Assembly: GCF_032854445.1 (NCBI RefSeq)
Contig: NC_088305.1
Span: 3,635,152 to 3,699,151 of the forward strand
DNA length: 64,000 nucleotides
Reading direction: 5' to 3'
From: Liolophura sinensis
Lineage: Eukaryota > Mollusca > Polyplacophora > Chitonida > Chitonidae
Below, one piece after another: positions 1 through 64,000 of this stretch. Position numbers and translations under genes: made by a program. The notes beneath the pieces were generated by a model. It ran no database searches. It was not told the origin of the DNA and saw only the letters and a list, made by a program, of their open reading frames with translations. The first letter of the stretch is position 1. Each line of letters starts with the position of its first letter.

Positions 1-3000
1 TAAGTAACACGCTGGGTTAGGTCCATGACGTCTACCGTCGGTAAATGGCCCGGTTGTGCTCCAACTTAGCTTGTGATGCGCTGGGACACGTGGAAATAGT
101 CCAAAACTATTAGAGCTGTATGTGTACAGCTGTAAGAGAATTCGACCTCTTCCTAATAATGCCTCCGTGCCGCAGGGCAGCGCAATTCTGCCATATACCA
201 ATGCTACTTGATACTCCTTTTAGACAATTTGATGTTTGTTTTTCATTTGGAAAATTGTCCCGACTGGTCGGAACGACAAAAAATAGTCTATAGACTCATT
301 AGTATGTTCCTCCCCACGGAAATCTTTAGTAAAAGGCGAAAGATTTATTCGTGGATTTGAAGAGAAACCAGAGTTAGTCTTCATCAGTGGCTGCTGTGAA
401 ACGTATCTAACTTGTCGCTGGACGAGATGGGAGATTTACTCTGCGCAACAATAACGTACCTACCTCAATTAATTGGCCGCTGGCTCAATTTGTCTCTTGC
501 AACAGCCGAAGATTGGAGGCGCATTTTAACCTCATTTTTTAAAACACCAGCCTTTGCTGATGAAGACCGGAAGCGTGTACAGCGTCTGTCTGTGACGAGG
601 TGTCATTGTTGTAGGCGGTCGGGGTAAGGAACACGCTGGGCTAGGTCCATGACGTCTACCGTCGGAAATTGGCCCGGTTATGTTCCAACTTAGCCTGTGA
701 TGCGCTGGAACACGTGGAAATAGTCCAAAACTTTTAGAGCTGTATGTGTACAGCTGTAAGAGAATTCGACCTCTTCCTAATAATGCCTCCGTGCGGCAGG
801 GCAGCGCAATTCTGCCATATACCAATGCTACTTGATACTCCTTTTAGGCAATTTGATGTTTGTTTTTCATTTGGAAAATTGTCCCGACTGGTCGGGGCGA
901 CAAAAAATAGTCTATAGACTCATTAGTATGTTCCTCCCCACGGAAATCTTTAGTAAAAGGCGAAAGATTTATTCGTGGATTTGAAGAGAAACCAGAGTTA
1001 GTCTTCATCAGTGGCTGCTGTAAAACCTACCTAACTGGTCGCTGGACGAGATGGGGGATTTACTATGCTCAACAATAATGTACCTACCTCAATTAATTGG
1101 CCGCTGGCTCAATTTGTCTATCTTACCATTCGAAGATTGGAGGCGCATTATAACCTCATTTTTTAAAACACCAGCCTTTGCTGCTGTAGACCGAAAGCGT
1201 GTACAGCGTCTGTCTGTGATGTTGTGTCATTGTTATAAGTGGTCGGTGTAAGTAACACACTGGGTTAGGTCCATGACGTCTACCGTCGGTAAATGGCCCG
1301 GTTGTGCTCCAACTTAGCTTGTGATGCGCTGGGACACGTGGAAAAAGTCCAAAACTATTAGAGCTGTATGTGTACAGCTGTAAGAGAATTCGACCTCTTC
1401 CTAATAATGCCTCCGTGCCGCAGGGCAGCGCAATTCTGCCATATACCAATGCTACTTGATACTCCTTTTAGGCAATTTGATGTTTGTTTTTCATTTGGAA
1501 AATTGTCCCGACTGGTCGGAACGACAAAAAAATAGTCTATAGACTCATTAGTATGTTCCTCCCCACGGAAATCTTTAGTAAAAGGCGAAAGATTTATTCG
1601 TGGATTTGAAGAGAAACCAGAGTTAGTCTTCATCAGTGGCTGCTGTGAAACGTATCTAACTGGTCGCTGGACGAGATGGGAGATTTACTCTGCGCAACAA
1701 TAACGTACCTACCTCAATTAATTGGCCGCTGGCTCAATTTGTCTCTTGCAACAGCCGAAGATTGGAGGCGCATTTTAACCTCATTTTTTAAAACACCAGA
1801 CTTTGCTGATGAAGACCGGAAGCGTGTACAGTGTCTGTCTGTGACGAGGTGTCATTATTGTAGGCGGTCGGGGTAAGGAACACGCTGGGCTAGGTCCATG
1901 ACGTCTACCGTCGGTGATTGGCCCGGTTATGTTCCAACTTAGCCTGTGATGCGCTGGATCACGTGGAAATAGTCCAAAACTTTTAGAGCTGTATGTGTAC
2001 AGCTGTAAGAGAATTCGACCTCTTCCTAATAATGCCTCCGTGCCGCAGGGCAGCGCAATTCTGCCATATACCAATGCTACTTGATACTCCTTTTAGGCAA
2101 TTTGATGTTTGTTTTTCATTTGGAAAATTGTCCCGACTGGTCGGGACGACGAAAAATAGTCTATAGACTCATTAGTATGTTCCTCCCCACGGAAATCTTT
2201 AGTAAAAGGCGAAAGATTTATTCGTGGATTTGAAGAGAAACCAGAGTTAGTCTTCATCAGTGGCTGCTGTAAAACCTACCTAACTGGTCGCTGGACGAGA
2301 TGGAGGATTTACTATGCGCAACAATAACGTACCTACCCCAATTAATTGGCCGATGGCTCAATTTGTCTCTTGCAACAGCCGAAGATTGCTGGCGCATTTT
2401 AACCTCATTTTTTAAAACACCAGACTTTGCTGATGAAGACCGGAAGCGTTTACAACGTCTGTCTGTTACGTTGTGTCATTGTTATAGGTGGTCGGGGTAA
2501 GGAACACGCTGGGCTAGGTCCATGACATCTACCGTCGGTGAATGACCCGGTTGTGCTCCAACTTAGCTTGTGATGCGCTGGGACACGTGGAAATAGTCCA
2601 AAACTTTTAGAGCTGTATGTGTACAGCTGTAAGAGAATTCGACCTCTTCCTAATAATGCCTCCGTGCCGCAGGGCAGCGCAATTCTGCCATATACCAATG
2701 CTACTTGATACTCCTTTTAGGCGATTTGATGTTTGTTTTTCATTTGGAAAATTGTCCCGACTGGTCGGGACGACAAAAAATAGTCTATAGACTCATTAGT
2801 ATGTTCCTCCCCACGGAAATCTTTAGTAAAAGGCGAAAGATTTATTCGTGGATTTGAAGAGAAACCAGAGTTAGTCTTCATCAGTGGCTGCTGTAAAACC
2901 TACCTAACTGGTCGCTGGACGAGATGGGGGATTTACTATGCTCAACAATAATGTACCTACCTCAATTAATTGGCCGCTGGCTCAATTTGTCTATCTTACC

Positions 3001-6000
3001 ATTCGAAGATTGGAGGCGCATTATAACCTCATTTTTTAAAACACCAGCCTTTGCTGCTGTAGACCGAAAGCGTGTACAGCGTCTGTCTGTGACGTTGTGT
3101 CATTGTTATAGGTGGTCGGTGTAAGTAACACGCTGGGTTAGGTCCATGACGTCTACCGTCGGTAAATGGCCCGGTTGTGCTCCAACTTAGCTTGTGATGC
3201 GCTGGGACACGTGGAAATAGTCCAAAACTATTAGAGCTGTATGTGTACAGCTGTAAGAGAATTCGACCTCTTCCTAATAATGCCTCCGTGCCGCAGGGCA
3301 GCGCAATTCTGCCATATACCAATGCTACTTGATACTCCTTTTAGGCAATTTGATGTTTGTTTTTCATTTGTTAAATTGTCCCGACTGGTCGGAACGACAA
3401 AAAAATAGTCTATAGACTCATTAGTATGTTCCTCCCCACGGAAATCTTTAGTAAAAGGCGAAAGATTTATTCGTGGATTTGAAGAGAAACCAGAGTTAGT
3501 CTTCATCAGTGGCTGCTGTGAAACGTATCTAACTGGTCGCTGGACGAGATGGGAGATTTACTCTGCGCAACAATAACGTACCTACCTCAATTAATTGGCC
3601 GCTGGCTCAATTTGTCTCTTGCAACAGCCGAAGATTGGAGGCGCATTTTAACCTCATTTTTTAAAACACCAGCCTTTGCTGATGAAGACCGGAAGCGTGT
3701 ACAGCGTCTGTCTGTGACGAGGTGTCATTGTTGTACGCGGTCGGGGTAAGGAACACGCTGGGCTAGGTCCATGACGTCTACCGTCGGTGATTGGCCCGGT
3801 TATGTTCCAACTTAGCCTGTGATGCGCTGGAACACGTGGAAATAGTCCAAAACTATTAGAGCTGTATGTGTACAGCTGTAAGAGAATTCGACCTCTTCCT
3901 AATAATGCCTCCGTGCCGCAGGGCAGCGCAATTCTGCCATATACCAATGCTACTTGATACTCCTTTTAGGCAATTTGATGTTTGTTTTTCATTTGGAAAA
4001 TTGTCCCGATTGGTCGGGACGACGAAAAATAGTCTATAGACTCATTAGTATGTTCCTCCCCACGGAAATCTTTAGTAAAAGGCGAAAGATTTATTCGTGG
4101 ATTTGAAGAGAAACCAGAGTTAGTCTTCATCAGTGGCTGCTGTAAAACCTACCTAACTGGTCGCTGGACGAGATGGGGGATTTACTTGCGCAACAATAAC
4201 GTACCTACCTCAATTAATTGGCCGCTGGCTCAATTTGTCTCTTGCAACAGCCGAAGATTGCTGGCGCATTTTAACCTCATTTTTTAAAACACCAGACTTT
4301 GCTGATGAAGACCGGAAGCGTTTACAACGTCTGTCTGTTACGTTGTGTCATTGTTATAGGTGGTCGGGGTAAGGAACACGCTGGGCTACGTCCATGACAT
4401 CTACCGTCGGTGAATGACCCGGTTGTGCTCCAACTTAGCCTGTATTGCGCTGGGACACGTGGAAATAGTCCAAAACTTTTAGAGCTGTATGTGTACAGCT
4501 GTAAGAGAATTCGACCTCTTCCTAATAATGCCTCCGTGCCGCAGGGCAGCGCAATTCTGCCATATACCAATGCTACTTGATACTCCTTTTAGGCAATTTG
4601 ATGTTTGTTTTTCATTTGGAAAATTGTCCCGACTGGTCGGGACGACAAAAAATAGTCTATAGACTCATTAGTATGTTCCTCCCAACGGAAATCTTTAGTA
4701 AAAGGCGAAAGATTTATTCGTGGATTTGAAGAGAAACCAGAGTTAGTCTTCATCAGTGGCTGCTGTAAAACCTACCTAACTGGTCGCTGGACGAGATGGG
4801 GGATTTACTATGCTCAACAATAATGTACCTACCTCAATTAATTGGCCGCTGGCTCAATTTGTCTATCTTACCATTCGAAGATTGGAGGCGCATTATAACC
4901 TCATTTTTTAAAACACCAGCCTTTGCTGCTGTAGACCGAAAGCGTGTACAGCGTCTGTCTGTGACGTTGTGTCATTGTTATAGGTGGTCGGTGTAAGTAA
5001 CACGCTGGGTTAGGTCCATGACGTCTACCGTCGGTAAATGGCCCGGTTGTGCTCCAACTTAGCTTGTGATGCGCTGGGACACGTGGAAATAGTCCAAAAC
5101 TATTAGAGCTGTATGTGTACAGCTGTAAGAGAATTCGACCTCTTCCTAATAATGCCTCCGTGCCGCAGGGCAGCGCAATTCTGCCATATACCAATGCTAC
5201 TTGATACTCCTTTTAGACAATTTGATGTTTGTTTTTCATTTGGAAAATTGTCCCGACTGGTCGGAACGACAAAAAATAGTCTATAGACTCATTAGTATGT
5301 TCCTCCCCACGGAAATCTTTAGTAAAAGGCGAAAGATTTATTCGTGGATTTGAAGAGAAACCAGAGTTAGTCTTCATCAGTGGCTGCTGTGAAACGTATC
5401 TAACTTGTCGCTGGACGAGATGGGAGATTTACTCTGCGCAACAATAACGTACCTACCTCAATTAATTGGCCGCTGGCTCAATTTGTCTCTTGCAACAGCC
5501 GAAGATTGGAGGCGCATTTTAACCTCATTTTTTAAAACACCAGCCTTTGCTGATGAAGACCGGAAGCGTGTACAGCGTCTGTCTGTGACGAGGTGTCATT
5601 GTTGTAGGCGGTCGGGGTAAGGAACACGCTGGGCTAGGTCCATGACGTCTACCGTCGGAAATTGGCCCGGTTATGTTCCAACTTAGCCTGTGATGCGCTG
5701 GAACACGTGGAAATAGTCCAAAACTTTTAGAGCTGTATGTGTACAGCTGTAAGAGAATTCGACCTCTTCCTAATAATGCCTCCGTGCGGCAGGGCAGCGC
5801 AATTCTGCCATATACCAATGCTACTTGATACTCCTTTTAGGCAATTTGATGTTTGTTTTTCATTTGGAAAATTGTCCCGACTGGTCGGGGCGACAAAAAA
5901 TAGTCTATAGACTCATTAGTATGTTCCTCCCCACGGAAATCTTTAGTAAAAGGCGAAAGATTTATTCGTGGATTTGAAGAGAAACCAGAGTTAGTCTTCA

Positions 6001-9000
6001 TCAGTGGCTGCTGTAAAACCTACCTAACTGGTCGCTGGACGAGATGGGGGATTTACTATGCTCAACAATAATGTACCTACCTCAATTAATTGGCCGCTGG
6101 CTCAATTTGTCTATCTTACCATTCGAAGATTGGAGGCGCATTATAACCTCATTTTTTAAAACACCAGCCTTTGCTGCTGTAGACCGAAAGCGTGTACAGC
6201 GTCTGTCTGTGATGTTGTGTCATTGTTATAAGTGGTCGGTGTAAGTAACACACTGGGTTAGGTCCATGACGTCTACCGTCGGTAAATGGCCCGGTTGTGC
6301 TCCAACTTAGCTTGTGATGCGCTGGGACACGTGGAAAAAGTCCAAAACTATTAGAGCTGTATGTGTACAGCTGTAAGAGAATTCGACCTCTTCCTAATAA
6401 TGCCTCCGTGCCGCAGGGCAGCGCAATTCTGCCATATACCAATGCTACTTGATACTCCTTTTAGGCAATTTGATGTTTGTTTTTCATTTGGAAAATTGTC
6501 CCGACTGGTCGGAACGACAAAAAAATAGTCTATAGACTCATTAGTATGTTCCTCCCCACGGAAATCTTTAGTAAAAGGCGAAAGATTTATTCGTGGATTT
6601 GAAGAGAAACCAGAGTTAGTCTTCATCAGTGGCTGCTGTGAAACGTATCTAACTGGTCGCTGGACGAGATGGGAGATTTACTCTGCGCAACAATAACGTA
6701 CCTACCTCAATTAATTGGCCGCTGGCTCAATTTGTCTCTTGCAACAGCCGAAGATTGGAGGCGCATTTTAACCTCATTTTTTAAAACAGCAGACTTTGCT
6801 GATGAAGACCGGAAGCGTGTACAGTGTCTGTCTGTGACGAGGTGTCATTATTGTAGGCGGTCGGGGTAAGGAACACGCTGGGCTAGGTCCATGACGTCTA
6901 CCGTCGGTGATTGGCCCGGTTATGTTCCAACTTAGCCTGTGATGCGCTGGATCACGTGGAAATAGTCCAAAACTTTTAGAGCTGTATAGGTACAGCTGTA
7001 AGAGAATTCGACCTCTTCCTAATAATGCCTCCGTGCCGCAGGGCAGCGCAATTCTGCCATATACCAATGCTACTTGATACTCCTTTTAGGCAATTTGATG
7101 TTTGTTTTTCATTTGGAAAATTGTCCCGACTGGTCGGGACGACAAAAAATAGTCTATAGACTCATTAGTATGTTCCTCCCCACGGAAATCTTTAGTAAAA
7201 GGCGAAAGATTTATTCGTGGATTTGAAGAGAAACCAGAGTTAGTCTTCATCAGTGGCTGCTGTGAAACGTATCTAACTGGTCGCTGGACGAGATGGGAGA
7301 TTTACTCTGCGCAACAATAACGTACCTACCTCAATTAATTGGCCGCTGGCTCAATTTTTCTCTTGCAACAGCCGAAGATTGGAGGCGCATTTTAACCTCA
7401 TTTTTTAAAACACCAGACTCTGCTGATGAAGACCGGAAGCGTGTACAGTGTCTGTCTGTGACGAGGTGTCATTGTTGTAGGCGGTCGGGGTAAGGAACAC
7501 GCTGGGCTAGGTCCATGACGTCTACCGTCGGTGATTGGCCCGGTTATGTTCCAACTTAGCCTGTGATGCGCTGGATCACGTGGAAATAGTCCAAAACTTT
7601 TAGAGCTGTATGTGTACAGCTGTAAGAGAATTCGACCTCTTCCTAATAATGCCTCCGTGCCGCAGGGCAGCGCAATTCTGCCATATACCAATGCTACTTG
7701 ATACTCCTTTTAGGCAATTTGATGTTTGTTTTTCATTTGGAAAATTGTCCCGACTGGTCGGGACGACGAAAAATAGTCTATAGACTCATTAGTATGTTCC
7801 TCCCCACGGAAATCTTTAGTAAAAGGCGAAAGATTTATTCGTGGATTTGAAGAGAAACCAGAGTTAGTCTTCATCAGTGGCTGCTGTAAAACCTACCTAA
7901 CTGGTCGCTGGACGAGATGGGGGATTTACTTGCGCAACAATAACGCACCTACCTCAATTAATTGGCCGCTGGCTCAATTTGTCTCTTGCAACAGCCGAAC
8001 ATTGCTGGCGCATTTTAACCTCATTTTTTAAAACACCAGACTTTGCTGATGAAGACCGGAAGCGTTTACAACGTCTGTCTGTTACGTTGTGTCATTGTTA
8101 TAGGTGGTCGGGGTAAGGAACACGCTGGGCTACGTCCATGACATCTACCGTCGGTGAATGACCCGGTTGTGCTCCAACTTAGCTTGTGATGCGCTGGGAC
8201 ACGTGGAAATAGTCCAAAACTTTTAGAGCTGTATGTGTACAGCTGTAAGAGAATTCGACCTCTTCCTAATAATGCCTCCGTGCCGCAGGGCAGCGCAATT
8301 CTGCCATATACCAATGCTACTTGATACTCGTTTTAGGCAATTTGATGTTTGTTTTTCATTTGGAAAATTGTCCCGACTGGTCGGGACGACAAAAAATAGT
8401 CTATAGACTCATTAGTATGTTCCTCCCAACGGAAATCTTTAGTAAAAGGCGAAAGATTTATTCGTGAATTTGAAGAGAAACCAGAGTTAGTCTTCATCAG
8501 TGGCTGCTGTAAAACCTACCTAACTGGTCGCTGGACGAGATGGGGGATTTACTATGCTCAACAATAATGTACCTACCTCAATTAATTGGCCGCTGGCTCA
8601 ATTTGTCTATCTTACCATTCGAAGATTGGAGGCGCATTATAACCTCATTTTTTAAAACACCAGCCTTTGCTGCTGTAGACCGAAAGCGTGTACAGCGTCT
8701 GTCTGTGACGTTGTGTCATTGTTATAGGTGGTCGGTGTAAGTAACACGCTGGGTTAGGTCCATGACGTCTACCGTCGGTAAATGGCCCGGTTGTGCTCCA
8801 ACTTAGCTTGTGATGCGCTGGGACACGTGGAAATAGTCCAAAACTATTAGAGCTGTATGTGTACAGCTGTAAGAGAATTCGACCTCTTCCTAATAATGCC
8901 TCCGTGCCGCAGGGCAGCGCAATTCTGCCATATACCAATGCTACTTGATACTCCTTTTAGGCAATTTGATGTTTGTTTTTCATTTGGAAAATTGTCCCGA

Positions 9001-10460
9001 CTGGTCGGGACGACAAAAAATAGTCTATAGACTCATTAGTATGTTCCTCCCCACGGAAATCTTTAGTAAAAGGCGAAAGATTTATTCGTGGATTTGAAGA
9101 GAAACCAGAGTTAGTCTTCATCAGTGGCTGCTGTAAAACCTACCTAACTGGTCGCTGGACGAGATGGGGGATTTACTATGCGCAACAATAATGTACCTAC
9201 CTCAATTAATTGGCCGCTGGCTCAATTTGTCTCTTGCAACAGCCGAAGATTGGTGGCGCATTTTAACCTCATTTTTTAAAACATTAGACTTTGCTGATGA
9301 AGACCGGAAGCGTGTACAGCGTCTGTCTGTGACGAGGTGTCATTGTTGTAGGCGGTCGGGGTAAGGAACACGCTGGGCTAGGTCCATGACGTCTACCGTC
9401 GGTGAATGACCCGGTTGTGGTCCAACTTAGCTTGTGATGCGCTGGGACACGTGGAAAAAGTCCAAAACTTTTAGAGCTGTATGTGTACAGCTGTAAGAGA
9501 ATTCGACCTCTTCCTAATAATGCCTCCGTGCGGCGGGGCAGCGCAATTCTGCCATATACCAATGCTACTTGATACTCCTTTTAGTCAATTTTATGTTTGT
9601 TTTTCATTTGAAAAATTGTCTCGATTGGTCGGGACGACGAGAAATAGTCTATAGACTCATTAGTATGTTCCTCCCCACGGAAATCTTTAGTAAAAGGCGA
9701 AAGATTTATTCGTGGATTTGAAGAGAAACCAGAGTTAGTCTTCATCAGTGGCTGCTGTAAAACCTACCTAACTGGTCGCTGGACGAGATGGGGGATTTAC
9801 TATGCGCAACAATAACGTACCTACCTCAATTACTTGGCCGCTGGCTCAATTTGTCTCTTGCAACAGCCGAAGATTGCTGGCGCATTTTAACCTCATTTTT
9901 TAAAACATCAGACTTTGCTGTTGAAGACCGGAAGCGTTTACAACGTCTGTCTGTGACGTTGTGTCATTGTTTTAGGTGGTCGGGGTAAGGAGCACGCTGG
10001 GCTAGGTCCATGACATCTACCGTCGGTGAATGACCCGGTTGTGCTCCAACTTAGCTTGTGATGCGCTGGGACACGTGGAAATAGTCCAAAACTTTTAGAG
10101 CTGTATGTGTACAGCTGTAAGAGAATTCGACCTCTTCCTAATAATGCCTCCGTGCGGCAGGGCAGCGCAATTCTGCCATATACCAATGCTACTTGATACT
10201 CCTTTTAGGCAATTTGATGTTTGTTTTTCATTTGGAAAATTGTCCCGACTGGTCGGAACGACAAAAAATAGTCTATAGACTCATTAGTATGTTCCTCCCC
10301 ACGGAAATCTTTAGTAAAAGGCGAAAGATTTATTCGTGGATTTGAAGAGAAACCAGAGTTAGTCTTCATCAGTGGCTGCTGTAAAACCTACCTAACTGGT
10401 CCCTGGACGAGATGGGAGATTTACTATGCGCAACACTAATGTACTTACCTCAATTAATTG
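1..10460. repeat. ~624-bp satellite array, block 1 (about 16.8 units)
   Basis: The same landmark recurs every 624-625 bases: the 'gagatggg(a/g)gattta' site falls at about 427, 1051, 1676, 2300, 2924, 3549, 4172, 4796, 5420, 6044, 6669, 7293, 7916, 8540, 9164, 9788 and 10412. Units differ by scattered substitutions. Two main variants can be told apart near 480-520 of the unit ('cttgcaacagccgaag' versus 'atcttaccattcgaag'). A higher-order repeat is visible: window base 1 corresponds to base 4994, an offset of 4993 bp (8 units), and the copies stay near-identical for about 2 kb. Each unit holds several inverted repeats, for example 2130-2147. The array runs off the left edge of the window and is cut at 10460 by a LINE. 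Short open frames occur in every unit but look like a by-product of homogenisation. Confidence 0.97.
10450..10460. repeat. Target-site duplication of I-group LINE, left copy
   Basis: TCAATTAATTG here is repeated exactly at 17811-17821, on the other side of the LINE. The core CAATTAATTG is a perfect palindrome of the satellite unit, and the satellite continues in register after the right copy. This fixes the element's two ends. Confidence 0.9.
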
Positions 10461-11065
10461 CCCCCGTGGGGTTTCCGGGGTGATAAGAATAGGACCTGAG
10501 CCCTCTAGGCAAGCTTGTCGTAAAAGTCGACTAACCTAGAGCTCGTCTGTGTGAGCCCGGTGAAAATAATAGGCTCACATCTTCCCGGTTGTGTGAGAGG
10601 CAACCGGGGAGCGATCTGTTTTTGCCGTGGGTTGCAACCCGTAATCTACGAGAACGGGATCCTGGTGGCTGAGGGCGGGTTGGTCTTGCGAGATCCTCAC
10701 GCCCAACACGCCACTTTGGCCCTTACTTGGAGAGAGACGGGAGGTCGGATAGGCCCGGTCCGATCAATCGGCTGGTCACGTCAAGCTCTACACTTGATCC
10801 CGTTTGTTATTCTTTGTCTTACTGAAATGTCAAGTTTGCTCTTCTTCAGATGCACTTCCTTTGGGGTCAATGCAGAAGGCGGTGGCTAATGGGTCAATCG
10901 AGTAGATTGAATTTAACCTTTTGGTATAACTCAATCTGTTCGAGTACACCTTGCGTGGATTCCCTGTTTCTATTCTCTGCTGGTCATCCGCAGAGGTAGA
11001 TTCGCCCTTGTTGGCACTCCGTGGCGGGTGGGGGACACGTAAGGCGAAATTAAAAAAATTAAACA
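10461..11065 (+). promoter_or_regulatory. 5' UTR / presumed internal promoter region of the I-group LINE
   Basis: This 605-bp stretch lies between the left target-site duplication and the ORF1 ATG. It begins with self-complementary GC-rich sequence (cccccgtgggg...ccgggg). LINEs of this type carry an internal promoter here, but no specific promoter motif was identified. A 112-codon open frame at 10551-10889 shows no protein features and is taken as chance. Confidence 0.55.
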
Positions 11066-12317
11066 ATGGCCTCATTTCAAATGTCAACTTCAACTATGCC
11101 TAACAGATCTTCCTCTCAGCCGACTTCATCAAGTGCTGACAAAAAGAGGAAGTTAGAACGTTTTTCAGACTCTCTTGATAATGGACAGGACAGTTGGCCG
11201 GCTTTTATTGTTCTCTCGACTAAGAGTGAACAGAAGCCGGCTTGAAAAATTCACCCTTTTGTATTGAAAAGGGCTCTCGAGGGCACAGCTGGAACATTAA
11301 AAACAGTTAAAAAGTTGAGATCCAGAGACATTCTCATTGAATGTTTCCGGAAGCAACAATCAAAAAATTTATTATCATTAAATAAAATTGCTGATATATC
11401 TGTCTTCGCATCCCCACACAATTCCCTGAACAGCTGTCAGGGAATAATTCGTGACCGGGATGGTGATATTATTGACTTGTCTGAGGAAGAAATATGCGCA
11501 GAACTGAAATCACAGGGTGTTGCCAGAGTTAAACGCTTCACTATGAAGAAATCTGGCAACATCATTAAACTTAATACATATCTTTTGACCTTTAACACAA
11601 CCTCGCTTCCGTCGTATATCTACATTGGCCCGTATAGGGTTAGTGTAGATGGTTTCGACTGCAGCAGCACAGTTAAGTGTTGTAATTGCATTGGAGATCA
11701 CATGGCCTCCTCCAAGGACTGTCCGTTTTTTATTAAAGAAAAGCAAATAATAAATCTAAAAACTAAAAATAATATCTCTTATCAGGAGGCCCGTAAATTG
11801 GCCTCCGTCTCTAACACATCACTGCAATCTTCGTTTGCCAATGTGGTCAAGCGAACTACAACGTCTGTTGGAACTCAGACTTCATTAACATGGCCCATTG
11901 GAAACGACAAACCTAGCTTCACATCTTTACAACCTGCTGCTCAACCTGCGCATATTTCCTGCTCAACACAGACCACTGCAGAACAGCAAATAAAACCAGT
12001 CAATAATAAACAACAAACTGATAAACCTGAAATTAACCAATTCAAAAACAAATCTGCCAAATCCAAATCTGAAAAAAAAATATAATAGTGATAATAGTAA
12101 ACCTAGCGGTCCCACATAGCGTCCCTCTAAGGCCACCAGGGACCCTGTCCAAACTTTTAATAGATTTGGATCGTTGGAGGACGTTGGTCCTACAACATCG
12201 GATGCGGATGTGATGGATACATCACCCGCACCAGGGAGATCTTCCAGCCGATCTCCAAGGAAGGGTCGTCCTCGGTCCAAACATAAAGAGAAATCTCCTA
12301 TACGTCTCCCTCCATAA
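11066..12317 (+). pseudogene. LINE ORF1 (gag-like, zinc knuckle), broken
   Basis: This is the nucleic-acid-binding ORF1 protein of the I-group LINE. The ATG at 11066 opens with MASFQMSTSTMPNRSSSQ. The frame meets an internal TGA at 11243-11245 and continues as a 273-codon stretch from 11264. The middle part has a CX2CX3HX6C knuckle (CCNCIGDHMASSKDCP, near 11680-11730). Related gag proteins usually carry a preceding CCHC knuckle; here the sequence passes straight from PYRVSVDGF to the last one, so the first seems lost. At a run of A's near 12070-12080 the reading must shift by one to continue through a basic, proline- and serine-rich tail (SRSPRKGRPRSKHK) with one further TAG, ending at TAA 12315-12317. 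That stop overlaps the ORF2 ATG. It is non-functional as it stands. Confidence 0.85.
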
Positions 12318-14566
12318 TGTCTTATTTAGACAAAATTATACAGTGGAATTGTTGAGGTCTTAAGGTTAATTTTATTGAAATAACACAGCTAGTTCAATCA
12401 GTTAATCCTATTGCCCTGTGTCTTCAGGAAACTCACCTGAAGACATCTGACAAAGATAATATAACTCTGAAAAATTATTCCTTATACAGCACTTATTCAA
12501 ATGAAGAAGATCGAGCTGCAGGCGGCTCTTCCATCTTCGTGAATAACAATGTTATTCACAGCCCTGTTGCTCTGGATACAGAATTGCAGGCCGTGGCTGT
12601 TCGTGTTTCGTTGTCCAAAACAATCAAATTATGTTCGGTGTATATTTCCCCGAACATTTCTTTGTCAGCTTTCCAGTTACATAATCTAAAAGAACAGTTG
12701 CCCAAACCTTTTATACTTATGGGAGATTTTAATTCCCATAACCCCCTATGGGGCAGTAATAACATAAATAATAAGGGCAAGTTAATGGAAGATTTTTTAT
12801 CGAAGGAGGAACTGTGTTATTTCAATGATGGTTCTAACACCTATTTACATCCAGGTAATGGCGCTTATTCTGCTATCGATCTCACTATCTCAGATCCATC
12901 ACTTCTCCCAGATTTTTCTTGGAAGGTGCATGACGATCTTTGAGGTAGTGACCATTTTCCTATAATTCTAGAACATATCACTTCTAATTCTTTAGAACGT
13001 GTAGCTAGGTGGAAATTCGATAAAGCAGATTGGATCGCATTTGAGATGTTCTGTGAGGCTGATATCATTCCAGAGACTCTCAAAGCAGCAGATGATCCTA
13101 TGTTAAAATTTAACGAGCTTGTATTACGAGCTGCCGATAGAACTATACCTAAGACCTCGACAAATCCAAAATCCAAAAGTAAACCCTGGTACGACAATGA
13201 CTGTCGTAAAGCCATAAAGGACCGCAAAAAGGCCGAGCGAAATTTTAATATATGTCCTACTGATAATAACTTAAACCAGGTTCGTATTTTTCGAGCTAAG
13301 GCTCGTCGATTACTCAAGTCCAAGAGACGATCTTGTTGGTGGAACTTTGTTTCGGGCATTACGTCAAAAACACCCATGCGTAAGGTCTGGAACATGGTTC
13401 AGAAACTTAAGGGCAAAAATAATAGAGCAAAAGTTCAGCATTTAAAAGATGGAGATGATATAATAACTTCTCCACCCGATATAGCTAATAAACTAGCTGA
13501 AACAATCTCAAAGAAATCTTCTTCTGATAATTATACTAAAGAATTCCAATGTATTAAAAACCAGAAGGAGAAAATTAAATTGCCCTTTTCTTCTAAGAAT
13601 TTAGAAGATTATAATCATCCTTTTAATATCGAGGAACTTAAAACTGCATTAAAAAAGGCCCACGATACTGCTTGTGGTCCTGATAATGTATATTATAAGT
13701 TTCTGAACCATTTACCACCTGAGCCACTGGAGACTCTCTTGGACTTGATTAATGATATTTGGATAACTGGTAATTTTCCACCATCATGGAGGGAGGCGTG
13801 TATTATCCCGGTTCCCAAACCGGGTAAGGATCATAATGATCCAAATAATTACCGTCCCATACCTCTTACCAGCTGTGTCTGTAAGACTATGGAACGGATG
13901 ATTAATGATAGACTTGTTTGGTTTCTTGAAACCAACAAGCTTTTATCTAATATTCAATGTGGTTTTAGGCAAGGTAGATCTACCATGGATCACCTTGTTC
14001 GATTTGAAACCTTTATTCGCGATGGCTTCATCAATAACGAACATGTGGTGTCCATATTTTTTGACCTTGAAAAAGCCTACGACACCACATGGAAATATGG
14101 TATTTTAAAAGACCTCGCGAACATGGGTCTTAAAGGTCGATTACCTATATTTATATCTCAATTTTTATCTGATCGTCAGTTTAAGGTACGGGTTGGGTCC
14201 ACTCTTTCTGACTCTTATGAGCAGGAAATGGGTGTACCCCAGGGCAGCATTCTATCACCAACTCTGTTTAGCATAAAAATAAATAGCCTAGCAAAAACAT
14301 TAACATCTGGCACAGAGGGTTCTTTATACGTCGATGATTTCCTTATATGCTACCGAGCTAAGAATATGAATAATATCGAACGTCAATTGCAGCTTTGTCT
14401 CAATAAGATCGAGAAATGGGCAACTGAAAACGGTTTTAGATTTTCAACGTCTAAAACCGTCGGTATGCATTTTTGTAATAAACGGAAACTTCATCTTGAC
14501 CCTGAGCTTACTTTTTGTGGTAAACAGATTAAAATTGTTGGAGAAACAAAATTTTTAGGTACAATA

Positions 14567-14594
14567 AACTACCAGGCAAAAGAAAGGTTTCACC
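14567..14594 (+). repeat. Tc1 left terminal inverted repeat
   Basis: This repeat pairs with 16082-16109 read on the other strand, with mismatches at the first base and at one internal base (GGC versus GGG). It is the transposase recognition end. Confidence 0.88.
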
Positions 14595-14841
14595 GTATTT
14601 TTTGTCATAAAAACAGTAAAAGCGCGGTTCCGGGTTTGAGTCTAAGCAGGACATACTGTATGACTGCATCGTTTCCACTACCAGAACGCATCGTCACGAA
14701 CGCAGCAATTGGAATTGTGAAATTGCGACCACATGCAAAACGTCCTTTTGAGGCATGGCTTGTGATGCACGTGCAGTAATGTTGCATAAATACTCTTGCT
14801 CGAAAGAGTAGACATTCAGTGACCGAAAAAACACAAACAGT

Positions 14842-15822
14842 ATGCCAAGACAACGCAAGCGCAACGAGACCAGGCCATCGGTATGTCCACCATGGGAGTC
14901 TCGCAACGTCACATTGCAAGAACGTTCAACTGCAGCCAAACCACCATCAGGAGGTTGTTCATACGCTATCAGCAGACAGGCCAGACCCAAGACAGACCAA
15001 GATCGGGAAGACCGAGGGTAACAACTGCGGCTGAAGATCGCTACATCCGGCAGATCCACCTCCGAAACCGATTCGTCACGGCGACGTCAACAGCGGCGAC
15101 GGCACTAGGCCATGTCATCAGCCCCAGAACAACACTGCGTCGTCTTCGTTCAGCTGGTTTACGACTTTACCGCCCCTTCCGTGGGATGGCCTTGACCCTT
15201 TTAGACCGTTAACGCAGATTGCGATGGGCACGTATTGTACGTCGGTGGCAGTGACGTGACTGGGCGAGAGTGCTGTTTACAGACGAGAGCAGGTTCTGTC
15301 TATTCAGGAACGATGGCAGAGTTCGAATTTTCCGACGAAGAGGCGAGCGTCTCGCGCCAAACTGCGTAAGAGAGGTTTATCCGTTTGGAGGCGGAGGCGT
15401 CATGGTTTGGGTAGGGATTTGTGACCAAATGAAGACGCAGCTGGTTATTGTGCAAGGTAATCTGACTGGCCAGCGATACGTTGATGAGGTACTGAGTCGT
15501 TCCTTTCCTCCAACGACAGCCAAGAGGATCGATCTTGCAACACGACAACGCAAGACCTCACACTGTCCGCGTTGTTACAGACTACCTCGAGACCGCAAAC
15601 GTCATCGTGTTGCCCTGGCCAGCCAACTCGCCAGACATGAACCCCATTGAGCATCTCTTGGATCACCTTGACCGCCGTTTGAGACAGCTGGTGCCTCCTC
15701 CAACTAACCAACAGGAACTTGAGCAAGCTCTGTTAAACCTATGGAACGTTATCCCTGTTGACGTCATCCGGCGACTGACGACGTCAATGCGGAGGCGTGT
15801 GCTTGCTTGCATTGATGCCTAG
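14842..15822 (+). pseudogene. Tc1-family transposase, degenerate
   Basis: The likely start is the ATG at 14842 (MPRQRKRNETR). A one-base slip near 14870 moves to the frame carrying the N-terminal helix-turn-helix (STMGVSQRHIARTFNCSQTT) and a GRPR-type hook (RPRSGRPRVTT). The frame has stops near 15210 and 15254, then resumes with the first catalytic Asp in FTDESRF (15270-15300). A further shift between about 15490 and 15540 leads to the second Asp (HDNARPH) and the Glu in DMNPIEH. There are 34 residues between the second Asp and the Glu, which defines DD34E, the Tc1 group. With two frameshifts and two stops it cannot make an enzyme. Confidence 0.9.
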
Positions 15823-16081
15823 GATGGCCACACTCGCTACTGATGACTGTAGTCCTTCATTTCTGTGGATACTGTGACTTTACATGCACTTGCCAGTTAA
15901 CTTTACATTTGTGTAATTTTTTCTTCTGACCCCTTTTCTCTTTCATTGTGTTTTGTGGCCAATTGAATGCCAATATTTTAAAGCCTTTTTGAGAGAATAT
16001 TTCACAATGATTCTTGTTCATAAATCAATCTTCTTAATTCTTATATCTGCCTTTGTTTTTGTTTTATGGGCTCAAGAAGTG

Positions 16082-16109
16082 GGTGAAACCTTTCTTTTCC
16101 CTGGTAGTA
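16082..16109 (-). repeat. Tc1 right terminal inverted repeat
   Basis: This is the partner of 14567-14594; the TA target duplication follows at 16110-16111. Confidence 0.88.
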
Positions 16110-17550
16110 TATTTGATAGTAAGCTATCTTTTATACCTCACATAAAAATGCTTAAAGCTAAATGTACAAAGGCTCTCGATATAATTAAGGTCGTGTCTAG
16201 CACCGATTGGGGTGCTGACCGATCAGTTTTACTTAATTTATATCGTTCTCTGGTGAGGTCTAAATTGGACTATGGATCCATCATTTACGGTTCCGCTAGG
16301 AAGTCGTACATTAAAATGTTGGATCCTGTTCATCACCAAGGTTTGAGGCTCAGCCTTGGTGCTTTTAGAACCTCACCAGTAGAAAGTTTATACGTGGAGG
16401 CAAATGAACCTTCTTTATATCACCGACGTATAAAACTTAGCCTTCAATATGCTACAAAGCTTAAAGCTCATCCAACAAACCCTGCCTACGACTGTGTTTT
16501 CAATCCATTATATGTAGACAAATATATTAAATGTCCTAACAAGATCCCTTCGTTCGGTCTTCGTATGCAGGACCATATTGTGGGAGCTAACATCAAGCTG
16601 GAGGATATAGCTCCGGTGTCTTTTTATGGAGTCTCCTCCATGGCTTCTCCCACAACCAAAACTAATATTTGATCTACGTAAATATAATAAATCGAACATA
16701 AATCCTCTTATAATTCAGCAAGGTTTTGCTGAAATTAAAGCTAATTATACGGATTATAAATTTATATATACTGACGGGTCGAAGGATGGGGACAGGGTTG
16801 CGACTGCGGCAGTCTTAGAGCAGCGGGTCTCTTCCTTTCGTCTTCCATCCTCTTCTTCAATATTCTCTGCCGAGGCCAGAGCTATACTCCTGGCCTTATC
16901 ATATGTTTCTTCTGGGTGTGCCCAGAGGGCAATGATATGCACGGACTCGTTGTCTTGCTTATTGGCAATACGGAATAATAAATTTAAAAATCCCTTGATC
17001 CTTCAAATTTTAGCTATACAAATTAATTAGAAGAGGAAAAGATATTATATTCTGCTGGATACCAAGTCATATTGGTATCCATGGAAACATAGTCGCAGAC
17101 AGGGGGGCGAAAGCTGCCCTAAATAAACCCATATCTAAGATAAAAATCCCTTATACTGACATGAAGTCCAATATTCTTAAATATATTCGTGGCGTTTGGC
17201 AAGGCGAATGGAACTTGCAGGTCCATAATAAACTGTATGCAATTCATCCGGTCATTGGCTACAACAATTATACTTGCGAAAAGTCTCGTAGAGACCAAGT
17301 CCTTTTAACAAGGTGTCGTGTTGGGCATTCTCGTCTAACGCACAATTTCATATTAGATGGGAGCAGTGCTCCCGAGTGTGTTGGATGCGATGCCCAATAT
17401 AGCATCAAACATATCTTGGTTGACTGTGTGGACTTTGCACACGTTCGGCAGAGATTCTACACGGTCGACTCTATATATGATTTGGTTGACAACATCGCTG
17501 GTGATGTCATCAATCATTTGAAGGCCATTGGCCTTTATCATAAGATATAA

Positions 17551-17810
17551 TTTATTAATATATCAATATTTATCTATAATGTTATATATACATTTCTTGA
17601 TATATTATTTTTAAAATATGAGGGTTTTCGAATTTTAACTGTTTTTGGTTATTCTAATCTGGTTTTAAACATGTCCAAATATTTGTTTCCAATTTTAATG
17701 TTCTCACCAGCATATCGGAAACCTCAACCGCCTCGTGTTTCGACCTTGTTCTCGCCACGATATGGCTGAAACACTGCCGATGTGGCGTTAAGCCATAATC
17801 ATTCATTCAT
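17551..17810 (+). promoter_or_regulatory. 3' UTR of the I-group LINE with terminal hairpin and ATTC tail
   Basis: The stretch is AT-rich up to about 17690. It then holds an inverted repeat, CGCCAC (17753-17758) against GTGGCG (17782-17787), with an inner GGC/GCC pair. The tail 'cattcattcattc' (17800-17811) ends at the right target-site duplication. In many LINEs a 3' hairpin is what the reverse transcriptase recognises; that role here is inferred. Confidence 0.65.
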
Positions 17811-20800
17811 TCAATTAATTGGCCGCTGGCTCAGATCTGTCTCTTGCAACAGCCGAAGATTGGAGGCGCATTTTAACCTCATTTTTTAAAACACCAGCCT
17901 TTGCTGATGAAGACCGGAAACGTGTACAGCGTCTGTCTGTGACGAGGTGTCATTAATGTAGGCGGTCGGGGTAAGAAACACGCTGGGCTAGGTCCATGAC
18001 GTCTACCGTCGGTGAATGGCCCGGTTATGTTCCAACTTAGCCTGTGATGCGCTGGGACACGTCGAAATAGTCCAAAACTTTTAGAGCTGTATGTGTACAG
18101 CTGTAAGAGAATTCGACCTCTTCCTAATAATGCCTCCGTGTGGCAGGGCAGCGCAATTCTGCCATATACCAATGCTACTTGATACTCCTTTTAGGCAATT
18201 TGATGTTTGTTTTTCATTTGGAAAATTGTCCCGACTGGTCGGGACGACAAAAAATAGTCTATAGACTCATTAGTATGTTCCTCCCCACGGAAATCTTTAG
18301 TAAAAGGCAAAAGATTTATTCATGGATTTGAATAGAAACCAGAGTTAGTCTTCATCAGTGGCTGCTGTGAAACGTAAACTGGTCGCTGGACGAGATGTGA
18401 GATTTACTATGCGCAACAATAATGTACCTACCTCAATTAATTGGCCGCTGGCTCAATTTGTCTATTGCAACAGCTGAAGATTGGAGGAGCATTTTAACCT
18501 CATTTTTTAAAACACCAGCCTTTGCTGCTGTAGACCGGAAGCGTGTACAGCGTCCGTCTGTGACGTTGTGTCATTGTCATAGGTGGTCGGGGTAAGGAAC
18601 ACGCTGGGCTAGGTCCATGACGTCTACCGTCGGTGAATGGCCCGTTAGTTTTCGAACTTAGCCTGTATTGCGCTGGGACACGTGGAAGTAGTCCAAAACT
18701 TTTAGAGCTGTATGTGTACAGCTGTAAGAGAATTCGACCTCTTCCTAATAATGCCTCCGTGCGGCAGGGCAGCGCAATTCTGCCATATACCAATGCTACT
18801 TGATACTCCTTTTAGGCAATTTGATGTTTGTTTTTTATTTGGAAAATTGTCCCGACTGGTCGGGACGACAAAAAATAGTCTATAGACTCATTAGTATGTT
18901 CCTCCCCACGGAAATCTTTAGTAAAAGGCGAAAGATTTATTCGTGGATTTGAAGAGAAACCAGAGTTAGTCTTCATCAGTGGCTGCTGTAAAACCTACCT
19001 AACTGGTCGCTGGACGAGATGGGGGATTTACTATGCTCAACAATAATGTACCTACCTCAATTAATTGGCCGCTGGCTCAATTTGTCTATCTTACCATTCG
19101 AAGATTGGAGGCGCATTATAACCTCATTTTTTAAAACACCAGCCTTTGCTGCTGTAGACCGAAAGCGTGTACAGCGTCTGTCTGTGACGTTGTGTCATTA
19201 ATGTAGGCGGTCGGGGTAAGGAACACGCTGGGCTAGGTCCATGACGTCTACCGTCGGTGAATGGCCCGGTTATGTTCCAACTTAGCCTGTGATGCGCTGG
19301 GACACGTCGAAATAGTCCAAAACTTTTAGGGCTGTATGTGTACAGCTGTAAGAGAATTCGACCTCTTCCTAATAATGCCTCCGTGCCGCAGGGCAGCGCA
19401 ATTCTGCCATATACCAATGCTACTTGATACTCCTTTTAGGCAATTTGATGTTTGTTTTTCATTTGGAAAATTGTCCCGACTGGTCGGGACGACAAAAAAC
19501 TGTCTATAGACTCATTAGTATGTTCCTCCCCACGGAAATCTTTAGTAAAAGGCGAAAGATTTATTCGTGGATTTGAAGAGAAACCAGAGTTAGTCTTCAT
19601 CAGTGGCTGCTGTAAAACCTACCTAACTGGTCGCTGGACGAGATGGGAGATTTACTATGCGCAACAATAACGTACCTACCTCAATTTATTCGCCGCTGGC
19701 TCAATTTGTATATCCCAACATCCGAGGATTGGAGGCTCGTTTTTACCTCATTTATTAAAACACCAGCCTTTGCTGATGAAGACCGGAAGCGTGTACAGTG
19801 TCTGTCTGTGACGTTGTGTCATTGTTATAGGTGGTCGGAGTAAGGAACACGCTGGGTTAGGTCCATGACGTCTACCGTCGGTGAATGACCCGGTTGTGCT
19901 CCAACTTAGCTTGTGATGCGCTGGGACACGTGGAAATAGTCCAAAACTTTTAGAGCTGTATGTGTACAGCTGTAAGAGAATTCGACCTCTTCCTAATAAT
20001 GCCTCCGTGCGGCAGGGCAGCGCAATTCTGCCATATACCAATGCTACTTGATACTCCTTTTAGGCAATTTGATGTTTGTTTTTCATTTGGAAAATTGTCC
20101 CGACTGGTCGGGACGACAAAAAATAGTCTATAGACTCATTAGTATGTTCCTCCCCACGGAAATCTTTAGTAAAAGGCGAAAGATTTATTCGTGGATTTGA
20201 AGAGAAACCAGAGTTAGTCTTAATCAGGGGCTGCTGTAAAACCTACCTAACTGGTCGCTGGACGAGATGGGGGATTTACTATGCTCAACAATAATGTACC
20301 TACCTCAATTAATTGGCCGCTGGCTCAATTTGGCTATTTTACCATTCGAAGATTGGAGGCGCATTATAACCTCATTTTTTAAAACACCAGCCTTTGCTGC
20401 TGTAGACCGAAAGCGTTTACAGCGTCTGTCTGTGACGTTTTGTCATTGTTATAGGTGGTCGGGATAAGTAACACGCTGGGCTAGGTCCATGACGTCTACC
20501 GTCGGTAAATGGTCCGGTTGTGCTCCAACTTAGCTTGTGATGCGCTGGGACACGTGGAAATAGTCCCAAACTTTTAGAGCTGTATGTGTACAGCTGTAAG
20601 AGAATTCGACCTCTTCCTAATAATGCCTCCGTGCGGCAGGGCAGCGCAATTCTGCCATATACCAATGCTACTTGATACTCCTTTTAGGCAATTTGATGTT
20701 TGTTTTTCATTTGGAAAATTGTCCCGACTGGTCGGGACGACAAAAAATAGTCTATAGACTCATCAGTATGTTCCTCCCCACGGAAATCTTTAGTAAAAGG

Positions 20801-22659
20801 CGAAAGATTTATTCGTGGATTTGAAGAGAAACCAGAGTTAGTCTTCATCAGTGGCTGCTGTGAAACGTACCTAACTGGTCGCTGGACGAGATGGGGGATC
20901 TACTATGCGCAACAATTACGTACCTACCTCAATTAATTGGCCGCTGGCTCCATTTGTCTATTGCAGCAGCCGAAGATTGGAAGCGCATTTTACCCTCATT
21001 TTTTAAAACACCAGCCTTTACTGCTGAAGACCGAAAGCGTGTACAACGTCCGTGTGTGTCGTAGTGTCATTGTTATAGGAGGTCAGGGTAAGGAACACGC
21101 TGGGCTAGTCCATAATGTCTACCGTCGGTGAATGGCCCGGCAGTGTTCCAACTTAGACTCTGATGCGCTGGGACACGTGGAAATAGTCCAAAACTTTTAG
21201 AGCTGTATGTGTACAGCAGTAAGAGAATTCGACCTCTTCCTAATAATGCCTCCGTGCGGCAGGTCAGCACAATTCTGCCATATACCAATGCTACTTGATA
21301 CTCCTTTCAGGGAATTTGATGTTTGTTTTTCATTTGGAAAATTGTCCCGACTGGTCGGGACGACAAAAAATAGTCTATAGACTCATTAGTATGTTCCTCC
21401 CCACGGAAATCTTTAGTAAAAGGCGAAAGATTTATTCGTGGATTTGAAGAGAAACCAGAGTTAATCTTCATCAGTGGCTGCTGTAAAACGTACCTAACTG
21501 GTCGCTGGACGAGATGGGGGATTTACTATGCGCAACAACTACGTACCTACCTCAATTAATTGGCCGCTGGCTCCATTTGTCTGTTGCAGCAGCCGAAGAT
21601 TGGAAGCGCATTTTACCCTCATTTTTTAAAACACCAGCCTTTACTGCTGAAGACCGGAAGCGTGCACAACGTCCGTGTGTGTCGTAGTGTCATTGTTATA
21701 GGAGGTCGGGGTAAGGAACACGCTGGGCTAGGTCCATAATGTCTACCGTCGGTGAATGGCCCGGCAGTGTTCCAACTTAGACTCCGATGCGCTGGGACAC
21801 GTGGAAATAGTCCAAAACTTTTAGAGCTGTATGTTTAGAGCAGTAAGAGAATTCGACCTCTTCCTAACAATGCCTCCGTGCCGCAGGGCAGCGCAATTCT
21901 GCCATATACCAATGCTACTTGATACTCCTTTCAGGGAATTTGATGTTTGTTCTTTATTTGGAAAATTGTCCCGACTGGTCGGGACGACAAAAACTAGTCT
22001 ATAGACTCATTAGTATGTTCCTCCCCACGGAAATCTTTAGTAAAAGGCGAAAGATTTATTCGTGGATTTGAAGAGAAACCAGAGTTAGTCTTTATGAGTG
22101 GCTGCTGTGAAACGTACCTAACTGGTCGCTGGACGAGATGGGGGATTTACTATGCGCAACAACTACGTACCTACCTCAATTAATTGGCCGCTGGCTCCAT
22201 TTGTCTATCCCAACATTCGAAGATTGGAGGCGCATCTTAACCTCATTTTTTAAAACACCAGCCTTTACTGCTGAAGACCGGAAGCGTGTACAACGTCCGT
22301 CTTTGACGTGGTGTCATTGTTATAGGAGGTCGGGGTAAGGAACACGCTGGGCTAGGTCCATAACGTCTACCGTCGGTGGATGGCCCGCTTGTGTTCCAAC
22401 TTAGCCTGTGGTGCTCTGGGACAGGTGGAAATAGTCCAAAACTTTTAGAGCTGTATGTTTAGAGCAGTAAGAGAATTCGACCTCTTCCTAATAATGCCTC
22501 CGTGCGGCAGGGCAGCGCAATTCTGCCATATACCAATGCTACTTGATACTCCTTTTAGGCAATTTGATGTTTGTTTTTCATCTGGAAAATTGTCCCGACT
22601 GGTCAGGACGACAAAAAATAGTCTATAGACTCATTAGTATGTTCCTCCCCACGGAAATC
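17811..22659. repeat. ~624-bp satellite array, block 2 (about 7.8 units)
   Basis: The satellite resumes at the base following the LINE, first repeating the 11-bp duplication. Landmarks recur at about 18396, 19019, 19643, 20267, 20891, 21514 and 22138. Units right of 20800 are more diverged than those in block 1: for example 'agctgtatgtgtacagct' decays to 'agctgtatgtttagagca' near 21830 and 22450. Divergence grows towards the right edge, as is usual at the border of an array. The last unit is cut at 22659 by the poly(T) end of LINE A. Confidence 0.96.
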
Positions 22660-23040
22660 TTTTTTTTTTTTTTTTTGAATAAAACGTTGAATTTATTCAA
22701 CATAATATGTACAAATAAATAGTTCTATATACAGTCTAAAACATTATTTTGACAGTACATAATCTGTTTTGAGGTTGGGTCCATTATGTAAATATTACCG
22801 CTAATACTGTTTTCTGTGGAGTATAAATTTCTCTCCAACCTTGGTATTTTGTCAAAAATTAACTTTACCAATACTGTTTTGTTATTTTACTATCCTACTT
22901 ATAGTATCTAAGTGATTACATTTAATATAAGTAATGTTTTATATACTAAAAATTAACTAACATTTAGACTGTTTAAAAGGCAATGCATGTACATCACAGA
23001 GCCAGAATGACATGTACTTTTGAAATGTATACAGCATTAT

Positions 23041-26000
23041 CTAGTCGAAAAGGAATTTTACAGAATCATTCACCATGCAACAAAACAGATTGGTGGTGCA
23101 CCAGAAAGAAACAAAATACGACCGTGAAAACCTTTGAAAATCTGCTAAGATTCGCATTCGCAGTCTAGACAGAAGCAGAAAGAGGATACTTTCAGGCGTA
23201 ACTGTTCTGCTGACAAACTTGGCATCATTCCGGGAGAGCCACATACAAAACCTCGCTTCAAATAGGAGCAACAAACAGAGCTCCTTGGCACGAACATTTG
23301 CTATAGGTGGCAGGATACTAAATACGAACAGATTACGATTAAGGGGTATGGGTGTGCCGCAAATCCGGAACAGCCAACCGCTCAATATATTGCGAACATA
23401 TCTGGTAAATGAACAATTTAAAAACAAATGTTCCGCAGTTTCTTTATCATTACAAAAATTGCAGGTAAAATCAGACATAATGCGACGAGAAAAAGGTAAA
23501 TAATTAGTGGGTAACACACAGTGAGCTAGTTTAAAAGCGACATCCCTTGTGGCGGGATCTACAACTTTGTTTTGTATTGCTTTCCAGGTAATATCAAAAG
23601 GAACAGAAGGAAACGAACACAACGAGGAATTTCAGAGGCTGAGGTAAGTAACATGTCGTAATATGTTTTTGTTTTTTCAGGTACATTCCAGTCAAAATGC
23701 GGATATAAGGCAAAAAACTTTCTGTATGCAGCCATGGCGTCTACATAGAAAGTAGGCAATAAAATACCGTGAGGCTGATTATTGTTAACAAGATTCGCAT
23801 TGTGACGCCGTAAAGAGAAAGCAAGCCAATATCTCGTGAAATAAAACCATTTACAATCCCGTTCCAAAATAAAATCTTGTAAATGACGCAAACGTAATGC
23901 CTCCAAATAAAGTTTTAAATTGACTATAGACAATCCACCCTTCTTAACGGGGGAGAAGGAAACTAACTTTGTGACAGGGTGAAAATTGTATTTCTTCCAA
24001 ATGAAATAGAACATTTCTTTTTCAAATCTATGGATATAACACAAAGGGAGGCCGATAACAGTAGCACGATATACAAGTTTACTTAGAGCCAGGACCTTTA
24101 AAACGATACTTTTCCCAAATAAGGACAAAGACTGATGCCGCCATGTATCTAGAATAGACGTAAACTTATTATACAGTGCCCCAGTTCAGATCTGTTACAT
24201 CCCGTTCCCCCCCACCCTCCCCCAAAAACCCCGCCTATCTTAACCTCATCCGGCCAAGAGATCCCAAAGGGATGGTTGGACCTAGTCCGCCACTTCCCTC
24301 CCCACAAACCATTGGTTTTCTGCACGTTTAGTTTGGAACCTGAGGCTCTGCCAAACAATTTACAAAGAAATAATACGCGCCCAACAGAAGCCTCATTGGA
24401 GCAAAAACAGGTAGCATCGTCGGCAAATAAAGATATCCTAGCTTGCTCCGGGCTTCCAGGTATATGTATTCCCTGAATGTCAGGGTCAGATCGGACTTTC
24501 GCAGCGAAAGGTTCTAAGCACAGAACATAAAGTAATGGCGATAGGCCGCAGCCCTGTCGAACGCTGCGGGTCACACGGAAAGGATCAGAAATATAGCCGT
24601 TGACCAACACGGCACTATAAACATCAGAATAGAGAAGTTCCACCCATCTACGGAAAGAAACTCCAAACCCATATCTTTCTAATAATCTGAACATGTATTC
24701 ATGGCTAACCCTATCAAAGGCTTTTTCTTGGTCAAGGCAGATAAAGGCACATGGTAAGTCTTTTAAATTTATATAATCGGAAACGTTCCGGATAAGGTGT
24801 AGATTATCAAAAATAGACCGACCAGGAACAGAACATGTTTGATCAATGTCAATTAATGAAGATAAAACAAGCTGTAAACGCTTTGCTAACACCTTTGAAA
24901 TAATCTTATAATCGACATTCAGCAAAGAAATAGGGCGCCAAAATTTTAGATTGTCTGCCTTACTAGAGTCCTTACATAACAGAGATATATAGCTTAAACG
25001 TTGGGAGGCGGATAAGAAACCATAATTATAGGCTAAATTAACGACTTTAACTAAAGTTTCGGATAATAAAGGGAAAAAATGCAAATAGAATTCTCTTGTC
25101 AAGCCGTCATTTCCAGGAGTTTTATCAGGTTTCATTTGTTTTAAGGCAGTAAGAATCTCATCGGACGTCATTGGGCCGTCACACGACGCAGATTCATCCT
25201 TTGTCAAAACAGGTAAGTCAGACAAAAACTGATCGCAAACATCTCCACCAATTGGTTCGCGTGACAAAAGATTAACATAGAACTTACGACACTGATTCAT
25301 TATATCATCTTGAGATGTGACACAACCAGTGTCAGATTTCGAGCAGGTAAGTAGCTTTTTCTTTTGATTAATAAATTCTCTTCTGAAGAAATATCGAGTA
25401 GGCTTATCTTGACAGGACAAATGTTTAGCCTTACTTCTAATTACGTTCCCGTGAATATCCTTAAGATATATACCCTTTAACTGCCTTTTTAAAGTAACTA
25501 TTTGTTCAGTGTAGAATCCAGGATCTAGCAACTCTGCCGATACTAAATCTCTGTATTTCCTAAAAATATTATTGACCACCCGACGCCTTTCCCTTACTCT
25601 AGCCTTCCCAAACTCGATACATTTCTCTTTTATTTCCTTTTTAAACCTATCCAATAATTCCAAAGTCATGTTTCCGCCACACTTCCTCATAAAGGTATTA
25701 AAAAGTATGGTGACCGAATCAACGAAAACAGAATCCTTTAAGAGAGCGGAATTGAACTTCCAAAACCCCGGCCCCTTCGTGACACCGGGATTCAAAAGCA
25801 AGTCTAGAGTGACATATTCATGGTCTGAAAAGGAAGAGGAAGAAATAATGCAGTCTTTAACATCATGGCATAAACCCTCAGATATGTAAAAACGATCTAG
25901 TCGGGAAGCAACTGAATTCCTATGGAATGTATATGATCTTAAATTTGGATGCAAATGTCGAAAAATATCTATAAGTTTAAAGTCCTGACACACCGATTTC

Positions 26001-26507
26001 AACACTTCAAAACCTCCCGATCCGTGATTCGGTACCCCACCTAACTTATCCATATCTACATTTTCTACGCAATTAAAATCCCCTCCTAAAATAATAGACT
26101 TACTGGTGACTAAATGAGGACTAAACGACTCAAAAAAATCTCTACGTTCAGGTGCCGTATTTGGCGCATATACGCAACAGAAATCAACCTATACTGACAG
26201 TCATTAACAGAAATATCTACGCACAAAAACCTCCCATCATGGTCAAAAAGAATCTTCCAGAAGAAATACCCCTACACAAGAGTATCCCCACCCCCCTACT
26301 ATGTTGAGAACCAAAACTCCAAAAGGATTTCCCACCCCACACCTGCTCCCACAATTTCCTATCCGTATCTGACATGATATAGCATTCCTGTACATATACA
26401 ATATCTATGTTGTTCTGTCTAGCCCAGGAAAATAACAAAGTTCGGCGGTACTGGGCACGAAGCCCGTTACAATTAATAGTAGCTATTCTTAACATGTCAA
26501 AAAACAA
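23041..26507 (-). pseudogene. LINE A ORF2: endonuclease and reverse transcriptase, frameshifted
   Basis: The likely start is the ATG of MLRIATINCNGLRAQ near 26495, the first strand of an APE-type endonuclease. The frame (VQECYI, WGGKSFWSFGS) is lost near 26217. The next long frame, 26053-24149, covers the end of the endonuclease (DRFYISEGL, FSDHEYV) and most of the reverse transcriptase: KTPGNDGLTREFY, FWRPISLLNVDYKI, CLDQEKAFDRVSHEY, GCGLSPLLYVL and the catalytic FADD at about 24414-24428. A third frame (24128-23559) and a fourth (23622-23041) complete the protein. The last holds a CX2C-H-C motif (CNFCNDKETAEHLFLNC) typical of the L1/Tx1 C terminus. At least three frameshifts are needed to read through, so the copy is dead. 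Confidence 0.88.
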
Positions 26508-26850
26508 ACAAGTCTATATGAACTAAGGATGAAACAAAGCAAAGTGGCCAAAAGCAAGGAGAACAAACATACAAACAAGGCGGAAAGTAGGATATATATA
26601 CAGCAGCTCTTGGGCAAGCAAAACAGAGGAAAGAACAAAAGACACAGTATTCCACAAGGACAGGAAGAAATGGCTGTAGGCACAGCAACTTGAAGCCAGA
26701 ACAAGAAGCAGTTTAAGGTAAGTAAAACGTAACTTACCTTACATTCAGCCCATAAGGGGTTAAGTCCTATAGTCCGTTGATCATTTATCGTAAGTCCGTT
26801 GGGCATGTCTAATGTCGTCATTCCCATTTCCAGGAAGGAAATGCATGATC

Positions 26851-27638
26851 TCAGGTGTCTCCCAAAGTGCTTGATGGCGTTCTCGGAGGGGTGGACATGT
26901 CTATCTCCAAAGGGGTGTCATCGGAAGATTCACTACTGGCACGAACTCCCGGTGCTTGCCTTGTCGGGCTGGAGGAACGGCTCCTTGGCCGTTTGCCTTC
27001 CTTCGCCGAGATGGGTGAAGCTGTAGAAGCTGGTGGAATCTCCTCAACAAGATCACGATCGGGTGTGGCTGCCACCACCACATCGTCGCAATTTTGAAAC
27101 ACATGACCATATTCTCCACAGTGCGCACATCTGGGCGTGGTGCATTCCCGGGAAACGTGTCCGGGTTGCAGGCACTTTGCCCAGCGTGGGGGACGGCCGA
27201 CGATTGAAATTAAGACCTGCACATTTCTAATGGGCAGGAGGACGGGGATATCACCATCCAACTTCATCACGGCGCGACGAACGCCTATCCTTACCTTCGT
27301 AAGTCCTGGGATAGTACTAGTTTCCTGTACTAAACTCAACACCTCTCCAAAATTGGACAGAGCATCTACGACGGCAGAATCCAGGAATTCGTAAGGCAGT
27401 CTGAAAATCCGAATCGTTGCCAGAGAACTACTGTAGGGATAAACCCGCACAGTACTCCCACCGGTTTCCAGGGTGCAATTAATAAGCAACGCACGGGCGG
27501 CAGCCGCGGACGTCAAAGTAACCAGCCACTGATTACGAGACGCGGTCGGAGTGATGGCTTCCAAGTTGTCCAAACCAACTGCATATTTCAAGGGCTCAAC
27601 AAGCCCTTTATGACCGAAAAATCCCGGGCAAGCGAGGA
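26851..27638 (-). pseudogene. LINE A ORF1 (RNA-binding, zinc knuckles), 5' incomplete
   Basis: The frame is open from upstream of VLACPGFFGHKGLVEPLK through to a stop at 26851-26853. No ATG lies in frame at its head before a stop, so the start is missing or mutated. The first half (NQWLVTLTSAAAARALL, TIRIFRLPYEF) resembles the RRM-like fold of Tx1 ORF1 proteins. Next come two CCHC knuckles: the first is damaged (WAKCLQPGHVSREC, with Trp where the first Cys should be) and the second is intact (CAHCGEYGHVFQNC). The tail is acidic, then rich in Ser, Pro and Arg. It probably coats element RNA in the family's normal life cycle. Confidence 0.75.
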
Positions 27639-27647
27639 CTAACGCTC

Positions 27648-27687
27648 CACGTTATTTGCAAAATTGCAGACTCTGGTCTCCACGACA
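27648..27687. repeat. 40-bp direct repeat, left copy (putative target-site duplication of LINE B)
   Basis: Forty bases starting 'cacgttatttgc' and ending 'tctccacgaca' are identical to 32506-32545. The two copies lie exactly at the 3' tail and the 5'-truncated end of LINE B. The best reading is a long target-site duplication made when LINE B entered the 5' region of LINE A. Confidence 0.8.
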
Positions 27688-28101
27688 TTTTTTCTTCGAA
27701 AAGACGTTTATTATACAAGGATATACATGCATTTATTTCATTCTGCGACTTTTTCTATTTACAGGAATGGAGCATGCATTATGTACAACGATGAAGGATA
27801 AAAACAGGATGAGAAAATGCCAGCGACCCGCGCCAGCAACAGGTAAGTAAAAGAGATAAAGGTGAGTATATACAAATATTTATACTGATATTGACATGGT
27901 TTACACTAGGTAACACAGACAGACATAGACAATTATTTATAAACAGCATTTAGTAATCAATATACTGAGAAGTCGCAGTTAACAAGCAGGTAAGTAGTTT
28001 ATAATACAAAAGTAATCCACATGCATTTAAAGCAAAAATTCTAACTCATTATTTACATTTATAAAACATAATCGAAGGTCGCAGGACCACTGATCAAGAA
28101 A

Positions 28102-31100
28102 CTAACGGATAGGAAAACGACAGAAATCAACACGGATGCGAGAACGAACTGAAGACTCGAAGAGAGAAATTATGCGGGATCGAGTGCGACGATGAAACCT
28201 CCGTTCATTTCTACACTTCCACACAATCCACTTCAACTGAGAAATAAGGAACAGAAAAAAATCATTATAAAATCTGTTTTCACAAGGCGTGAAAACAGAA
28301 AACACAACAGTCTGAAGAGAAAAACGAACAGAAATTAAAGTCAAACGTTCAATCAAATCTGAAAGATAATCCCATAAGGGCCGAACAAAACTGCAAGAAA
28401 AGAACAGGTGCTCAATGGTTTCCCAATGAGCACCACAAAACAAACATAAATGGCGACGTGGCTCTCTACAGATCTTATTTAAAAAAACTACCAGTATATA
28501 AAATTCTATTTACAAGTCTATACAAAAAGTTTTTAACATTATTTTCTAGAATATTTACATTTATGTTCTTATACACAGATACGAAGTCAATGGACGGGAA
28601 TAACTCTAAAACAGGGGGCTGGACACAGACAGGGGAAACCAAAACAACATAGGCTTTCTTGGACGAGAAGGACAGTAGATCGGTGTCGGGGGATAATGAA
28701 ACAAATTCAGAGAATGCTTTTAGGGCATTCTCATAAAACAAAGGAACTGAAACAGAATGAGGGATTAAATTACTTGCAAATGAAGGACAAAGAGCACGGA
28801 ACTGAATACCCACCCAATAGACGGCGAAGTAACACCACATTGGGCACTCCTCCGTCTGAAATAAAGAAACAAAACGTTTTAAATGTATAAGATAAAAAGC
28901 TTTCAGCATAGAAGGAATATGAACTAAACCAAAACCCCCAGAATTGACTGGATTGAATAAAACCTCCCTCTTTAGACACTCGTGAGTGCCTCCCAAAAGA
29001 ACTGAAAGACTGAATGATTAATCAACTTAAGGAACTCAGCAGACAGAGGCAAAACAGAACCGACATACTACAATTTAGACAAGGCAAGCACATTTATTAA
29101 AACAGAACGACCTTTAAATGAAAGAAATCTATTTTTCCATAAATTAAGAACATTTATCAGTTTGTTAACTAGTGGACGCCAATTTCTTTCATAGATGTCC
29201 TCTACAGCAGTTGAACCTATATGAATTCCTAAAATTTTTTTACAGCTAGAGTACATAGTAATTGAGTGAAGAGTTGGCTCGATCGATTTTGACCATTGAC
29301 CGAGCCATAAACCATACGTCTTAAGCAAATTATTTTTTGAGCCTGAACAAGAACCAAAGAGTTTACATAAATTAACTACATGAATTACAGAAAGCCTTTG
29401 AGTAAGAGTGCAGGTAATGTCGTCTGCAAAGGCTGAAGCCTTAACTGAAATCTTGCAACCAGGAGGTTGAACGCCCACAATTTCAGGCTTTGAACGTATT
29501 TTATTAAGGAGAGGCTCTAAAGACAGCACATAGAGCAATGGGCTGAGGGCACAGCCCTGATGAACCCCGCGGCCCAGAGGGAACTCATCCGAAATAAAAC
29601 CGTTGACAAGAACCGACGCTTTAGACTCTAAATACAAGAGATTAATCCACGTCCGGAAAGAAGGGCCAAATCCAAAAGTCTCCAAATGCCGGAAGAGGTA
29701 TTCGTGAGAAACGCGGTCAAAGGCTTTCTCATTGTCAATACACAGGAACAAAGCAGGTAAGTCTTTCTGATCAACATAATCAATAATATTACGTAATGAA
29801 TGACAATTATCTAAAATGGAACGACCCGGGACAGAACATGTCTGATCCGGGTGAACTAATGTGGACATAACTGAATTTAACCTATTACAAAGAACCTTAG
29901 AAATAATTTTATAATCTAAGTTTAATAAAGAAATCGGCCGCCAGAACTTTAAATTGTCGGCTTGTGAGGGATCTTTACAAATTAACTTAATATAACATAA
30001 CCTCTGAGAATTAGATAACATAAAATCATCGTAACATTTATTTATATAGACAACGAAATCAGGACCTATAACATCTAAGAAACTAACATAAAATTCTTTT
30101 GGTAAGCCATCCGAGCCAGGGGATGCGTAATCCTTCATTGTCCCTAACGCAGCCCGAACCTCCTCAAGTGTAATAGGGCCCTCAAGCGATTCGGACTCCG
30201 CCAGGGACAATGCAGGTAAGTCAGAAAGAAAGTAATTAAGATAAGTATCTATAATAGTATCACACGAAAACAAATTAACATAAAAATCTCTAACAGAACT
30301 AATTAGCTGAGTGGTTTCCGAAATTATACAATTATTAACATTTAAAGAATCAATTTGTTTACAACTGGCCGCTTGTTTATCTTTGCCAAAGAAAAACCTA
30401 GAGGGCTTATCGTCTAGATTAAAGTTATCTGCTTTGGATCGTATTTTAACACCAAAACTAAAAATTACAATCAAATCATTCAACTCAACCTTTAAATCCG
30501 AAACAAGCGGGGAAAGGGGGTCTAATGCCGAAAGTTCCGAAATTCGCCGACGGAGAGAATTGAGCCTGGATTACGAGCTTTGGAAATACGTTTACTATGC
30601 AAAATAATGAGGGATTTAACTTTTAATTTAAATTCCTCCCACCAGGCGTGAGAGTGGTCGGCTGTAGCAGAAAAGACAGACCATAAATCAAGAAAACACG
30701 AACACGAAAATCTGGGTCAGACAGGGTACTGACATTACAGTGCCAGTAGCCCGGACCGACCCGAACTGAAGGTAAGTTTGATAACTGAACGTTAATAAAG
30801 CAATGATCAGAAAAGGAACAAGTAGAAATATTGGATGCTGACAAAGAGGGAACCAAATCAGATGAAATAAAGATACGGTCAAGTAAGCATGAAACTGAGG
30901 TACCTGTCCAGGAAACAGCAACTGAATTTGGGCTTAGACAACGAAAGCAGTCAACTAAACTATAATCTCTACACAGTGACTTAAGTATCTCCGAGCCGAC
31001 TAAGCCACGGCACGGATTACCCCCTATCTTATCTAAAAAAGAATCAAAAATACAATTAAAATCACCGGCCATAATAATAGGCCGGCTTGAAACGCAAAAG

Positions 31101-31774
31101 GGAACCAAAGAGTGAAAAAAAAAACGTGCCTTTCCCGCTCCCCAGAGGGAGCGTAGACAGACATTAACCGAAATTTAAAATTATTAACTGAACAATCAAC
31201 GCAAATAAAACGACGGGACAAATCACGATGGATTTTGTCACACTCAACGGATAAAGAGGGCCGAAAAAGAATTCCGACCCCAGAAGAATAATTAGAACCA
31301 AAGGAAAATAAACACTTACCTCCCCAGATCGACTCCCAGGACTTCTGGATCACCAGAGAGTCAAGATGAGTCTCCTGGAGAAAAATAATATCATAACTTA
31401 AGGATCTGCAAACGAAGGAATCATTAGGGTGCATGTACGTGTAATGTGCCTCCTTGTTGCAGGACGGATTTCCATCGCTCTTTTATCTAGTGCTGCTTCA
31501 CTGAGACGACTTACCGAAGGCAAGCAAGCCGCCTCGCCCGAGCCATTATACTGATACGGGTCAACCTGTCGTTGCACTATCCTCTTCATGCTGAACGCTT
31601 AAAGTCTTAGGTGTGACTCGATCAAGGATTGATCCTGGATCTACCGGTCCCGAAGCGGACGCTCTACCGACTGTGCTATCCGGGCCGGTCTCTGCAAATG
31701 GAAGAAAGAATAGTAAACTTATTAGAAGAAAGCAAACCATTACAATGAATTGAATGAAATGATAAAGTAGCCAT
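28102..31774 (-). pseudogene. LINE B ORF2: endonuclease and reverse transcriptase, SINE-interrupted and frameshifted
   Basis: The start ATG is at 31774-31772 (MATLSFHSIHCNGLLSS). The endonuclease reads to SSICR, is split by a SINE, and resumes at SLSYDIIFLQETHL on the other side of the target-site duplication. After one shift (about 31108) come GDFNCIFDSFLDKIGG and FSDHCF. The reverse transcriptase occupies about 30483-29068: PGSDGLPKEFY, FWRPISLLNLDYKI, CIDNEKAFDRVSHEY, GCALSPLLYVL and catalytic FADD near 29420. Further frames at 28996-28475 and 28443-28102 carry the C-terminal part, including CLFCGAHWETIEHLFFSC. At least three frame breaks are present. Confidence 0.88.
31413..31690 (-). mobile_element. 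tRNA-derived SINE inserted in LINE B endonuclease, lacking its 3' tail
   Basis: Read on the minus strand, it begins with a tRNA-like head: GGCCCGGATAGCACAGTCGG (A box), then GATCAATCC in the B-box position near 31627. A SINE-specific body follows. A direct repeat TCTGCAAA flanks it (31405-31412 and 31691-31698). The LINE B frame reads across the site as SSICR|SLSYD, which supports the borders. The sequence stops at '...gattccttcg' without any simple-repeat tail. A 60-bp piece at 55070-55129 looks like the missing tail of the same mollusc SINE type; that link rests on recalled family sequence. Confidence 0.8.
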
Positions 31775-31841
31775 TACAGAATTATATTGAGTCACAGGCG
31801 TGCAGCCTTAACAAAGGAAAAACAAAACAAAAGCATATAAA

Positions 31842-32505
31842 TTATTTTTTCTTTGGTTTCTTCCCTCCCATAGAACTATCAGCGGGGGAGGGAGAGCGGT
31901 TTCTGCGAGGCAGGGGCGATGTGATGTCTATCTCAGAATCAGAAGTTGCGTCCGAAAGCCCGCTGACCGGGCCATACCGGTTTGGAGTCGTAAAGTTGAT
32001 CAGGGAGGCGTCTTTCACAGAACGCCCACCTTTCAATACCATTCGGTACGTTGGGGACATTTCCTCTGAAATATCAAGGCGGCGATCCCCCTCATGAGCC
32101 TCTTCACCATCTGCAACGTAATCATCAACATGTGATCCCTCCTCCCGAGCCTCACCTATCTGTTCCCTGGGAGCTTCATGTTCGACGACACCAACCTCTG
32201 TATTCTCAGGCTGGCCAACATGCTTTTCCCGGTGTGACTGTGGCTGGGTGACATGCAATGAGCTCAATGTACCTTCAACACAGCTAGCATAGGAAACTTT
32301 TGCCTCCATGTGCCCTTCTGTGTTATGCTTGTGCGAGCCACACTTAGCACAGATAACTTGGTCACAGTTTTTCCGGACATGCCCCAGAGCACCACATCTG
32401 AGGCACTTGGGATCCCGGCCTGGCACAACAACAAAACACGGATACCCCTCCACAGAACCCGTGTACGGAATGAGTTTTTTCCCCAGCGCAACCGGGAACA
32501 CTAGT
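31842..32505 (-). pseudogene. LINE B ORF1, 5'-truncated, two zinc knuckles
   Basis: The open frame enters at the truncated 5' end of the element (no ATG) and runs to the stop at 31842-31844. Two knuckles lie near 32300-32410: CLRCGALGHVRKNC and CAKCGSHKHNTEGH, the second ending in His where Cys is usual. The rest is acidic, then Ser/Pro-rich, and ends in a lysine-rich tail (GGKKPKKK). The RRM-like N-terminal half seen in LINE A ORF1 is absent because of the truncation. Confidence 0.78.
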
Positions 32506-32545
32506 CACGTTATTTGCAAAATTGCAGACTCTGGTCTCCACGACA
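32506..32545. repeat. 40-bp direct repeat, right copy (putative target-site duplication of LINE B)
   Basis: It is identical to 27648-27687. The sequence after it (32546-32560) should be the resumed 5' end of LINE A. Confidence 0.8.
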
Positions 32546-32560
32546 CTTTACACCTACGAG

Positions 32561-33309
32561 GGGAAAGATTTATTCGTGGACTTGAACAGAAACCAGAGTA
32601 AGTCTTCATCAGGGGCTGCTGTGAAACCTACCTAAATGGTCACTGGACGAGATGGGGGATTTACTATGCGCAACAACTATGTACCTACCTCAATTAATTC
32701 GCCGCTGGGTCAATTTGTCTATCCCACTGGGACACGTGGAAATAGTCCAAAACATTTAGAGCTGTATGTGTACAGCTGTAAGTAAATTCCACGTCTTTCT
32801 AATAATGCCTCCGTGTGGCAGGGGAGCGCAATTCTGCCATATACCAATGCTACTTGATACTCCTTTGAGGCAATTTGATTGTTTTTCATTTGGAAAATTG
32901 TCCCGACTGGTCATGACGACAAAAAATAGTCTATAGACTCATTAGTATGTTCCTCCCCACGGAAATCTTTAGTAAAAGGCGAAAGATTTATTCGTGGATT
33001 TGAAGAGAAACCAGAGTTAGTCTTCATCAGTGGCTGCTGTAAAACCTACCTAACTGGTCGCTGGACGAGATGGGGGATTTACTATGCGCAACAACTACGT
33101 ACCTACCTCAATTAATTGGCCGCTGGCTCCATTTGTCTATCCCAACAGCCGAAGATTGGAGGCGCATTTTAACCTCATTTTTTAAAACACCAGCCTTTGC
33201 TGCTGAAATGGCTGCAGGAGGCTGCTGTGAAACCTACCTTACTGGTCGCTGGACGAGATGGGAGATTTAATATGCACAACAACTACGTACTTACCTCAAT
33301 TTATTCAGG
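32561..33309. repeat. Satellite remnant at the right edge of the array
   Basis: The satellite resumes in the phase 'gaaagatttattcgtgg' after LINE A. Two large internal deletions are visible: near 32727 ('tctatccca' joins 'ctgggacacg') and near 33205 ('gctgctgaaatggctgcagg'). It ends after 'cctcaatttattc' at about 33308, where unrelated sequence begins. This is the decayed border of the satellite. Confidence 0.9.
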
Positions 33310-35732
33310 GTCGGGAAAGACGAATATAGTTCCCTCTAAGATGAATATATTTTTTGGATATCATTTTTAGGGAAAGTGTTTGGTATAATTTTTTTTTGAT
33401 TGTTTAAGGCGTTATTTGTTTTTGTGAAAATTGGAAAATTTTGAGATAAGAGGCGTTGATGCTGTGGATTATTTTTTGACATATGCGTAGTGATGAGGTC
33501 TGATATTTGATGGGCCGCTGTACCAGTGTTTATGCTACTGGCACCACAAAGAAGAGGTGGGAGACATTGGTAACACTGGTGAATAGATACATTTAACAAT
33601 AGTTAATTTACACAGGTACCGGCCTTCATTTTGTCATCTTAGACAACCCTTTCTCAGAGTATACTATTTACAAGATGCTAAGAGTTTCTTCCCTTGCGGA
33701 TTTTGCGTTATTGTATTAAATGGCTGACGAAGTAGGCGTGTATTTTCTCGATGACGTTGTCAGATGTAATCCATATAGAGTCAGTCGATTGTTTTGTTTC
33801 ACTTTCCCACACCTATAGTTGTCTTGGATTGTTAGCATATTTGTTTTTTGTTACTGTGTACCCATGCCTAATTGTTTTTGTCGGTATGTCTCCATAGCTG
33901 TCTTCGTTTTGTCCACACCCTTGTTGTTTCTTATGGTGACCCCTCTCCGGCCATTTACGTGGGAAGGTCTGCGAATTCACATTGTGACAGATTCGTCTTC
34001 AGAAAAGACTGAATTAGATGTTTTCATTTGTTTCAATACTTTCAGTATGAAAATTAACATTTGATGTCTGTCATACGGCTAATGAACTTATGAATGCACA
34101 TATATCTACAGAACTAATCATTAACAGTACGTAGATACAACAATATTTGGCCTTGGACTCAAATACACAATAAAAAAAATATCCAGAGAAAACCAAGAAA
34201 CTTCTGGGTAATGAAAAGTATCATGAGTCAAACACAAATCAAGATTCATATACGGATGCAACCATCAAAGATGCGTATGTGCACGCCACAGTTTTGAATG
34301 AAATCAAACATAAATTGGTGCAGTATAACCCATCAAACATGTATGATTATGTCTACATGTGTACACACACTTCTGTATCTGTGAATGAAATCAAATGCAT
34401 GTTTAAATGTACAGCTGAAACCATCAAACACACATGGGTACACATCTGGATTTTGAATGCAATCAGATACACATGTGAAGCCACAGAAAAAGCTCTAAAA
34501 CAGGCATATGTACACATCTGGATTTTGTGTGCAGATGTAGTGCATGTGACAGTGTCAAATACCCCAGTTTGATTGTTGCCAAATGTATATGTATATATCA
34601 TGATCATCAAACATGCATGGATACTGCCAGAAATTTAAGTGATTTGGATGATTTGAGACAACCAAACATACCTGTTTCCCCATTCATTGAAAAGTTGGGA
34701 AGAGCCAAAACCCAGATGCCGTTTTTATCTTCTTGTCTAACCCTCTTCTCAGATGCTCATTGTGCAAATCACCTTCTTCGGCGAAATAATGTCACTTTAC
34801 CATGTGTTAGCACCATTTTTTTTTACTTTAAAATTTCTGAGATAGTCCTGCTAACATGAAGACAAGTACATAAGCATGTGTACACAGATCAAATTCTGTG
34901 CAGGTGTTAAAACAGGTAGGATAAGTGACTAACAGACGTGGTTTTGGCACATCCTTCATGGCACACGACATAAAATAATTCAACTGTCATACTTTGGTTC
35001 GTCCTCGCAATCAGCTCTGCCTTACACAGAGTCTAACTACTAACAACATGCACTTTAGTTTATAGTAAAGAGCACTACACCAAGATTATGTTGATGGGAA
35101 CATACGTAAGCAGTATAGAAATTATCCAGTGGAATTCATCAGTTCCAGAAACATCTTTCGCATTACACAAATTCTACCAAGTTATACAAGGTGGCTGGAT
35201 TATATCATGTTTCACTGATATCAGTTTGTGCACCTGGAAATACAAACTACATGAATGTTGCCAGAGTGACAGCCATAGTCATTAGAATATAAAAAATATG
35301 CATTAATACTAGCTTATACTCAATGTAGATTTGATATATTCAGTGTAGATTTGAACACCCCAGTTATTTTGCCACTAAACTTGTAAACATGTATACACAG
35401 AAAGACACCTGTCTGAACTGAGCACATATAAGACAATGAAATCCTCAAAACTTGTTTACATTTACCCAGTGTTGGAAAAAAAGTTGAGTAAATCATGATT
35501 GCCAGAAAGCACTCTGCCAAGATCAACAGATTACTGTCTCAACCTGTCCAGATTTACTTGACCTGGAACTGTGAGAGAACTTACACCTTTGTATTAACAA
35601 CCAAAGACAAAACTTCCTACCGACTACAAAAGTTGTAACCTTTTTTTCACTTGTCCAGAGAGAACATGCCGGAGAGTGGACTGAGCTATTCCCCCATATC
35701 CACTCTGGTGGGTAAGCTTTCAGTTTTGTCAA
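33310..35732. other. Intergenic, no gene recognised
   Basis: The stretch is AT-rich. Imperfect repeats of about 75-90 bp occur at 34250-34570 ('gaatgaaatcaaa', 'acacatctggattttg'), giving a spurious 97-codon open frame. No domain, splice pattern or RNA gene was recognised. Confidence 0.6.
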
Positions 35733-35946
35733 ATTTATTTATTTATTTGATTGGTGTTTTACGCCGTACTCAAGAATATTTCACCTATACCAGCATTATG
35801 GTGGGAGGAAACCGGACAGAGCCCACGACCATCTGCAGGTTGCTGACAGACCTTCCCACGTACGGCCGGAGAGGAAGCCAGCACGAGCTGGGCTTGAACT
35901 CACAGCGACCGCATTGGTGATAGACTGCTGGGTCATTACGCTGTAG
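35733..35946 (-). mobile_element. tRNA-derived SINE (ATTT-tailed family), 5'-truncated
   Basis: On the plus strand it starts with the reversed tail 'atttatttatttattt', then 'gattggtgttttacgccg', and runs to 'gggtcattacg'. It matches the complete copy at 37343-37605 but stops before the tRNA A box. Confidence 0.85.
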
Positions 35947-36700
35947 ACAGACATCAGATTAAATAAGGAGCGTCTCATCTCACTTCATTATTTCTTCCCA
36001 CTAACAAATTGCAAACCTTTTAACACCACTAAAAAGTGGAATGAGCTAATGCTTGTTTATTCAGGCTGTGCTCATAAGACATAACTCCATCACCCCAGTC
36101 TGAATCCTGGCACTGATATTAATCGGATGGGTCCTTTCTCTTCTTTCCTTGTTTTCTGTGTCTTCTTTGAGGTTGTTATCTGGTTAAGTGAACAAGAACT
36201 TTGCTTTGAATGTTCCTCTGTATAAATACCTTCCGAGTTGTGGCTTGTTTGGCCTGTCATTAAATTATGCCAAAGCATAGATTTACCGGAACGAATACCT
36301 GGCCCCGGAATCATGAAGCGATTTTAGACATAGTCAAAATTTCAGTCACCAAACTTGGTACGTTCCTTTCCCTTAGTTTAGCTCAAATTTGCAGAATATA
36401 CATTGTCAGTCTATATTTTGACTTTGTAAAATCGTTATTTCTTACGTAATTAAACAGTCCTTTCAAATTTTGACTCAGGTCTAAGATTACTTCGTGACCT
36501 CGGGACATGGACATGCCTTTGAGTTACACTGTTAAAGTTTGTTCAGTTTAAAAAAATATAACAAAGAAGTTGTTAACTTTTACTAATTGTAAGAACAAAA
36601 TAATGTGGGTTACCTGATGTAGAATACTTGTTGTTCAAGAGGCTAAGGGGAAGTGTTCTGGACCATAGGTCCGTATAGTGGTCTGGATCTTGAGTATATT
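35947..36700. other. Intergenic, nothing recognised
   Basis: No gene, structured repeat or RNA gene was recognised. Confidence 0.5.
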
Positions 36701-36862
36701 GATTTATTCATTTAATTATTTATTTGATTGGTGCAATGCGCCGTACTCATGAATATTTCGCCTATACAACGGCGGCCAGCATTATGGTGGGAGGGAAACG
36801 GGCAGTGCCCGGGGTAAACCCACTACCATCTGCAGGTTGCTGGCAGACCTTCCCACTTAGAG
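36701..36862 (-). mobile_element. tRNA-derived SINE fragment (same family)
   Basis: It contains 'tatttgattggtgcaatgcg', 'ggcggccagcattatggtgg' and 'ctgcaggttgctggcagacc'. It ends after the body region, so the tRNA head is missing. Confidence 0.8.
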
Positions 36863-37342
36863 CTAAGTGCATTGAAGATTAGGCTCTAAGACATAACCCA
36901 AAGGCTGATTTAACATATCTTTTCTTTATCTTTTATCTCTTAACATGTCTTTTTATATTTATCTTTTATAAACCTCTAGACATACAACTGAGTCACGCCG
37001 TCTTAGGGTACTTGTCAAGCATATTTCCAGTTTGATAACTTATGTATGGTGTCCGACAGACCTGTCGTGGCGGTCTGTAACTATCCGGAGTCCTGTCAGA
37101 GCAGATGAAGGGAGATAACTCTAAAAACATACCCTTACATGTGTAAGATCTGTTACAGAGAACTGGTAGACATCATATACAGCTAGGATATATTGTAGGA
37201 TTGTGCGTGTGTGCAGGATTTGTTCATTTCTAATCCTGAAAGCCAAGGATGTTTCCCTTTCCTCTCATCAGAAAGACCATGTCAAATTGTTTAAATACAT
37301 GTATTTAACATAATGGACTTGATAATTTATATTAAAAGAAGA

Positions 37343-37605
37343 TTTATTTATTTGATTGGTGTTTTACGCCGTATTCAAGAATATTTCACTTATACGACGG
37401 CGGCCAGCATTATGGTGGGAGGAAACCGGGCACAGCCCGGGGGAAACCCATGACCATTCGCAGGTTGCTGGCAGACTTTCCCACGTACGGCCGGAGAGGA
37501 AGCCAGCATGAACTGGACTTGAACTCACAGCGACCGCATTGGTGAGAGACTCCTGGGTCATTACGCTGCGCTAGCGCGCTAACCGACTGAGCCACAGAGG
37601 CCCCT
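37343..37605 (-). mobile_element. Complete tRNA-derived SINE with 13-bp target-site duplication
   Basis: On the minus strand it starts GGGGCCTCTGTGGCTCAGTC, which includes an A box, with GAGTTCAAGTCC in the B-box position. A body of about 150 bp follows, ending in an (AAAT)n tail (plus-strand 'atttatttatttg'). TATTAAAAGAAGA flanks both sides exactly (37330-37342 and 37606-37618). At 263 bp it is the best reference copy of this SINE in the window; at least seven other copies or fragments occur. Confidence 0.92.
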
Positions 37606-37618
37606 TATTAAAAGAAGA

Positions 37619-39187
37619 GCACGCATAAAAATTACATGAAGATCAGGTGAAGGAGTAAAAAAAGTTGTATATGTGGTTTTCAATAATTGTCTTTTTACTT
37701 TTGTTAAAAGAGAAAAGATAGTTGAAGTAATTTTTGTATGGTGGGTATTTGGGTCCACCTCTTGGTATATACATGTAACCTATTGCCTTTGCACAATGGT
37801 GTTATAAATGAGGATAAATACATGAATAATAAATACTAGAAGTTGATCTTTTCAGCAAACAAATGTGTTCCACCTGGGTTTTGATCATATTTAGTTTTTT
37901 AATATAAATATAAATGTTATCATAATTCAGATTAAATGCATGTGTTTGTATATCAACGACAAATTTACATTCAAGCAAATTTATTAGACCTGGATCACAT
38001 CCTTATTTAGAACATTATTATACAAAGATGATATATACCAAGAGGTGGTCTCAAATACCCACCACACAGAGCTGGAAGGATACATGTTGTAATTTCAACA
38101 AATGACGTCAAACTGTGGATCGATGTTTTCATTTTCATACTGTTTTAAGATTTTGATACTAGTTGAATGTAAGCACAAATTACAATTTATTCATTTCATT
38201 ATTTCATCTTTATTTATTGAATGCCATAATTATGGACTATTTAGTTTTGTCAAAGAGGTTATACAGTATGTATGGGTGGAAGAAACTAATGCTTTTGGGG
38301 TAAAGCACCAACCTTTGGCAAGTTTCTGATAAACTTTCTTACCGTACCTTCTCAATAATTACAGACTCTCGTTGAAACTTTTGAAAGTAAGCAGGTAGAT
38401 TAGAGAAGTCGCAAAGCTCTCACCATGGGTGACATCGCCGGGCCAGCTGGCCCAGTTGGAGTAAAGGCTTACTGTGGCCTAGAAAGGCAGCCATTCCTGA
38501 TAGCTTGTACAAGGCGACTTACGATGTCATTTTTCAGTACACACGCTTGTTTCAAAAAAAAAAAAAAAGATAAAAATATTGATACTGGAACATCAATCTA
38601 GTGATAATGTATCTTTGCTATTTCCCTTCCCACAACACTTACCATGCCGTTTCCCGGGTTGTGTTCTACAAACTATGCTATCCAATATTTAAAGTCGATG
38701 GTTGTGTGGAATTATTCACAGGAAAGCATTCAACACTCTTTATATTCACAAGATTGTCTTGAATCTACCGACGGCTTGTCTTCCTCCCCACTGGTGTATG
38801 GGGCCCATACAGGAATGGAACATGGATGATAGCCGTTTGATGACTGAAATAATAATGCTGCCTTGCATATGTGGATAAAACACCCTTGATGATACCGCAC
38901 ATGTGTTGATTTGAAGGCAGACTTTACATTTATTACAGACTACGTCTCTACTTTGTCAGAAACACGACATAAATCTGACAGGTGAGTCTCAATGTTGAGG
39001 GTGAGGGGCTAAACTCTTTTTAGATTAATTTTAAAAAGATAGTTTGCAACATATTACCACAAGCATTTCAAGAAAAAATTAGTAATACAGGTACATTCAT
39101 GTATATATGTCATTAAATTAGCTAAACCGGGTATGTAATTATATTCCATACTGGCACTGTATCCAGGAAAACAACAAGACTAGGCAA
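37619..39187. other. Intergenic, nothing recognised
   Basis: AT-rich. It holds a 14-bp perfect palindrome GGGCCAGCTGGCCC at 38440-38453 and an A-run near 38555. No coding evidence was seen. Confidence 0.5.
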
Positions 39188-39895
39188 CTCAGATATAACA
39201 CCAAATGATGACCGCATTTTATCCAGGAAACCACCCAGGCGTTACATGAATACACAGGGAACCACACACACTGAGCCCTGACTCCCTGTCATGTGACTGG
39301 GCAGATAAGGCTCCGATATAGGACCAACTGATGACCGCATTTTATCCAGGAAACCACCCAGGCGTTACATGAATACACAGGGAACCACACACACTGAGCC
39401 CGGACTCCCTGCCATGTGACTGGGCAGATAAGGCTCCGATATGGGACCAAGTGATGACCGCATTTTATCCAGGAAACCACCCAGGCGTTACATGAATACA
39501 CAGGGAACCACACACACTGAGCCCTGACATGTGATTGGGCAGATAAGGCTCCGATATAGGACCAACTGATGGCCGCATTTTATCCAGGAAACCACCCAGG
39601 CGTTACATGAATACACAGGGAACCACACACACTGAGCCCTGCCATGTGATTGGGCAGATAAGGCTCCGATATAGGACCAATTGATGACTGCATTTTATCC
39701 AGGAAACCACCCAGGCGTTACATGAATACACAGGGAACCACACACACTGAGCCCTGCCATGTGATTGGGCAGATAAGGCTCCAATATAGGACCAACTGAT
39801 GACCGCATTTTATCCAGGAAACCACCCAGGCATTACTTGAATACACAGGGAACCACATACACTGAGCAATTCTCTGACTCTCTGGCATGTGACAA
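39188..39895. repeat. Minisatellite, 114-124-bp period, six copies
   Basis: 'gcattttatccaggaaacca' recurs at about 39213, 39337, 39460, 39574, 39690 and 39804. The first units are 123-124 bp and the later ones 114-116 bp, through loss of 'actccctg' or related bases. Confidence 0.92.
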
Positions 39896-42100
39896 GGCAC
39901 ATGTAAGTAAAGCTCGGTAAAGACTGGGCCATGCCTTGATGTTCAAACATGCACATGATGGGCCAGTTATGGCTCAGAGTTATACCTGGAAACCATATAG
40001 GCATTTTACCGAAGAAACCATCAAGTCTCGACGTGGTAGTGCAGGCAAGATCAATAAAGTAACGATGGCACTGATGGAGGAAGTAGCAAAGAGGGTTTAT
40101 GCAGGAAACCAGCAAGCTAAACATTCTCTTACATGAAGAAAGCAAAGATTTTCCAAATCCAGAATGATCTGTGGTGGTTTCTCACTGGAAACAATACACA
40201 CTATCTTGGAATCCATCCAGCCTGAGTGCAACATATTAGTAATATTTAAGGACAAAGAGACAGTTCAGGTCACAGAGAAAGGCAGTCTCTGGGGAATAAA
40301 GCCATAATCTTCATTCAAAGAATGAAACCAATTTAGCAGCATATGATTTAAGGAAACCACCAATGCCTATTGTTTTCTAGTATTAGCTCAACCAACATAT
40401 GCTGTATTCCACTGCTAAAGTTTGGTCTGTTCAAATGCTCATTCGGAAGCACAGGCGTTGGAATGATACTTTTGATGTCAACAATTACGTCTTACTGGTA
40501 AGAAATTTATCAAGTTTTTCATCAGTTCATCCACCTTTAGGTGGCCCGATATGGTGGATGAATCGTCAGAATCGAGCCAAATGTGTTAGTTGACCAAATA
40601 CAGTATCCAAAATACAGTATGTTGCAGGCTACTGGTGATTAATGAACCAGTTGTATAGAGTCCATCACCTCAAATAGCTTATAATTAAGCAGAGCAGTAG
40701 ACAAATTTGGATCTCAGAAAAACCACTGAAATGAGGGTGAGATTTATTCATACAAAGCCCCTTTCACAAAACTTTGATAATCAATTTTTCATGAATTTTC
40801 TCCTAAATGACTTCACCTTATGGCACTAAAACCTAGACGTCTTTTACCAAAAACATTAAGACAAATGGAGCGTACAAAGTTTTGTGAAAAAGGCCCAATC
40901 TCTATTAAAAATCATCAAGTCAAAGACAGCGTCTCTGTGGCTTGCAGTTTGACATCATATTCTTTTATTTCAATGTCGTACATTTTGTCTAGTAAGTGTC
41001 CTGACACGGTCACAGGCCAGAAGAACACGATCACGATAAATAACACAGTTAGTGGAGCTCTACATCAGCAGGTAGAGCAATGGAGGACCTCAATGTCCTT
41101 AAATCTCTCACATACAGCTGTCCATCAACAACGAAAACTACCAGGAATGTTGTAACGTTTTGGATAGAATCAATAAATAAGTAAATGTCATCCATTCACA
41201 GGGTTCGCACATTATTACACAATATATACCAACACGAATATATCAAGACTTTCCGAGATGTCGGGGATTCTTCATAACCTACCAACTCTATAACGATCAA
41301 CAATATCTCAAAAAACCACGTCTAACATGACTAGGGTGGGGGGGAACAATTTACCTCTGCAAAATAAGTCCTTCATAAGTTAGTTATATCACCCACTGTA
41401 TTTTGTTTTATCAGTCCATTTATTACATCAGCTAATTTGTTTGATCAGAACTGAGGAAGAGTCTTCAATACCCCATGGAATCTACTCTGTGTACAGAGCA
41501 TATACATGTATTTGTACAAAGAGTGCATGCAGCACGCAACGTAAATGTGGAAACGTGTATTTCTGTCACGCTTTCAAGTTTCTGTTCTTCAGTGCATCGA
41601 AACTCAGACATTACAGAAGTGTGGACTTCGGAACTGTTCAGTCACGGGTGACGTGTATGTATATGTAAATGTTTGCCCTGGGCACATAATGTTGTCCACA
41701 GCATCTTCACCTACATGGTGAAGATAGGCCATGATACGAAACTTAGACTGCACATTAAAGCTTAAAAAGAAGTCCACAAATGACTTTGTAAAGGCTACCA
41801 CAAAATGGCATGTGTATACATATAAAGGTAGAAGGAAAATGTCCTCATACAACTCAAAGAATAAAAAAGAAACGAAAGAAAACCTCTAAAAAAGCCATTA
41901 AAACAAATCTTGGTAAAGCCATAATAAATATGTTTTCCATGAAATTATGCATCACGCCGGACCATGTATTTTTGTCTTTCAATGAATGATTCTCCGATAG
42001 TTTGATAAGAATACATGGTCCTGGGCCAGCTGTCCATTTTGTTCTATGCAGCTGTATTAATTATAATAATTTACATTACTTTCCTCTATAAGCATTAGTA
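39896..42100. other. Intergenic sequence downstream of the PTPRN-like gene
   Basis: No gene was recognised. It contains short simple runs and one strong inverted repeat, GGACCATGTATT (41959-41970) against AATACATGGTCC (42010-42021). The transcript end of the neighbouring gene is not certain, so part of this may be 3' UTR. Confidence 0.5.
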
Positions 42101-42106
42101 TTTATT
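42101..42106 (-). terminator. Candidate poly(A) signal of the PTPRN-like gene
   Basis: AATAAA lies on the minus strand about 680 bp after the stop codon. Other AATAAA hexamers occur further on, for example near 41424, so this is only one candidate. Confidence 0.3.
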
Positions 42107-42386
42107 CACTGCAATAGAGTGAGGAATGTTTTGGATAAGGAACACAAAATAAAACAAAAAATGGTGTCTCAAAATCAACACCTTATTTTTTTTGCTCTGG
42201 AATGGCTTCTTAAAATTGGTATAATCTGCCTTTGTTGTGAAAATAAAATGTACATGAATGGCATTTAAAATAACCCTTTTACTGCATGGACTGTTAAATC
42301 TGAAAGAGCAGCGTCATGAACAAATATGTAACAATTTATATCTATTATTTTGCAGGATCACATGAACACTTAACAACAGGATTAAT

Positions 42387-42412
42387 AAATATTTATATAT
42401 ATATATATATAT
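42387..42412. repeat. (TA)n microsatellite
   Basis: A run of TA dinucleotides in the probable 3' UTR. Confidence 0.85.
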
Positions 42413-42635
42413 AGATGTATATATGTGTATGTTTGAAAATAGAACAGTAAGTACATAACGCCGAGAAATATAATCTAGATCAAAATACATGTACATATGC
42501 AGACTGTTGGGATTAAGTTCCATGGAGAAAAATTAAACTTTTGTCTTTTCTCTATCATGAAGTCATGCACTCCATCGGGTGATTCGGAAGCCTGACACCG
42601 TTCCTCTGCAGTGTTCTACGTGATCGACTTGGATG

Positions 42636-42716
42636 TCCAGCTAGACATCAGTGTTGACACCAGCTAGACACCAGTGTGGACACCAGCTAGACATCAGTGT
42701 GGACACCAGCTAGTTT
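42636..42716. repeat. Short tandem repeat, ~27 bp, three copies
   Basis: 'acaccagctagacatcagtg' and close variants recur about every 27 bases. This lies in the probable 3' UTR, shortly after the stop codon. Confidence 0.8.
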
Positions 42717-42783
42717 TTGGTCTGCAGGTCTCATTGTGGTGTGTGGAATTCATCTGATCCTGGAAGGGCTGACTTAGTCGGCT

Positions 42784-42855
42784 TTACTGTGGCAGAGACT
42801 TCAAGATGGCGTGGACTTCTTCAGCCACTGCGGCCAGGGCAAACTCAAACTGCTC
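42784..42855 (-). CDS. PTPRN: PTPRN-like gene, terminal coding exon
   Basis: This is the last exon of an IA-2/phogrin-type receptor pseudophosphatase. The acceptor is 'gtctgtctctttcag' before GAGCAG. Its 24 codons start EQFEFALAAVAEE and end HAILKSLPQ then TAA. Vertebrate IA-2 proteins end in a very similar LKALPQ. It encodes the last helix of the PTP domain. The phase (0) fits the preceding exon. Its start is the right-hand member of the 107-bp tandem copies in the intron, but only this copy carries the full coding end; its tract lacks the extra AG found in most decoys. Confidence 0.95.
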   Translation of the reverse strand, partial: EQFEFALAAVAEEVHAILKSLPQ

Positions 42856-43319
42856 CTGAAAGAGACAGACAAATGGATGATTGTACAACAGGCAACGAAG
42901 TTAAATGTATACTACGGTTTACTACAAAAAACTGGCCAGGACAAACTCAAACTGCTCCTGAACAAACTGGCAGACAAACACACAACTGTACAACAGACAA
43001 CAAAGCTAAATGTATACTATGGTTCACTACATAAACCTGTGACCAGGACAAACTCAAACTGCTCCTGAACAAAATGACAGACAAACACACAATTGTACAA
43101 CAGACAACAAAGCTAAATGTATACTATGGTTCACTACATAAACCTGTGGCCAGGACAAACTCAAACTGCTCCTGAACAAACTGACAGACAAACACACAGT
43201 TGTACAACAGACAACAAAGCTAAATGTATACTATGGTTCACTACATAAAACTGTGGCCAGGACAAACTCAAACTGCTCCTGAACAAACTGACAGACAAAC
43301 ACACAATCGTACAACAGGC
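42831..43319 (-). repeat. 107-bp tandem array duplicating the acceptor and start of the terminal exon
   Basis: Five units counting the real exon start: GAGCAGTTTGAGTTTG begins at 43278, 43171, 43064, 42957 and 42855 (minus strand), spaced 107, 107, 107 and 102. Each unit has a T-rich tract ending 'ttcag' followed by the first eight codons, EQFEFVLA (EQFEFVLV in the 43064 copy). The four extra copies carry Val where the real exon has Ala. After the eight codons each decoy diverges and stops: [15 protein letters not shown] at 43278, the same length with Gly in place of Val at 43171 and 43064, and [11 protein letters not shown] at 42957. All lie in the last intron (43330-42856), the first decoy only 52 nt after the donor. 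Confidence 0.93.
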
Positions 43320-43330
43320 AACAGTTTTAC

Positions 43331-43404
43331 CTTAGTCTTCACCATCCCCATTCTTTGGTCACGGATGTGCTCCAGTGTGGCAGCGATGTCAATTTCCTTT
43401 GCGC
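43331..43404 (-). CDS. PTPRN: PTPRN-like gene, penultimate coding exon (Q-loop region)
   Basis: The acceptor is 'ttttgtttcag' and the donor is AAG|gtaaaa. It encodes (G)[17 protein letters not shown], then MGMVKTK, 74 nt, phase 1 in and 0 out. IA-2 relatives and most PTPs read QRPG at this place; here the proline is Met (QRMG), an unusual change near the Q-loop. Exon borders were set by joining in frame with both neighbours. Confidence 0.95.
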
Positions 43405-43569
43405 CTGAAACAAAAGAAGCAGGTCAAGTTCTAATCAGTATTTTAATACCTGGAAGTTTACCATGTCTCTAACAAAATAAGTTCACACAAAAAGCCAAAT
43501 CGGCATTTCAGGAGGCTCATGAATTCATGTAGAGACACTGTGGGGTAAAAAATCTTCACAGTATTTGCT

Positions 43570-43785
43570 AGACAGAAACATTGTGCATAGCTGTAAAACA
43601 TTGTGCATAGTTGTAAAACATTGTGCATAGCAGTTAAAACATTGTGCATAGCTGTAAAACATTGTGCATAGCTGTAAAACATTGTGCATAGCAGTAAAAA
43701 GATTGTGCACACCTGTAAAAACATTGTGCATAGCAGTTAAAACATTGTGCATAGCTGTAAAACATTGTCCATAGCTGTAAAATCA
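43570..43785. repeat. ~20-bp minisatellite in a PTPRN-like intron
   Basis: 'acattgtgcatagctgtaaa' recurs about ten times with small changes ('cagttaaa', 'cacctgtaaa'). Confidence 0.9.
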
Positions 43786-45030
43786 TGTCTTTTAGCCAAA
43801 TTAGTTTGCGCATGCTCCTGCCTTATTTCGCCAAAACGAACGTGAAATCGTAAGACTCGTGAAATGCTGATTCGGCTTATAGGTCGAGAGAATTGTTGCC
43901 ATGCAACCTTGACAAAGGGGGAAACAACTCTTTTCTACTTATCAAGGCATGAGGACGATTTAATAAGGGTATATAATGGCGCTACTTTTATTTGACTGAA
44001 AACTGGAAACAACAACAGCGTGTGATATTAACCTAACCCATATGACCTTCACATAATGACTCATAACCAGGAAAGGATGAGCATTTCTACTACTGATTTG
44101 CATGTACAATATACTCTTAGCTGTGACACGGTAAGATAATTAAATAAACATACAGACTAATTGATACTCCTGATATTGCAGAGTGTAATTATTTGTCACA
44201 TTTCAATAACACTGAAGTGTGAAGCTGCCAACAAAAAAACGTAAGAGATGAACAAGGAATTAACATAAATCCAGTAAGTTATGGACTACAGAAAAAACAA
44301 CAACAACAACAACAAAACTATAATCAAGATGAACCTAGGAAGGCTATCAAAGTATTCAACGTCAAATATTTCATCAATGGTTTAGTGGCAAGTAACAGTT
44401 GTTGTAAACTCTGAACTCAACTAAACAAAATCAGCCAGACAATATCACACTTTCACCCAGCTCTCAAAATACCTTGTCCCAATTTGTGTGCGATCAGGTA
44501 AATCCCAGTTAACTGTGAGGTGAAATTATTATTCATAAAATGTTTAGATAAATCATATAGTAAGGATTGGTAATATGAACAAAACCAGTTTTTGGATGCC
44601 CTGTGGGACTACCAGATACTTTGTCAAGTTATATAGACACAGAGTTGCCTCCCTTACATCTAGACGTGCCATCCCTGAGTTTACCTGCACTAGCTATTTA
44701 TCCGCAGGCACCTAATGGAGAGCAGTTTGAAAATATGGAACATGTCAAATGCAGAAATGTTGTAAAAATACTACATATTTATAGTTTAGGTAAAAACGAA
44801 ACTTTTTTTTGTGGCTAAACGTCGCCCTTGGATCAATACACAGGTTTCGAGATCAAATCTTACTAAACAGATGAGGATTTCGATATAATCAAATAAATTT
44901 AACTTGCACCTGTTTTAGGCAAACTGGAAACATAACCTACAGTCTATACTTTTTTGCAAACATCACCTCAAATTACTTCATCGAATCATCACCTCCAGTC
45001 ACCTTGTTTAAATATAACCTCAAATTCAGT

Positions 45031-45252
45031 GGCCTCAGTTGTGAAAGTGCTAGCACGGGCCCAAACACCCAGAGCCCTCTCACCAATGTGATAGCTGTGA
45101 GTCCACGTCTTGTTCATGCTGGCTTCCTCCCCAGCCAAACATGAGAAGGTCTACCAGCAACCTGTGGATGGTAATGGGTTTCCCAGGCTCTGCCCTGTTT
45201 CCCTTCACAATAATGATGGCCAAGTGAAGTATTCTTGAGTTTTCACCGTAAA
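45031..45252 (+). mobile_element. Diverged tRNA-SINE in a PTPRN-like intron
   Basis: Same family as 37343-37605 but on the plus strand: 'ggcctcagttgtgaaagtgc' (tRNA head), 'ctgtgagtccacgtcttgtt' (B-box region), 'catgctggcttcctcc', and 'gaagtattcttgag' near its end. Many substitutions mark it as old. Confidence 0.75.
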
Positions 45253-46897
45253 ATTTCACCGTAAGTTACCACGTCAGGTGTACTTTGGGCAAACAATGCT
45301 GGCAGGAACTGCAGTGTGTGTTAGAAATGCATTTGGGAACACATGTAAACAAGATTTACTCAATATAAAATCTTTGCAAATGCAGATGTTAAATGAGTAT
45401 TTTGTTTGTAATCAACACCTTGTGATTACATTCTTTTTAATTGCATACATGCAGTTTTACACAACACATCATACAAAAAAAGCCTACATATAAATATGTT
45501 GGATCCCTTTAGACATTAAATGTAAGCAGACTGCTTTGTACAGAACACATTAGTAACGGCAAAAATAAGAATTCCTCTATAAAAACAATCGTGGAAACGT
45601 TTAATCTTCCTTGCTACTTCAACTACCTGATTACAACATAACATGTTGACCTCGGCACACCAGTATAGAAAAAATCAGCTCTGATGGGTTTTACACGAGT
45701 CAATCTGTTGAGATTTCCATCTAAATCGCTCAACACGGAATGCTGATTTTTAATATATATATATTTTTTTTCGGCTTTGATTTATTTTATTTATTTTATT
45801 GACCAGCAATTTGAAATAGCCAGAATGCACACAGGTAACAAAGGCTTTCAGATATACCCCTGGGATTTCATGTGATTAATAAAATATGTGGCCATGAAAA
45901 AGTGAATCCTAGGAAAGCTGAACATAGCGAAAAATCAAAAATGTCCACCAGCCAAAACCACAGGGACCTGGTTGTCATGGCAACATCAACTTAAATATTC
46001 ACGGATTTCATAAATCAGGATAAAAGGAAAAGTAGCGGGTGGGACATGTCTTGTGATAATGGGATGCGTAGACATGCTGAGTCGTGAGAAAGCTGGCATA
46101 TAGCCAACTTCCCACACCTTATAGATGGATTTCTGTGCAACAGGTGCATTATGTCAGATCAGAAACTATAGTGCTTTATACCTCATCATCAACGAAAAAA
46201 CAAAACAAAAGAAACGCATAAAAACAAAAAGAAAATAAATAACCAAAGAACCCTGTTTTTGTTGGTTTGATGCATGCAATCCAATAAAACACAACAACGA
46301 CAACATTTAAGTTTTGCACCCAAGGTCCTTCATTTATCTTACAAGAGTTTCTCAATAACCTACATGCTCTTCCATTCAATAGTCCAGAAGCCTGTATGTA
46401 TTACACAGGATACAAAGTTCAACAAAAGCGGCCTCTTTTATTTTTCTTAAAATAAACCAAACCCATTTGGATTTGTACCTTAATTTGCACACATTTTTCT
46501 GGAAAATATGAACGTACAGAAAAAGTAAATCAATAAAGGACACATTTCAAACTATTACATTTTACAGTTAACTGGTCAGTGAGTTATAGCTAAGATGGAC
46601 ATACGGAATCTGGCCAATATGACAGATGTTATGTACCATTGGCATGTTGTACACATGTTGGCACTTTTAAGACAGAGCCGTAAGGTACAAACTCTTACAG
46701 TGTGATAATCAGTGATACTATTAAAAGCGGATCGATAGTCTCTGTGACATCAGACACTCTGACATCTGCGCTTAATCTCTAAACACATAAAATATCCCTT
46801 AATTTTTTAAGACAAAGACATAAACGTACAAACACACAGAGATAATTCAGACAAATTCCCCAAAGCAGGATTAAAACTGTCTACTCTTGTGACTCAC

Positions 46898-46962
46898 CTT
46901 TAGCTAGTCTGTTGAGAACCATGTCAATCAGAGTGTATGTTCCGCTCCTTCCCGTGCCGTCA
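46898..46962 (-). CDS. PTPRN: PTPRN-like gene, exon carrying the P-loop
   Basis: It encodes (S)DGTGRSGTYTLIDMVL then NRLAK(G), 65 nt, acceptor 'ttctatag', donor AAAG|gtgagt, phase 2 in and 1 out. Joined to the previous exon, the signature motif reads HCSDGTGRSG. The catalytic Cys and Arg remain, but Asp stands where active phosphatases have Ala. This is the hallmark of the IA-2/phogrin family, which has little or no classical phosphatase activity and acts in dense-core secretory vesicles. Confidence 0.96.
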
Positions 46963-48022
46963 CTATAGAAAACAGAAGATTTCATTTTAATGAGGTATTT
47001 TTGTATTAAGGAATATATATCTATATCTGAGAATACCCAACCACCTCGATTCCATTCCAATTTTTGCCATTTGTCTGGAGCGGCCAAATAATGATCCTTA
47101 GCAACACATTAGACTGGCATGCACATGTCACCATTCCAAATTGGTAATAAAGTTTCTAAAATTTATAAAGCCCATGATATATTATACATGTAACTTATTC
47201 AAACTTAAGAATCATTTAAACTTTAACATTACAAATAGTTCTGCAGTTATGAGTCTGATATTTACTAAAAGCCAATAATTTGACCTAAACATGTATTCTT
47301 GGTTAACATTCAGAAAATTCATTTTGTTGAGAGTATATGGATTTTTTGGCCAAAAATCTTCCATAATTCCTCTTTAAATAACTGAAAACTATAAGTACAA
47401 GTGCACTGTAAAACCATAAATAAATCAGATCACACTGATCTTCTAACAGCCTTCCTGTGATCTGAAGAGGGCACAACTCCCTGAGCTTTAATAATACACG
47501 AACAAACCATTATTTCAACTCACTCATTCACTCTATTTCCCCTATAAAAGTTTGGCTTCATTCAAGTGACACATTTTGATTGATTCTGTTTGATTCCTCC
47601 ATCTTATAGGATCACTTCAGGATATTTTTGGCAATGTTTGATTAATTCGTTATCGAACAAACTTAACTGTTAGCACCAAAAGTAACATTTTGTGGCCTTT
47701 CAAATGCTTCTGAAAAGTGGATTTTTACATATCAAACTTAAGGTGAAATACAGCATGCATTTCTTTTATTACCATTTCATGTATTTGTAAATCCAAATAT
47801 ATTATACTGTATGAGAGCATCCATGTTTATTGTTGAAGTAAAACACTGACACTAAGCACTTGTGGCACGAGCCAAGCATGCTTCAGCAAACATTCAATAC
47901 CATTCAAGGATCTTTGCAAACCATTCATTCATGAAATTTGTTACCTTAAAAAAGGAGAACCAAAACAAAAAGTTCTCTCTGAATACAATAAAGACATACT
48001 TCATTTTGCACCTCATACATAC

Positions 48023-48076
48023 CTGCAGTGGACAACGATTGGACAAGAGCGACCACGGTACGATTTGTTTACTTTC
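48023..48076 (-). CDS. PTPRN: PTPRN-like gene, exon preceding the P-loop
   Basis: A short 54-nt exon encodes KVNKSYRGRSCPIVVHC with split codons at both ends (phase 2 in and out). The acceptor is 'ctctttcag' and the donor CTGCAG|gtatgt. It supplies the His-Cys of the PTP signature and closely follows the IA-2 family pattern at this position. Confidence 0.96.
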
Positions 48077-49520
48077 CTGAAAGAGATTGCACAAAAGTTA
48101 CAAGCTTTGGCAGAAAAAAGGCATCTTAGGTTTAGATAAAAAATGTTAATTCCCTAAACATTTCCATATAAACATGACATTTGTTATCCCATGCCCTCAA
48201 AACATGTAAATTCGATGTTGGCAAATGTTCTTCATACAACGTCATTGTCTGTTTGACAAATGATATCAAACGCTATGAAAGGAAACCTAAATTGACCACA
48301 TGTTGAATAGTTTGAAAAATCTTTTATACACATCCATGTACGCATGTATGTATGCTTGGGATTTTATGTTGTATTTAGCAATTTAACAAAGTCAGAGAGC
48401 CTTATAAATGTACATAGATGTACAATACAGTTAGAAAACATTAAAAGCACAGAAATGCTTTTTCTAAGTGTGTGAAACCAGCTTCATACAAATGTGTTGA
48501 AGGGGAAAGAGTAAAGTAGGAACTATTCCTATATCACTAGTGAAGTTTCATGTTTCTGCAGGCAGTAAGCACATTTTTTTGTCTTCTGACTATCGGCAAT
48601 ATCAGATTGCAACACCCCAGAAATATTACTAGTCACATCATATTAAGCATCGACAGTTAATCATTTCGTTGGGGCATGTAGCTCTAACACAGCCAGCCTC
48701 CCTCAACCATCCCTATTCTCCCCTTGGTTGCCTTGGAGACATGCGCTATCCTGGTCGGTCCTCTTCCCCACCTGTATTGGCCGTGCTATTAACACATACA
48801 GGGTCAAACAATGTGACCTCTACACAACCAACAAAATTCTGTCATCGTCTTGAGCTCCAATTTCCTGCACGCACTGTCTATCATGCAGAGCTGAAGGAAA
48901 TTAAAAGGTGCTTGTAGGGCGAACATCGCCAGCCTCCCCCTTTCCCTTGTCTCCTCTCCATGCATGCCTTACACTCTGCTTTCAGCTAAATTTTTTTATT
49001 ATTATTATTTTCTTGCTTGCTTTGGACTAATGATCTGTCAGTCTGTAAGCTTCCTGCTCCTCCGTCGGCCCTCAATCCACCTGCTTGCTGATTGGCTCCG
49101 GCATCAGGCTTCAGTACCTTATGACACAGGCTGGTAATGAGTGCGGCTCCTGGTAACAAATATGGCTGCTTTTTTTTCTTCAACCAATCATCTGCTGCCC
49201 TATACAGACAAGCCGCGGCTACATCAACAGTAAGATTACCCTGACAACAGATACCTGGCTTCATCCTGTTACAATATTGCTAATAAACGTGACATGTATG
49301 TTCTTGTACTTGAAATCCAAAACATTTACGTCTGGCCTGATCTCCAGTTGACTGCTTCTCTCTGCATGATTTCATCCCATTTTCATACTTCATACACTGT
49401 CTTGGTTCACTGGTGGTTTGTGTTAAGCATCGTTCTAGGAAGTGGCGAGGCGATTATTGAACTGGAAGGTCCATTTTCCTTGACAGCTGCTTGTTCTATT
49501 ACAACATAACTCCTAGAGCA

Positions 49521-49850
49521 CCACTGGGATCAGACCTAACCATAATAACTGAAGTCCAAGGTGAACGTTTGACATCATTACAGCTATACCATATGACTCG
49601 TGTATAGAAAAATATCATGACCAACATTACCACTGGGATCAGACCTAACCATGAAGACTGAAGTCCAAGGTGAACGTTTGACATCATTACAGCTATACCA
49701 TATGACTCGTGTATAGAAAAATATCATGACCAACATTACCACTGGGATCAGACCTAACCATAAAGACTGAAGTCCAAGGTGAACGTTTGACATCAATGTA
49801 GCTAAACCATATGACTCGTGTATAGAAAAATATCATGACCAATACTGCCC
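49521..49850. repeat. 109-bp tandem repeat, three copies, in a PTPRN-like intron
   Basis: 'ccactgggatcagacctaac' starts at 49521, 49630 and 49739. The copies differ by few bases; the third has lost homology by about 49850. It creates repeated short open frames that are not genes. Confidence 0.92.
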
Positions 49851-50041
49851 AAAGGATTCAATGGTGTGTATATAAATTAAGTAGCCAGCTGTGACCAACT
49901 TGGACATGAAAGCTTTAAACAATGAGGCAAGCTGACAAGCATTAGTAGGACATTGTAATTAACACACAGTCAGATCAAAATTTCCTGAACTCCTGATTAA
50001 ATTCATCCAGAACATACACCCAATCATCACATAAACTTAAA

Positions 50042-50241
50042 GAGGGTCTCCGTGGCCGAGGTGGAAAGTGATCGAGCCTCTTACCACTGCAGTCACTTCC
50101 TGTCTGGCAGAGGGTCTCAGCAACCTGTGAGCGGTCGTGTGTCCGCCTGGGTTCAACCCACCATAATCCTGGCCAGTTTCATGTATAAATTGAAATATTC
50201 TGGAGTATGGCATAAAACACCAATCAAATAATAAATAAATA
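50042..50241 (+). mobile_element. tRNA-SINE in a PTPRN-like intron
   Basis: It starts 'gagggtctccgtggccgag' (tRNA head), has 'gggttcaaccc' (B box) and ends 'aaaacaccaatcaaataa' with an AAAT-type tail. The middle is shorter than in the complete copy. Confidence 0.82.
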
Positions 50242-50337
50242 TAAACGAAGTAAACAGAGTATTCACTTCGTAACCATCAAAACATTCCTTTCTCATTAAG
50301 GCATGGACACCATCTCAAAATCTTCGGTCATTCCCTA

Positions 50338-50570
50338 AGATGAATGCGACAATCTTCAGTACTCCCAGAAATCATGCGACAATCTTCAGTTCTCCCAGAA
50401 TTCATTCGACAATCCTCAGTTCGATCAGAATTCATGCGACAATCCTCAGTTCTCCCAGAAATCATGCGACAATCTTCAGTTCTCCCAGAAATCATGCGAC
50501 AATCTTCAGTTCTCCCCGAATTCAAGCAACAATGTTCAGTTCTCCCCGAATTCATGCAACAAATATCTTC
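50338..50570. repeat. 30-bp minisatellite (about 7-8 copies)
   Basis: The unit 'atcatgcgacaatcttcag' plus 'ttctcccagaa' is repeated in tandem. The period is a multiple of three, so both strands stay open for over 90 codons. Confidence 0.93.
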
Positions 50571-51448
50571 TTCAGTATTAAGGCAACTTTCAGGCCACAG
50601 AGAGATAATGCCTGTTTGTACCAGGACAAATGATCTGGTAAAATCCCTTTGGACATTTATGCTGTACATTGTTCTCCATACTTGACAAAATTATGCAGAC
50701 ATGAGACCCCAGATCACAGGCACTTAGAATTGCATCCAGAGACATGCCGAAGACTTGCAATCCCTGTGCTGGAGACAGTTAGCCATTAGTGTAGCTTGAG
50801 GATCGAACCTCGTGAGGAGGAAGAAGACGTGATGAGGATCAGGTGAGGATTGTAAAAGGAGTGGGATGGCCTCGTGAGGTTTTACAGTGAGGTTTGTGAG
50901 GTTGTGTCCACTGCAGTGCTGTGTGGCGCACACACACACCTGCACACAAACGCACGTGTGTGAGGTTAGAGGTTAGGGCCCGGCACCAGAGCAAATATTA
51001 GCAGGGGGAAATGTCAGTGCTCCTGATCACTTTTGTGACTATGCAATTCGTTAATGTCACAATTGCTAAATCACAAAAGCTCCCAGGAAGACCGCGTGTT
51101 AGTATACAGGCACAACGGGTGAAGCCAAGCTGTTGATTATTTGTGTTATGAAAACAGGCAAAAAAGAAAAAAATCTGATTAGCAGTAGGAAATCATATGG
51201 TAACACAATAGTCAATCTATTCTTACTTGATAGCATAAACCAACTCAGCATTAGTACCAAAGACTGAGAGTAAGAAGGCAAGAATGACCAGGAATTCTGG
51301 GAATTTCAGGCATGTAGAACTGCAAATCCAGGCTTCGGGCAGAATTAATCCACCAAAACGTTTGCGCCCACTGTACAGGAACTATATACTCAACAGTCCA
51401 GTATTATGTGCATGTGCCATTCACTTGTGAGCAATAACCAGCAGGGAC

Positions 51449-52577
51449 CACCCAATCAGTGAGTACACAAGCAGGAACCACCCAATCTGTGAGCATACCA
51501 GCAGGAACCATCCAATCTGTGAGCACACCAGGAGGATCCACCCAATCTGTGACCACACCATCAGGAACCACCCAATCTGTGAGCACACCATCAGGAACCA
51601 TCCAATCTGTGACCACACCATCAGGAACCACCCAATCTGTGACCACACCATCAGGAACCACCCAATCTGTGAGCATACCAGCAGGAACCATCCAATCTGT
51701 GAGCACACCAGGAGGATCCACCCAATCAGTGAGTACACAAGCAGGAACCACCCAATCTGTGAGCACACCATCAGGAACCACCCAATCTGTGAGCACACCA
51801 GGAGGATCCACCCAATCAGTGGAGTACACAAGCAGGAACCACCCAAATCTGTGAGCACACACAGCAGGAACCATCCAATCTGTGAGCACACCATCAGGAA
51901 CCACCCAATCTGTGAGCACACCAGGAGGATCCACCCCAATCAGTGAGTACACAAGCAGGAACCACCCAATCTGTGAGCACACCAGCAGGAACCATCCAAT
52001 CTGTGAGCACACCATCAGGAACCATCCAATCTGTGAGCACACCAGGAGGATCCACCCAATCAGTGAGTACACAAGCAGGAACCACCCAATCTGTGAGCAC
52101 ACCCAGCAGGAACCATCCAATCTGTGAGCACACCAGGAGGATCCACCCAATCTGTGACCACACCATCAGGAACCACCCAATCTGTGAGCACACCATCAGG
52201 AACCATCCAATCTGTGACCACACCATCAGGAACCATCCAATCTGTGACCACACCATCAGGAACCATCCAATCTGTGACCACACCATCAGGAACCATCCAA
52301 TCTGTGAGCACACCATCAGGAACCACCCAATCTGTGAGCACATCATCAGGAACCATCCAATCTGTGACCACACCATCAGGAACCACCCAATCTGTGACCA
52401 CACCATCAGGAACCACCCAATCTGTGACCCACACCATCAGGAACCATCCAATCTGTGACCACACCATCAGGAACCACCCAATCTGTGACCACACCATCAG
52501 GAACCACCCAATCTGTGACCACACCATCAGGAACCACCCAATCTGTGACCACACCATCAGGAACCATCCAATCTGTA
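51449..52577. repeat. 30-bp minisatellite (about 37 copies)
   Basis: The unit is 'aatctgtgagcacaccatc' plus 'aggaaccaccc', with alternative forms (gagca/gacca, atcagg/gaggat, 'agtgagtacacaagc') mixed along the array. A few one-base indels shift the frame. It lies in the 6.1-kb intron between 54194 and 48076 of the PTPRN-like gene. Confidence 0.95.
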
Positions 52578-53698
52578 AGAATTCCAGCAACTACCCAAAA
52601 CCACAAAACTGTGGGAAACACCCAACTGTAAGTATTACGTGCCAAAACCATCAAACTGTGAGAACATCCAACCGTGAGTATAAACATGTGCATGCAAAAA
52701 AGCACCCTACATCCACCATGTGACGACAGACAATTTAACAATTTAACTGTATTGATCCATCTTAGCACGGCTTTGACACTATACATGTTATAGTCTCTGT
52801 TCCACATGTGACATTTCATCCTTCTCCACATCACTGTGTTCCATGTGAGATACTCAGTGCGAACTCATACATCAGGGCGAGGATGAGACTGGCTGTAATG
52901 AGGTCCCCAGGGGGCCTTGATACAGACGGAGAGAGAAAGAGCGCATAGTTATCTCATTGCATCGCAACAGGAATCTCACAAGTGCCCACAAGCTACACAT
53001 AGAGCTTCGCACTGCAGGGGAAGCACGGAAGTGAAAATTCTCTCATGTAATTATTGATCATCTTGCTCAAGTTTATCATTTTAACACGGAGATAGTCCAT
53101 TTTGCCTCGGGGATGACCTGGCATTTCAAAGAAGTTTCAAAAGGATTAAGTTATCTGGTTATCCTCGAATCATGACTTCTGCAAAAAGCACTCATGAGGA
53201 CACACAAAGGTAGATGATGGAGGTTGCAAAAAAATAAATAAATAAAAATAATAAAAATAATGATGGATAACTGATGGATTGCACTTTATATGTGTTGAAT
53301 TTCATTTGATTGAATAGCCTGGACTACAGCTATTTAATAGTATATGCGACATGCTTCCTGGCATGTCTAGCAGCGCGATGTAAATCATGCAAGGTAATGG
53401 GCTGTTAGGAGAGTTGTTACGTGTATACTGATATGCAAGGTGTTACCTGTATTTGTATATGGTGAAGATTATGGATGCGTTATTAAATGCTTTGCAATTC
53501 AGGTTGTTAAATCCATGTATAATTAAACATTATGAAGCCTAATTTTTTCCTTTTCCTTTCCTTTTTTTTTCTTCCTCCATAACCAGCAGCTAGATAAAAA
53601 CAATTAGTTTCTGGCAAACAACTTCATAGATAGCTTGTGCCATGTAGGTGGACCCACTGTTGTTAGAGCCTATGAGAATAATGTTGTGTTCTGGAACG

Positions 53699-53834
53699 TG
53701 GGAAAGGTATGACAGCAACCTTGGGGTGGTCGTGGGATTCCCCTAGGCTGTGCCATAATGCTGGCTGCTGTTGTATAAGTGAAATATTCTTGAGTATGGC
53801 GTAAAACACTAATCAAAAAAATAAATAAATAAAT
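53699..53834 (+). mobile_element. tRNA-SINE 3' fragment
   Basis: 'gacagcaacc', 'ggtcgtgggattcccc', 'gctgtgccataatgctggc' and 'gaaatattcttgagtatggc' match the body. It ends in an (AAAT)n tail at 53819-53834. Confidence 0.82.
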
Positions 53835-54193
53835 GCTGTGTCCTACATACTAACCTAACTGATATGGAATAACGTATTCACAATCCATAAATAGTGCAAT
53901 TTTTCTTATTGTCCTTATTATTTATTACTAAGTTGGTGAAGAATCACAATAAATTTTATGTGTATTAGCGGCAAAACACACATAGCTTCACATGTTTTTA
54001 ATGAATTTACAGCGGATGACTTGTATAGAGTACAGTTATGTGGGTTAATATCTTGGACACAAACAGTACCACTTGGATTTACAAATGCTTGGGTTAATGC
54101 CAGAGGAAAGTGAGTTAAAAATTTGGCATAACTGAACTTTACTGAGTTCATATACCTCTGGTGTAAAGTAACATACTGTTATAATTGACTTAC

Positions 54194-54360
54194 CTGCGGA
54201 AGTCAAGAAGCGCTTTGACGGAGCCTGGCACCTTGTTGTCTTGCCAGGTGAGGAAGTGGAACTGAGTGACCGTCCTGGTCTCGTTAGTCTGCAGATTCTT
54301 CAGGTAGAAGCTCCTCACCAGGTAATCATCACACCAGATGTGCTCAGACACCAGGTGCAC
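54194..54360 (-). CDS. PTPRN: PTPRN-like gene, exon carrying the WPD-loop equivalent
   Basis: The 167-nt exon encodes [52 protein letters not shown] and DFR(R). The acceptor is 'attttctag' and the donor CGCAG|gtaagt, phase 0 in and 2 out. It aligns closely with the IA-2 family (for example [20 protein letters not shown] in vertebrates). At the WPD loop it reads WQD: the middle proline is absent, as in IA-2 relatives (WYD), another sign of a pseudophosphatase. Confidence 0.97.
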
Positions 54361-54398
54361 CTAGAAAATATCAGGAATGAAATAACGGATGGCCACAG

Positions 54399-54542
54399 AT
54401 TTATTTATTTGATTGGTGTTTTCTGCCGTACTCAAGAATATTTCACTTACACGACAGTGGCCAGTCTTATGGTAGAAGGGGAAACCAGGCAAAGGCTGGA
54501 GAAAACCCATGACTATCCACAGGTTGCTGGCAGACCTTCCCA
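54399..54542 (-). mobile_element. tRNA-SINE, 5'-truncated
   Basis: It runs from 'atttatttatttgattggtg' to 'gctggcagaccttccca'. It sits only about 40 bp from the exon at 54194-54360 and is in the same orientation as the gene. Confidence 0.85.
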
Positions 54543-54633
54543 GACACGAACTCCAAGAGAGACAGAGAGAAGATAAGAAGCAAAAAAGGTGCTTGATAAA
54601 AAAAGGTGAAGATAATAAGCAAAAAAGGCTGGG

Positions 54634-54872
54634 ATTTGTTTGATTGGTGTTTTATGCCGTACTCAAGGATATTTCACTTATACAACTGGGGCCAGCATTA
54701 TGGTGGAAGGAAACTGGGCAGAGCCCGGGGGAAACCCACGACCATCCGCAGGTTGCTGGCAGAGCTTCCCACTTACGGCCGAAGAGGAAGCCAGCATGAG
54801 CCCAGCCTTGAACTCACAGCGACCACACTGGCGAGAGGCTTCTGGGTCATTATGCTGAGCCGCAGAGGTCCC
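54634..54872 (-). mobile_element. tRNA-SINE, nearly complete
   Basis: It runs from 'atttgtttgattggtgtttt' through to the reversed tRNA head 'gctgagccgcagaggtccc'. The tail is short. Confidence 0.87.
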
Positions 54873-55069
54873 AACTTAATCTGGATCCAGAAAAACCAGG
54901 GACAGTGAGGAGGACAAACAAAGCACTCCATGGAAAAAGGTTTGATTTTATACATTGTATGCATGCCATAATGTAGGAAAACCAATGCTCTTCACTGAAG
55001 ATAAAAAAAACCCTGTGTAACCTGCATAATAAGCATTGTCAACACTTTTTGTCACCATGGCGTCTAGAA

Positions 55070-55129
55070 TGAGTGAGTGCTTGGTGTTTAACGTCGTACT
55101 CAACAATTTTTCAGTCATATGACGACGAA
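55070..55129 (-). mobile_element. 60-bp SINE tail fragment with 14-bp target-site duplication
   Basis: The 14-mer CATGGCGTCTAGAA lies exactly on both sides (55056-55069 and 55130-55143). The insert starts 'tgagtgagtgcttgg' (a reversed simple-repeat tail) and ends 'catatgacgacgaa'. It resembles the 3' tail of the mollusc tRNA-SINE type seen at 31413-31690. It is an extreme 5' truncation at insertion. Confidence 0.82.
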
Positions 55130-55195
55130 CATGGCGTCTAGAAATTCCATAAATCCCCTGCCAATGTCTGGGATTGGATCCTGCACACCTCTTGT

Positions 55196-55459
55196 TTATT
55201 TATTTATTTAACTGATTTATGTTTTAAGCCGTACTCAAGAATGTTTCACTTATACGACAGCAACCAGCATTATGGTGGTAGGAAACCGGGCACAGCCCAG
55301 AGGAAACCCACGACCATCCGCAGGTAGCTGGCAGGCCTTCCCACTTACGTCCGGAGAGGAAGCCAGCATGAACTGGACTTGAACTCACAGCGACCGCATT
55401 GGTGAGAGACTCCTGGGTCATTATGCTAGTGCGCTAACCAACTGAGCCACAGAGGCCCC
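55196..55459 (-). mobile_element. tRNA-SINE, nearly complete, in a PTPRN-like intron
   Basis: It runs from an (ATTT)n reversed tail through 'gccgtactcaagaatgtttc' and 'agccagcatgaactgg' to 'actgagccacagaggcccc'. It is about as long as the complete copy. It ends 76 bp from the exon at 55535-55654. Confidence 0.9.
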
Positions 55460-55534
55460 TCGTGTCTTGTGATATGTAATATAAGATAATAATAGACTAA
55501 TAGATGTTTGCCAAATCTGGAGAGCCTTTTTTAC

Positions 55535-55654
55535 CTCGTAGATGTGGTAGAGATCGCTGCCCTCTTCTGGCCAGTACCTGTGGCACATAGCAACACCATT
55601 CTCCGTCAGCTTGGTCAGCATCACAATTACAACACTCCCTTGTTCCCAAACCAT
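55535..55654 (-). CDS. PTPRN: PTPRN-like gene, most upstream exon found in the window
   Basis: The 120-nt exon encodes [30 protein letters not shown] and [10 protein letters not shown]. The acceptor is 'tatgttgacag' and the donor TACGAG|gtaaaa, phase 0 both sides. The first Met is internal, not the start: relatives read DFWQMVWE across this junction. The core (VIVMLT, RYWP) is the central part of the PTP domain. The upstream exons (extracellular, transmembrane and N-terminal PTP parts) were not found up to base 64000, so the preceding intron exceeds 8.3 kb. Confidence 0.96.
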
Positions 55655-56014
55655 CTGTCAACATAACAAGAAACGTGGGCAATGTTAGAAAAAAAGAGTT
55701 TGGTAATGCGGAGTTTAAACATGGATGGTGGAATAACAGTATGGACTAACAAGGCTACATGTGATGTTTGCAGAATTGGTATTCATCAGGCCTATAAGTG
55801 CTTGTATGAACTAGTGTAGAAAACACAATTAGAAATATTTTAATTTAAATTCAATACTTTACAACCAGTTTTGGTGGGAACTGCCTGGTCAACACTACAG
55901 TCAAATATTTCCCACAAGGCTGAGTTGTCCATGGGAATTAAAGCCTCTAATCCACTAAACTTGCTCACATGTGCAGCACTATTCTTAAAGGCTGCCCTGA
56001 TATGTTTTGAGGTT

Positions 56015-58115
56015 AGGTGATCCATGGAGCTGTCCTACATTTAAATCTATTTCCATGGTCAGCACTATCCAGATTCCCCTAAATGTTAGGTGGTCCATGG
56101 AGCTGTCCTACATTTAAATCTATTTCCATGGTCAGCACTATCCAGATTCCCCTACATGTTAGGTAATTCATGGAGCTGTCCTACATTTAAATCTATTTCC
56201 ATGGTCAGCACTATCCAGATTCCTTTAAAGGTTAGGTGATCCATGGAGCTGTCCTACATTTAAATCTATTTCCATGGTCAGCACTATCCAGATTCCTTTA
56301 AAGGTTAGGTGATCCTTGGAGCTGTCCTACATTTAAATCTATTTCCATGGTCAGCACTATCCAGTTTCCCCTAAATGTTAGGTGGTCCATGGAGCTGTCC
56401 TACATTTAAATCTATTTCCATGGTCAGCACTATCCAGATTCCCCTACATGTTAGGTAATTCATGGAGCTGTCCTACATTTAAATCTATTTCCATGGTCAG
56501 CACTATCCAGATTCCTTTAAAGGTTAGGTGATCCTTGGAGCTGTCCTTCATTTAAATCTATTTCCATGGTCAGCACTATCCAGATTCCCTAAAGGTTTGG
56601 TGATCCATGGAGCTGTCCTACATTTAAATCTATTTCCATGGTCAGCACTATCCAGATTCCCCTAAAGGTTAGGTGATCCACAGAGCTGTCCTACATTTAA
56701 ATCTATTTCCATGCTCAGCACTATCCAGATTCCCCTAAATGTTAGGTGGTCCATGGAACTGTCCTACATTTAAATCTATTTCCATGGTCAGCACTATCCA
56801 GATTCCCCTAAAGGTTTGGTGATCCATGGAGCTGTCCTACATTTAAATCTATTTCCATGGTCAGCACTATCCAGATTCCCCTAAAGGTTAGGTGATCCAC
56901 GGAGCCGTCCTACATTTAAATCTATTTCCATGGTCACCACTATCCAGATTCCCCTAAAGGTTTGGTGATCCATGGAGCTGTCCTATATTTAAATCTATTT
57001 CGTCAGCACTATCCAGATTCCCCTAAATGTTAGGTGGTCCATGGAGCTGTCCTACATTTAAATCTATTTCCATGGTCAGCACTATCCAGATTCCCCTACA
57101 TGTTAGGTAATTCATGGAGCTGTCCTACATTTAAATCTATTTCCATGGTCAGCACTATCCAGATTCCTTTAAAGGTTAGGTGATCCATGGAGCTGTCCTA
57201 CATTTAAATCTATTTCCATGGTCAGCACTATCCAGATTCCTTTAAAGGTTAGGTGATCCTTGGAGCTGTCCTACATTTAAATCTATTTCCATGGTCAGCA
57301 CTATCCAGTTTCCCCTAAATGTTAGGTGGTCCATGGAGCTGTCCTACATTTAAATCTATTTCCATGGTCAGCACTATCCAGATTCCCCTACATGTTAGGT
57401 AATTCATGGAGCTGTCCTACATTTAAATCTATTTCCATGGTCAGCACTATCCAGATTCCTTTAAAGGTTAGGTGATCCTTGGAGCTGTCCTTCATTTAAA
57501 TCTATTTCCATGGTCAGCACTATCCAGATTCCCTAAAGGTTTGGTGATCCATGGAGCTGTCCTACATTTAAATCTATTTCCATGGTCAGCACTATCCAGA
57601 TTCCCCTAAAGGTTAGGTGATCCACAGAGCTGTCCTACATTTAAATCTATTTCCATGCTCAGCACTATCCAGATTCCCCTAAATGTTAGGTGGTCCATGG
57701 AACTGTCCTACATTTAAATCTATTTCCATGGTCAGCACTATCCAGATTCCCCTAAAGGTTTGGTGATCCATGGAGCTGTCCTACATTTAAATCTATTTCC
57801 ATGGTCAGCACTATCCAGATTCCCCTAAAGGTTAGGTGATCCACGGAGCCGTCCTACATTTAAATCTATTTCCATGGTCACCACTATCCAGATTCCCCTA
57901 AAGGTTTGGTGATCCATGGAGCTGTCCTATATTTAAATCTATTTCGTCAGCACTATCCAGATTCCCCTAAATGTTATGTGGTCCATGGAGCTGTCCTACA
58001 TTTAAATCTATTTCCATGGTCAGCACTATCCAGATTCCCCTAAAGGTTTGGTGATCCATGGAGCTGTCCTACATTTAAATCTATTTCCTTGGTCAGCACT
58101 ATCCAGATTCCCTGT
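56015..58115. repeat. ~73-bp minisatellite (about 29 copies) with a 944-bp higher-order repeat
   Basis: The unit is 'gttaggtgatccatggagct', 'gtcctacatttaaatctatt', 'tccatggtcagcactatcc', 'agattcccctaaag'. A rare variant lacking 'ccatgg' ('atttcgtcagc') occurs at 57001 and again at 57945, and 'tcctttaaag' blocks at 56221 and 57165. Both offsets are 944 bp, equal to 13 units duplicated as one block. Each unit can pair TGATCCATGGA with TTCCATGGTCA around an ATTTAAAT core. Confidence 0.95.
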
Positions 58116-58730
58116 CTCCCACTACCCTACTTCTCTTGCCAGATGGGATAATTGTGAGACCAGCACTACTGGTTGTGTTGTATGAATGTATGTAGCTTCA
58201 CTTTTCAAACTACACTATGCTTTATCTAGTTTTATATATACTGACGTTATTTTTTGATTGAACTACATGTTTCCTGTATACTGTTTTCTCAGTGAAGGCC
58301 TTGAGGAAGAACAGTTTCATTGTAAATTGACCAAGCCACCTTCAATAAATAAAGATATTATAATCCCCTAAAGGTCTGGTAGTTCGTGGTTAGTCCTGTG
58401 TTTAAATCTATTTCCATGGTCAGCACTATTTAAATTTCCCTTTGAAAAGGCCTGATACGTGGTTTGTGGAAAGCTCTGTAGTTAAACCTGCTTGCATGGT
58501 CATTACTTTTCAAAGATAATTTTGAGTGCTTCTTGGCATGGACTGCAATGTATTAAAACTGGCCTCCAGAGTCAGTACTATTCAGATTAAACTATTAAAA
58601 AAAGGTATTGTGGTTCACAGGCCATCCATAAACATACAATCTACCCTGCTTGCACAACAAGCATTAATTACTCAAAGCTTAATCTCGAAATTTGGTGGTT
58701 CACAGAAATTAAGCCATACAATTAATCTGG
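58116..58730. other. Intron sequence with diverged single copies of the 73-bp unit
   Basis: 'tttaaatctatttccatggtcagcac' reappears near 58402 and weaker forms near 58480. Otherwise nothing was recognised. Confidence 0.55.
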
Positions 58731-58732
58731 TT

Positions 58733-59105
58733 GCATGGTCTGCACTGTTCAAAGGTTTGGTGGTTTGTGGGAAGGCCTGCCTGCATGTATGCTTTGTCTG
58801 CACTGTTCAAAGGTTTGGTGGTTTGTGGGAAGGCCTGCCTGCATGTATGCTTTGTCTGCACTGTTCAAAGGTTTGGTGGTTTGTGGGAAGGCCTGCCTGC
58901 ATGTAGGCTTTGTCTACACTGTGCAAAGGTTTGGTGGGTTTTCGGGAAGGCCTGCCTGCATGTATGCTTTGTCTGCACTGTTCAAAGGTTTGGTGGTTTT
59001 TGGGAAGGCCTGCCTGCATGTAGGCTTTGTCTGCACTGTCCACAGATTCAAAGGTTTGGCGTTGTGGGAACCGTGCCTGCATGTATGCTTTGTCTGCACT
59101 ATTCA
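58733..59105. repeat. ~58-bp minisatellite (about 6 copies)
   Basis: The unit is 'ctgcactgttcaaaggtttg' followed by 'gtggtttgtgggaaggcctg' and 'cctgcatgtatgctttgt'. Later copies vary. Open frames of up to 174 codons across it come from the repeat. Confidence 0.92.
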
Positions 59106-59402
59106 AAGATTCCCCTTAAGGAATTGTGGGAACGAAGGTCTGCAGGGAAAACCTGCCTGCATGTGACCTCAAGTATTGATCTCTCAAGCGACCTTGATGT
59201 CAGCCCTTTAGTTTCACCCCTTTCTGCTTGCAGAATTTGCAATTACACAAGTTAATTGACAACAACAAATTGGGCTTACAAAGGCTGCTTCAACAGCTAA
59301 AGTGTTTCTGAGGGGTGAAGAAAAAAAAACGTAATTACGTGTCCAAAACTGTTTGACGGAGGAAGTGATGTAGGGGGTTTCAGGGGGCTTGCCAATGTTA
59401 AC

Positions 59403-59725
59403 ATGACACTCTGGCCACCGTCTCTTAGAAAACGCAGACATGGCTGCCATATATCTGCCGCCACTGTCTCTTAAAGAACGCAGACAGGCTATGACCACCA
59501 TCTCTTAGAGAACGCAGACATGGCTGCCACATAACTATGACCACTGTCTCCTAGAGAACGCAGACATGACTACCATATAACAGTGGTCACTGTCTCTTAG
59601 GGAAAGCAAATGTATGGCTACCATATAACCATGGCAACCATATTCGAGAACGTAGACATGGCTGCCATATAACTGTGGCCACCATCTCTTAAAAAATGCA
59701 GACATTTCTGCCACATAACTGTTCA
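59403..59725. repeat. Imperfect ~50-60-bp tandem repeat
   Basis: Variants of 'gtctcttagagaacgcagac' followed by 'atggctgccatataac' recur about six times with uneven spacing. Confidence 0.8.
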
Positions 59726-62700
59726 TTCTCCCACCTGTTGGCTATGCGCATGTCTCCTTACATGGCTGCACTTGGTGCAGAATAAACAAAAAGACAAGGC
59801 AACAGTGCTGGTGTTCAAGAAGAGATTTGTGGCTGAAATTTTAATGAAATTTCCTGTGACAGCCATAAAATATTCAGCAAGTCACTACAATCATGTTTAC
59901 ATGAATGTTGAGATCTAACCAAAAGAAGAATATAAATTGTGAACTCTAGTTGTAGCATCCATATTCCCTTATATGCTGATATGCTGTGTTAGTACAAAGT
60001 GATGTTGTGGTAAGGCTGGGCTGGGGTTGTGCGTCACAGGGTCATTCATCAATTACTGCAGGTGTAAAATCGTAACGTCCAAACCTGATTCTCGGGCTAT
60101 AAAGTATAGGTCAGCGCTTTTATATCAATCAACACAAAAGAATAAGCCATGAAAAACCACTGTCGGATTGCCTGTATGTACATATCTCCACCGGGTATAA
60201 GATCAACAAATCACGGACAACAGCACCGCGATGATTTGCCTCATTACACTTTAATGATACTGACGGCTAGATCTGAGCCTAATCAGCACAGGCTTCGACC
60301 TGTATGGACGACCCATGGACAAATGACATGACACTGCTATCAGAGGATTAATACCTCCCATATAAATATCATCCAGTCATTTATGATGCATGAATACAAA
60401 TACATGTCGTCTGGAGTTCACCGTGCGTGGAAAAAGTCCCTTAGGATGAGGAAAGGGGGAGGTGAGGGGGGCGCTTTTATCCCACACGAGTTTATAAGAT
60501 GTTCAAGCAAGGGAAATAAACCTTGTCTGACAATGTGGTGTATCTGATATTGGTTGCTGTGCATTAGCATTAAAATGGTCCACATGTAGAATGCCTCATT
60601 GCTCCTGTTCTGTTGCCTTTTCCCTTCAAATCTATGAGAGTTACCCAACAATAACATGCACATGATGTCAATTTGCCACAATTCATGATTATTATATCCC
60701 CTTTTGAGGAAAAAAAAACTAAATAAAAGGTAAAAAAATTGACATGTTTTTTTACATATGAATCCTTTCTAGGACTGTTTGTTTTTCGCACCGGCCCCTA
60801 CACACCAAGAAAAAAAACAATAAAGAAAAAATACCCTACATTACTGTTGATAATATAACATTTCATAGATGTATATGGAAAATGGCCCACAATTTCAATC
60901 CAAAAAGCCCATTTTTAGAGGCACAAAATGTCACTTTGGGGAGTTAAACTTACCTTTGTGAAGTATGATACATTCTACGTGTAAAGAAACCTCAAGCATA
61001 TTCACGTAGATCAATACAACTCTCAGAAACATGGAAAATGTGCAAGTTTATAGAAATGGGCAAAATTCATGCTATCCACACAGGTGACAAATTCTTAATC
61101 AGATCTATTTCGTTAATTGCCCTTGATACTTTGTGCAGGCCCAACATATGATGAAGTCATTAATATATGCAAATAACATGCAGTCTGTCTGAAGTCATAA
61201 ATTGCCCTGAACTGTCGGCTCAAAGTGATGTAAGAAAAATGCAGCGCGATCAGGTATGAATTGTGTGCTGGCAAGGAACATGACAGTTGGCTAGCCCTCA
61301 TGATGTTGTAGAATGTCGGGTCTTGTAAAACAGAGCTGGATATATGAAAAATGTCTGCTACATGGACAAATACTGTATAATGGGCCTTTTCTTGATGACT
61401 ACGTTCCTTTTCAAATCTCACAAACACTGTATGCTGTGTCTGATGTGCCAGCCTGTATCTCAATTCATAGTGTGACAATCATCTGTTAAATCAGCTAAAC
61501 CAAAGGATTCATTCGCAGCTTGGAACTGTATCCATATAATATTAACTGATTGCGAATCATCTCCACAGCAAACAAGCGAGGCCTTTACTGGGAGCCGCAG
61601 GTGTACGATTTGTGCAATGGCAGGTATTGACTAAATACGGCCTGACAGATTTCTCCCAGTTTGACGTATCAGCGCTCGCCCTCGGTATAGGATACAAGGC
61701 CATATTAGACTTCACTGTGCTCAACCTGTGGCTGCACTGGGCTACTCACATACATTTTGTACAGCAAATGACGGTCATTTAAGCTGGACTATTATGTCTG
61801 AAGTTGTAGTAGGTCTTAGAATGATCCTCCATAAATGGTTGCAATTTAATCTCAAGCTCAGCAAACAGCGAGCACCTTCTACACTGGCCGTGAGATTTTA
61901 TGGGTGGAATTACACAAGCTCAATTCATTGATGTGGTGTCAACCCCTGACCAATGAAGTTGCAGACGAATATTTCTGGTTTGACTGCAACTTCAGCTAAG
62001 GTTACCAGGTTTGTCAGCTCCAGAAAAATCCACTGAGTGCCTTATATTAGATAGAGTTTTTTTTTCTTCTGCTCAAGCTGTGCAGTCAGATCTAAATCAA
62101 AGGCGGTAGAATTATGGACTGATGAAAGAACAAAAAAAAAAAAAACAAAAAGAAAAACGCTGTCAAAGGGAAAGAATTTTTTCAGTTATCAAAGAACATC
62201 TTGGCGACTCCTTAGGAGACGGATCACCCGAAACATGCACGCACAGGAGCGGCTGCATGCGTCTCAAACAAATCATGCCACGTCTAGTTCGGCCCTATAC
62301 AGAATCCAGCATGGTCCTACCACACTGAGAGCTCCACATCAAAGAATTAAGCCAGCAAGATTTTTTTTCCTTTTTTTTTTTTTTTTTGATGTAACAAATT
62401 GCTATCTTGCGAACAGCATTGAGTTCTGATGCTAAGGCACCAGCAGGTCCCCGCTCTCAGGGTTGTCCTCAGGATTAAAAATTGATGAAGATGACGGCGA
62501 GTTGATGGCTTGTCGGACGGAGGGCTCTACCTACTCTCCTTCGGCCCCGATCAAAGACCTCTCTAAGTGGTAGCGAAGAGAGCGGGATAGATGTCTGCCA
62601 CAGCTGCGCTCTCGCGCATTACTCTGATGAACTTTAACAGCGAAGTCTGTCGGACAGCCGTAAATGGGCCTGCTGAGCCAATTCTGGGTACGTATAGCAA

Positions 62701-64000
62701 TCAGTCTGCTTCCCGTCAACACAGGAAAAAAAAAAGGTGGTACCGGCCACCATCCAATCCCAAACAACGCCTACGAAGGAAAAAACGGACATCTAAAAGG
62801 TAGCCCCTTCTTTTTAGTTTTTTTTTTACTATTTTTGACATCTAAATTTTCACTGTTTTTTTGTTGTTGTTTTTTTTTGTCTTTTTTTTAGTGGTAATAA
62901 AGATATTTATTTCAGGACATGAATGATTTAAATGGCATGGAACTGTTCAATTCTCTATAGAAGTTAAGGTCAATGGTTCTCTTACATAATACATGAAGCG
63001 ACATCAGCGTTTGCCCTTTGTAAATCACCTTGTCACCAACATGCGGATATATGGTGGACCTACCTTCCACCATAAGGAGGCCCAGCTTTAAGAACTAAGC
63101 TTCCAGGTTTAATAGGGTGTTCTTCATACATTTCTATGGGTTGCGTGTTCCCACAACAAAACTAGGCCGTAATGTCAGTGTGACGACATCAAGTCTGCAC
63201 GGGGAATGTGCTCATCCGGCTCGCATAGTAACAGACAGAATTCCACAGGTTCCGCAAAGACGAGCTCCCTTGTCCGTCAGTCACATCCGCGCGACGTCCC
63301 TCTGTAATTTATCCTGATATATGGGCCCCCTTCAGCGATGACCTAACTCCCTGGCTTAGCTCAGCGGTTCAATTTAATGCCTGGAACATCATGGAGCATC
63401 TCGAGAGCTGGCTTTAATGTCTTGTTCCCCTCCAGTCCACTGATAGCTGATTGCCGCGGCATTACAACCCACCAGAATCAGCGCTGGGTGAAATATGGCT
63501 GCGGCATTTTTCTCCTGACGGCGTGTGGTACTTAACAGGGCTCCGTTCTTAATCTGCGTGGACATCGGGCTCCGTTCTTAATCTTTGTGGACATTGTGGG
63601 CTGGTGGCAATTCTCAGGTTAATGTGAGCCAGAGTGGCAGAATGGCTCGGTCGTCGGACTGCAGCCCCTGTCCAACAGACGCTTACCCCTGACAGCCACC
63701 ACAAAGAGGTTGCCCAGTCAGCTATTACCTTTATTTATCATCCTACGACAGAGGAAATTAAATCCTGGACAGTCAATAAACTTAGCCAGTGACAGCTCAC
63801 TCAGCTAAGACACACGACTGATGTGCCTGCCTCTTGTTCATAACCTTTTGTCCGCTAATTTCGACCACAAAAACTTTGCTGACATGGCCGAGTAAATAAT
63901 TCCTCATTGTTTCCTACAGATTCATTGGCTAGACAAATACTCTATAAATTTTCCTATTCCACAACTCTGGCCATCCAGGATTGTTTCCCTTTGTATAGCT
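59726..64000. other. Upstream intron of the PTPRN-like gene, no exon found
   Basis: No further PTP-domain exon was found on the minus strand. There are T-rich runs (62360-62390, 62815-62895) and a two-copy 30-bp repeat at 63539-63598 ('gggctccgttcttaatct'). Several repeat-free stretches of higher complexity (60040-60420, 61500-61720, 63120-63480) could hold regulatory DNA, but nothing in the sequence proves it. Confidence 0.5.

Follow-up and report, generated by a model that had tools for sequence, protein, structure and literature searches.

A tandem array with copies of the last splice acceptor in a PTPRN-like gene of the chiton Liolophura sinensis: a probable mirage minisatellite

The DNA analysed here, called the window, is a stretch of 64,000 nucleotides of contig NC_088305.1 of the chiton Liolophura sinensis (positions 3,635,152 to 3,699,151). 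The assembly, GCA_032854445.1, was deposited as L. japonica, and a correction renames the species Liolophura sinensis (PMC12441733). The genome that we searched comprises 609,464,459 bases in 632 contigs; the assembly table of the chiton genome paper gives a total of 609,495,693 bases (PMC11068029).

Spliced alignment to human IA-2 yielded six exons of a PTPRN-like gene within the window. These exons and the last intron, all on the minus strand, are listed in the order of transcription, with the evidence for each in brackets.

55535..55654, minus strand: PTPRN exon (spliced alignment to IA-2)
54194..54360, minus strand: PTPRN exon (spliced alignment; PF00102 match at this place)
48023..48076, minus strand: PTPRN exon, KVNKSYRGRSCPIVVHC (likeness to PDB chains, spliced alignment)
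46898..46962, minus strand: PTPRN exon, read on from the preceding exon (spliced alignment)
43331..43404, minus strand: penultimate coding exon of the PTPRN-like gene (translation, spliced alignment to human IA-2, phmmer with 2i1y/2qep)
42856..43330, minus strand: last intron, 475 nt, donor gtaaaact (Tandem Repeats Finder, translation, spliced alignment)
42784..42855, minus strand: true last coding exon, EQFEFALAAVAEEVHAILKSLPQ, and stop (translation, spliced alignment; human IA-2 is matched to its C-terminus)

The first two "exons" of the same alignment (63629-63537 and 59009-58956) contain a stop or sit in a repeat and were discarded. A first-pass annotation, made from the letters of the window, had called the gene a PTPRN (IA-2) homologue, and this call proved right in a phmmer comparison with PDB chains and in the spliced alignment. 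Among the PDB chains, the only sequences compared, human PTPRN2 and PTPRN matched the window exons with E-values of 3.5e-39 and 9.8e-36, and the next PTP followed at 9.6e-16. For the C-terminus, the PTPRN2/PTPRN structures (2i1y/2qep) gave 3.1e-19 and 3.6e-18 in the same set of chains, and the next match was at 1.3e-5. By this protein likeness, among PTPs the gene is nearest to PTPRN/PTPRN2. Its spliced translation carries the signature motif HCSDGTGR, which fits the form HCSDGxGR, with Asp replacing Ala, that we take to be the hallmark of PTPRN/IA-2.

Several other features of the window and genome were noted along the way. The window holds 25 matches to U5 spliceosomal RNA on the minus strand, 24 of them at 256-22087 and a lone one at 32899-33019; many are spaced at steps of about 624 bp and form a gapped tandem array of U5 genes. 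Further minisatellites lie at 39188-39867 (115 bp), 49520-49842 (109 bp), 51437-52576 (30 bp), 56010-58112 (73 bp) and 58738-59108 (58 bp), and arrays with a period of at least 15 make up 21.6% of the window between 36 and 64 kb. Genome-wide, the PTP domain PF00102 has at least 151 matches (scores were computed for 150 of the 397 first-look candidates), and many of these lie in regular clusters on contigs C7, C3, C15 and others; judged by these matches, the clusters are a large expansion of PTP genes. Contig C99 (108,685 bp) holds seven COX1 matches at steps of about 15.5 kb, a chain of mitochondrial genomes that is probably an assembly product. The mitochondrial gene order, read by eye from open reading frames (as were the gene names besides COX1), fits the ancestral mollusc order.

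Nearly the whole of the last intron is a tandem array, which Tandem Repeats Finder placed at 42827-43323 with a period of 107, 4.7 copies, 91% matches and a score of 798. Its units carry additional copies of the acceptor and start of the last exon, referred to here as decoys 1 to 4 in their order from the donor, the first intron base of which is 43330.

42827..43323, minus strand: 107-bp tandem array of 4.7 units (Tandem Repeats Finder, direct repeats, unit alignment)
43234..43278, minus strand: decoy 1, exon start 43278; 52-nt intron; extra AG 9 nt upstream
43127..43171, minus strand: decoy 2, exon start 43171; 159-nt intron; extra AG 9 nt upstream
43020..43064, minus strand: decoy 3, EQFEFVLVTGLCSEP, exon start 43064; 266-nt intron; clean pyrimidine tract; best acceptor score of the decoys
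42925..42957, minus strand: decoy 4, exon start 42957; 373-nt intron; extra AG 9 nt upstream
42900..42904, minus strand: TTAAC, which for the true acceptor is the best branch-point-like match (A at 42901, position -46)

The sequence TTCAG/GAGCAGTTTGAG (the slash marks the splice boundary) was found in all five units, with exon starts at 43278, 43171, 43064, 42957 and, for the true exon, 42855, which gives steps of 107, 107, 107 and then 102. In the unit alignment, the intron end makes up about 75 nt of a full unit and the exon start about 30 nt. Only the first 24-33 nt or so of the last exon have been copied. The unit next to the donor is truncated by it, and decoy 1, which has no front part of the unit, lies almost directly 3' of the donor; it resembles the exon until about codon ten (ATV vs AAV). 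Behind the copied exon part, decoys 2 and 3 have CAG/GTTTAT. A genome search with a 574-bp query covering the region found this single match and no second one in 609 Mb, in a procedure that scores only top candidates and leaves very frequent words aside. A dispersed repeat or a second copy of the gene was rejected on the strength of this one match among the best candidates scored.

Most of what the first-pass annotation had said about the decoys was reproduced. The coordinates of the four extra acceptors came out identically in the motif search. Translation showed that all four decoys keep the frame and have Val in place of Ala, and a stop follows 7, 7, 7 and 3 residues past codon 8 in decoys 1-4. 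The 52-nt intron needed for the nearest decoy and the extra AG in the pyrimidine tract of three of the four, absent at 43064, were likewise found. One designation has to be given up: the copies had been described as decoy terminal exons, and they are duplicated 3' splice sites in an array that contains neither AATAAA nor ATTAAA. Of ten variant hexamers, one is present in the array (AGTAAA, 42923), and, in the hexamer search, AATAAA first appears beyond the true exon, on its downstream side.

42101..42106, minus strand: first AATAAA downstream of the true last exon

With AATAAA and ATTAAA both missing from the array and the next AATAAA at 42106, use of a decoy would most likely lengthen the existing last exon and bring its stop forward. 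An alternative terminal exon was rejected, as the stop of the decoys comes without an AATAAA or ATTAAA of its own in the array. Nor are the copies mutually exclusive exons, as only the first 24-33 nt or so of the exon are duplicated. The earlier remark that such an mRNA could escape nonsense-mediated decay stands, given that the stop would fall within the extended last exon.

The units are not equally related to each other. Among themselves, decoys 2-4 differ at only 2-3 of 75 intron positions and at 0-1 of the first 24 exon positions; comparison with the true unit shows 13-15 differences over 72 intron positions and 1-2 over the 24 exon positions. Between decoy 1 and decoys 2-4, there are 8-9 differences over 52 intron positions. 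As decoys 2-4 are nearly alike but far from the true unit, we conclude that one diverged copy was amplified and that the unit on the exon side was left apart. Compared with the true unit, the exon part of decoys 1-4 looks less diverged than the intron part (Fisher p 0.03, 0.11, 0.34 and 0.06). This could hint at constraint on the decoys, but constraint on the true exon or homogenisation would explain it equally well, and with these p values we did not find constraint on the decoy codons convincing.

To judge the strength of the decoys, we used a yardstick of 43 introns with 44 acceptors from the same genome. Four of these introns belong to the PTPRN-like gene, and 39 come from eleven gene pieces that were found by protein likeness and not selected for repeats: 25 from six pieces obtained ahead of any scan for repeats and 14 from five pieces added later. 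The first set originally contained 27 introns, of which the last intron of L045 and the first of L047 were dropped as doubtful; from the 16 of the second set we dropped that of L022 (weak sites) and one that duplicates an intron of L046; of the nine pieces in the second set, two yielded no intron. The acceptor matrix takes in the true acceptor of the GNB5-like gene described below and leaves out 42855. Branch-point scores were calculated with a human matrix, which weakens them as evidence.

Measured in this way, the true site stands above the PTPRN decoys. Its acceptor scores 15.4, with 39 of the 44 real acceptors lower, and decoys 1-4 score 10.2, 10.2, 13.4 and 8.9. By themselves the decoy values are not poor, as 17 to 37 of the 44 real acceptors are lower. 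An AG within 14 nt upstream was found in three of the four decoys vs one of the 44 real acceptors, and that one has it at 3 nt, in a NAGNAG-like arrangement. With the human matrix, none of the four decoys has a good branch-point match: their best matches score 0.6-1.0 (0-1 of 44 real ones lower), and the true acceptor reaches 4.4 (29 of 44 lower); the lowest of the real acceptors has 0.6, as low as the decoys. The place of TTAAC in the true unit is taken by TTAGC in decoys 2-4, and this region is absent from decoy 1. Due to the single shared ancestor of decoys 2-4, their lack of TTAAC counts as one event and not as three. The sampled introns have a minimum length of 197 nt and a median of 756 nt; none of the 43 is 159 nt or shorter, and two are no longer than 266 nt. 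On these scores, the decoys look weak with respect to branch point, extra AG (in three) and, for the nearest, the 52-nt intron. Decoy 3 (43064) looks like the only one that combines a clean tract with a possible intron length, still with no good branch point.

The PTPRN exon is not the only one in this genome with an edge inside a tandem array. Three of the 39 introns not selected for repeats have such an edge, in two of the eleven gene pieces, a small sample that leaves the rate uncertain. The arrays found are given below together with one from a separate search; the names GNB5-like and PP4C-like are presumed from alignment to human GNB1 and PP2A.

C8:52626001-52633000, minus strand, array at reverse-strand positions 2518-4917: GNB5-like gene (L047), 20 copies of 120 bp, acceptor side
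C10:16940001-16948000, minus strand, reverse-strand positions 3022-6010: PP4C-like gene (L045), donor array, 31 copies of 96 bp
Same piece, reverse-strand positions 1594-1817: older two-copy duplication in L045, 76% alike, across another acceptor (alignment)
C1:36669383-36669910, minus strand: receptor PTP locus (L050), seven 66-bp copies of an acceptor and about 29 nt of exon

The GNB5-like array provides 19 decoy acceptors; behind each comes a copy of the exon's first 51 nt and then TGA. These decoys score 5.6-6.3 vs 6.2 for the true site, values that are low in the range of the species (5-8 of 44 real acceptors are lower). In the PP4C-like donor array, AAG/GTTAGT occurs 31 times and AAG/GTTATT once, the true donor included, so that there are about 30 extra donors. 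In the receptor PTP locus, the true acceptor and its seven decoys share one score, 3.7, which is low. Weak decoy signals are thus not general for such arrays, since the GNB5-like and PTP decoys score like the true site. The PTP locus came from 60 loci, 30 obtained via a protein search and 30 via a PF00102 search, in which the ends of the matches need not reach exon edges, and no rate is derived from them. Another of the 60 (L024) is the PP4C-like gene again. L051, where one copy was flagged, was not counted: it has a 79-bp array just behind a donor, and by eye the edge is not crossed.

An ungapped copy search over 61 edges found two with copies, the GNB5-like acceptor and the PP4C-like donor. 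This undercounts, because two cases escaped it: the 76% duplicate and the PTPRN acceptor, the copies of which align only with a 3-nt gap. Overall, three of 78 edges lie inside arrays, and minisatellites make up 15.5% of intron bases (naive P for three or fewer, 0.001). If the introns that hold edge arrays are left out, minisatellites amount to 2.0% of intron bases, and with so small a sample we claim neither enrichment nor depletion.

A known kind of repeat fits the PTPRN array well. In the amphioxus globin gene BflGb6, the 3' end of an intron and the 5' part of an exon are repeated as a unit of 150-160 bp, with six and three units in two haplotypes, and RT-PCR suggests no interference with splicing (PMC3087553). 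Lancelet PGBD5, Adh and troponin C are given as further cases of such "mirage" minisatellites in the corresponding part of PMC3902484. As far as these two texts go, the amphioxus mirages (Adh3, the globins BflGb6 and BflGb9, troponin C and PGBD5) share with the chiton array a unit that spans an exon-intron edge, on the acceptor or the donor side, beside a genuine exon. Splice signals kept in many copies and a boundary unit distinct from homogenised inner units are further points in common (PMC3087553, PMC3902484).

The PTPRN array has, in one haplotype, the sequence features of this kind. The unit is of minisatellite size (107 bp x 4.7, 91%), it spans the exon-intron boundary and carries a splice site in five units, and the unit alignment shows homogenised inner units with the end unit apart. 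It differs from the amphioxus mirages in its mollusc host, its 107-bp unit and its decoys that appear to have no branch point. We regard it as a mirage minisatellite in which a diverged copy has been amplified, the true unit has been kept and decoy use is rare, with a probability of roughly 0.83. We infer the following history, in which either TTAAC or TTAGC may have come first. A tandem duplication with one breakpoint in the intron and the other some 30 nt into the last exon would have copied the intron end, the acceptor and the first codons. A diverged copy, with Val for Ala and lacking the branch-point-like TTAAC, would then have been amplified inside the intron, and the unit at the exon end may have stayed intact because it encodes protein. 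Splicing would normally join 43331 to 42855 and likely ignores the array, or nearly so. Decoys would be used rarely, probably mostly decoy 3 (43064), which would lead to the extended last exon with its early stop.

Two readings had been offered in the first-pass annotation, a neutral minisatellite that captured an exon edge and a real C-terminal isoform switch. The former is the better supported, by the similar arrays in unrelated genes and by the poor decoy signals; for the latter we found no positive evidence, and it is least weak for 43064. In a regulated switch, one or more decoy acceptors would be used depending on tissue or stage, and the last PTP helix would be replaced by a short tail. 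All four frames are open and in phase, but an open frame is no sign of use, because the exon start has simply been copied. Decoy 3 with its clean tract has an acceptor score near that of the true site (13.4 and 15.4), and its intron length is within the sampled range. Against a switch speak the missing good branch-point match in all four decoys, the AG in the exclusion zone of three and the intron lengths of two (52 and 159 nt), which are below all 43 sampled. The tails moreover vary between copies, the array offers no AATAAA or ATTAAA, and the presence of similar arrays in unrelated genes points to a habit of the genome and not to a device of PTPRN. We consider a switch distinctly unlikely.

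A control by unproductive splicing, in which decoys are used at some rate and give truncated protein or unstable mRNA, so that copy number tunes PTPRN output, appears very unlikely. The early stop behind each of the four decoys would suit it, as would the 19 GNB5-like decoys, which equal the true acceptor in score and lead to TGA. For PTPRN, however, the stop lies in the last exon and classical decay is therefore not expected, and the amphioxus mirages are reported, in the parts of PMC3087553 and PMC3902484 considered here, to leave splicing undisturbed.

It is highly improbable that the birth of an intron or exon is under way, with a decoy recruited as a new exon and the array as a new intron. 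A model of this sort is drawn for the amphioxus globins (PMC3087553), and decoys 2 and 3 do have CAG/GTTTAT behind the copied exon part; by eye, however, this is a poor donor, and we saw no sign of use here. An assembly artefact has a next to negligible chance: tandem repeats are error-prone, but the PacBio HiFi reads (8.3 kb mean length, 14x, as stated in the assembly part of PMC11068029) far exceed the 0.5-kb array, and the array copies differ from one another.

Two other known phenomena resemble the PTPRN array. Introns reportedly arise from tandem arrays or from duplication within a gene (Zhuo 2007; Gao and Lynch 2009). These share with the PTPRN locus the tandem copies with splice signals inside a gene, but here no new intron or exon is seen, and the intron is assumed to be older than the array. 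Mutually exclusive duplicated exons likewise involve extra coding copies of an exon in the adjoining intron; they differ in that just 24-33 nt or so of the PTPRN exon are copied and that by eye no good donor follows.

For molluscs, we found no report of exon-edge arrays among the matches listed in the open-access literature. A copy-variable 27-bp minisatellite is present in the intron of an abalone gene (PMC6905558), and earthworm metallothionein genes have intron minisatellites (PMC12783039); in the portions of these two papers at hand, crossing of an exon edge is not stated.

Taken alone, the PTPRN locus is probably one further mirage minisatellite, and a silent one. The wider pattern is that a mollusc has exon-edge arrays in several of its conserved genes; arrays of this kind are otherwise described, as far as the cited parts of the literature extend, just for amphioxus. 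Tentatively, and somewhat short of an even chance, we suggest that such arrays are a common habit of this chiton genome, in which conserved genes may hold 19 acceptors or about 30 donors with signals on a par with the true site. The true site would then be chosen by position or exon definition and not by site strength, or a standing cost of decoy splicing would be paid or put to use; PTPRN would be one of very many loci, and copy number could act as a heritable dial on splicing. The GNB5-like gene, in which one donor faces 20 near-equal acceptors, is a natural test of 3' splice site choice, and the PTPRN array with its weak-looking decoys provides the contrast case. The larger interest lies in how frequent these arrays may be in chitons and in how splicing proceeds where the decoys are no weaker than the true site.
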